From a virus, in the IMG/VR virus record IMGVR_UViG_3300021961_000280, positions 1 to 36,447 of that record: DNA of 36,447 nt; one strand, 5' to 3'. This document shows, piece after piece, positions 1-36,447 of this stretch. Under the pieces are notes generated by a model. The model saw only the letters and a program-made list of their open reading frames with translations, had not been told where the DNA came from and ran no database searches. The first letter of the stretch is position 1; every line of letters begins with the position of its first letter. The translations under genes and the position numbers were made by a program.

Positions 1-143
1 CCCCCCCTAGGTGGACTGTGACAATGGTCACCCAAGGTATGGGAAAACACCCCTCCAGCCACAGGCTATAAGAATCATACACGCGCATAGGGGCGCACCC
101 CCCCACGCCCCCCCCGTGCAAGTGTGTGTACGTGTGTACGAGA
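1..143. repeat. Left copy of 143-bp terminal direct repeat
   Basis: Positions 1-143 match 36305-36447 at a constant offset of 36304. Only two differences are visible: G at 10 against T at 36314, and T at 133 against C at 36437. The repeat holds a C7 run, a C8 run and two tandem GTGTGTAC octamers. It could be a true short direct terminal repeat used in packaging or the overlap of a circular assembly; the two mismatches argue against a simple k-mer artefact from one molecule. Confidence 0.9.
98..115. other. C7-ACG-C8 tract, possible G-quadruplex on the minus strand
   Basis: Seven C (98-104), ACG, then eight C (108-115) sit inside the terminal repeat and recur at 36402-36419. The complementary strand has two long G runs, each able to give two G-triplets, so it meets the loose rule for an intramolecular G-quadruplex. 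GCAC (95-98) and GTGC (116-119) could also close the tract as a weak stem. The role is unknown; a packaging, replication or recombination signal is possible. Confidence 0.5.
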
Positions 144-347
144 GACCGATGCCGTTTAAACAGCGTATAATCAGGGACTTAACCGCCGATTAAATGCATG
201 TTAACCGCCGAATAAGTTGCCTTGCGCACACACGTGTGTACGAGAAGCGACCCTTGGAGTCGTACACAGGTATGTACGTGTGTACGTACACAGGTGTGTA
301 CAGCGAGTCTGTGTACGTGTGTACGGCTTGGGTGATGATGTGTGTAC
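124..347. repeat. Iteron-like array of GTGTGTAC half-sites
   Basis: The octamer GTGTGTAC occurs at 124, 132, 234, 278, 294, 317 and 340, and again at 609 and 763. Some copies pair with GTACACA to form 16-bp near-palindromes at 262-277 and 286-301, with further ones at 532-547 (one mismatch) and 755-770. About 0.03 copies of an octamer would be expected in 809 bp by chance on both strands. Such arrays are typical of binding sites for a phage replication initiator or repressor. No cognate protein can be named; the HTH protein at 5333-6070 is one candidate. Confidence 0.75.
179..211. repeat. Direct repeat TTAACCGCCGA, two copies 22 bp apart
   Basis: TTAACCGCCGA is at 179-189 and again at 201-211. 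The 22-bp period is close to two helical turns, so a protein could bind both copies on one face of the DNA. It lies between two GTGTGTAC clusters. Confidence 0.6.
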
Positions 348-351
348 GCAC

Positions 352-379
352 GGGGCGAAGCCCCAAAAAAAGTTTTTTT
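352..379 (+). other. GGGGC-GAA-GCCCC hairpin followed by A7-G-T7
   Basis: A five-base GC stem (352-356 with 360-364) closes a GAA loop and is followed by seven A, one G and seven T. It has elements of an intrinsic terminator, but the A run intervenes before the T run and no gene precedes it on the plus strand unless transcription enters from the right-hand end of the genome. It may end the block 35038-36268 if the ends are joined. Confidence 0.4.
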
Positions 380-733
380 CGCCAAAGGCTTGACTTTTGT
401 TTGCCCCCCGATTACGTTGTTTGGGGCAGTCACCGATGTGGTGCTGTTGTACCTGTCGCTTGTCACTGGTGGTGCTTGACGGCAGGGCAGTGTGAGTAGC
501 GTCCGTGATGCGGTTGGCTCACATGGTGAACGTACACAAGTGTGTCCGTTGCACATGGGGAGTTCCCCCACAACAAGGGGAACGTTGATTCATGTGTCGT
601 GGACATACGTGTGTACGGTCACACCTAGGACGTGCGGTGTACGTGCCGACCTTTGGTCGGGATGAAGTTCGTGCTTAGCCGTCCTAGACAGCCCGTGTGT
701 AGGCACCTAGACTTCGTCTAGTCACCCATAGCA

Positions 734-739
734 TATAAT
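734..739 (+). promoter_or_regulatory. Promoter -10-like TATAAT upstream of the first early gene
   Basis: A perfect TATAAT lies about 70 bp before the first start codon (810). The -35 position (around 711-716) has only a poor match. Transcription would start near 746, just before the palindrome at 755-770. Confidence 0.45.
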
Positions 740-754
740 GGGAACGGGCACTAT

Positions 755-770
755 GTACACAAGTGTGTAC
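755..770. promoter_or_regulatory. Palindromic operator candidate GTACACA-AG-TGTGTAC
   Basis: A 16-bp palindrome with perfect 7-bp arms sits between the TATAAT at 734 and the first ribosome binding site. It is the cleanest member of the GTGTGTAC family and its position fits an operator for the early transcript. A hairpin with arms CGGTGAC/GTCACCG (774-790) follows directly. Confidence 0.55.
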
Positions 771-794
771 AGACGGTGACTTTGTCACCGAGAA

Positions 795-806
795 CCCTGA
801 GGAGGG
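795..806 (+). promoter_or_regulatory. Ribosome binding site inside small hairpin, first early gene
   Basis: CCCT (795-798) can pair with AGGG (803-806) around GAGG, so the strong Shine-Dalgarno GGAGGG before the ATG at 810 lies partly in a stem. It is the weakest of the ribosome-binding-site hairpins in this genome. Confidence 0.45.
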
Positions 807-809
807 ATT

Positions 810-1172
810 ATGAAAGTTCAAGATTTAGCACCTACGGTGACATCGTTCAAGGATGGTCAAGTATTGAAGGCTTCAACGTGGTCATCTACCGATGACATCG
901 TGTGGCTCGGCAATGCTAATTGCCGTCGTCGGACTATCACTAAAGTGAACACTGTCATGGCAGAGTTTCACTCTGCATGGGATGCCGACTTTGGAGTGTG
1001 GGACAGTTGGACTACTAAAGTAGTCTCAACTGGCTGGAATTCAAAAAGTGATGCCGAAGGCATCAACGCAATCTTTGCGAAGCAAGGTTGTCCAATTCGG
1101 ATGACTCGTAAGGGTGGCAATGCCAACTACGTTGGCACCAGCGGCAATGTCATTGAGTTGGGTTGCCACTAG
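810..1172 (+). CDS. Hypothetical early protein, 120 aa
   Basis: First gene of the rightward block, with a strong ribosome binding site three bases before ATG. I do not recognise the family. The protein is soluble-looking, with Trp-rich segments (HSAWDADFGVWDSW) and a short basic stretch (CRRRT) but no membrane segment. Its position directly behind the operator-like palindrome suggests an early host-takeover or regulatory role, which is inference. The DNA is packed with perfect hairpins: 908-925, 960-976, 1049-1065 and 1121-1137 each have 7-bp arms with 3-4-base loops. The stop codon lies in another hairpin (1166-1189). Confidence 0.8.
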   Translation: MKVQDLAPTVTSFKDGQVLKASTWSSTDDIVWLGNANCRRRTITKVNTVMAEFHSAWDADFGVWDSWTTKVVSTGWNSKSDAEGINAIFAKQGCPIRMTRKGGNANYVGTSGNVIELGCH

Positions 1173-1285
1173 TTCCTAGTAACTAGTGGTTGTCTCCGCC
1201 AACTGAACCTAGGGTTCAGGGATTCATCATCCCAGTTGGCACTACGGCAAGTTGCCGTCACGGTAACCATCGGAGATGGTCACCG
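1166..1285 (+). other. Structured intergenic RNA with consecutive hairpins
   Basis: Inverted repeats follow one another: CCACTAGTT (1166-1174) with 1181-1189; GCCAACTG (1198-1205) with 1233-1240, enclosing smaller stems 1203-1209/1213-1219 and 1219-1223/1229-1233; the palindrome ACGGCAAGTTGCCGT (1244-1258); and CGGTAACCAT (1261-1270) with 1276-1285 (one mismatch). Little of the gap is unpaired before the next ribosome binding site. It could be a processing or termination element or a leader controlling the next gene. No T-tract follows. Confidence 0.55.
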
Positions 1286-1291
1286 AAATCA

Positions 1292-1311
1292 CATAATGGA
1301 GGGTCATTATG
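1292..1311 (+). promoter_or_regulatory. Ribosome binding site in hairpin loop, includes the start codon
   Basis: CATAATG (1292-1298) pairs perfectly with CATTATG (1305-1311); the loop GAGGGT carries the Shine-Dalgarno, and the right arm contains the ATG at 1309. Opening a 7-bp stem would be needed to expose the start codon, so this may be a translational switch. Confidence 0.6.
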
Positions 1312-1608
1312 GAAAACCTAGACTTGACTGAAAGTCACATCATTATCGGCGTTGAGTTGGTGGAACAATTCGTAGAATTGGTCGCTAACTTTGACGACGA
1401 AACCTATCTCAACGACTTCTACGAAGATGTTGATTACAGTTGGGACGATGAAGGGGATTGTGAAACTGAAAGTTCCACAATCACTTACGATTATCGTTCC
1501 GACATTGTCGGTTACATCGGCACCTTGGTCATCGTAGATGAACAAATGGCAACTTGGACTCCACACGAAACTTTTAAGTTTCGTCTTAACAATCTCTTAA
1601 CCAAATAA
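1309..1608 (+). CDS. Very acidic hypothetical protein, 99 aa
   Basis: The protein has 24 Asp/Glu and only 4 Lys/Arg, with acidic clusters in residues 29-56 (DDE, ED, DDEGD). I do not recognise the family. Small, strongly acidic early phage proteins include DNA mimics such as Ocr that block restriction or other DNA-binding enzymes; similarity here is only in charge and size. The gene contains a 12-base-arm hairpin with one mismatch (1456-1482) and a perfect 8-bp hairpin near its end (1565-1584). Start chosen at the ATG behind GGAGGG. Confidence 0.75.
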   Translation: MENLDLTESHIIIGVELVEQFVELVANFDDETYLNDFYEDVDYSWDDEGDCETESSTITYDYRSDIVGYIGTLVIVDEQMATWTPHETFKFRLNNLLTK

Positions 1609-1610
1609 CA

Positions 1611-1628
1611 TTTACCTGAGGAGGTAAA
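1611..1628 (+). promoter_or_regulatory. Ribosome binding site in hairpin loop, AAA+ ATPase gene
   Basis: TTTACC (1611-1616) pairs with GGTAAA (1623-1628) around TGAGGA, so the Shine-Dalgarno GAGGAGG sits in the loop and right arm, ending three bases before ATG at 1631. The same arms recur before the capsid gene (26489-26506, minus strand). Confidence 0.6.
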
Positions 1629-1630
1629 AC

Positions 1631-2956
1631 ATGTCAGCATTACCAGCACCACGTATTGATTCCATCAATACGGAAACCAAGACGGTGACTTTCACTGTCA
1701 TCGCCACCAACGTTCAGTATGAACGTCACTACCTTGCACTGAAAAAGAATGCGTTGATTAAAGCGTGTTCTTTTGCTGGAATCAAATTCTACGGTGCCCC
1801 ACCGATGAAGTGGGACTTGGATAGAATCCAAGAAAAACTGAATAATTGGATGGATGCCGAACAGGAGGCAAAGCCTCCGCATCGTCAGCCATTCGCCACA
1901 CCAACACCAGCCCCTGAGGAGGAGCCAATGCCAAAACCAACCACACCGTCAACTGAAGTTGACGTTGCAATGCAAAACTTAATGGATGCCGTCCGACTTG
2001 CCTCCAAAGGAGGCATTGACAAGGACGAAGTCGTGGAAATTGTCACCCCGATGGTGTATGCCGTCAACCGTAAGGTTGACGATGTCAAAATTGGCGTAGA
2101 CAATCTAACGATTGCTGTCTCTGCCGAGATGGAGGCATTAAAGGAACAGATTGCATCTGTTATCCCGAACATCATTGAGGTTCATGTCCCCAACAAACCT
2201 GTAAAGGTTGTTGATGGGTTGACTCACTACCAATTCCCCAAGGTGCTTGCTCATCTTGCTAGTGGCAACCATGTTTTCATGGTTGGCAAGGCTGGCAGTG
2301 GTAAGACTTCCATTGCGGAGATGGCATCGGAAGCCTTAGGGATTCCGTTCTCTTCCAAGTCATGCACCTCTCAGACGACAGAGTCGTCGTTGGTTGGTTT
2401 CATGAATGCTACAGGGTACGTCAGTACTGAGTTTCGCAAGGCTTTTGAGTTTGGTCACGTGTTCAATCTTGATGAGATTGACCACGCCAACCCCAATGTT
2501 CTTGGTGTGTTGAACAGTGCCCTTGCCAATAAGCAGATGGCTTTCCCCGATGGGATGGTTACTCGTCACGACAATTTCATTGTCGTTGCCAGTGGCAATA
2601 CCTTTGGTACTGGTGCCACTGCTCAGTATGTTGGTGCCAACCCGATTGATGCGGCTACTAAGGACCGCTTCGCTGTAATGGAAATTCATTATGACGAAGC
2701 GATTGAGGATGCAATGGTTGCATCGGTTGGGCTTGAGAAGGCAGTCGCCACGAAGTGGCTTGCCACTGTCCGCAAGTGCCGTGTCAACGTTGACACTCAT
2801 GGATTGAAGATTGTGGTTTCACCACGTGCTTCAATGATTGGTGCCAAGATGTTGAAGTCGGGTGCTTTCACCAACATGGAAGTGTTGGAACAAGCCGTAC
2901 TCAAAGGCACGAAGCCTGACCAAACCGCCAAGGTACTTGATGGTGTCTCCTTCTAG
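1631..2956 (+). CDS. AAA+ ATPase, CobS/MoxR-like
   Basis: The N-terminal ~190 residues hold a Pro-rich, acidic linker (around 80-105) and coiled-coil-like segments. The ATPase core follows: Walker A GKAGSGKT at 219-226, Walker B FNLDEID at 278-284, and a sensor-1 region VVASGNTFGTG followed by DRF, as in the AAA_5/CobS/MoxR clade. These ATPases form hexameric rings that remodel partner proteins, often with a VWA-domain partner; the next gene may be that partner. The exact substrate is unknown. The gene carries at least 15 hairpins with arms of 6 bp or more (for example 9-bp arms at 1652-1672, 8-bp arms at 2062-2081, 2266-2285 and 2568-2586), and its stop codon lies in a 13-bp hairpin. Confidence 0.9.
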   Translation: MSALPAPRIDSINTETKTVTFTVIATNVQYERHYLALKKNALIKACSFAGIKFYGAPPMKWDLDRIQEKLNNWMDAEQEAKPPHRQPFATPTPAPEEEPMPKPTTPSTEVDVAMQNLMDAVRLASKGGIDKDEVVEIVTPMVYAVNRKVDDVKIGVDNLTIAVSAEMEALKEQIASVIPNIIEVHVPNKPVKVVDGLTHYQFPKVLAHLASGNHVFMVGKAGSGKTSIAEMASEALGIPFSSKSCTSQTTESSLVGFMNATGYVSTEFRKAFEFGHVFNLDEIDHANPNVLGVLNSALANKQMAFPDGMVTRHDNFIVVASGNTFGTGATAQYVGANPIDAATKDRFAVMEIHYDEAIEDAMVASVGLEKAVATKWLATVRKCRVNVDTHGLKIVVSPRASMIGAKMLKSGAFTNMEVLEQAVLKGTKPDQTAKVLDGVSF

Positions 2957-2968
2957 GAGGCACCATCA
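2938..2968 (+). other. 13-bp hairpin over the stop codon of the AAA+ gene
   Basis: Positions 2938-2950 pair with 2956-2968 (one G-U pair) around the loop TTCTA, which joins the TAG stop. There is no T-tract, so it is more likely a 3' stabilising or coupling structure than an intrinsic terminator. Confidence 0.5.
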
Positions 2969-2997
2969 CTACCGTAATCATTCCATAATCAACTCAC

Positions 2998-3011
2998 GTA
3001 CTGGGAGGTAC
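2998..3011 (+). promoter_or_regulatory. Ribosome binding site in hairpin loop
   Basis: GTAC (2998-3001) and GTAC (3008-3011) are complementary and enclose TGGGAG, placing the Shine-Dalgarno in the loop three bases before ATG at 3015. The stem is only 4 bp, so it is weaker evidence than its neighbours. Confidence 0.4.
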
Positions 3012-3014
3012 ACA

Positions 3015-3839
3015 ATGTTTACATTCAACGAAGGCAAGTATGTTGTTGAATCGTTTGATTCAATGCATGAGTTCATTAACATGGCTCAAAGTAATCCTAA
3101 TCCACAGTCGTCCGATGGTAATTCGGAATCGTTCGCTGGCACCAAGTCTCTTGGTGATGCTTGCACACTGGCTCATAATGGTTGGACGGAAGTTCGCCCC
3201 GACGTTGAACTATTGTTCAACGACTTGGAGTCACGTATTGCCGACAAGATTAGCGATAAGTTCCTAACTTATAATGACGTGGCAGGCTCCGAGATTGACA
3301 TGGGCATGTACATGTCGGGTGTTCCTGAACACATGATTGCTTTCAGCCCCGTGTTGGAAGCGACGATGGGTCGGGTCATTAAGATTCACGTTAGCCTTAC
3401 GGCTTCAGCATCCATTCCGAAAGAGGAAATCATGGCTCGTGGCGTTGCTGTCTGCGCTTTGATTGACACCATCCATAAGATGGGTGTTGGTGTGGAAATT
3501 TGGGGTGAGGATTCCATTATAGGGCACAACAGTAAACTGTTCGGAACACGTGTTCTGATTCACGACTCATCCGAAATGCTTGACATTGACAATGTCATGT
3601 TCGCCTTGGCTCATCCTAGTATGTTGCGTCGGCTCACGTTCAGCATCCAAGAACAATCACCTAACGCTAAGGCTCAGGGTGTGGGTGGTGGCTACGGTAC
3701 ACCTACCGACTTGTCTCCTATGGAGGCAGACGTGAAGATTGAACGGCTACAACGTGGCAGTGGCGACATAATCAAGGACCCTGTTGGTTGGGTTGTCAGT
3801 ACCGTCACTGGCTTAGGACTCATAGAGTCCGAAGATTAA
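3015..3839 (+). CDS. Probable partner of the AAA+ ATPase (DUF7192/VWA-like), 274 aa
   Basis: Start taken at the ATG behind GGGAGG; the frame is open further upstream but overlaps the ATPase gene. The segment with a GDACTLA-like motif, NGWTEVRPDVE, then SGSEIDMGMYMSG-like text, VPEHMI, and a beta-strand-rich core (IKIHVSLTASASI, GVAVCALIDTI, GVGVEIWG) resembles a phage family I remember as DUF7192, which looks like a VWA-type fold. Its place directly behind a CobS/MoxR-like ATPase fits an ATPase/VWA pair. Family name and partnership are from memory and context. Internal hairpins occur at 3203-3222, 3581-3597 and 3816-3830. Confidence 0.75.
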   Translation: MFTFNEGKYVVESFDSMHEFINMAQSNPNPQSSDGNSESFAGTKSLGDACTLAHNGWTEVRPDVELLFNDLESRIADKISDKFLTYNDVAGSEIDMGMYMSGVPEHMIAFSPVLEATMGRVIKIHVSLTASASIPKEEIMARGVAVCALIDTIHKMGVGVEIWGEDSIIGHNSKLFGTRVLIHDSSEMLDIDNVMFALAHPSMLRRLTFSIQEQSPNAKAQGVGGGYGTPTDLSPMEADVKIERLQRGSGDIIKDPVGWVVSTVTGLGLIESED

Positions 3840-3849
3840 TATGAATACC

Positions 3850-3883
3850 GTGACATGGTGGGGACCCTCCCCCACCATGTCAC
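3850..3883 (+). terminator. Perfect 14-bp hairpin, terminator-like but without a U-tract
   Basis: GTGACATGGTGGGG (3850-3863) pairs perfectly with 3870-3883 around a 6-base loop, 11 bp after the stop codon of the preceding gene. It is followed by TCCCCTATAG rather than a T-run. It may terminate, attenuate or protect the upstream transcript's 3' end. Confidence 0.6.
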
Positions 3884-3909
3884 TCCCCTATAGTAAACTA
3901 AACAAACAA

Positions 3910-3924
3910 ACATAAGGAGAATGT
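3910..3924 (+). promoter_or_regulatory. Ribosome binding site in hairpin loop
   Basis: ACAT (3910-3913) pairs with ATGT (3921-3924) around AAGGAGA, which holds the Shine-Dalgarno for the ATG at 3926. The stem is only 4 bp. Confidence 0.4.
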
Positions 3925-3925
3925 A

Positions 3926-4381
3926 ATGTTTAAGTATAAGAAGTTCAACGTAGCATGGACAACATGTGGATTGCTGTTCACTTTGTGGTTCATATTCATT
4001 ATGCCACCATCTCATGATTGGGATGAGAACAACGTGACGTTCGTAGCATTCATGCTACTTGTCAGTGCTAGTGGTGTCGGTATGACACTGTATGATTTAC
4101 TCTTTGAGTACAATGGTTGGCAACGTGACATTAAAGTGTGGCGCAACTCTAAAGTGTGGACTACTACTGCTTTCAATGAGGATGCACAGGAACCACAGTT
4201 AATTAAGGTTCATCACACTGGCTTCGGCAACTGGATGGTACAAGTGTACGGTACAGATGTTTGGGGTTGCACTGAAGTAATGTTCTTTGCTACTGTAAAC
4301 ACTAGGCACTACGCCATGTGGGTCGGTGAGTATTGTGTTAAATATAATCGTATGCCGTTACTTGTAAGTCTCTCTAAATAA
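3926..4381 (+). CDS. Membrane protein with two N-terminal helices, 151 aa
   Basis: Two hydrophobic segments are clear, roughly residues 9-27 (ending FIFIMPP) and 37-57 (FVAFMLLVSASGVGM), followed by a soluble, Trp-rich domain of about 95 residues. No family is recognised. It probably sits in the host inner membrane with the C-terminal domain in the cytoplasm. Superinfection exclusion or host-membrane takeover would be possible roles for an early membrane protein, but nothing in the sequence proves either. It follows the strong hairpin at 3850-3883, so it may start a separately controlled segment. Confidence 0.75.
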   Translation: MFKYKKFNVAWTTCGLLFTLWFIFIMPPSHDWDENNVTFVAFMLLVSASGVGMTLYDLLFEYNGWQRDIKVWRNSKVWTTTAFNEDAQEPQLIKVHHTGFGNWMVQVYGTDVWGCTEVMFFATVNTRHYAMWVGEYCVKYNRMPLLVSLSK

Positions 4382-4391
4382 ACAACAACAA

Positions 4392-4406
4392 TAACCTAGG
4401 AGGTTA
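4392..4406 (+). promoter_or_regulatory. Ribosome binding site in hairpin loop
   Basis: TAACC (4392-4396) pairs with GGTTA (4402-4406) around TAGGA. The Shine-Dalgarno TAGGAGG is split between loop and right arm, three bases before ATG at 4410. Confidence 0.5.
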
Positions 4407-4409
4407 GAA

Positions 4410-4991
4410 ATGATTAAGGTTGGTGCGTTACTACCATCGGGTACAGGTGTTGAACCTGAAGCAGTGTTCATTGATGGATATAAAGATATCCAACGTGAGA
4501 TAGGAGGATGCTTTGACGTGGTTCGTCTACGTCAAGACTCTTCTATCGGGGAGATAGCAATGGTTGGTTACGTCCATGATGAGGGACTCATCTTGGATTT
4601 GCCTATCAACTACTATGCTAGTGCGTTGTTTGGTCAGGAACTACGTGGTGATTGTGTTTTAATGTGGGCACTGTCTCCTAATGGTGAGTACGATGGTGAT
4701 GATTATGATTTGCCTGACAACATCATGAAGTGGTTGACCGATGGGTTCAGCGACAAGGTACGCAATGCGTACAACGAAGCGATGACCATGACCATTGCCT
4801 TGCAGAAATGTCAAGAGGATGGTGTGTTAACTCGTGAAGAAATTGACAACATGATGGATATGATTTGCCGTCTTAATGAACACGGTGAAGAATTATCCGA
4901 GGAAGAAATGGTTGTCATGTTGGAGTTGTGCAACCGCATGGAAGCACATGCCATTACACAATTAAAGAAAGACTTAGATGACAAAGAATAA
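4410..4991 (+). CDS. DUF3846-like protein, 193 aa
   Basis: The N-terminal ~90 residues match what I remember of DUF3846: a FIDGYKDIQREIGG segment, a strand with FDVVRL, VGYVHDEG, then LPINYYASALFG and a short strand around GDCVLM. The family occurs in phages and actinobacterial plasmids and has no established function. A C-terminal acidic helical part (KCQEDGVLTREEID, EELSEEEMV) is added. The end overlaps the next small gene by 14 bases, suggesting coupled translation. Confidence 0.8.
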   Translation: MIKVGALLPSGTGVEPEAVFIDGYKDIQREIGGCFDVVRLRQDSSIGEIAMVGYVHDEGLILDLPINYYASALFGQELRGDCVLMWALSPNGEYDGDDYDLPDNIMKWLTDGFSDKVRNAYNEAMTMTIALQKCQEDGVLTREEIDNMMDMICRLNEHGEELSEEEMVVMLELCNRMEAHAITQLKKDLDDKE

Positions 4992-5151
4992 ACCAGCATC
5001 CAAGGTGGGGGCAGGCGCAAGCCTGTCCCCATCGGGTAAATATAAATGTCCGAAATGTCCAGCGTCTATCACAGTGCATGTGAATTTACGTGAGGCACCT
5101 ACGTGTGGTAAACATAATGTCCGTATCTCTATGGTAAAGGTGGGTAAATGA
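4978..5151 (+). CDS. Zinc-ribbon microprotein, 57 aa
   Basis: ATG at 4978 lies inside the end of the DUF3846-like gene, and the stop overlaps the next ATG (ATGA), so it fills the gap exactly. The protein has C24-x2-C27 and C43-x2-H46, a plausible zinc-binding set, after a flexible Gly/Ser-rich start. Phages often carry such microproteins as nucleic-acid-binding or host-regulating factors; the role here is unknown. A 10-bp hairpin with a GCAA tetraloop (5007-5030) lies within its coding sequence. Confidence 0.7.
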   Translation: MTKNKPASKVGAGASLSPSGKYKCPKCPASITVHVNLREAPTCGKHNVRISMVKVGK

Positions 5152-5333
5152 TGGGTAAGATAACAGATTATACAGTGATTAAAACATTGGATGATGGGCG
5201 TGTGCGTTGCACTGTTACCATTCCTGAGGATGGTACACAGTTCTCTTTCACTGGTGACAGTGCAACAGAAGTGCTTGCCAAGTGGCGTAAGTTTGATACA
5301 TGGTTCACTCCTAGTGAAGATGAGGTGTCGTAA
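5148..5333 (+). CDS. Small hypothetical protein, 61 aa
   Basis: The ATG overlaps the previous stop (5148-5151) and its TAA overlaps the next ATG by one base, so it is embedded in a translationally coupled string. The sequence reads as beta-rich (ITDYTVIKTLDDGRVRCTV, TQFSFTGDSATEVLAKW). No family is recognised. A second ATG directly follows the first and could also be the start. Confidence 0.65.
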   Translation: MMGKITDYTVIKTLDDGRVRCTVTIPEDGTQFSFTGDSATEVLAKWRKFDTWFTPSEDEVS

Positions 5334-6070
5334 TGGATGGGTGTGGTGTACTTGGTCATGATGCTGCTTGTTTATGTGATGTCATAATCAAACAGCATGC
5401 ACCTATTGTTGACGATGCTGTTAACAACATGTGGATGGGTGCTGTCATATGTGATATACGTGGTCATGGTGTGCCTTGGACTAAGGCTGGGATAGTAGCG
5501 TACCTTGACGACTTAGTCACTGCTTACGATGCGTGGACAACACAGCCGTTACGTTCAATGTTTAATCCACTGGTACTTGACATGCCTAATAGGTTGGACA
5601 GATGGAAAACTATACGACGTGAGGTGTGCCATATCCTCAGTGTTTCCGATGCACCACTAGTGGAAATACTTGATGTGCTTAATGTTTCTATAGAAGATTT
5701 CAGTGACACAATAACTATCCGTCGTGGCACTACAACAATCACTAGAGACATGCTCGTTGAGATGGAGGATGAGTTGATGAAACCTAATCCTTTGATTAAG
5801 AAAATTGCTAGGGACTACGGTATCAATGCGTCTACTTTAAAGACACTCCATAAGTATTATGAACAGCGTCGCATAAAAAAGTATGGTTCGTTCAGACCTA
5901 CACAGACTATGTTGTATGACATGGCGTTGCAGGTTGATGAGTATGGTGAGTATATTTATACACCGCCTAACATTGTCAAAGCCATAAGTGACACCTATGG
6001 TGTAAAGTACAGCCCAAGTGCAGTGTCTCACACTCGTCGTAGAAAGAAGTTAGATGCGTCAGGATTATGA
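5333..6070 (+). CDS. HTH DNA-binding protein, 245 aa
   Basis: The start overlaps the previous stop (TAATG). The C-terminal half has two helix-turn-helix-like segments: LIKKIARDYGINASTLKTLH around residues 153-172, and VKAISDTYGVKYSPSAVSHT with a basic tail RRRKKL. The N-terminal part is helical and unassigned. It may be the regulator or origin-binding protein that recognises the GTGTGTAC repeats, which is an inference from being the clearest DNA-binding protein outside the replication enzymes. Its end overlaps the next gene by 17 bases. Confidence 0.65.
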   Translation: MDGCGVLGHDAACLCDVIIKQHAPIVDDAVNNMWMGAVICDIRGHGVPWTKAGIVAYLDDLVTAYDAWTTQPLRSMFNPLVLDMPNRLDRWKTIRREVCHILSVSDAPLVEILDVLNVSIEDFSDTITIRRGTTTITRDMLVEMEDELMKPNPLIKKIARDYGINASTLKTLHKYYEQRRIKKYGSFRPTQTMLYDMALQVDEYGEYIYTPPNIVKAISDTYGVKYSPSAVSHTRRRKKLDASGL

Positions 6071-6893
6071 TAACCAAAGGTTATATGTACGGCAATCATG
6101 GTTGAATGACATTGTCATTTGTCCTGAACGTGCAAGGTTCGGGTTGACTAAACCTGAGATGCGTTCAGGTAGTGACGCTACCATCATGGGCACTGCTGTC
6201 CATGCTGGTATTGAACATGTGTTGGGTAGCGGTACTGACGTACCGTTACCTGACATGGTTGAGTACACTATCGGTTTCTTTAATGGATTAAAGGAAACCG
6301 AATCGTGGAAAGAAACCAATATCAATCCTGAGAAGTACGAAATTTATATTGAGTCCATGTGTACTGCATGGTACAACGATATCCAACCACACGTAGAGTT
6401 CGGTGGTCGGGTTGAAGATAAGTTCAAGACACCATTAGGTATAATGGTGGGTGGATGGGAAGTATGGTTGGAAGGTACGATGGACTATGTCACACCGTCA
6501 GGTGTGGTATGGGATTGGAAAACCGCTAGCCGTGCATACAACATTAAAGAAAAACAATCAACAAGTATCCAAGCGTCGGTGTACACGTTGGCTGTAAACA
6601 ATTCTATTGACGGCAAGTTTCCCCTAGAGTTCAAGTATGGGGTGATGGTTCGTCAAGAGAAACCAAAAGCACAGATAGTAACTGTAATGCGTGACACTAG
6701 CCACGCATCATGGTTACAACAAATAGTTTCTTCCAGTGTGACAATGGCATTAGCCATTGGCGAGGACAAGCACTGGTTACTAAATGATACGAGTGCTTTA
6801 TGCAGTGAGAAGTGGTGTTCTTACTGGTCAATATGTAAAGGTGCATACTTAACAGAGACAGACTTGTCTCCGCTAAGTATTAACTTTGAATGA
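6054..6893 (+). CDS. PD-(D/E)XK nuclease, Cas4/RecB family with four cysteines
   Basis: The RecB/Cas4 motifs appear in order: GTAVH (H50), E140-G-x2-D144, D154-x-K156 in WDWKTA, and QASVY (Q173, Y177). One cysteine lies near the start (C23) and three near the end (C250, C255, C261), the layout that binds a 4Fe-4S cluster in Cas4 and AddB. Such enzymes are ssDNA exonucleases or endonucleases. Beside helicase, primase and RusA it likely processes DNA ends during replication or recombination. The start lies within the previous gene. An 11-bp hairpin with one G-U pair lies at 6225-6250. Confidence 0.88.
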   Translation: MRQDYDNQRLYVRQSWLNDIVICPERARFGLTKPEMRSGSDATIMGTAVHAGIEHVLGSGTDVPLPDMVEYTIGFFNGLKETESWKETNINPEKYEIYIESMCTAWYNDIQPHVEFGGRVEDKFKTPLGIMVGGWEVWLEGTMDYVTPSGVVWDWKTASRAYNIKEKQSTSIQASVYTLAVNNSIDGKFPLEFKYGVMVRQEKPKAQIVTVMRDTSHASWLQQIVSSSVTMALAIGEDKHWLLNDTSALCSEKWCSYWSICKGAYLTETDLSPLSINFE

Positions 6894-6909
6894 CAAAAAA
6901 CAAATAGCA

Positions 6910-6922
6910 ATATGTATACTAG
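6910..6922 (+). promoter_or_regulatory. Promoter-like ATATGTATACTAG
   Basis: The 13-mer recurs at 34943-34955 in the divergent control region; both copies are intergenic and upstream of gene blocks. It contains TATACT, close to a -10 box; an imperfect -35 (ATGACA, 6890-6895) lies 19 bp upstream. It could drive the replication block. Confidence 0.45.
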
Positions 6923-6928
6923 TTCTAG

Positions 6929-7000
6929 GCAGTGGAGTCGCCATAGGCAACACAGTGAACACTCAGCACTGTAGTCATGGTCCCTCCTCGGCTCCACTGC
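6929..7000 (+). ncRNA. 72-nt structured intergenic RNA candidate
   Basis: GCAGTGGAG (6929-6937) pairs perfectly with 6992-7000, closing a domain with inner stems GCC-ATA-GGC (6940-6948) and ACAGTG/CACTGT (6952-6957/6967-6972). The size and closing stem recall a tRNA, but there is no T-loop and the central loop has nine bases, so I do not call a tRNA. It lies between a promoter-like site and the next ribosome binding site, so a leader element or small RNA is possible. Confidence 0.4.
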
Positions 7001-7021
7001 TTACACTCTCAACAACAAACA

Positions 7022-7037
7022 CAACCTTAGGAGGTTG
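7022..7037 (+). promoter_or_regulatory. Ribosome binding site in hairpin loop
   Basis: CAACC (7022-7026) pairs with GGTTG (7033-7037) around TTAGGA, holding the Shine-Dalgarno of the gene starting at 7040. Confidence 0.5.
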
Positions 7038-7039
7038 AC

Positions 7040-7480
7040 ATGATAAGCAAAGACCAATCCATTGTCACGCAAGTGGCAGCAAAAATTGCGTCGGAGTTAA
7101 CACCGAAAACCGATGACGTGCTGGCAAACATTGCCAGTTGGGTCATCGCATTTGAAGCAACAACAGATGCCCTGCTTGAAAAGCATGGCATGACAGACGA
7201 CCCGAATGCAGTGACAGCAACCATTATCAATACTGCTACGCAGAAGATTATGGAAGCGTTCCCTGATTCAACCGTCGTGTCGCAACCATCAGGCAACGGC
7301 TTTGGTGTTCGCATTAAAGGCAAGCAACACGGTCCTATCCCTGAATGGTTGAATGCAGAGTGCGCTAAGAAAGGCATCACTGAAGTGTGGGACAATCGTG
7401 ATGGGCTAGCCGCCAATCCGAAACGTCCTTGGTTCAAGTCAACCTCTAGCGAAGATGCTTTTTGGGCACCTAGAAAGTAA
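7040..7480 (+). CDS. Conserved phage protein before the helicase, 146 aa
   Basis: The N-terminal ~75 residues are helical. The C-terminal part has GNGFGVRIKG, PIPEWL, EVWDNRD and NPKRPWFK followed by AFWAPR, a pattern I have seen in phage proteins next to replication genes, without known function. First gene after the gap, with a strong ribosome binding site, six bases before the helicase gene. Single-strand-binding or helicase-loading roles are possible because the genome otherwise lacks a recognisable SSB; this is inference. Confidence 0.75.
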   Translation: MISKDQSIVTQVAAKIASELTPKTDDVLANIASWVIAFEATTDALLEKHGMTDDPNAVTATIINTATQKIMEAFPDSTVVSQPSGNGFGVRIKGKQHGPIPEWLNAECAKKGITEVWDNRDGLAANPKRPWFKSTSSEDAFWAPRK

Positions 7481-7486
7481 GGCATA

Positions 7487-8566
7487 ATGATAAACGCTTC
7501 CGAGTTATCGGAGCGTTGGGCAATGGTTGGGCGTGGCGAGTTAATCGCCACGCCTGACGTGTCTAACGGCTCAATTAAACAAAACAAATTCTATGAACCA
7601 CTGGCACGAGCAGCCGATGACTATGTGCATTGGGCACAGTCACCTAATGACCGAGTGTACTTGGGGTTCAGAGAACTAGACGAACAGATGCGTGGCATAG
7701 CACCATCAGAGATGTGCATAATCAACGGCTATAGCCATTCAGGTAAGACGTTGTTCTTGTTGCAGATTCTTATGGCGAACAAAGACAAGTCTGTTATTTA
7801 CTTCTGTCCCGACGAACCACGCACACTAACTTTAATCAAGTTAGCCTGCGTCACTAACGGTGTGGATGCTAACGACTTGGAGAAACGTATCGCTAACGGT
7901 GACAAGCAAGCCATCAACTTGTTGAAAGAAACCGCTACCGAATACTTCCCTAACCTTGCAGTGTTTGACCAAATGATGACGCTTAATGACATGGAGAAAG
8001 CGTTGGGTGAAGTGCGTGACCTATGGGGTCAACCATCTTTAATGGTGTTTGACTACCTAGAGTTGTTGCAAGGTGGTGGCGAGGATGTCCCATCCAAAGC
8101 GAACACCATTAAAGCGTTCGGTAAACGTCACAACATTCCGTTGCTTGTGTTGCATCAGTCATCACGTACAGCAGGTGCCGATGGTCGCAAGATGACCATC
8201 TCGTCAGGTGCTTACGGTGGTGAACAGCAGGCTACACATATCATCGGTGTGCGTCGTAAAAAGTTTGAGATTGAATCAAACATCCGTGACATTGAAGAAC
8301 GTTTGGAACGTAGCAACCAAACGGAACGTTTGCTGGAAAGGCTGGATAGTTTGCGTTACGACCTGCGTATCCACGAGAACACACTCACTGTCAACCTAGT
8401 TAAATGTAAACGCCCAGCATCTACGTTGTTGGACGACATGGACTTTGAGATTGAGTACGGTACTGGCAGACTTAATCGTCTGCCTAACCATGTGTTACCT
8501 TGGAAGGTTGAGGAAGAACACATCTATCAGGAGTCCGAACAATTAAAGATGCTAGAAGATTGGTAG
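7487..8566 (+). CDS. DnaB-like replicative helicase (RecA fold)
   Basis: Walker A is GYSHSGKT at 81-88 and Walker B MVFDYLELL with D189, followed by a LLVLHQSSR strand-loop and a GGEQQATHIIG segment, the order found in DnaB C-terminal domains and RadA/Sms-like ATPases. At 359 residues it lacks the usual DnaB N-terminal primase-binding domain; residues 260-300 form a charged coiled coil. It probably unwinds the fork with the primase encoded next. The first 70 bases of the gene form two strong hairpins (7493-7517 and 7530-7554). Confidence 0.88.
   Translation: MINASELSERWAMVGRGELIATPDVSNGSIKQNKFYEPLARAADDYVHWAQSPNDRVYLGFRELDEQMRGIAPSEMCIINGYSHSGKTLFLLQILMANKDKSVIYFCPDEPRTLTLIKLACVTNGVDANDLEKRIANGDKQAINLLKETATEYFPNLAVFDQMMTLNDMEKALGEVRDLWGQPSLMVFDYLELLQGGGEDVPSKANTIKAFGKRHNIPLLVLHQSSRTAGADGRKMTISSGAYGGEQQATHIIGVRRKKFEIESNIRDIEERLERSNQTERLLERLDSLRYDLRIHENTLTVNLVKCKRPASTLLDDMDFEIEYGTGRLNRLPNHVLPWKVEEEHIYQESEQLKMLEDW
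7493..7554 (+). promoter_or_regulatory. Two 10-bp hairpins at the 5' end of the helicase gene
   Basis: The first pairs 7493-7503 with 7508-7517 (10 bp, one bulged T, loop GTTA). The second pairs GGCGTGGCGA (7530-7539) perfectly with 7545-7554 (loop GTTAA). They start two codons after ATG and would slow or tune translation initiation or early elongation. Confidence 0.55.
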
Positions 8567-8570
8567 CATT

Positions 8571-9473
8571 ATGCGTGTTGATAAACAAGAAGAACGTGAC
8601 ATATTCATCTCACTCTTTCGTGGACGTGGCGACGTGTACGGACATGAGGAAGGCAAGTGTGTCAAGGAACCCTTGACCGTAGAAGTGTTTGACAAACATT
8701 TGTGGGGCATGGAATACATCGGTGTGTACCCTATGGTTCCTTTTAATGGGACGTACTATGTGCAATGGGGTTGCAGTGACATTGACATTGAGGACATTAC
8801 GTTGGCACGTAGATTACAAGCAGCATTACATGCTGCAGGTGTCACGTCATGGGTGGAACGTTCACGTTCCAAAGGCTACCATGTGTGGGTATTTGCCGAC
8901 GAACCTGTCCCTGCTTCAGATATGCGACGCATGTTATTGGTTGCGCATCAGGTTGCCGACGTGCCAGCACGAGAGGTCAACCCTAAGCAGGAGACACTAG
9001 CGAAAGGACAGTACGGTAACTATGTGCGGTTGCCGTATGCTTGTGCCGACCAAGACACAGACAAGCGACGTGTACTGGACGACAACGATAACCCTACGTC
9101 GTTCTATGACTTCATTAAACTTGCTGATGCACATCGTGTGCCAGCCAAACTCATTGCGGAACTCGCTAGTTTCTACCGAGAACCACAAAAGGAACAGCGA
9201 ATCATGGAGGATTATGAACCTTGCGGTTCATTATCCGACGCTATGAGTGTGCTTAGTCCACTAGGTAAAGTCATATGGCGTGACGGTCCACTAGAGGGCA
9301 GAGACAGGTCAAGCACCATCACCAAACTAGGTTACGAATGTGTGCGTTGCGGTATGAACCCGTCGCAAACCAAGGTGATACTAGCCAGCGCAGACAAGCG
9401 GTGGGGCAAGTATCATCTTCGTGCCAATAGTGAACACGAGATTGATAAACTAGTAGCACGGGTATTCAATTAA
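8571..9473 (+). CDS. Archaeo-eukaryotic-type primase (AEP) with PriCT-like C-terminus
   Basis: The catalytic core has SDIDIED with D70 and D72 as the metal-binding pair, then SRSKGYHVW with H104, and GNYVRLPY (149-156), the three AEP motifs in order. The last ~55 residues (SSTITKLGYECVRCGMNPSQ to the end) resemble a PriCT helical domain. Such enzymes make primers and sometimes short DNA. No DNA polymerase is encoded, so it presumably primes for the host replisome with the helicase encoded four bases upstream. An internal 7-bp hairpin lies at 8661-8677. Confidence 0.85.
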   Translation: MRVDKQEERDIFISLFRGRGDVYGHEEGKCVKEPLTVEVFDKHLWGMEYIGVYPMVPFNGTYYVQWGCSDIDIEDITLARRLQAALHAAGVTSWVERSRSKGYHVWVFADEPVPASDMRRMLLVAHQVADVPAREVNPKQETLAKGQYGNYVRLPYACADQDTDKRRVLDDNDNPTSFYDFIKLADAHRVPAKLIAELASFYREPQKEQRIMEDYEPCGSLSDAMSVLSPLGKVIWRDGPLEGRDRSSTITKLGYECVRCGMNPSQTKVILASADKRWGKYHLRANSEHEIDKLVARVFN

Positions 9474-9486
9474 AGAACGGTGCATT

Positions 9487-9840
9487 ATGAACGAGTTTAC
9501 AATCAGTGTCGCAGGTATTCCACGTAGCAAAGGCAGACCACGCCTAGGTCGGCGTGGTCGTGTGTTCACACCTGTTGCCACACATGAGGCTGAACAGAAC
9601 ATCGCATCAATATGGCGTGAAGCAAACGGTCCACACCTATCAGGTGCAATCGCCCTAGAGGTAGACTTTCATCCGAAGGAAACTGTAATCACCGTCAGAG
9701 AAACAGAGGAGTACCCTGAGTCACGGCTGCGTGGTGACATTGATAACTATTTGAAACTAGTTATGGATGGTCTTAATGGTGTGGCATGGGACGACGACAA
9801 GCAAGTCGTGTGGCTGTATGCGGTAAAACATAATGAGTAA
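9487..9840 (+). CDS. rusA: RusA-type Holliday junction resolvase
   Basis: The family signature is clear: GIPRSKGRPRLGRRGRVFTP near the N-terminus (10-29), then RGDIDNYLKLVMDGLNG with D84 and D86, K90, and the aspartates of WDDD (102-104). RusA is a small dimeric endonuclease that resolves Holliday junctions, cleaning up branched replication intermediates before packaging. At 117 residues it has the usual length. Its end overlaps the next gene by eight bases. Confidence 0.92.
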   Translation: MNEFTISVAGIPRSKGRPRLGRRGRVFTPVATHEAEQNIASIWREANGPHLSGAIALEVDFHPKETVITVRETEEYPESRLRGDIDNYLKLVMDGLNGVAWDDDKQVVWLYAVKHNE

Positions 9841-10309
9841 ACTCAGCGACTACGACATCCCTGCTGTCAAGCATGACTTCTTCACCGACCTGAAGTTCGG
9901 GAAGAAAGGTGAAAAACTTGTATCAGATTTCATTGAAGCGATGCAAGCAGGTGCCTTTGAAGTAAAGACAGACAGGTACCGCAACGGCAGGATGGTGCTA
10001 GAGACAGAGCAGAACCCACGTCGCAGAGTTAACGAGAACGGTGAAGCACATTGGCAACCCTCAGGTTTAATGGTTACCAAGGCTACATGGTGGGTGTACG
10101 TGTACACACTAGACGGGAACGCTGGTGGTGCGTTCCTGATTATATCTGTCGCTAGAATTAAACGCTATTTAAAAAAGAACAAGGCTAGATTCAACAAGAA
10201 AACTTTAACAAAATTTGCATGGCAATCAGGCAACCCATGCAAAGGATACTTACTGATGCCCGAAGATGTACAGGACTTGATGGTGAACCCCGACTATGAT
10301 GAAGTATGA
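9833..10309 (+). CDS. Putative PD-(D/E)XK-like endonuclease, 158 aa
   Basis: A helix KKGEKLVSDFI with E27 precedes a strand FEVKTDRYRNGRMVLETE with E43-x-K45 and E57/E59, followed by a W-rich strand ATWWVYVY. This order (E ... E-x-K ... ) is that of small restriction-like nucleases and of Vsr/archaeal Hjc-type enzymes. Function is inferred from fold motifs and its position after rusA. The C-terminus is basic. It overlaps the next gene by 14 bases. Confidence 0.65.
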   Translation: MSKLSDYDIPAVKHDFFTDLKFGKKGEKLVSDFIEAMQAGAFEVKTDRYRNGRMVLETEQNPRRRVNENGEAHWQPSGLMVTKATWWVYVYTLDGNAGGAFLIISVARIKRYLKKNKARFNKKTLTKFAWQSGNPCKGYLLMPEDVQDLMVNPDYDEV

Positions 10310-11093
10310 ACCCGAAGATAAACATGGGGGGCGTACCGACCTAGAGTTGCTAATGCAACCATTCAACTATGACAGTGCCGATGACTACGAACCCAACTGG
10401 GAACTCTTAGACATCGTAGCAAACGCAGTGCTAGAGTTGTCTCCGCAAGACCAACAAGCATTGCAAGGAATCTTTTACGACAGACATACATACGAGGAAC
10501 TAGCACCGATACTTGGCACGAAAGCCAAGTCTCATGCTTGGCGTAAAACAAACAAAGCGTTAGATAACCTGATGCTTAAACTGGTCGCAAACAAATCGTT
10601 TATGAAAGAAGGATACATGATGAATACATGGGATGACGCAGCATGGGCTGCGTTAATGTACATTAAAGAAGAAGCATCGGAACAATCACCCGACAGCAAC
10701 ATCTTTGACCCTATCGCTGTTGCGCTTAGCGAGTGGGTACTATCAGGCGCAGACAACCCTGACATTGTGCAAGACCTGTTCGTTAGGGCAGGCACAGAAG
10801 CAATGCACATCCTTAATGAAAGGGAACCTTTTGATGCCGAACAAATGTTGCGTGTGCTGGTAAGCAAACAACATGACTACGGGCATAACAACATCTCCAT
10901 GTTCGGTGCTATCGGAATCGCTGTACGTTTATGCGACAAGATTGCACGTGTCAACAACCTGTTGAAACGTGGAGAAAACGCTATGAATGAATCCCTAAAG
11001 GATTCATACATGGATATACTGGGGTACGCAGTGATAGCAGTAATGTTTAACAACAAAACATTCTTATTAGAATTGGAACAAGATGGAAATTAA
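10296..11093 (+). CDS. Sigma-70 region 4-like HTH fused to Nmad1/DUF1599-like domain
   Basis: Residues about 38-100 (LSPQDQQALQGIFYDRHTYEELAPILG ... KALDNLMLK) resemble a sigma-70 region 4 helix-turn-helix. Residues about 190-265 contain KQHDYGHNN, GIAVRLCDKIARVNNLL, ESLKDSYMDILGYAVIAVM, matching the nucleotide-modification-associated domain 1 (DUF1599). An internal ATG at 10617 follows AAGAAGGA and could give the second domain alone (158 aa). The first domain could regulate transcription; the second is linked to modified-nucleotide pathways in other phages, though no modification enzymes are seen here. Confidence 0.75.
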   Translation: MMKYEPEDKHGGRTDLELLMQPFNYDSADDYEPNWELLDIVANAVLELSPQDQQALQGIFYDRHTYEELAPILGTKAKSHAWRKTNKALDNLMLKLVANKSFMKEGYMMNTWDDAAWAALMYIKEEASEQSPDSNIFDPIAVALSEWVLSGADNPDIVQDLFVRAGTEAMHILNEREPFDAEQMLRVLVSKQHDYGHNNISMFGAIGIAVRLCDKIARVNNLLKRGENAMNESLKDSYMDILGYAVIAVMFNNKTFLLELEQDGN

Positions 11094-11358
11094 AGCAACG
11101 ACAAACCGTATCGGTGAAGATGGTGTAGGTACTCTAGTTAAACTAGGGCAGAACGAAATGTGGGTTAACGAGAATTTCATTCTCGCTACCTTAATCGCAA
11201 TCATTACTTCATTAGACATGGACACCCCACAAATGGGTGAAAGAATCGCAGCAATCGCAGAGGCAATCTATGACGAACTCAAAGACACAAACACCAGTGG
11301 ACCTACAACTAATGTTGCAGATGGTGGAACAACTGATAACGGAATCAAAGGAAATTAA
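11083..11358 (+). CDS. Small hypothetical protein, 91 aa
   Basis: It overlaps the previous gene by 11 bases, consistent with coupled translation. The protein has a short beta-like start (VGTLVKLGQNEMWVNENF), a helical middle (ATLIAIITSLDM, IAAIAEAIYDELKD) and a low-complexity Thr/Gly/Asn tail. No family is recognised. Confidence 0.6.
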   Translation: MEIKATTNRIGEDGVGTLVKLGQNEMWVNENFILATLIAIITSLDMDTPQMGERIAAIAEAIYDELKDTNTSGPTTNVADGGTTDNGIKGN

Positions 11359-11440
11359 AGTACCTCACGCATACGTTGGTGCTTTAAAAGATATGCGCAA
11401 AGTCATTCCCATAATTCAAAGAACTAGAGGTAAACAGTAA
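11312..11440 (+). CDS. Microprotein candidate, 42 aa
   Basis: ATG at 11312 lies within the end of the previous gene in another frame; the TAA overlaps the next ATG by one base. The basic protein (KEIKVPHAYVGALKDMRKVIPIIQRTRGKQ) is not low complexity and bridges an otherwise empty interval. No strong ribosome binding site is seen, so it probably depends on coupling. The start could be the in-frame ATG nine bases downstream. Confidence 0.45.
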   Translation: MLQMVEQLITESKEIKVPHAYVGALKDMRKVIPIIQRTRGKQ

Positions 11441-11694
11441 TGGAACCCGATGACTTTGACATTAGTCCCGATGACATGGCAGAACTGGAAGAAAGATTTG
11501 AACATGTCATATCTGATTCCGAGAATGGGTACATACTGGAGTTACTGATATCACGTGCCAATGCCAAGGGTTTATTAAAGACTTGGATAGAAGCATGCTT
11601 AGGTGACACCGTCAGCATGCGAGCAGCAATGCATGAGTACGGGCGCATCATGCAGGAACTCAAGGATGCTATGGCAGACGATGACCGTCCGTAA
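11440..11694 (+). CDS. Acidic hypothetical protein, 84 aa
   Basis: Last gene of the rightward block. The protein is acidic at both ends (DDFDISPDDMAELEERFE; DAMADDD) and helical throughout; no family is recognised. Its TAA ends at 11694, and the facing endolysin gene ends at 11698, leaving three bases between convergent genes. Confidence 0.65.
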   Translation: MEPDDFDISPDDMAELEERFEHVISDSENGYILELLISRANAKGLLKTWIEACLGDTVSMRAAMHEYGRIMQELKDAMADDDRP

Positions 11695-11697
11695 TGA

Positions 11698-12180
11698 TTA
11701 TGCTGGCAGTTCAACGCCACGTGCATGAACAGGTGTAGCGTTAGCCCAATCTGATTTGGTTGTCTCAATGTGCAACCATCCAGCCCACTTAGCACCCATG
11801 CCACTAGAGTCAGGTTTCTGTTTCAACCAGCCACCCTTGGCTGGTGCTACACGATGTGAACGCCAAATGGTACAACCATAATAGTCATGCACTGCTTGGA
11901 TGCCCAACTCTTTTGAGTTGGCAACTAGCCATTTGATAACAGCGACACCTTCCGCACGAGTCTTATAGCGCCAGTCCCACGCTGCCCCAAATGAGTGCGT
12001 AGACGGGTAGCCACCCGAACGTATTTCACGTTCACCGTAAATGCCAAGATTGGTACCGCCCCATCGTTTCTGTACAGCATCCTTGATAGCCAAGATGTTT
12101 GGACTCGCAGTTTTAAACTGCTTGTAATCCTTCTTCTCAGGACGTTGCCAACTATAAAAGTTATCAGTATTAACAGTCAT
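11698..12180 (-). CDS. Endolysin: M15-type zinc peptidase
   Basis: The motif S60-x-H62-x2-G65-x-A67-x-D69 and a late H137 in WLHIE are the zinc-binding set of M15 peptidases (VanY / L-alanyl-D-glutamate endopeptidase type). These cleave the peptide stems of peptidoglycan. No signal peptide is present, so it probably reaches the wall through a holin. It is the last gene of the leftward virion block, directly downstream of the 1750-aa virion protein. Internal hairpins lie at 11826-11845 and 11904-11921. Confidence 0.85.
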   Translation of the reverse strand: MTVNTDNFYSWQRPEKKDYKQFKTASPNILAIKDAVQKRWGGTNLGIYGEREIRSGGYPSTHSFGAAWDWRYKTRAEGVAVIKWLVANSKELGIQAVHDYYGCTIWRSHRVAPAKGGWLKQKPDSSGMGAKWAGWLHIETTKSDWANATPVHARGVELPA

Positions 12181-12199
12181 ACCCTAGTGTTCCTTGTTC

Positions 12200-15100
12200 C
12201 TATTTCTTCTTAAGTTTGTCTTGTTTTTCCAGTATCTTTGCAAACTCTTTCACCTCAAACTGGCGACTGATTGCTTCGCTTCGCTGTTGGTCAGGACCAA
12301 TCTCCCTGACAGGCAAACCCAACCAGTTAGCCCACGACGATAACGTCCTCTCCTTATAGGATTCCTTACCACCTATATTGCCACCAGTAATACCTTGACC
12401 TAGACGTTGTAACACCGCAATAGGTGGCAACACTGCACCACCAAAGTACTGTGCCTTAGGTGTAACCATAAGTTTGCCAGTCTTAGGGTCACGTCCACCC
12501 AAAGGTTCAATACCAGTTTTCTCACCAACCCAAGCAAGAGCAGCGTCCAATCCTTTAGCCTCAACCACACGGTCCTGATTAAAAGGAATGTCCATAGCAG
12601 CCTGTTTATTTATAACGGCTAACTCTATTGGTACTTTAATCAGTGGGTTCAACTGTCCAATAAACTTTGCGTTTAAAGGGTTCATGCTTTCAAGTGTTTG
12701 AGACAACCTTGCCTGAGGCATATCGGGCGCAAGAACAAGATTGCCAGTAACACCCATAGGCTTAATCACTGATAACCATTTAGGCAAAAAGATATCTTCT
12801 TCAACAGGGTTAGCCTCTTGAAGTTTCTCGTATGTTGCGTATGCGCTAGGTCGTGACCATTGGCTCGCAACCTGCAGTGGCAGGTTACGACTAGTCCAAA
12901 TCCAAAACGGTACAATGTTATGCATAAACTTATCTAGCGAGGACAAATCTGTATAATCAAAATGGTACATAGTGACACGGTTAACTGCTTGGTCAAAGGA
13001 ATGTCCACGCAAAACAGAATCCAATGCCATCGGCAAACGCATAGAACGTTCGGTAAACTCATTAAGTTTGCCGAACCCTCTAGTGAATTTATTGTTAATG
13101 ACTGCTTCAGCAAAGCCACCACCAACAACAGGTTCAGCCAACGAGTCACCAAAGCCACGACTAGTTACACGTGTCACATCCCAAGCCCTCCTGTAAGATG
13201 CATGCAACTCTTTTGGTATATTCATTTTCTCTAGCCAGTTTTCGCCATGCCTTTGTATAGCCCAAGACATACGTGCGCCTTCAAGAATATTCTTTGTTTC
13301 AACACCAGCAACATAGTTCATAAACGTTGCAGACATAGCGTTACGCACAGCAAAACCAGGAGATGCAACAGCGTACGTTTTAAACAAACGAGTATAATAA
13401 CGATACGGACCATCCAAAGCCTTCAAGATTTCTTTATCTTCCAACTTCCTTATGTTAGGTCCCCATTGAGAAATGAGTTCGTCAGGAACTTGAACACCTA
13501 AAGCAGCGATTGCTTCCCAACCTTTTTGCACCTGATACTGAAATGTAGGTGAACCAAGAAAACCTTTTTTGACAGCATCAATTTCCATTAAGTTAGCAGG
13601 CAACTTGTTGTACGTTAACATAGCCAACTTTGCTTCATCAGCATGCAACTGTTTAACAACACGGGCATAAGCCTTACCATCATTAGGACCAAGAACATCT
13701 ATAGCCTTAATGGACGCTTGAACTTTTTTAGCCCACGCACCAGTCTGCATACCAGCAGCCTTCTTGCTAGGTTTCTGAAGAAGAATTGCATTCAAGTTAT
13801 CAATCTCAGCCTGCAACTTGACACCGACTTCTTCGTTCCATCGTTGCAATACTTCAGCCTGATTAAACAACATAGGCAAACGTTCCTGATAAGTAGCCTG
13901 CTTCTTCAACAACTGTGGCAAACCAGCGTCACGTTCAATTTGTGCAATAACTTTTTCTAAAGCAGCCTCCTGCTTAGCGACCTGCTTGTCTACGTCAGCC
14001 ATCATCTTCAAACCTTGTTCACGTGTCAACGCAGTACGTTTACCATTGATAACAACGTTAATAGTTTTAGACTTCTCATACTGAGCCATTGCTGCTTCAG
14101 TAGCCTTGACTGTACGATTACTTCTTTTTGTGACAGCACCTTTCTGTGCAGAAAGTGAACGTTGCTGTGCAGCCAAAACTTCAATTTGTCCATCAGTTAA
14201 TTCTGCTTGCATCAAATTGTCAGCAACATCGCTAATGCGTTGTTGCGTATCAAGACTTACGGTTTCGTAATCGCTATTAAGGATACGTTGTACCAAAGTA
14301 CTTTCAGCCACACGCTGTACAGGTTCTTCCGAACTTATAAATGTTCCAGTCTTAGGAACACTTCTGCTCCATTCAGGTTTCATCAACACATCAAACTTGC
14401 CAACCAAATCAGGATGCATACCATTAGAAATAGTACTAGGTATAATCATGCCATTATAGTTGGTGCCTGCAATCATGTTGCCGATTATGTCGTCCATCAT
14501 TTGTTTTGCGACAGTATCTATCTCGTCATAAAATTCTTCAGGAACTTCAAAAAATTCTTCACCAACAGCAGGAGTTGGATTGTTCGCAACATGACGCAAC
14601 TGGTCATCCAGTGAATCAAAAATCATCACAAGCGTATCCTCGTCAAATGTTTCCTGAGGCAACGTAGCAAAGTCACCAATAAGTTTAATTAACTCTGCTT
14701 GCTCAGGACGTTTAAAAGCAAAGACTTCGTCAATGTCATTTCCTGAAAAATAAGATAATGCTTGCTGTTCAAAATCTGTATCCATGTAATCAATGACTCT
14801 TGCATTCTTCAAAGATTCCGTAAGAATCTTTGGCATATTAGGATTTCCTATTGTCATACGGAAATCTTCACCATTACGCAAATCAATCAAAGTACTTTGG
14901 TCAGGTGCATGCATTGCTACAGCATCAGGGTTATTAGCAAAATTATTATCAGGTGGATAAGTTGTAAGCCTACGATAATTTGTAGTACCTTCAGGCAATG
15001 GTCCGAAGTCATCAACATAACCGTACACAAACCCATCAGGTGAATACGACTCATTGAAACGTACCATAGTTAAAGCAGAGATACCGTCAACATGGTCCTG

Positions 15101-17452
15101 TAAATCATTTAACTCATCAATCAAAACTCTACGAGTTTCTTCGTTCTCAATAGTCGGAGCCAATTCATCAATTTGCGTGGACAAGTCAGCCATACGTTGC
15201 TCAATATGTTTTGTTTCTTTAGCAACATTAACTTTATTCTTGCGCAGAATATCCGCAGCCAAACGGTCAGGGTTGTCTGGAATTTTACGTGCATCAGGAA
15301 ACAACTTTACATAATGTTCTTTAAGAACCTGCACCGCAGCACCATGACTATCTTCGCTGGAATTAAGAGCCGCACGTAAACGACGTTGCAAATCATATAA
15401 TGCTTTATGCACATCAGCATAAGCACCACGTTCCGCCACCGACTTTGTCCTCGCTACCTCATACGATTGGACTAAAGCAACCTCAACATCATTAAGTAGT
15501 TTTTCTGTATTTTTAATTTCAGCAGCATTTTTAGTTACCGCCTTGCCTTGTGTCCTCAAAACTTTTTCAGCAAGTTCAACTGAATCACTGCCAAATTTAG
15601 CAATACTTTTACCACCAATATAAACAGCGTTGCGCAATTTGAATTGCGCACTAATCAACTTGCCATGAATAATACCCAAGTCACGTTGAAGAATTTTATC
15701 AGGAACAGTTTTCTTAATTAAAGGTTTAATATACTCAGGACCAAAGTCCATCATACGCCGTGCCCATGCTTCTCTACCCATTGTCTTAGACATTGAATAA
15801 GAATACGCATCAGCAATAGAACCTAAATCTGTTTCAAACCACTTAACACCAGCCTTGTCGGGGCGCATACTAATTTCATTAATCTCTTTAATTGTGCCAG
15901 TCTGCAAAGTCTCACCCATAAATTTGTCGCCAGCCTTAAGTTTGCGGTGACGAACAGCGCCAATAGCGCCAGTCAAATCATTTATACTAAGGTCAGCAGT
16001 TTGGAACCAACTACCTGCATAACGTTTACCTTGACCTAACACCCATTTACGTGCTTCTTTAGTTAGTTTGTGGTGGACATAATCCTCCACAAACCCAACC
16101 TCTTTAGTGTCAACACCATAATTTAAACCAAACTTTGAGTAAACCTCATTGACTTCACCACGAACTTTTGTTTGCCATGCCATAAACGATTCAGCCAAAG
16201 CACGTGCTTCAGGGGCAGCAGCAGCCCTATCAACTTCTGACTCAATAAGTTGCGCTATGTCATCAATAACGCCAGCCTCTCTAGCGGCATCAATTAAAGG
16301 TTTCGCTTCAGCAATCCACCTACCATGAGAAGCAATACCAGCCGCTTTAGCATAACGGTCAGCGGATGTCCCTGATATATTTTTTATAACACGTTCGTCG
16401 CTAAGAACATTCATGTCTTTACCACGATAACCAACACCAGCAACAACGCCAGTCTTACGACTGGCTGGTGCTACAGCCTGTTGTAATGCCCTACCTTTGT
16501 CGCTTCTATAAAGAAAGTCACCAATAGCAGTACGTGTCCTAGTGACAGGTGCGATTAAACCTTCAGCAACAGTTTCAGTATTTGGAACAATGCTTCCAGC
16601 AAAACGAATACCATTCGTGATGCCTTCAGCAGCACGAATCTCTTTAGGTATAGCAGCAGTGCCGTAACGGACAATGTCATCAAGTTTTCCTGCCATCTGC
16701 GGATACTTCTTCAACATTGCTTCTTCGCCAAACTTTAACGCCAATGCCGAACGACCTGCACGACCAGCCCATTGCAGTTCGCCAACACCAGTATAAGTTA
16801 AAGGGTCAGCAACGACATCAATACCAAACCCCATAGCAGTGTCAAACCATTTAGCACCAGTTTTGTAACGGTCCTCTTTCTTTAATGACCATTCAGGGTC
16901 ACGGGCACGTGACAACATCTTTCCAAAACTAGTCCACTCAACATTCTTTTTCCAACTATCATTACCAGTAATTTCAGCAATAGCCATGTTGGTCAAGTTT
17001 GTTGCTGGTTGTGCAAAAGCATAATCAACAACACTTTGAACCGTTCGGCTAGGCATAGCAATAATATCTTTAGTAACAGGATTTTTGCTTGCACTATAAA
17101 GGGGTCCAAGAGCAGTATCTAAAACTGTGTTCTTTAACACACCAAAAAGTTTATTATCAGTCCACGTTTTGTTTTTACCACCAGCACCAACACGTTTTAA
17201 TTCAGCAAGAATTTTCTCGTACTCGTTTTTATCACCAGCAGTTTTAATACGGCTAGCAACAGATTTAATAGACTTATCTAGTTTTCTTTTCTCATCATCA
17301 AAACTAGTTTTGTTAACAGAAGTACCACTATTACCTGAAGGCTTTATCTGTAAAGTTGATTCATATGTACTGGATGATGGTGATGTTCCACTATCACTAA
17401 CGGGTGTGGGTTTCGGATATTGAGTTTTAAAAGGTGACTTGTATACAACCAT
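12200..17452 (-). CDS. Giant internal virion / DNA-ejection protein candidate, 1750 aa
   Basis: At 1750 residues it takes up a seventh of the genome. The N-terminus is Ser/Thr/Pro-rich and low complexity, the middle is helical with coiled-coil stretches (for example LQRWNEEVGVKLQAEIDNLN), and the C-terminal ~400 residues include FAVRNAMSATFMNYVAG and a PFWIWTSRNLPLQVA segment, a pattern I associate with large phage internal proteins. No catalytic motif is certain. Large helical proteins in this place of podovirus genomes form the ejection conduit. The start follows GGAAG inside the end of the upstream gene. Confidence 0.8.
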   Translation of the reverse strand: MVVYKSPFKTQYPKPTPVSDSGTSPSSSTYESTLQIKPSGNSGTSVNKTSFDDEKRKLDKSIKSVASRIKTAGDKNEYEKILAELKRVGAGGKNKTWTDNKLFGVLKNTVLDTALGPLYSASKNPVTKDIIAMPSRTVQSVVDYAFAQPATNLTNMAIAEITGNDSWKKNVEWTSFGKMLSRARDPEWSLKKEDRYKTGAKWFDTAMGFGIDVVADPLTYTGVGELQWAGRAGRSALALKFGEEAMLKKYPQMAGKLDDIVRYGTAAIPKEIRAAEGITNGIRFAGSIVPNTETVAEGLIAPVTRTRTAIGDFLYRSDKGRALQQAVAPASRKTGVVAGVGYRGKDMNVLSDERVIKNISGTSADRYAKAAGIASHGRWIAEAKPLIDAAREAGVIDDIAQLIESEVDRAAAAPEARALAESFMAWQTKVRGEVNEVYSKFGLNYGVDTKEVGFVEDYVHHKLTKEARKWVLGQGKRYAGSWFQTADLSINDLTGAIGAVRHRKLKAGDKFMGETLQTGTIKEINEISMRPDKAGVKWFETDLGSIADAYSYSMSKTMGREAWARRMMDFGPEYIKPLIKKTVPDKILQRDLGIIHGKLISAQFKLRNAVYIGGKSIAKFGSDSVELAEKVLRTQGKAVTKNAAEIKNTEKLLNDVEVALVQSYEVARTKSVAERGAYADVHKALYDLQRRLRAALNSSEDSHGAAVQVLKEHYVKLFPDARKIPDNPDRLAADILRKNKVNVAKETKHIEQRMADLSTQIDELAPTIENEETRRVLIDELNDLQDHVDGISALTMVRFNESYSPDGFVYGYVDDFGPLPEGTTNYRRLTTYPPDNNFANNPDAVAMHAPDQSTLIDLRNGEDFRMTIGNPNMPKILTESLKNARVIDYMDTDFEQQALSYFSGNDIDEVFAFKRPEQAELIKLIGDFATLPQETFDEDTLVMIFDSLDDQLRHVANNPTPAVGEEFFEVPEEFYDEIDTVAKQMMDDIIGNMIAGTNYNGMIIPSTISNGMHPDLVGKFDVLMKPEWSRSVPKTGTFISSEEPVQRVAESTLVQRILNSDYETVSLDTQQRISDVADNLMQAELTDGQIEVLAAQQRSLSAQKGAVTKRSNRTVKATEAAMAQYEKSKTINVVINGKRTALTREQGLKMMADVDKQVAKQEAALEKVIAQIERDAGLPQLLKKQATYQERLPMLFNQAEVLQRWNEEVGVKLQAEIDNLNAILLQKPSKKAAGMQTGAWAKKVQASIKAIDVLGPNDGKAYARVVKQLHADEAKLAMLTYNKLPANLMEIDAVKKGFLGSPTFQYQVQKGWEAIAALGVQVPDELISQWGPNIRKLEDKEILKALDGPYRYYTRLFKTYAVASPGFAVRNAMSATFMNYVAGVETKNILEGARMSWAIQRHGENWLEKMNIPKELHASYRRAWDVTRVTSRGFGDSLAEPVVGGGFAEAVINNKFTRGFGKLNEFTERSMRLPMALDSVLRGHSFDQAVNRVTMYHFDYTDLSSLDKFMHNIVPFWIWTSRNLPLQVASQWSRPSAYATYEKLQEANPVEEDIFLPKWLSVIKPMGVTGNLVLAPDMPQARLSQTLESMNPLNAKFIGQLNPLIKVPIELAVINKQAAMDIPFNQDRVVEAKGLDAALAWVGEKTGIEPLGGRDPKTGKLMVTPKAQYFGGAVLPPIAVLQRLGQGITGGNIGGKESYKERTLSSWANWLGLPVREIGPDQQRSEAISRQFEVKEFAKILEKQDKLKKK

Positions 17453-17455
17453 TAA

Positions 17456-18361
17456 CTACTTCCCAAAAGGATTGTTTGACTGCAAATATGGTAAAAGTTT
17501 TTTAATATCAGTTTGAAATGGTGTTTGTCCTTTAGGTACTTTCTTTTTAACAACATTAAGATAACCTTGCACAAACTCTTTTCTTTGCTTGTCCATCTCT
17601 TTGCTTGACTTGGTTGTGTCTAATGCTGTATCTGCTTGTCGCACATTAGTAAAGCCACCTTTAGGTGCTTTACCTTTTGTTCTAATGTTTTTAGCAAGTT
17701 GTTCAACAGCCTTATTGCCAGCAAATTTTTCCCAAGTAACATCAGGACTAACAACACCAGCCAACTCACCGTAACCACCAGTCAACTTAGACATTGCAGC
17801 AACTACAGGATTGTCGCCACTTTTTAAACCCAATCCTTTGCGTTGTTCGGTATAACCTTTAAACTGCATTTCACGTTTCTGTCGGTCAACTTCCATTTCT
17901 TCCTTGAACCAAGGTTCTTCTTCTTCTTCAAACTTGGTCATCAACTCGTCAATTTCTTTAGGGTCCATACCACTTTGTTCTGCAGCCGCTTTCATATTTT
18001 CCCTATGTGATTGGATATAAGCAGGGTTGTTACCTATAATCTTGACACCAGTCATATATTCTTTTGCAAATTTTGCAGCCTTAGGATTCAACTTTTCATA
18101 TCCTGAAGTGTATTTATTTGTTGGCTCCATATAATCTTCAGGCGCAAGATAGTTTGCATCCCGATTAAACATATCCAAACCTTCTGCCTGCTGTTCTGCT
18201 TGTCCACGCAAACTAGTAAACAACTCAGGGTTATTTATAATCGCACTAAGAATCTGATTAGTATTAATCTTGGTATTCTTTGTAAGTTCGTCAACGTTCC
18301 CACCCGACAACAAATAGGCAACTATTTGTTGCTCGGTAAAATTAGGTTTCTTTTTAGCCAT
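17456..18361 (-). CDS. Putative internal virion protein, 301 aa
   Basis: The ATG overlaps the stop of the upstream gene (TAATG). The protein is helical and charged with an acidic segment (MTKFEEEEEPWFKEEME) and a Lys-rich second half. No family is recognised. It is flanked by Gln/Ala-rich and giant virion proteins, so an ejection-complex or internal head protein is likely; this is context only. Confidence 0.7.
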   Translation of the reverse strand: MAKKKPNFTEQQIVAYLLSGGNVDELTKNTKINTNQILSAIINNPELFTSLRGQAEQQAEGLDMFNRDANYLAPEDYMEPTNKYTSGYEKLNPKAAKFAKEYMTGVKIIGNNPAYIQSHRENMKAAAEQSGMDPKEIDELMTKFEEEEEPWFKEEMEVDRQKREMQFKGYTEQRKGLGLKSGDNPVVAAMSKLTGGYGELAGVVSPDVTWEKFAGNKAVEQLAKNIRTKGKAPKGGFTNVRQADTALDTTKSSKEMDKQRKEFVQGYLNVVKKKVPKGQTPFQTDIKKLLPYLQSNNPFGK

Positions 18362-19326
18362 TACTTTCTCCTACCAGTTTTCTTTTTAGCAGGCAAACCA
18401 TACTTGGCGACACCAGCAGCACGTGTTTCAGCAGCAGCATTACGTCCAGCCATAGCAGCCTCAATACCTTTCTGAATCAAAGCCGACTGTAAATCCAAAC
18501 CTGAAACTTCTGCTTGTGACCTATTGGCAGTAATATCATTTAATGATTTCATTGCTTCAGCATTAATATTTGTATTGCCCAACAGTTGTTGCAAAGCCAA
18601 CTGTTGCTGAGTTTGATTCAAGTCACTAGCACGTTGCTGACCAATAGCATTCATATAGTTCTGTTGTCCCTGATTGAGTTGCTCGGCTGAACGCCGAGCC
18701 AACTCTGCAGTAGCCCTAGCGTACTCAGCGTCACTAGCGGACTGTTGATTAACAGGGTCCATGCTTGCACCAAAACCTTGAATACCAGCAGCCAAAGCAT
18801 TCTGTTGCGGAGACAACTGCATTATAGGAGCAGCACTATATGCTGCGGTTTGTGGCGCACCAGCAGTATTCCAATCCTGATTAGCCCTAGTGATGTTTCC
18901 TTGCGCCATCTCTAATTGTTTATTAAGGAACTCCATTGCGGCAGCCTTCTGCGTAGCAGTAGCCTGCTCTTGCTGTCCGTAGATAGGTGCTATTGCATCA
19001 AGGTACGCACGGTACACATCTTGTGATGCTTGGTTGTATTGTTGTTGCCCTCGCAGACCAGCACGACGCTGTATACGTGCAGCCTGATTAGCACCACGCC
19101 GACCATCAGCGTTGCTAACACGGCTACCACCACTACCAGTACCATCAACGCCACTGATTTCAATACGGTTAGGGTCAGAGTCAGGCAAATCAGCATTTGC
19201 TGTAGTAGCACCACTAACATAATCATAACTAGGAACATTAGGGTTAAACGTTGGATACGCAGTTTTAGGGGCACCCTTGCCGTCGTCCTCATATCTACCA
19301 GTTCTAGGGTTTAATCTCATAACCAT
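18361..19326 (-). CDS. Gln/Ala-rich putative internal virion protein, 321 aa
   Basis: After a disordered Gly/Asp-rich N-terminus the protein is strongly enriched in Gln, Ala and Asn (QRRAGLRGQQQYNQ; RSAEQLNQGQQNYMNAIGQQ). It ends in a basic tail KKKTGRRK. Similar Gln/Ala-rich helical proteins lie among the ejection proteins of podoviruses. An alternative start is the third codon (ATG). No catalytic motif is visible. Confidence 0.7.
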   Translation of the reverse strand: MVMRLNPRTGRYEDDGKGAPKTAYPTFNPNVPSYDYVSGATTANADLPDSDPNRIEISGVDGTGSGGSRVSNADGRRGANQAARIQRRAGLRGQQQYNQASQDVYRAYLDAIAPIYGQQEQATATQKAAAMEFLNKQLEMAQGNITRANQDWNTAGAPQTAAYSAAPIMQLSPQQNALAAGIQGFGASMDPVNQQSASDAEYARATAELARRSAEQLNQGQQNYMNAIGQQRASDLNQTQQQLALQQLLGNTNINAEAMKSLNDITANRSQAEVSGLDLQSALIQKGIEAAMAGRNAAAETRAAGVAKYGLPAKKKTGRRK

Positions 19327-19344
19327 ACTATTGTCCTACCTGTT

Positions 19345-19767
19345 CTAATAACTACCCATAGATTTGATAGCCGATGCGCTATCAAATATGGCACGTTGTT
19401 TCTCTAGACGCAACTGCGCCAAAAAGTCCTCTAAGTCAGCCTGCTGTCCTTGTTCCTGCTGGGTTATATTGTTTAACTCGTCTTGGATGTTCTGCTGTTC
19501 TCTGCCTAAATCTTGCTGTAAACTTTCAGCATACTTGGATAAGCCGCTACGCATAATGCCCGACTGCACGTTAGGTCCACCTAACCCACGTTGCCCATAC
19601 TGGCTCAACAACGGCTGATACCCAGCCTCATACTTCTTGTTAATACTTGCTAGGTTACGGTTACCTCGTTGCTGACCTAAGAACTGGGCTTGCTGGTTAG
19701 CGATAGATTGCTGCTGTCGTTTACGTAAAGCAGCCTGTTCGGAAAGAATATAATCATTATACGCCAT
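19345..19767 (-). CDS. Gln-rich putative virion protein, 140 aa
   Basis: I start it at ATG 19767 (MAYND) rather than at a start 13 codons upstream, because the upstream part overlaps the small gene before it. It is dominated by Gln, Arg and Ala (QAALRKRQQQSIANQQAQF; LGREQQNIQDELNNITQQEQGQQ) and is probably helical. The start sits in the string ATGGCGTATAA, which also holds the stop of the upstream gene. It is likely another internal virion component. Confidence 0.65.
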   Translation of the reverse strand: MAYNDYILSEQAALRKRQQQSIANQQAQFLGQQRGNRNLASINKKYEAGYQPLLSQYGQRGLGGPNVQSGIMRSGLSKYAESLQQDLGREQQNIQDELNNITQQEQGQQADLEDFLAQLRLEKQRAIFDSASAIKSMGSY

Positions 19768-19915
19768 TAGTATTTCCAACCTTCTTACGCAACTCCTCAA
19801 CCTCACGGCTAAGTCTGTTTAATTCTACAGCAATAGACTGAACAATCTGTTGGATAGCAACAGCGTCAGCAGTTTTTAATGTACCCAATAATGGTGATGT
19901 CCAGTTCCTACTCAT
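19757..19915 (-). CDS. Coiled-coil microprotein, 52 aa
   Basis: This small frame fills the gap between the collar protein (stop at 19918) and the Gln-rich protein, with a 2-base gap upstream and an 11-base overlap downstream. Residues 17-46 show heptad spacing of Val/Ile/Leu (VAIQQIVQSIAVELNRL, then SREVEELRKKV). It could be a small tail or internal virion oligomer. No family is recognised. Confidence 0.65.
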   Translation of the reverse strand: MSRNWTSPLLGTLKTADAVAIQQIVQSIAVELNRLSREVEELRKKVGNTNGV

Positions 19916-19917
19916 GA

Positions 19918-20682
19918 TTATGCCTTGATTATGTAGTTAACAACAATGTATGGTTGAAGGTTACCGTTAGTTGCCTCAGCACTAGCAACACCAGTAGAAC
20001 CAGTAACATCATGGCTGTGGCTTGGGTCGCTAATAGCGTGTGTATGCGCACCAGCAGTAGATGTATCAAAGTTATCTGAGTTGAATACGTTAAGAATGTA
20101 ATTAGCAGTATCCGAAGTGTTGACAACATTCTGTTGGACTCCGTCAATTTTATGAATATGGTCACCAGCAGTAACGGTGCTAACACCAGTAACAGAAGTA
20201 GCAGTAGCCAACGTGCCGTCAGTATGCGTGTGTGATGCTACACTGGTAGCGGAACCACCAGTTTCACCCAACACGTCAAACGCTGCATTGCTAGCGTCAC
20301 GACCAACAGGTACACGACCAGTCAACAATGGTACACGGAACGTACCACCAGCAGGCGCAGTCTGTCCACCGCTGGTGTTAAATGCTGTACCAATAACAGC
20401 AAACAATGCAGCATAAGTAGTAGTGGATACCGCTGAACCGTCACACAGAATCCACCCTGTAGGTGCTGCAGTACCAGCGTACTGCATAATAGAACCCGAC
20501 GGAGTTAACTGCTGTATAGCATTACTAGATAGTTTAGTTAACTCAATAGCACCAGCATCAATATTAGTTCCAGCAGAGATGCCTTCGGCAAAAGTTTTGA
20601 CATCCTGAAAGTTACTGTTAACTTGACTTGCTACCGCTGGAGTAGCGTTGACAAACGTGTAACCTATATTAAGAGTAGCCAT
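19918..20682 (-). CDS. Phage tail collar domain protein, 254 aa
   Basis: Residues about 63-128 match the tail collar domain: GSIMQYAG, APTGWILCDG, YAALFAVIGTAF, FRVPLLTGRVPVG. The second half has repeated His-x-His motifs (HTHTDG, HIHKIDG, HTHAIS, HSHDVTG) and ends LQPYIVVNYIIKA. HxH motifs bind metal ions in the tips of phage fibres. It shares this architecture with the fibre encoded at 32069-33547, so two collar proteins are present. Probably a receptor-binding or tail-tip component. Confidence 0.85.
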   Translation of the reverse strand: MATLNIGYTFVNATPAVASQVNSNFQDVKTFAEGISAGTNIDAGAIELTKLSSNAIQQLTPSGSIMQYAGTAAPTGWILCDGSAVSTTTYAALFAVIGTAFNTSGGQTAPAGGTFRVPLLTGRVPVGRDASNAAFDVLGETGGSATSVASHTHTDGTLATATSVTGVSTVTAGDHIHKIDGVQQNVVNTSDTANYILNVFNSDNFDTSTAGAHTHAISDPSHSHDVTGSTGVASAEATNGNLQPYIVVNYIIKA

Positions 20683-22322
20683 TAGCCACCAACCCTTCGT
20701 GAATTAAATTTATATCCGATACTGTTAATGCCCCAAAGTTTCTCATTAGGACCAACAAATTCTAGTTGAACTGTCTTTGCTTGACCAAGATTCTTGCCAG
20801 TCAACACAGTAGAACTGGCGGTACCAGCAGTCCAAGTTCCTGTACCCCAAATCATTGTACCCCAATTAGAAATACTGGCAGGTGTTTGCGTTAAAGCAAA
20901 CGACCTGCGATGGTTACCAATAGCCTCATCAAAGTTATGGTAAACAAAAACGTTAATAGACTGCTGAACGCTGGCTTCTTTAACGACAACATCAGGACGG
21001 CGAAACATTTTCTTTTGCATATATGTCCCACCATCAAACCATTTAGTCCGATAGTAACTAGTAAACCCAACAAAACTAGAAGTGCTGATTATGGAATCTG
21101 TAGCAACATTATAGTTATCAACATCTAAAATAACAGGAACAGTAGGATGGCACATTAAACGCAACTCGTTGTTGCTGGAGTCACGAAAGTCTGTACCACC
21201 TATGACCCCGTAACTTTCAGTTACAGGGTCGGCACTTCCACCAGTAGTATTAAACATTGTGTAAGCATTTAATGATGGGTCAAGAACAAAGTTAACCGTT
21301 GCATAACTAGGGATAGTTCCGCTAGTTGCATACGGCAAAGACAACCACACACGGCGACCAACCCAAGACAAACTAACGCCATCAGTTGTTGTACCCGAAA
21401 CATAATTCAAATCCAAAATTGGTCGGATGTTCCTGAATGCATCAATAATAGTGTTGCCGTCAAAGAAAAATAATCCACGCCCTACAGCATAAAAATATAA
21501 TCCAGTATCACTAGCGACAACACAGTCGGCACTAGATGCACCAATGCTTGAAGATATTTCAACAACTTGAAAAGTTGTTGTGTCACTACCATACAGCAAG
21601 TATGTTGCATGAGGTTTAAAAATAACCAACTGACCATTAACAACCTTAATAGCAGTAATGCCATCACCACCACCAAGAAAATCTATATAATTTTCTTGAT
21701 GCCACGAATCAGGAACCAACTCGTTAGACCAACGCAACCTATTAGGGAAACGTATACCACCCTCATTAGTATTAGCAGCAAACATTTTACTAGCGTGAAC
21801 ACACAAATGTTGCGCCCTAGGTAAATGGTTAGCACTAGTAGCAGTAGCAGACTGCCAAGGGTTAGCACCTGAACCACTAGCATCCATAGGTGTAGCATAC
21901 GTGTCACCAGTGCGCCAATAGTAGTTAGCACTAGCAGCATTGCTACCAGCAGAAATATAAAGAATGTTACCCCACGCTGCCATAGCAGCACCATGATTAG
22001 TAGCACCGTTTATAATTGTTATATCGTTACCAGCAGAATACTGCAACGTAGAAAAGTTAGCACCAGTAGACTTATAAATCTTCACGTCAGTAGACAACAT
22101 CACATAGTTACTGTCACCGTAAAAAGGTGTTAACCGTTGCGGTGTCCATGTCCCTGCCACGTTTGTTGGATTAATACGTGTCATACCACCACGAGAAAAC
22201 ACACCACCACGAGGGTCAATCTCCACGTTCAACATACGTGGAGATTCATTATCCTGAAGTTGAAACTGGTCAGACCTAAGATTCAACCCACCACTAAAGT
22301 CCTGCTGTGTAAAAATTTCCAC
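20682..22322 (-). CDS. Tail nozzle / hub-like structural protein, 546 aa
   Basis: The start codon is GTG, with AGG five bases upstream. The N-terminus FSGGLNLRSDQFQLQDNES then NVEIDPRGGVFSRGG matches a pattern shared by podovirus nozzle or stabilisation proteins, and the body is beta-rich with repeated Trp/Gly strands as in a propeller-like protein. It follows the adaptor gene, as the nozzle gene commonly does. It would form the lower part of the short tail. The gene contains a 9-bp hairpin with a GAA loop (21560-21580). Confidence 0.75.
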   Translation of the reverse strand: MEIFTQQDFSGGLNLRSDQFQLQDNESPRMLNVEIDPRGGVFSRGGMTRINPTNVAGTWTPQRLTPFYGDSNYVMLSTDVKIYKSTGANFSTLQYSAGNDITIINGATNHGAAMAAWGNILYISAGSNAASANYYWRTGDTYATPMDASGSGANPWQSATATSANHLPRAQHLCVHASKMFAANTNEGGIRFPNRLRWSNELVPDSWHQENYIDFLGGGDGITAIKVVNGQLVIFKPHATYLLYGSDTTTFQVVEISSSIGASSADCVVASDTGLYFYAVGRGLFFFDGNTIIDAFRNIRPILDLNYVSGTTTDGVSLSWVGRRVWLSLPYATSGTIPSYATVNFVLDPSLNAYTMFNTTGGSADPVTESYGVIGGTDFRDSSNNELRLMCHPTVPVILDVDNYNVATDSIISTSSFVGFTSYYRTKWFDGGTYMQKKMFRRPDVVVKEASVQQSINVFVYHNFDEAIGNHRRSFALTQTPASISNWGTMIWGTGTWTAGTASSTVLTGKNLGQAKTVQLEFVGPNEKLWGINSIGYKFNSRRVGG

Positions 22323-22328
22323 AGTAAC

Positions 22329-23039
22329 CTACTGACCCAATGTTGAACCGAGAGACTTCAACCAACCTTGCATAGTAGGACGATTACGAGTCTGCCCATG
22401 AGCCATAATCAACTGCCCATGACTGGTTGGCTGCGTAAGTTTCTTACGAGCCAACGCCACACCCTCATCAAAAGACTGCTTATAGATAGTAGCCATCGTC
22501 GTATCTTCCATCTGCTGATACACACGAGCCACCGCATAATACACTAACGGGAAATGCAACGACGCAGGCGCATCAACATTATTATCATTAGTAATCCAGT
22601 CAATCGGTTCACGATAACCACGACACGTCAACAACCGTGCATTATTAGGCTTAGGGTAAATATTAATGTTGCCATTCCACACAGCATAAAACAAAGGTTC
22701 GCCACTGGTGTCGTATGCGCCACTGTAAGTTTGTTCAGCCATGTCATAGCCAACCATGTCCAACCTGTAGCCAGTACGAGTGTTATCAACAATGGACACA
22801 ACTTCGCTGATAGGGTCAACAGTGAACCCAGCAATAGCGTAGGCACGAACGTTGGCTACAGTACTGAAGTTGAAACTGGTTTCAAGAAACGACCAGCGTT
22901 TCTCCAAATCCAAAATGCGATAATAGCCGTCACGAATATAAAGGTTCAACAAACCATCAGGTAAGTCATCCGAATCCAAGTCGGTAATCTGACGGACAGT
23001 AGACCGCAACTGGGTTGCGGTCATTTGATTATACGCCAT
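22329..23039 (-). CDS. Head-tail adaptor-like protein, 236 aa
   Basis: I start at ATG 23039 (MAYNQ): AAAGGA lies eight bases upstream, whereas it abuts the ATG three codons earlier. The protein has a helical N-terminus (MTATQLRSTVRQITDLDSDDLPDG), a beta-rich middle (PLFYAVWNGNINIYPKP; LTCRGYREPIDW) and a helical end with LVYYAVARVYQQMED. This resembles podovirus gp11/gp4-type adaptors (tail tubular protein A). It lies just before the nozzle gene, as expected. Confidence 0.75.
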   Translation of the reverse strand: MAYNQMTATQLRSTVRQITDLDSDDLPDGLLNLYIRDGYYRILDLEKRWSFLETSFNFSTVANVRAYAIAGFTVDPISEVVSIVDNTRTGYRLDMVGYDMAEQTYSGAYDTSGEPLFYAVWNGNINIYPKPNNARLLTCRGYREPIDWITNDNNVDAPASLHFPLVYYAVARVYQQMEDTTMATIYKQSFDEGVALARKKLTQPTSHGQLIMAHGQTRNRPTMQGWLKSLGSTLGQ

Positions 23040-23268
23040 CAGCACCATCCTTTAATGAAGAACGCAAATGCCCCATGCACAACTCGGTACCCTTGGCTCG
23101 CATACCCTCACAGGTATCCTCATTAGCCGAACACTTATTACCACGCCCAACATACGGTCCACTAGGGGCAGCAATACGTGCCCCGTCAAGGGCAGCCAAA
23201 CGCTGCCCACTGACGGGAGAACCATATAATGAATGAGCAGGGACAGAACCTTGAATATTAGTCATCAA
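23029..23268 (-). CDS. Small Cys/His protein, possible zinc knuckle, 79 aa
   Basis: The C-terminal half has C46-x6-C53-x10-C64-x2-H67, a plausible zinc-binding set. It overlaps the adaptor gene by 11 bases through ATGGCGTATAA. No family is recognised. Its place among virion genes suggests a small head or joining component, or an unrelated regulatory microprotein. The start could be the second ATG. Confidence 0.6.
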   Translation of the reverse strand: MMTNIQGSVPAHSLYGSPVSGQRLAALDGARIAAPSGPYVGRGNKCSANEDTCEGMRAKGTELCMGHLRSSLKDGADGV

Positions 23269-23288
23269 CTATACAATTCTGTTCCTAA

Positions 23289-24923
23289 TTACTTAAGTCT
23301 CTTAATGCCCTTAAGTCCCCAAAACTCGGCATACTTCTTAGCAGCCACAACATCCTTAGGCTTCTTAGACTGCAATGCTTTCTGACGCATCTCCTCGTAC
23401 CTTGCTACCTTGCGGTCATTCTCACGAATTTTAATGTTTTCAACATTTCTAGCCTTGTTCTCGGCAGTACGTCCTTCACGAGTAGCCCTGCTAGAACCAC
23501 GCAAGCCACGATTAGACATTCTTGCTGCGTCATTACGTGCTTGTCCACGCAACAAGTCACCTTCATACTGACCCTTGTTCGGCTTAGGTGATTCAGTCAT
23601 ACCATTACGTGGAGTATTTGAACGCCCAACGCTACTGTAAGTACGTTGTGCGTCACCAGTCTTAACTGGTGCATTAGTCATAGTCCTAGGATTAACACCA
23701 CGTTGAGGACGTACACCACCAGCATTACCCTTAGCAGCGTTAGCAACTTTTTGCTGTTTAGCAGCAATCTTATTTTGCAGTTGTTTAAACCCATTAACAG
23801 TACGGTACTTTGCACCATGTGTCTTTTTAAATGCTTCAAGTTCAGCACGTGCTGTAGTTAACTCTGACTGGGCAGAAGAAACTTTAGGCACATCAGGTTT
23901 AGCCATAGTTTTTTCAGCAGGCTTAGGTTTAGGTTTAGGTTTTGGAACTGACCCAACTTTAGGAGTTGTATCAACTTTCTGTTTTGGTGCTGGCGTACCA
24001 GCAGGCTTAGGGGCTGGCTTAGACAAAACAGGTTTCACCGTATCACGTGCAAGTTCTCGTTTCAACTTAGGTGTTGCCGCTCTAATTTTTGCAGAATAAC
24101 TAGCCACATCGCCACCTGCTTTATCTGCAAATTGCGCAATTTGGCTAGCAGTTAATGGGCTACCGTTATTTTCTTTTAAAATTTTCTTTAATTGTTCACG
24201 TTGTGAAGATGAAAGATTATCGGTAAATGCTGCAGGTTTAGGTTTACTTGGAGGTGGTGTAAATTCTCCACCAGTTTTAAATTTACCGCCACCTTTTTTA
24301 ACAGTAATACCTTGAACTGGCTTAACTTTTTTAGCACCCTTAGTCCCAGCCTTAATTGCATCATCAGCCAACTGCGACAAAGTCTTAGTTGCCTTACCTG
24401 CTTTGCTTGCTTTGCTTAATGCGCTTGCGGCAGTTGCCGCTTTACTGGCGGCACCTGCCGCTTTAATCGCAGCAGAACTTCCTTTAGCACCAGGAATAGG
24501 AATCATACTTGCAGCAGCCAAACCTAAGCCAGCAATGTTTTTATTCTTAACATCTTTGCCAAGTTGACCAATAGTAGATTTCGCTGCACCAAAAGGATTA
24601 GTTACAGTGTTAACAGAATCTTTAACAACTGCTGTGCCAACACGACCAACAGTTTTACCGATATCACCAACACGGTCTAAGAAACTTTTACTGTTTTTCT
24701 TAGGACCCTTATTGCCTGAACCCTGACCAGTGCGAGTTACTTTTTCTCTTGCCGCACCAACAGAAGCACGGCTAGTGCGGTTACCCGAACCCATACCTGA
24801 TGTAGTTTTAGTACGGTTACCTGAACCCTGACCCGACCTAGTAACATTTTCACGGGCAGAAGTTTTACCTTTAGGTTTCGCTTTATTATAAGCGTCAGTA
24901 ACGGTCATTGGTTTTTTAGGCAT
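23289..24923 (-). CDS. Lys/Ala/Gly-rich basic virion protein, 544 aa
   Basis: A strong ribosome binding site (AAAGGAAA) precedes ATG. The sequence is low complexity and very basic: GxGSGNRT-like repeats in residues 30-75, an Ala-rich helical part (residues 130-185), a Pro/Lys-rich linker (PKPKPKPKPAEK) and an Arg-rich C-terminus. It lies between capsid and adaptor genes. It could be an internal head protein that contacts packaged DNA; there is no recognised family. Confidence 0.7.
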   Translation of the reverse strand: MPKKPMTVTDAYNKAKPKGKTSARENVTRSGQGSGNRTKTTSGMGSGNRTSRASVGAAREKVTRTGQGSGNKGPKKNSKSFLDRVGDIGKTVGRVGTAVVKDSVNTVTNPFGAAKSTIGQLGKDVKNKNIAGLGLAAASMIPIPGAKGSSAAIKAAGAASKAATAASALSKASKAGKATKTLSQLADDAIKAGTKGAKKVKPVQGITVKKGGGKFKTGGEFTPPPSKPKPAAFTDNLSSSQREQLKKILKENNGSPLTASQIAQFADKAGGDVASYSAKIRAATPKLKRELARDTVKPVLSKPAPKPAGTPAPKQKVDTTPKVGSVPKPKPKPKPAEKTMAKPDVPKVSSAQSELTTARAELEAFKKTHGAKYRTVNGFKQLQNKIAAKQQKVANAAKGNAGGVRPQRGVNPRTMTNAPVKTGDAQRTYSSVGRSNTPRNGMTESPKPNKGQYEGDLLRGQARNDAARMSNRGLRGSSRATREGRTAENKARNVENIKIRENDRKVARYEEMRQKALQSKKPKDVVAAKKYAEFWGLKGIKRLK

Positions 24924-24945
24924 TATGTTTTCCTTTAATTAAAAA

Positions 24946-25461
24946 TTACCAAATATTGGCACGAGGTTTGCTTGGACCATTACCAGTAGTAACCTTAGTG
25001 GTTTTTTTAGGTGATGCTTTAGCCTGACTACCCAAAGCAACATACGCTGCATTCTTATATTCGGCAGCACGGATTGAACCAGCACTAGGTTGCTTCTTCA
25101 TTGGACTACCCAATGCAACAGCAGCAGCATTTTTCATGCCAGCAGCCTTTGCTTTAGCATCATTAACAGACTTAGTCACACCTGCAGAAACATAAGGAGA
25201 AGTTGCACTCTTGCCTAAAGTAGTAGAAGGTTTAGTTTTATTAGACTTATTATTAGTAGAGGTACGAGTACCCTGTTCTTTTTCTACACGCTTAACTTTT
25301 TTACCTGCAGGTTTACCAAGTGCCACATAAGCAGCATTCTTTAAACCTTTGGCTTTAGCACGTTGACGTGCAGCAGCACTTTTCTTTTTAACACTAGGTC
25401 CACCAGTACGGTTGGAAAACATGTTAGCAAAACTTACCAGTTCATCAGGGTTCATTGACAT
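24946..25461 (-). CDS. Histone-like basic protein with three KNAAYVALG repeats, 171 aa
   Basis: The motif KNAA(Y/A)VALG occurs at residues 41-49, 110-118 and 136-144, each following an Ala/Lys-rich stretch (AKAKGL, AKAAGM, RAAEY) and followed by a Pro/Lys stretch. The remainder is Lys/Thr/Ser-rich, like H1-type tails. It is encoded immediately downstream of the capsid terminator-like hairpin. A DNA-condensing or head-internal role is likely; I know no named family. Confidence 0.7.
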   Translation of the reverse strand: MSMNPDELVSFANMFSNRTGGPSVKKKSAAARQRAKAKGLKNAAYVALGKPAGKKVKRVEKEQGTRTSTNNKSNKTKPSTTLGKSATSPYVSAGVTKSVNDAKAKAAGMKNAAAVALGSPMKKQPSAGSIRAAEYKNAAYVALGSQAKASPKKTTKVTTGNGPSKPRANIW

Positions 25462-25482
25462 CAGTTTATTCCTTTATATAGA

Positions 25483-25517
25483 AATGGTGGGCAGGGCTTT
25501 TATCCCTGCCCACCATT
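25483..25517 (-). terminator. Terminator-like hairpin after the capsid gene
   Basis: A perfect 14-bp stem (25483-25496 with 25504-25517, loop of seven) lies 28 bp downstream of the capsid stop. On the minus strand it is followed by TTCTATATAAAGG, a short U-rich stretch that runs into the next ribosome binding site. Partial termination would lower expression of downstream genes relative to capsid. Confidence 0.7.
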
Positions 25518-25545
25518 ATATTATTTGTTCCCTAGGCTAGAATGC

Positions 25546-26484
25546 TTACGCAGTCTTGGCTGTGAGTTTACCCTGCTTCTTAGCGTTACGGCAGGTAAGG
25601 TTGCCGTAGCACATAATCAAAGCGTACGAAGCGTCCATGTTCTCAGGACGAACGAAAGCGGTTTGTGAGAACCACTTGCCACTGTGACCCACAAGTGTGA
25701 GGTATTTGGAGTTCAAGAAGTACATTACACCAGCGGTGCAATGAACGTCGTAAGCAACAGGGGCAGCCTTGAACAGAAGGTTTTGGAAACCAGCGTCAGC
25801 CGTCTTTGTGTCGGTGTAACGCAACTGTGGTTGCAACAAAGCCTCATACTTTTCAAACAAAGTCTGAGTCGTAAGAATCATGTCAGGATGGTCGTTACCA
25901 ACAGAAGTGGTGTTGTATGCGGTTGACATCTGCGCAAGTGTCAAAGCACCAGCAGTGTTTTCCTCATATGAACGCCAGTATTCGTTACCTGCAGTAGCAC
26001 GGTTAATGCCACCAACAGTTCCCGAAGCCTCAACAATGTTGCCAAGACCGTTCCAGTTTTTGCCACTGTTACCAGTGCCGTCAGCAAAGAACATTTGGTT
26101 GAAACCTTCACGCATTGATTCTTCAGCCTGCATGATTTTGGCTTCAAGAAGGTTAATGACTTCTTGTTCGCCATTGTTCTTGGCTTCTTCAATACCGCTG
26201 ATTGCGATAGAAGCAGCGTACTGCTTCCAGTCGTATTCTGCAGCAGTGATGCCGTCTTGTGCTGTCAACGACACAGTGTCATAACCTGAGTACGATGCGA
26301 CAGTAGAGTTCTGACCATAAATCAGTGGCTCAACAATTTTCGTACCACCATTAAGCATGCGGATACGACCCTTGTCTTGCAAGAAGTAGGTCAATGGACG
26401 TGCGGAAAAGACGTTGTCTGTCAACTGGTCACGATAGTTCGCAAGCGTAGTTGACAACAGTGCGTCAAAGTTAGCGTTAGACAT
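25546..26484 (-). CDS. Major capsid protein (HK97 fold, P22/podovirus-like)
   Basis: The 312-aa protein begins ANFDALLSTTLANYRDQLTDNVFSARPLTYFLQ, then GGTKIVEPLIYGQN, a typical N-arm/E-loop order for coat proteins of this kind, with later KWFSQTAFVRPENMDASYALIMCYGNL typical of the A-domain end. It has the strongest ribosome binding site in the leftward block, lies after the scaffold gene and before a terminator-like hairpin, all expected for coat. No N-terminal prohead protease gene is seen, in line with a scaffold-dependent head. Confidence 0.88.
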   Translation of the reverse strand: MSNANFDALLSTTLANYRDQLTDNVFSARPLTYFLQDKGRIRMLNGGTKIVEPLIYGQNSTVASYSGYDTVSLTAQDGITAAEYDWKQYAASIAISGIEEAKNNGEQEVINLLEAKIMQAEESMREGFNQMFFADGTGNSGKNWNGLGNIVEASGTVGGINRATAGNEYWRSYEENTAGALTLAQMSTAYNTTSVGNDHPDMILTTQTLFEKYEALLQPQLRYTDTKTADAGFQNLLFKAAPVAYDVHCTAGVMYFLNSKYLTLVGHSGKWFSQTAFVRPENMDASYALIMCYGNLTCRNAKKQGKLTAKTA

Positions 26485-26488
26485 TACA

Positions 26489-26506
26489 TTTACCTCCTAA
26501 GGTAAA
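26489..26506 (-). promoter_or_regulatory. Ribosome binding site in hairpin loop, capsid gene
   Basis: On the minus strand TTTACC pairs with GGTAAA around TTAGGA, so the Shine-Dalgarno sits in loop and right arm. The arms are identical to those before the AAA+ gene at 1611-1628. Confidence 0.55.
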
Positions 26507-26513
26507 CTAGATT

Positions 26514-27305
26514 TTATAATGATGCATTTAATTGATTCTTGGCAGCCGCCCAAGCATCACGCAAACTAGTTATAGGCACATTAGGTTCTGCACTAGTAGT
26601 GTTACTAGCACTAGAGCCACCTGATACAACGGAAGCCTCACGTTTCGCCTGCACAACTCCAGCCTCAACCTGAGCCTGTCGTTCCTTGGCTAACCGTTCA
26701 GTTTCTTGCCGAGCCATAATTTTGTCAAACGCAAGTTGCTTATAGGTACTTTCAAGGTCAGTAGTGTTCAACCGCAAAGCGGTAGTCACTACCTCGTTAA
26801 CGTCAAAATCCTGATACTTAGATTGCAAACGAGATACTTCTCGTTCAATCTCCTGCTGAGACTTGTACTCCTCAAAAGCAGAGACACGCTGATTAAGTTG
26901 ACGTAGTTCTAGGTCCCTAGGGTCCATAGATTCTTCATCAAATTCATCAACCATATTGGTAGCAGCCTGACGGCTGATACCATAATGTCTTGTTAGCATA
27001 TCAATCGTTGCTTCAGGGTCACGTTGTAATGCAGATTCTAAAGCAGCAGCGAACTGTAATTGTTCACGTTGCTGACTTAGTTCCTGCGTCTTACGAGTGT
27101 AATCTGATTGACGCTGATAACCAGCAAGTGCTTCTGTCAAAGGAATATGAAGTTCCTCACCATCCATCTTTACAGGTACACGGTAATCCGCATAATCCTG
27201 CACTGACAACATGGGTACATCAGGTGCTTGACTTACCTCAGACGAACTAACGGTTGACCCACCTTGGGGTTCCACATCGGCTGATACTGCGACTTCGTCG
27301 CTCAT
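26514..27305 (-). CDS. Capsid scaffolding protein, 263 aa
   Basis: Acidic, Gln- and Glu-rich helical protein: a Ser/Val-rich leader, PVKMDGEELHIPLTEALAGYQRQSDYTRKTQEL (residues 48-80), then long coiled coil (RQLNQRVSAFEEYKSQQEIEREVSRL). The 'DYTRKTQE' segment is common in phage scaffold proteins. It lies between portal and capsid genes, the usual scaffold position. The core guides capsid assembly and exits before DNA packaging. Confidence 0.8.
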   Translation of the reverse strand: MSDEVAVSADVEPQGGSTVSSSEVSQAPDVPMLSVQDYADYRVPVKMDGEELHIPLTEALAGYQRQSDYTRKTQELSQQREQLQFAAALESALQRDPEATIDMLTRHYGISRQAATNMVDEFDEESMDPRDLELRQLNQRVSAFEEYKSQQEIEREVSRLQSKYQDFDVNEVVTTALRLNTTDLESTYKQLAFDKIMARQETERLAKERQAQVEAGVVQAKREASVVSGGSSASNTTSAEPNVPITSLRDAWAAAKNQLNASL

Positions 27306-27365
27306 ATTTATATTCTCCTAGAGTCCGTAGAAAATGGTTGCTCTATATATAGAAAACGTTGTTCC

Positions 27366-29105
27366 CTAGATTGGTGGTTGTCCCTGCATACCTTGCAAGG
27401 CTGCCATCATTTCAGGTGGCATACCGCCACTAGGACCCATAGGTGCGCCCTCAGGACCCTGTGGGGGTCCCTGAGGCGCTTCAGGTCCCATAGGTTGTTG
27501 TGGTGCAGCCATAAATATTTCAGGGTTCTTAATCCCAAAACCATTCTGCAACACGTAACTAGCCAACTCTTTCATGTTCACCAAACCAGTTTGAACAAAC
27601 GGTGCCATAGCGTCCACCAACTGCAAAGCAGATTGGCGACGGAAAGATTCATTATGAGGCTGAGTTGAACCGCCAACTACTTCAAAGTCAAAGTCACCTT
27701 CAAGATATTCACGGTCATACTGTACCCATAATGGTTCACCATCTTTGCCCATAACACGGGCAACCTGTTCACCACTCATGAACTGGCGAGCCAACGCAAC
27801 CATGCGACGACCAACCTCAGAAATAGCCATCTCAATAGTAGCCAACTTATCTGCAGTACGTGCGTTAGCAGCGTCCTGCAACAAGTTAGCCTCAGTAGCA
27901 GTACGTCTAATTTCAGGTGTGCCACCACGCTGATACTCGGTAACGCCTGAGATACGGTCAATGTCACCAGTAATTAACTCTGACTGATTATAAAACTCAG
28001 GAGGGTTAATAACGGCAGGCATAGGGGCGATGACACTAGTTAATGGTTCGTCTGAAACGACGGGAACCATAACGTTATCTTCCTGTGATTCAAGAGCCGT
28101 ACGACCCAACTGGTCAAACGCAGATTCCTTGTAAAGATATTTACGTGCGAACCGTTTACGATGATTCATCATTTGCGTACGTGTCTCATTGAGTTCACGT
28201 TGCATTGGTTCAATCTGTTCCAAGTCCCCAATAGGGTAGAAGTAATCAGGAACATCATAGTTGCGAATCATTACAAAAGGATGACCAAAAGAATATGGCA
28301 TCTTCATAGGCTTCACAAGGAACTGTTCACCACCAGCACAAAACACAGACATAGACTTGTTAGTCACGTCATAGTATTCCCAAATCTCAGCGTACCCATA
28401 ACCCTTATCGTTAACCTTTTTACGGCTAGGGTCATCAGCATAACGCCCAACTGTCATTGCTTCTGCTTCTTCACGAGCCAAACGATTATATCGTTTGTCC
28501 GATTTAACTTCCTTTAATGGACGGCGAATACGTTGAGCAATCCACTTAATGTCATGCATACTAGTAGCATCAGGGTCCACAAAAATATCAAAAGGTGAAA
28601 CACGTTCAGCGAAAGGAGAATCAGTAAGAATAACTGTATTAGGCGTTGACTCATTGCCTTCAACATTAGCGTCAGAGATATCGGTGTCATTGCCAACAAC
28701 TTCTTCTTCAACAAACCTATAGCCAACTTTCATCCAGCCATGACCAAACATGACAAAGTCTTTAACACTACGACGGAACTCGGAACGAATATCACGGAAC
28801 CGCCACCAATAGTTTACAACAACCTCAGCAATAACAGCCTTAGCAGCATCCTCATGGTTAACAGAGTTAACAGTAATCTTAGGGTAGTTAACAGAAATGC
28901 TAGGCGCAATAACGTTAACAGTAGCAAACACTACGTTAACAAGAAGTCTATCTTCTTCGCTATAGTAATCGTACTGTCTGCCACGATACAGGTCAACTAA
29001 ACGCCGCCACATAGCGTCGTAGCCTTCTTCTTTACGCCAACGTTTAGATGTTTCTAAACGTTGCCTGTAATCCTTAAGTTGGTCTTGACTGGATTTACGT
29101 GCCAT
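27366..29105 (-). CDS. Portal protein, 579 aa
   Basis: The length and sequence order fit podovirus portals: an N-terminal charged helical region, SVKDFVMFGHGWMKVGY (113-129), FAERVSPFDIFVDPDA (165-180), then LITGDIDRISGVTEYQRG (378-395) and PEIRRTATEANLLQDAANAR (397-416), a hallmark of P22-like portals. The C-terminal ~45 residues are Pro/Gly/Met-rich and probably flexible. It forms the dodecameric ring through which DNA is packaged. The ATG overlaps the upstream stop (TAATG). Confidence 0.88.
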   Translation of the reverse strand: MARKSSQDQLKDYRQRLETSKRWRKEEGYDAMWRRLVDLYRGRQYDYYSEEDRLLVNVVFATVNVIAPSISVNYPKITVNSVNHEDAAKAVIAEVVVNYWWRFRDIRSEFRRSVKDFVMFGHGWMKVGYRFVEEEVVGNDTDISDANVEGNESTPNTVILTDSPFAERVSPFDIFVDPDATSMHDIKWIAQRIRRPLKEVKSDKRYNRLAREEAEAMTVGRYADDPSRKKVNDKGYGYAEIWEYYDVTNKSMSVFCAGGEQFLVKPMKMPYSFGHPFVMIRNYDVPDYFYPIGDLEQIEPMQRELNETRTQMMNHRKRFARKYLYKESAFDQLGRTALESQEDNVMVPVVSDEPLTSVIAPMPAVINPPEFYNQSELITGDIDRISGVTEYQRGGTPEIRRTATEANLLQDAANARTADKLATIEMAISEVGRRMVALARQFMSGEQVARVMGKDGEPLWVQYDREYLEGDFDFEVVGGSTQPHNESFRRQSALQLVDAMAPFVQTGLVNMKELASYVLQNGFGIKNPEIFMAAPQQPMGPEAPQGPPQGPEGAPMGPSGGMPPEMMAALQGMQGQPPI

Positions 29106-29299
29106 TATTTAGTGCGACCAAACCCTGCATCGTTTGGGTTCAACCAACGCAACAGCGGTGGCAGAACCGCAGCAGCAGCAGCGGAGACAAAAGCCCCGAT
29201 ATCATGGTTGCCAGCAAGATACACAGCCAACCCAGCACCAAGTGCTGCACGTACATATGATTCCAAAATAGGTTTCAACTCGGCTACTAACTTATTCAT
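29105..29299 (-). CDS. Small membrane protein, holin candidate, 64 aa
   Basis: I start at ATG 29299 behind TAGGAG, not at an earlier in-frame start. The protein MNKLVAELKPILE... has a hydrophobic stretch (ALGAGLAVYLAGNHDIGAFVSAAAAAVLPPLL) that could form one or two short membrane helices and a short charged tail. It is translationally coupled to the neighbouring membrane gene upstream (7-base overlap) and to portal downstream. A holin or antiholin function is possible. Confidence 0.65.
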   Translation of the reverse strand: MNKLVAELKPILESYVRAALGAGLAVYLAGNHDIGAFVSAAAAAVLPPLLRWLNPNDAGFGRTK

Positions 29300-29477
29300 T
29301 ATGACTCCTAATGTGTTCATCTAATTTATCGTGTACTTTATCAACCTTAACAACCATGTGTTCCAACAGGCTTCTAGATTCAGCATGCTGGCTAGTGTTC
29401 TCGCTACGTAGTTTTTGTAGAATTACTACAACTGGACCAGTAATTACAGCAACTACAATAGGTACGAACCAATACAT
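29292..29477 (-). CDS. Small membrane protein with coiled-coil tail, 61 aa
   Basis: Residues 1-22 (MYWFVPIVVAVITGPVVVILQK) form one membrane segment; the rest (RSLLEHMVVKVDKVHDKLDEHI) is a charged coiled coil. The topology recalls i-spanin-like or holin-associated proteins and small phage membrane proteins encoded beside terminase. It overlaps the next membrane gene, so the two may act together in lysis. Confidence 0.7.
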   Translation of the reverse strand: MYWFVPIVVAVITGPVVVILQKLRSENTSQHAESRSLLEHMVVKVDKVHDKLDEHIRSHNE

Positions 29478-29478
29478 A

Positions 29479-29700
29479 TTATACCCAACGAGTCCCTACT
29501 GGTTCAGCATTAATCCCATTAGCCTTAGCCTCGGCAACGGTTTTACGTTGCCGTTCAGCAATAGTGGGACCATGAAATTCCTCTTGACCATAAGTAAAAC
29601 CTAGACTGATGGTACGGACATGGCATTTGAAACAGATTTCTCCACGCCTTTGTACAATATCGTTAACGTGGGTGCCACATTTGGTGCAAGAATAACTCAT
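29479..29700 (-). CDS. Zinc-ribbon protein, 73 aa
   Basis: C5-x2-C8 and C23-x2-C26 form a four-cysteine zinc ribbon; the rest reads GFTYGQEEFHGPTIAERQRKTV and ends AEPVGTRWV. I recall near-identical patterns beside large-terminase genes of uncultured aquatic phages. It lies two bases after the terminase stop and may assist packaging or bind nucleic acid; no function is established. Confidence 0.8.
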   Translation of the reverse strand: MSYSCTKCGTHVNDIVQRRGEICFKCHVRTISLGFTYGQEEFHGPTIAERQRKTVAEAKANGINAEPVGTRWV

Positions 29701-29702
29701 AA

Positions 29703-31322
29703 CTATAGATTATTGTTCCCTGAACGGATGTTATGTGCCCCCAATGGTACCCGATTAGCACCAACTTCGTGCATAATGTGCTGCTCCCACCATAAAAGAC
29801 TATTAGTTGGTACCGTAGTATCGCTACGGTACTCAGGTAACCACACATATTTAATCATTTGAACCGTAATAGCCAGCGACATTGTCCTGTCATCATGAGG
29901 AGAACCAGCCATCTTACCGTTCTCCTTACGGACATAGGTCCGCAACTCGGCTATTGTCCTCGCACACAATACTATAATGGCTTCGTCACGTAACCCAGCA
30001 GACAACTCGTCAATAGCCAACGGTTTACTAGATACGGTTGTACGCCAACCCAAAGTTTCGGTAGCCTCAGGTCGAGCCAACCCCAACCTGCGTTGCTTAT
30101 AAATATTCTTATAACCTGTACGTTGCAAAGCCTTTAGAGTTGTTAAACCGTGATTGTTATTTTCCACTCCGATTAACGCTTTATTATACCATTCACCAAT
30201 ATGCGAAAGTGTTTCACCGAACATATCGGGTTCAATATGACCATGCCAATGAGCAACAACAATCCCATCCCTAGCGTCAATGACGTGAGCAGAACTGTAG
30301 TCACCATACGACAAACCTTCCGCAACGTCCGCACCAACGACATAAACCCCATCGGGTTCAGGTTCATACCAAACATGAAAAGGACCATCCTCGCCATACT
30401 CAACTTCAACACCATCAGGCGACATATAAATATATGTTGCCATAGCCTCAACAGTACTCATGTTATCCAACATGTCAATATCAAAAACAGGGTTACCTGA
30501 CTTAATGAACGCTTCCTCAGGGAAGCGTGGATATTCCTGATGCAACTGCCAAGGTTGCATGTTCTTGGATTTGGCTTCGTACCAGTCGTCACCACGTTCA
30601 CCGTCAGAGTTCCAAGGGAAGAAGATTCCAACAAACTGGTTGCTACCAGTTTGTGAACCAACCCAAAGATTATGAAAAAAGTTACCTGACCCGTTAGCGG
30701 TAGACAAACCAATAACACGTCCACCAACGTCAGCAACAGGTTCAATAGAAGCCCACGCTTCTTCAGGGTTAGGCAAGAACGCCCATTCGTCCACAATAAC
30801 CAAGTACACGGATTCACCACGAGCAGGGTCGGAACCCGACGGCAATGATTCAATAGCCGATTCGTTAGAGAAAATCATTTTCAACTGATGGTCAGTAATC
30901 ATTCTAGGTCCTCGTTCACGCATCCAAGGTGGAAGAAACTTATAACCATACTTAGACTTAGCCAACAATTTCATTGCTTCACGTTCAGTACGTGACAACA
31001 TAATCACAAACCTATCGGGACGAAAGTATGTTAACCAAAACGAATACGCTGCAGCCAAAGTAGAAAAGCCAATCTGACGTGCCTTAAGAACGACGCTGTA
31101 ACGTTCGGTCATCCATGTTTCAATGGTTTCCAACTGTGCGTCACGTAACTCAAACTTGATACGTCCACGTTCAGGATGTTTAATGAACCAATAGTTTTCG
31201 CAGAAATGATTGAACGCTTCAACTTGTTGTTGAATCGTAGCGTTATCAGGACCAACACATAAACGCCATTCTTTTTCCTGAAGTAACTGACCTAACTCCA
31301 AGGAGACCCCCAAGGAATCCAA
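29703..31322 (-). CDS. terL: Terminase large subunit, 539 aa
   Basis: The ATPase domain has KARQIGFST (80-88, variant Walker A), LVIVDEWAF (174-182; D178, E179) and GLSTANG (205-211). The nuclease domain has GADVAEG with D332, GVENNNHG with E387 and SPHDDRT with D477/D478, the RNase H-like acidic set. It powers packaging and cuts the concatemer. The start is a TTG with no good ribosome binding site, overlapping the lysozyme gene by 31 bases; the true start may lie slightly downstream. A 9-bp hairpin is at 29810-29832 and an 8-bp one at 30509-30528. Confidence 0.92.
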   Translation of the reverse strand: MDSLGVSLELGQLLQEKEWRLCVGPDNATIQQQVEAFNHFCENYWFIKHPERGRIKFELRDAQLETIETWMTERYSVVLKARQIGFSTLAAAYSFWLTYFRPDRFVIMLSRTEREAMKLLAKSKYGYKFLPPWMRERGPRMITDHQLKMIFSNESAIESLPSGSDPARGESVYLVIVDEWAFLPNPEEAWASIEPVADVGGRVIGLSTANGSGNFFHNLWVGSQTGSNQFVGIFFPWNSDGERGDDWYEAKSKNMQPWQLHQEYPRFPEEAFIKSGNPVFDIDMLDNMSTVEAMATYIYMSPDGVEVEYGEDGPFHVWYEPEPDGVYVVGADVAEGLSYGDYSSAHVIDARDGIVVAHWHGHIEPDMFGETLSHIGEWYNKALIGVENNNHGLTTLKALQRTGYKNIYKQRRLGLARPEATETLGWRTTVSSKPLAIDELSAGLRDEAIIVLCARTIAELRTYVRKENGKMAGSPHDDRTMSLAITVQMIKYVWLPEYRSDTTVPTNSLLWWEQHIMHEVGANRVPLGAHNIRSGNNNL

Positions 31323-31717
31323 CCGTTATCCCAACGGTCATCAACATAATTATATATTTCCAAAAAAGCCTGCGCTTGAACTCTAGGGTTATACAAATCA
31401 GTACACTTGTCTACGACATCACGCACTTTCAGGAAACCTTCACCAGTTGATTTAGAACGTTTGCACCAGTACTGGTTAATTTGAAACAAACCAAGTGAAC
31501 CGCCGTACGGGTCGTCCTCGTTAATAGCCTTAGTGTTGCATCGTGATTCACGCCACATAATGTAATCAATACGTTTCTTCTGTCCAATTTCTTTAGCAAT
31601 CGTGTTAGTAACTTTAGCCATATCAGGGCAAAGAAGTTTATGCTTCTTTGCCGATACTGCATTAACAGGGACAATAAACATGGCAATACAAATAAAGGTA
31701 ACTGTCAGTTTTTTCAT
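31292..31717 (-). CDS. Exported lysozyme-like (SLT-type) muralytic protein, 141 aa
   Basis: Residues 1-23 are a signal peptide (KK, hydrophobic core, VSA cleavage site). The mature part has YIMWRESRCN with candidate catalytic E57 and GGSLGLFQINQ, the order of transglycosylase/goose-lysozyme-like domains, plus cysteines that could form disulphides. It would cut glycan strands in the periplasm or wall, a second wall enzyme besides the M15 peptidase at the far end of the block. A perfect 10-bp hairpin (31627-31652) covers codons of the signal-peptide junction. Confidence 0.8.
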   Translation of the reverse strand: MKKLTVTFICIAMFIVPVNAVSAKKHKLLCPDMAKVTNTIAKEIGQKKRIDYIMWRESRCNTKAINEDDPYGGSLGLFQINQYWCKRSKSTGEGFLKVRDVVDKCTDLYNPRVQAQAFLEIYNYVDDRWDNGWIPWGSPWS

Positions 31718-31763
31718 TGAACCATCCTATCATTATTTGTTAGTGATAACACTAACATAAATT

Positions 31764-32069
31764 TTATGCTGGTGGTGTTGGGAAAACAATCAATCTTGGG
31801 TTTTCATTTTGAGATGGCAAATCTCTAAGTTGTTGGCGGTAATCAAACCATGCTTGCTTGTCAACGGCACTATCAGGTATTTGTGTCCAATCGCAAGAAA
31901 CCAGCAGTCCATTGCGCCGCCATCGTATAACTTTTAAAAGCATTTCATCATCAATAGAAGTTGGGTCTGCTTGCCAAGAAAAATAAGCCCTGATTATAGT
32001 GTCTTGTTCTTTTTGGCTTTCTTCTATTTCATGAAGTATAGTATGTTCAATTTCTTCGTATGTAGGCAT
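31764..32069 (-). CDS. Tail fibre assembly chaperone (Phage_tail_APC-like), 101 aa
   Basis: The C-terminal half, RRNGLLVSCDWTQIPDSAVDKQAWFDYRQQLRDLP, is the signature of the short tail-assembly chaperone family encoded behind tail fibre genes. The ATG overlaps the fibre stop by one base (TAATG), so its translation is coupled to the fibre it probably helps fold or attach. Confidence 0.88.
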   Translation of the reverse strand: MPTYEEIEHTILHEIEESQKEQDTIIRAYFSWQADPTSIDDEMLLKVIRWRRNGLLVSCDWTQIPDSAVDKQAWFDYRQQLRDLPSQNENPRLIVFPTPPA

Positions 32070-32084
32070 TATACTCCAGTATAA
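32069..32084 (-). promoter_or_regulatory. Ribosome binding site in hairpin loop, tail chaperone gene
   Basis: On the minus strand TTATAC pairs perfectly with GTATAA around TGGA, placing GGAG in the loop, with the right arm running into the TAATG stop/start overlap. Confidence 0.5.
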
Positions 32085-33547
32085 ATAATATAATTAAGTA
32101 TCATTGTTGGTTGCATATTGTTATGTGCGGAAGCAGCATTAGCAGCAGTATTATTAACGTTGCTAATAGTAACGTTACTTGTGACAGAGTGACTGTGGTT
32201 AGCACTTACCCCAGAAGTACCACCAGAGTGACTGTGGTCTGACGATACGGTACCAGTAGCAAAAGTGGCTGAACCACCTGACGCTGCAAGAAGGCTTCCA
32301 CCACCAGCATAACCAAGAACGTTATAACCAACTGAGTGCGTGTGGTTAGCACTAATTCCACCAGTTGAGAATGAGTGTGAGTGGTCAACTGAATGACCAC
32401 CACTGTTAACAGCATTGTTCGTAACAGTGTTAGCATGCGAGTGAGCAGGAACACCTGACTCTGCAGAAGTTAACGTAACAGTTTCGGCACCGACAGTGGT
32501 TCCAAGACTATTAGCAGCACTTAAACGTCCAGCGTCAGTACCACCCATGTTGTCTATGCCAGCAGTAACACGTCCACGCAAGTCAGGCAAGTTGAAAGTT
32601 GTAGAACCATCACCAGTTCCATAAGTGGTTGATATTACTGCAAACAAACTAGAATATGTTGAACGAGAAATTGCTTGCCCAAAAGCAAGCAACCATCCAC
32701 TAGGTGCAGAGCCACCAGCGAACGGTACAACAGAACCAACTGGCATACCTGCCCCTGTAGGACCTGTAGGACCAGTGGCACCTGTAGCCCCTGTTGGTCC
32801 TGTAGCACCTGTTGGTCCAGTAGGACCAACAATGGAAACACCTGCACCCCAAGAACCACTAGTTTTAGGACCATAAATATAATTAGCAGTGACATCAATA
32901 TAAAAGTCGCCAACAACACCAGTAGCCAATGTTGGGGCACCACTGCCATTTAATATTGTGTTGCCGTTAGCACCAGTAGCACCAGTGGCTCCAGTCGCTC
33001 CAGTAGGTCCTACGTTGCCCTGTATACCTTGTGGACCTGCAGGTCCTTGTGGACCAGTCGCACCTGTCAAACCAGTAGGTCCTGTGGCTCCTGTGGCACC
33101 CGTAAGACCCTGAATGCCCTGTGGACCCTGAGGACCATCAGGACCAATAGGACCAGTCGGACCTGTTGGACCAGTAGGTCCAGTAGGTCCAGTGGCACCA
33201 GTTAAACCAGTAGGTCCAGCAGGACCCGTAGCACCTGTAGGTCCAGTTGCGCCAGTAGGTCCCTGTGAACCAACAGGACCAGTAGCACCAGTTGCACCAG
33301 TAGGGATAGTAAAAGTAAAAGCACCATTAGAATCAACTGTCACGCTAGCAAAAGAACCTGCTGCACCAGTAATAGTGTTATAAACAGATATATGTCCAGC
33401 AAAAAATGTTGCAAGGTTTGCTGCAGTAATACGTTTGTTAACAGGAGTTGTAGCAACATCTGTTACAGAAAGAAACAAGTCAGTGTTTGCAACAGTAGTT
33501 ACCTCAGGTAATTCTGTTATTCGTTTATCACTAGGACTTATAGGCAT
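32069..33547 (-). CDS. Tail fibre: collagen-like repeats plus tail collar domain, 492 aa
   Basis: Residues 1-60 may anchor to the tail. Gly-X-Y repeats rich in GPT/GAT run at about 84-197 and 241-267, separated by a short globular insert ([16 protein letters not shown]). A collar domain follows (270-335: [36 protein letters not shown]), then repeated HSH/HTH motifs and an end [17 protein letters not shown]. Collagen-like stalks trimerise; the HxH tip probably binds metal and the receptor. The repeats make copy-number change by slippage likely. Confidence 0.9.
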
Positions 33548-33849
33548 TATAGGTTCCCTACTTCCAAGGCTACAATATAGCCGTCCTCCATTAAGAAGTC
33601 TGTTCCATCTTCTAGGTGAACATTGCTATAAAGATAATCAACATCATTCCAATAACTATTAGCCAAGTCACCAACAGTGGTACCTATGGCATCGGTAGCA
33701 TCATACCATTCAAATTGTTTACTTCCACGATAAATCTCACCGTATTCTTGGAAATACATGTCCAACAAATCCCCCAAGGATTTGTATGGACCATAAATTT
33801 GTGACAATTCATAATACATTGCGTCATTAGTCGGCTGGTGGTTTGTCAT
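33547..33849 (-). CDS. Hypothetical acidic protein upstream of the fibre, 100 aa
   Basis: I start at ATG 33849 (MTNHQ), behind AAAGGA; an earlier in-frame start overlaps the membrane gene. The protein is acidic and Tyr/Asp-rich ([29 protein letters not shown]), without known family. Its stop overlaps the fibre ATG. It may be a tail accessory or fibre-attachment component. Confidence 0.65.
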
Positions 33850-34099
33850 TTTTATCCTTTCGTCCAGCCGACGACACCATAACACCGCTAAGGGTACCAA
33901 CAAGAAACGTTGCAATAGGTGTAATCAAATCAAAAAAAGCCTTATCATTAGGTGACTGTTCCATAGGTTGAGTTACATAAATAAGGGAATACAGAACTGA
34001 CCCCATAGTACCAGCAAGGACAGCAGCAAGCACAACGCCAATGGTGAAACGTAGACGACTGTTTAGTTGTTCTTCTGTTAAACGTTCTTTCTTAGCCAT
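33827..34099 (-). CDS. Two-helix membrane protein, holin candidate, 90 aa
   Basis: Two hydrophobic segments, about residues 18-42 (FTIGVVLAAVLAGTMGSVLYSLIYV) and 56-78 (FFDLITPIATFLVGTLSGVMVSS, abbreviated by position), with charged ends ([17 protein letters not shown]). This is the topology of class II holins. It lies directly downstream of a lipoprotein gene with a one-base stop/start overlap. It and the lipoprotein may be a lysis pair, although neither endolysin is adjacent. Confidence 0.7.
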   Translation of the reverse strand: MAKKERLTEEQLNSRLRFTIGVVLAAVLAGTMGSVLYSLIYVTQPMEQSPNDKAFFDLITPIATFLVGTLSGVMVSSAGRKDKNDKPPAD

Positions 34100-34287
34100 T
34101 AACAGTTAACTCCACGCACACCATCCGTTGTGGGAATCTGAACAGCACCAAGAGCCTTGTTTTTGGTCCTAGGCGTACACGAACATTCGGGAGTGTACGC
34201 TTTTGCAGGGTCTTGACAAGGATATCTATAGGAGTCGCTGCATGCAGCCATGAAAAACCCTAGGATTATGATTGTTTTAATCTTCAT
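34099..34287 (-). CDS. Small lipoprotein, 62 aa
   Basis: A lipoprotein signal peptide ends MAAC, with C16 as the lipidation site. The mature part begins SDSYRYPCQDPAKAYTPECSC, a pattern I remember from small lipoproteins of marine phages. It may be an outer-membrane lipoprotein such as an o-spanin, which would indicate a Gram-negative host, but it lacks the Pro-rich character of Rz1 and no partner i-spanin adjoins it. Strong ribosome binding site; 11-base overlap with the upstream zinc-ribbon gene. Confidence 0.7.
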   Translation of the reverse strand: MKIKTIIILGFFMAACSDSYRYPCQDPAKAYTPECSCTPRTKNKALGAVQIPTTDGVRGVNC

Positions 34288-34405
34288 TATGAAACTTCCT
34301 CTCCTTAGATGCTAGTTTATCCTCATGACAGTACGGGCATTCCCAACGTGAAGCCAAAGCAGGATATTCGCTACCACACTTAGGGCATTCAACTAGGTCT
34401 TGCAT
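34277..34405 (-). CDS. Zinc-ribbon microprotein, 42 aa
   Basis: I start at ATG 34405, overlapping the end of the small terminase gene, because upstream codons duplicate that gene's DNA. C7-x2-C10 and C23-x2-C26 form a compact zinc ribbon with a charged tail. It lies directly behind the small terminase gene, so a packaging-related or DNA-binding role is possible. No strong ribosome binding site; coupling to the upstream gene is likely. Confidence 0.6.
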   Translation of the reverse strand: MQDLVECPKCGSEYPALASRWECPYCHEDKLASKERKFHNED

Positions 34406-34826
34406 TACCTGCTTCTTGTCTATGCTGCTTTTCTGTCGCCGCAAATGACCCAATAAGAGCATCAAGTTCTTCGTCTGAGATGTCTGTGAGTTTTTGTGTG
34501 TGTTCTACTTGAACTTGAGTTGGGGCTAGGCGGTTGGTTGCTTGTAAATATAGTTGTGCTGCTTTGTTGTCCCCTTGTAGGGACCGTTCGTATAGGTTGT
34601 CTAATAGTTTTTGGGTGCGTTCGGGGGACCCTTGTAGTTCTTTGACTCGTTTTTCCCATTCTTCTTTGAATAGGGGTTTTTTTTGCCAGCGTCTTACGGT
34701 GGCTGGGTCTACGCCTTCTTGTTTGGCGTATTGTTCTTGGGTTCGGGGTGTTCGGTTCGGGGCAGGTACTAGTAGCCAGTTGAGATATTTTTCTTGTTGT
34801 GGGTCTAGGATTGCGTGTTCGTTCAT
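34389..34826 (-). CDS. Terminase small subunit, 145 aa
   Basis: A helix-turn-helix (TQEQYAKQEGVDPATVRRWQK) is followed by FKEEWEKRVKEL and LLDNLYERSLQGDNKAAQLYLQATNRL, the layout of phBC6A51-like small terminases that recognise the packaging site. I use ATG 34826; an in-frame TTG at 34868 adds 14 residues without a better ribosome binding site. Neither start has a Shine-Dalgarno, so the message may be leaderless. First gene of the leftward block. Confidence 0.8.
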   Translation of the reverse strand: MNEHAILDPQQEKYLNWLLVPAPNRTPRTQEQYAKQEGVDPATVRRWQKKPLFKEEWEKRVKELQGSPERTQKLLDNLYERSLQGDNKAAQLYLQATNRLAPTQVQVEHTQKLTDISDEELDALIGSFAATEKQHRQEAGNARPS

Positions 34827-34883
34827 CACTAGTGGTGGGGTTGTTCCGTAGATGGTTGTAGTGTGCAAGTAAAAGGAACAGGT

Positions 34884-34902
34884 GGGGGGGATATAGGGGG
34901 GG
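34884..34902 (+). other. G7-ATATA-G7, possible G-quadruplex
   Basis: Two runs of seven G flank ATATA. Each run can give two G-triplets, enough for an intramolecular quadruplex. The opposite strand shares CCCCCCCTAT with the right terminal repeat (36305-36314). Confidence 0.5.
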
Positions 34903-34916
34903 TAAGAGAAAAACTG

Positions 34917-34943
34917 TCCGAACGAACCTTAAGTGAGTTCGGA
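34917..34943. promoter_or_regulatory. Inverted repeat TCCGAAC...GTTCGGA, operator candidate
   Basis: Perfect 7-bp arms (34917-34923 and 34937-34943) flank a 13-bp centre containing CTTAAG. It abuts the promoter-like 13-mer, so a bound regulator could control one or both directions. Confidence 0.5.
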
Positions 34944-34955
34944 TATGTATACTAG
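34943..34955 (+). promoter_or_regulatory. Promoter-like ATATGTATACTAG, second copy
   Basis: Same 13-mer as at 6910-6922. TATACT (34948-34953) could serve as -10; no good -35 is present at 17 bp. The GTATAC core is palindromic and could also contribute to the leftward promoter. Confidence 0.45.
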
Positions 34956-34970
34956 ATATAGTACAGTTAA

Positions 34971-34992
34971 TGTGCTGCCTGTCGGCAGCACA
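34971..34992. other. 9-bp perfect hairpin TGTGCTGCC/GGCAGCACA
   Basis: Arms 34971-34979 and 34984-34992 flank TGTC. There is no T-tract on either strand, so an operator or 5' leader structure for the rightward block is more likely than a terminator. Confidence 0.55.
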
Positions 34993-35037
34993 TTCCCAGT
35001 GGATACGTAGCGAGGACAAGTAGTGTGGTTGTTGAAG

Positions 35038-35145
35038 ATGGTGGGTTTCTTTCTCGGCGGTTTCCTAGTTACGGGCATCCTTATTTCGGTGGGGCTGGCA
35101 ATGATATTCAAAGTTCATCAAGACATGGAACGGATGAAACACTAG
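35038..35145 (+). CDS. Membrane microprotein candidate, 35 aa
   Basis: MVGFFLGGFLVTGILISVG... is one membrane segment (residues 2-24) followed by a charged tail KVHQDMERMKH. Its TAG is two bases before the next ATG. No clear ribosome binding site is seen. The well-formed hydrophobic helix and exact fit to the gap support it as real; function unknown. Confidence 0.5.
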   Translation: MVGFFLGGFLVTGILISVGLAMIFKVHQDMERMKH

Positions 35146-35147
35146 TA

Positions 35148-35429
35148 ATGGAAAACATACGATACAAACTGTCCAGCCTAGATGCATGGCAACCAGTTAA
35201 AGTTAAATGGCGTGACGCTTTCGGTGGAGAAAACCCTTGGGAGTCCGTGTCGGCATATGACCCGAAAGAATGTATCGTCACTACATACGGTCACTTGTGG
35301 AAAAACTGTTTAGACCAATATGTCACTGTCGCAGGGTCCATTATAAGTTCAGAGTTACCTGACCTAGAAACAGTTGGTGACATTTGCCATATACCATATG
35401 ATATGGTGTTGGAGGTTGAGTCATTATGA
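35148..35429 (+). CDS. Hypothetical conserved phage protein, 93 aa
   Basis: Start taken at ATG 35148 (MENIRYK). The sequence (LSSLDAWQPVKVKWRDAFG; VTTYGHLWKNCLDQYVTVAGSI; GDICHIPYDMVLEVESL) is beta-rich and resembles small phage proteins of unknown function. The last bases overlap the next ATG (ATGA). Confidence 0.7.
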   Translation: MENIRYKLSSLDAWQPVKVKWRDAFGGENPWESVSAYDPKECIVTTYGHLWKNCLDQYVTVAGSIISSELPDLETVGDICHIPYDMVLEVESL

Positions 35430-35554
35430 AAAAGACACACAAAATGCCAAACGGCAAAATCATGGCTGGTGCTAAACACTCATCAGGTAAAAAACATGAA
35501 AAGGCTGAATCAATTAGCATGAAGAAAAAAGAGAAGAAAAGTGGCAAATCCTAA
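35426..35554 (+). CDS. Lys-rich microprotein, 42 aa
   Basis: MKKTHKMPNGKIMAGAKHSS begins a 42-residue, strongly basic protein; the KMPNGKIMAGAKH segment is a pattern I know from small phage proteins. It overlaps the preceding stop and the next gene (14 bases). Role unknown; such proteins may bind DNA or be head-associated. Confidence 0.7.
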   Translation: MKKTHKMPNGKIMAGAKHSSGKKHEKAESISMKKKEKKSGKS

Positions 35555-35954
35555 GCCATATAATAATCCTAGTTTAAGAAACCGTTTAAAGAACCGCATA
35601 ATGGCTGGTTCAAAAGGTGGAAACGCAGGACAATGGTCGGCACGTAAAGCACAACTACTAGCACAAGAATATAAGAAGGCTGGTGGAGGATATACTGGTG
35701 CGAGAACTAAAGCACAATCAAACCTGAAAAAATGGACCAAAGAGGACTGGGGAACCAAATCAGGTAAACCATCCACACAAGGACCCAAAGCAACAGGTGA
35801 ACGATACCTGCCCAAAAAAGCAATCAAAGCATTGTCTACGTCAGAATATAATGCTACAACCAAAAAGAAACGTGAAGGCACAAAGGCTGGTAAGCAGTTT
35901 GTGCCCAACACGCCAGCAGCAAAGACTGCTGGACGTAAAGCAAGAGGTAACTAA
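35541..35954 (+). CDS. Basic 'KGG..GQWSARKAQ' family protein, 137 aa
   Basis: The start is GTG inside the previous gene. KGGNAGQWSARKAQLLAQEYKKAGGGY, then LKKWTKEDWGTKSGK, ERYLPKKA and LSTSEYNATTKKKREGTKAGKQF follow the pattern of a widespread small basic family (I think DUF5872, unverified). It has no known enzymatic role. Its TAA overlaps the ATG of the next gene. Confidence 0.8.
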   Translation: MANPKPYNNPSLRNRLKNRIMAGSKGGNAGQWSARKAQLLAQEYKKAGGGYTGARTKAQSNLKKWTKEDWGTKSGKPSTQGPKATGERYLPKKAIKALSTSEYNATTKKKREGTKAGKQFVPNTPAAKTAGRKARGN

Positions 35955-36268
35955 TGCCCACACCAAAAGACCCACGACTAACTAGGGCTGGAGTCACAGG
36001 ATACAACAAACCCAAACGCACCCCCAGCCACCCAACCAAATCCCACATCGTTGTAGCACGTAGCGGAGACAAAGTCAAAACAATACGGTTCGGACAACAA
36101 GGCGTAAAAACCAACCAAACAGCAGGACAACGCCAAGCGTTCAAATCACGCCACTCATCCAACATCGCCAAAGGACCAATGTCAGCAGCATACTGGGCAG
36201 ACAAAGTCAAATGGTCACCCACCAAAACAGCACAACCTAAAAATCAAAAATGGATTAAAGGTTCATAG
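35954..36268 (+). CDS. Conserved basic phage protein, 104 aa
   Basis: MPTPKDPRLTRAGVTGYNKP, then KRTPSHPTKSHIVVA, IRFGQQGVKTNQ, RQAFKSRHSSNIAKGPMSAAYWADKVKW: I recall close relatives in many marine phages, including cyanophages and pelagiphages, without assigned function. It is the last gene before the terminal repeat, 36 bp from it. No terminator follows directly. Confidence 0.85.
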   Translation: MPTPKDPRLTRAGVTGYNKPKRTPSHPTKSHIVVARSGDKVKTIRFGQQGVKTNQTAGQRQAFKSRHSSNIAKGPMSAAYWADKVKWSPTKTAQPKNQKWIKGS

Positions 36269-36304
36269 CAAAGTACTAACAGGGGACCCATAAACAACTA
36301 GGTG

Positions 36305-36447
36305 CCCCCCCTATGTGGACTGTGACAATGGTCACCCAAGGTATGGGAAAACACCCCTCCAGCCACAGGCTATAAGAATCATACACGCGCATAGGGGCGC
36401 ACCCCCCCACGCCCCCCCCGTGCAAGTGTGTGTACGCGTGTACGAGA
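36305..36447. repeat. Right copy of 143-bp terminal direct repeat
   Basis: Matches 1-143 with two differences (T at 36314, C at 36437). Includes the C7-ACG-C8 tract (36402-36419) and the start of the GTGTGTAC array. The 36-bp stretch 36269-36304 between the last gene and the repeat shows no clear feature. Confidence 0.9.

What the first reader, a model, noticed from the sequence alone, without database searches (positions are those of the whole stretch)
810..3839. Early genes saturated with short perfect hairpins inside the coding sequence
In the AAA+ gene alone (1326 bp) I find hairpins with stems of 6 or more bp and loops of 3-5 at 1652-1672 (9 bp), 1681-1699 (one G-U), 1710-1726, 1816-1832, 1864-1878, 1947-1964, 1999-2015, 2062-2081, 2145-2161, 2266-2285, 2374-2388, 2568-2586, 2708-2724, 2781-2796 and 2938-2968. 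The flanking genes have more (908-925, 960-976, 1049-1065, 1121-1137, 1456-1482, 1565-1584, 3203-3222, 3581-3597, 3816-3830). A rough hand estimate, 2 x 4^-6 per position for loops of 3 or 4, gives fewer than one in this gene. Either structure is selected in mRNA or ssDNA, or a template-switch process that perfects quasi-palindromes acts on this genome. I know of no described phage system that explains it.
Basis: partly seen in the sequence, partly recalled or inferred. Interest (0 to 1): 0.85.

Follow-up and report, generated by a model that had tools for sequence, protein, structure and literature searches.

The report
Hairpin-saturated early zone in freshwater phages
A family of uncultured phages carries, in about half of its members, a single 4-5 kb stretch of early genes packed with tiny perfect DNA hairpins that natural selection keeps intact without changing the proteins, and the loop sequences suggest that it is the DNA strand itself that folds, which I could match to no described system.

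Summary
All 24 listed hairpins exist (21 perfect, three with one imperfect pair). In 810-3839 there are 36 Watson-Crick hairpins (stem >=6, loop 3-8) against 3.8 expected, and 25 against 1.0 for stems >=7. Shuffles that keep the protein, codons and dinucleotides never reach the AAA+ or DUF7192 counts. In related phages the early density is bimodal: about 33 genomes near chance and 44 at 8-17 per kb. In saturated genomes it forms one peak with a sharp start that decays over about 4 kb; elsewhere they equal the poor ones. The state switched at least six times. Stems are conserved: four-fold synonymous divergence is 0.133 in stems and 0.254 outside, with excess compensating double changes, which argues against template switching. 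Wobble pairs are barely tolerated, RNA-type tetraloops are absent or rare, and C(GNA)G triloops and T-A-closed two-base loops are strongly enriched. Loop asymmetry points to the sense strand. Best reading: short single-stranded DNA hairpins under selection; where and why the strand becomes single is inferred. The host is unknown.

The parts
261..3839 (+). hairpin-saturated zone in the window (upstream spacer, early genes); density decays further downstream to about 5 kb
754..771 (+). hairpin, 7 bp, loop 4 (leader)
774..790 (+). hairpin, 7 bp, loop 3 (leader)
881..896 (+). hairpin, 6 bp, loop 4
908..925 (+). hairpin, 7 bp, loop 4
960..976 (+). hairpin, 7 bp, loop 3
1010..1025 (+). hairpin, 6 bp, loop 4
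1049..1065 (+). hairpin, 7 bp, C(GAA)G triloop
1121..1137 (+). hairpin, 7 bp, loop 3 (TAC)
1166..1189 (+). hairpin, 9 bp, loop 6, spans a stop codon
1203..1219 (+). hairpin, 7 bp, loop 3 (intergenic)
1244..1258 (+). hairpin, 6 bp, loop 3 (intergenic)
1266..1280 (+). hairpin, 6 bp, loop 3 GGA (intergenic)
1292..1311 (+). hairpin, 7 bp, loop 6 with Shine-Dalgarno-like GGAGGG; 3' arm ends in the start codon of ORF 1309-1608
1366..1380 (+). hairpin, 6 bp, loop 3
1565..1584 (+). hairpin, 8 bp, loop 4
1611..1628 (+). hairpin, 7 bp, loop 4; a Shine-Dalgarno-like GAGGAGG lies in its loop and 3' arm, just upstream of the AAA+ start
1652..1672 (+). hairpin, 9 bp, loop 3
1710..1726 (+). hairpin, 7 bp, loop 3
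1816..1832 (+). hairpin, 7 bp, loop 3
1864..1878 (+). hairpin, 6 bp, loop 3
1947..1964 (+). hairpin, 7 bp, C(TGAA)G loop
1999..2015 (+). hairpin, 7 bp, loop 3
2062..2081 (+). hairpin, 8 bp, loop 4
2145..2161 (+). hairpin, 7 bp, loop 3
2266..2285 (+). hairpin, 8 bp, loop 4
2374..2388 (+). hairpin, 6 bp, loop 3
2463..2481 (+). hairpin, 7 bp, loop 5
2568..2586 (+). hairpin, 8 bp, loop 3
2708..2724 (+). hairpin, 7 bp, loop 3
2781..2796 (+). hairpin, 6 bp, loop 4
3046..3063 (+). hairpin, 7 bp, loop 4
3140..3156 (+). hairpin, 7 bp, loop 3
3203..3222 (+). hairpin, 8 bp, loop 4
3256..3272 (+). hairpin, 7 bp, loop 3
3581..3597 (+). hairpin, 7 bp, loop 3
3816..3830 (+). hairpin, 6 bp, loop 3
3850..3883 (+). 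14-bp hairpin, loop 6, after the DUF7192 stop (no T run follows)
1631..2956 (+). AAA+ ATPase gene (PHROG 249, Pfam AAA_5), most hairpin-rich gene
3015..3839 (+). DUF7192 gene (PHROG 1909); listed from GTG 2862 by the ORF finder, probable start ATG 3015
115..772 (.). non-coding spacer with 14 TGTGTAC sites, candidate regulatory or origin region at the start of the zone

Best explanation
The zone is a stretch of early-gene DNA whose sense (+) strand is under selection to fold, as single-stranded DNA, into short hairpins (6-8 Watson-Crick pairs, tight 2-4 base loops, usually at least 12 bases apart) in whatever way the reading frame allows. Shown here: the excess, its localisation with a sharp start and one-sided decay, its recurrence and on/off distribution in relatives, and the synonymous constraint. 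Inferred: that the folding molecule is DNA, and that the + strand becomes single-stranded just downstream of the non-coding spacer, most likely as the displaced strand where replication or early transcription begins (lagging-strand template or non-template strand), with exposure falling with distance. There the hairpins would cover the strand and/or offer many interchangeable start sites for the replication proteins (a DnaB-type helicase and an AEP primase are encoded nearby). Relatives without the zone would use another start mode or meet another host factor.
For: Excess over protein-, codon- and dinucleotide-preserving shuffles. Bimodal in relatives; one peak, sharp start, decay over about 4 kb. 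Stems constrained at synonymous sites, loops less or not; excess compensating changes. DNA rather than RNA: at equal RNA folding energy, stems with one G-T are enriched 1.7-3.8x against 8-26x for pure Watson-Crick stems; toy chains on random letters under RNA energies give G-T stems about 8.5x at the observed enrichment, observed 2.3-2.6x; C(GNA)G triloops 11.7x, T-A-closed 2-base loops, GNRA 0.5x, TNCG 0 of 295, whereas RNA phages show GNRA about 3x and no TNNA excess. The N4 promoter hairpin, a proven DNA hairpin, has a sheared G:A pair in a 3-base loop (PMC4496689). Sense strand: four loop asymmetries in one direction, p 0.015 to 6e-5. No flanking motif or T run.
Against: No measurement of single-strandedness, of an origin or of transcription start sites; host unknown. 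MFE z-scores are as low on the antisense as on the sense strand, so the strand claim rests on loops and a weak wobble bias. In close pairs G-U exceeds A-C 183:113 (pairs not independent), which RNA would also give. RNA phages also show weak G-T tolerance, so wobble alone does not decide. The enriched tetraloops (TNNA, TNNG) are not all textbook DNA loops. That GNA triloops stabilise DNA and not RNA is my own knowledge.
Confidence: 0.4

Rival explanations
1. mRNA structure: the early transcript is selected to be densely folded, to resist host RNases or RNA-targeting defences, to keep RNA polymerase from backtracking or Rho from loading, or to limit R-loops.
For: Zone runs in one direction of transcription, starts sharply and decays like a transcription unit; folding z-scores equal those of RNA phages MS2 and Qbeta; sense-strand loop asymmetry; G-U over A-C in close pairs; Shine-Dalgarno-like motifs in or next to loops.
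Against: Wobble stems far less enriched than equally stable Watson-Crick stems and than toy RNA chains predict; GNRA and UNCG loops absent or rare, GNA triloops and 2-base loops favoured; antisense strand as structured as sense.
Confidence: 0.27
2. Cruciform extrusion in negatively supercoiled DNA, as at phage N4 early promoters, used as a supercoil sink or as recognition sites during genome entry or early transcription.
For: Stem and loop sizes and C(GGA)G / C(GAA)G loops resemble N4 promoter hairpins, which extrude in vivo at the first-entering genome end (PMC4496689); zone confined to one early region.
Against: A cruciform holds both strands, so loop asymmetry between strands is not expected; no virion RNA polymerase found by Pfam, PHROGs, PDB sequence search or motif scan.
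Confidence: 0.13
3. A mutational process (template switching at quasi-palindromes in exposed ssDNA) perfects stems without selection.
For: Perfect Watson-Crick stems, all mismatch types similarly rare, compensating double changes and a paired indel.
Against: Synonymous sites in stems diverge half as fast as outside; short stems are richer in G-C and very G-C-rich stems are under-represented, a stability window; differences between close pairs are mostly single-base, not arm-wide.
Confidence: 0.1
4. Escape from a nucleic-acid-guided host defence (CRISPR spacers or Argonaute guides drawn from the region fold on themselves and fail), present only in some hosts.
For: On/off distribution across relatives; linkers of 12-40 bases between hairpins in dense parts.
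Against: No flanking motif such as a PAM; no reason for the observed strand asymmetry; hosts unknown; untested.
Confidence: 0.1

Closest known systems
Phage N4 virion RNA polymerase early promoters (extruded DNA hairpins)
   Same: Short stem, 3-base loop with G...A sheared pair and C-G closure, DNA-level folding, early region of a podovirus (PMC4496689).
   Different: Three conserved promoters with fixed sequence in N4, here dozens of motif-free hairpins mostly inside genes; no such polymerase detected; N4's own left 2 kb shows only 10 against 2.6 hairpins.
Genome-scale ordered RNA structure / folded genomes of RNA phages (MS2, Qbeta)
   Same: Coding sequence rich in hairpins; similar folding z-scores.
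   Different: DNA phage, one 4-5 kb zone, loop types and wobble use differ.
Single-strand initiation / primosome assembly hairpins (phiX174 PAS, ColE1, G4 and M13 complementary-strand origins; own knowledge)
   Same: Hairpins on a displaced DNA strand near an origin.
   Different: One or two defined sites there, dozens of interchangeable ones here; no origin mapped.
Integron attC sites and other folded ssDNA recombination sites (own knowledge)
   Same: Function through a single folded DNA strand.
   Different: No integrase found, no conserved boxes, hairpins inside genes.

Membership tests
N4-type hairpin promoters | stem of 5-7 bp with 3-base loop, G...A in loop, C-G closure | tested here: met
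   C(GNA)G 11.7x enriched, stems 6-8 bp; applies to a subset, not all
N4-type hairpin promoters | conserved promoter sequence around the hairpin | tested here: not met
   no motif within 15 bases on either side, 780 hairpins
N4-type hairpin promoters | virion-encapsidated RNA polymerase encoded by the phage | tested here: inconclusive
   1750-aa protein and others give no polymerase match; remote homology and fold not tested
Genome-scale ordered RNA structure | structure spread over the whole genome | tested here: not met
   one peak; elsewhere equal to unsaturated relatives
Genome-scale ordered RNA structure | RNA-type pairing: wobble pairs and GNRA/UNCG loops used | tested here: not met
Quasi-palindrome template switching | stems arise by mutation without constraint | tested here: not met
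   stem synonymous divergence 0.133 against 0.254
Single-strand initiation hairpins | located on the displaced strand of a mapped replication origin | not testable with these tools
   non-coding spacer with repeats lies at the zone start, origin not mapped
Intrinsic terminators | hairpin followed by T run | tested here: not met
   no T enrichment after hairpins; terminator-like sites not above shuffles

The most novel reading that the evidence does not exclude
A new kind of genome element: a selected zone of single-stranded-DNA hairpins laid over protein-coding genes, switched on and off repeatedly within one phage family.
Probability: 0.45. Interest if true: 0.9.

Novelty: categorically new. 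Interest (0 to 1): 0.8.

Why it matters
It shows a second code laid over genes that is strong, measurable and switchable between relatives, and whose signature points to DNA rather than RNA. That gives a natural comparison set (saturated and unsaturated homologues of the same genes) for asking what single-stranded or unwound DNA does at the start of infection. If it is instead mRNA structure, it would be an unusually hairpin-dense mRNA for a DNA phage, denser in short perfect hairpins than MS2.

Tried and rejected
Sequence-motif or protein-site explanation: no motif in stems or flanks beyond loop and closing-pair preferences. Terminators: no T runs. Known RNA families: none in Rfam. Trait carried by the AAA+/DUF7192 genes themselves: homologues in cultured Mycobacterium, Gordonia, Tunturiibacter and Rhizobium phages show little or no excess. 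A gene that tracks the trait: none of 64 families after multiple testing. A shared CCGATTA repeat upstream of the zone: not conserved. Fixed promoter position at the zone start: not resolved (whose final save step failed after printing its results). G-U versus A-C as sole test of RNA: not discriminating, since MS2 gives 18:20. Host: one scan of bacterial genomes found none.
Full report
What is there. The window is a 36,447-base virus record with podovirus-type genes: terminase, a DnaB-like helicase, an AEP primase, RusA and a PD-(D/E)XK nuclease by similarity and profile search. Its ends carry a 143-base direct repeat with two mismatches, so it is probably complete. Plus-strand genes run from 35.0 kb through the contig joint to 11.7 kb, late genes on the minus strand.

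More than chance. Between 810 and 3839 there are 36 Watson-Crick hairpins against 3.8 expected, and 25 against 1.0 for stems of at least 7. Protein-, codon- and dinucleotide-preserving shuffles, which leave roughly 80-90% of bases in place, give 15 against 2.9 for AAA+ and 7 against 1.5 for DUF7192, never reached in 1000 shuffles. The gap between two early genes is 60% hairpin. Unrelated viral contigs give a ratio of 1.3. The last 2.5 kb of the window (33.9-36.4 kb), with three plus-strand genes just upstream of the zone, has no excess.

Relatives. The helicase brought 39 related loci and a DUF7192 profile 79, partly the same contigs. Over AAA+ plus DUF7192 the density is bimodal, 0.7-4.4 or 8-17 per kb, with few between; I split at 7. 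In 16 saturated and 15 unsaturated near-complete genomes, the saturated ones show one peak (13.9, 10.3, 7.3, 4.6 per kb around DUF7192) and equal the others elsewhere, about 2.2 per kb. The rise is a step, mostly 1.5-3 kb upstream of DUF7192. Coding (10.1 per kb) and non-coding (12.0 per kb) parts are alike. The state changed at least six times on a four-protein tree, all required by well-supported branches. Homologues of the same genes in cultured phages show little or nothing, and no gene family tracks the trait.

Selection. In saturated pairs, four-fold synonymous sites differ 0.133 in stems, 0.202 in loops, 0.254 elsewhere; two-fold sites 0.087, 0.172, 0.153. One-sided changes in stems are depleted (0.056 against 0.090 with the partner slid by three) and double changes are nearly doubled, 69% of them restoring a Watson-Crick pair (pairs overlapping). 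A paired deletion in both arms, and stems kept while loops change, can be read directly. Enrichment peaks at stems with 3-4 G-C pairs; the G-C share falls from short to long stems. Gaps shorter than 12 bases are half as common as expected. These patterns fit selection for stable but not extreme hairpins and do not fit unconstrained template switching.

Which molecule. Stems with one G-T are enriched about 2.3x where perfect ones are 31x, and at equal RNA energy stay several-fold behind. Metropolis chains on random letters (no natural sequence) indicate that selection on RNA energy would make G-T stems about 8.5x. RNA phages also lag in wobble use, perhaps because both strands fold, so this alone is not decisive. 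Loops decide more: C(GNA)G triloops 11.7x, triloop closure C-G 51% against G-C 8%, two-base loops 160 against 16, GNRA 0.5x and TNCG none of 295, while six RNA phages show GNRA about 3x and no comparable triloop-closure or TNNA bias, on small numbers. The downstream genes of the same genomes show the bias only weakly. From my own knowledge, GNA triloops closed by C-G and two-base loops closed by a pyrimidine-purine pair are exceptionally stable in DNA but not in RNA; the sheared G:A pair is documented for the N4 promoter DNA hairpin (PMC4496689). Loop asymmetries favour the sense strand, which speaks against cruciforms, where both strands fold together.

Mechanism. What is shown ends at: a localised, selected, strand-biased set of hairpins with DNA-like loops. 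I infer that the sense strand is exposed downstream of the spacer between 36.3 kb and 0.8 kb, which holds a cluster of TGTGTAC sites and may be an origin or promoter region, and that hairpins cover the strand or act as redundant start sites. I put 0.4 on this, 0.27 on mRNA structure, and the rest on cruciforms, defence escape and mutation bias.

Limits. Hosts are unknown. Pair counts are not independent. The single-mismatch tests use shuffles that ignore coding. The saturated/unsaturated line was drawn after seeing the histogram. The literature search covers open papers only. I did not evolve phage sequences in silico toward or away from hairpins; the toy chains used random letters only.

Noticed in passing
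window 1-143 and 36305-36447: 143-base direct repeat at the contig ends with mismatches at positions 10 and 133; an exact assembler overlap would have none, so it may be a real terminal repeat or two variants.
   Followed up: partly
window 115-772: 14 TGTGTAC sites, many as near-palindromes such as TGTACACAAGTGTGTACA, in the non-coding spacer; operator- or iteron-like.
   Followed up: partly
window 1292-1311 and 1611-1628: Shine-Dalgarno-like motifs lie in or next to hairpin loops just before two start codons.
   Followed up: no
window 12200-17452: 1750-aa protein conserved through the family, no Pfam, PHROG or PDB sequence match; possibly an ejected or internal virion protein.
   Followed up: partly
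L010 (MW202803.1): Manatee Spring podovirus shows a milder hairpin excess (about 3x) over its whole genome.
   Followed up: partly
saturated genomes, hairpin gaps: Neighbouring hairpins avoid linkers shorter than 12 bases (41 observed, 90 expected), as if something needs room between them.
   Followed up: partly
whole family outside the zone: A background of about 2.2 hairpins per kb is shared by saturated and unsaturated members; in the window it is about 2-3 times dinucleotide shuffles.
   Followed up: no
L131 and L133: A pair 96% identical in the early region lies near the gap of the bimodal distribution (5.9 and 8.5 per kb).
   Followed up: no
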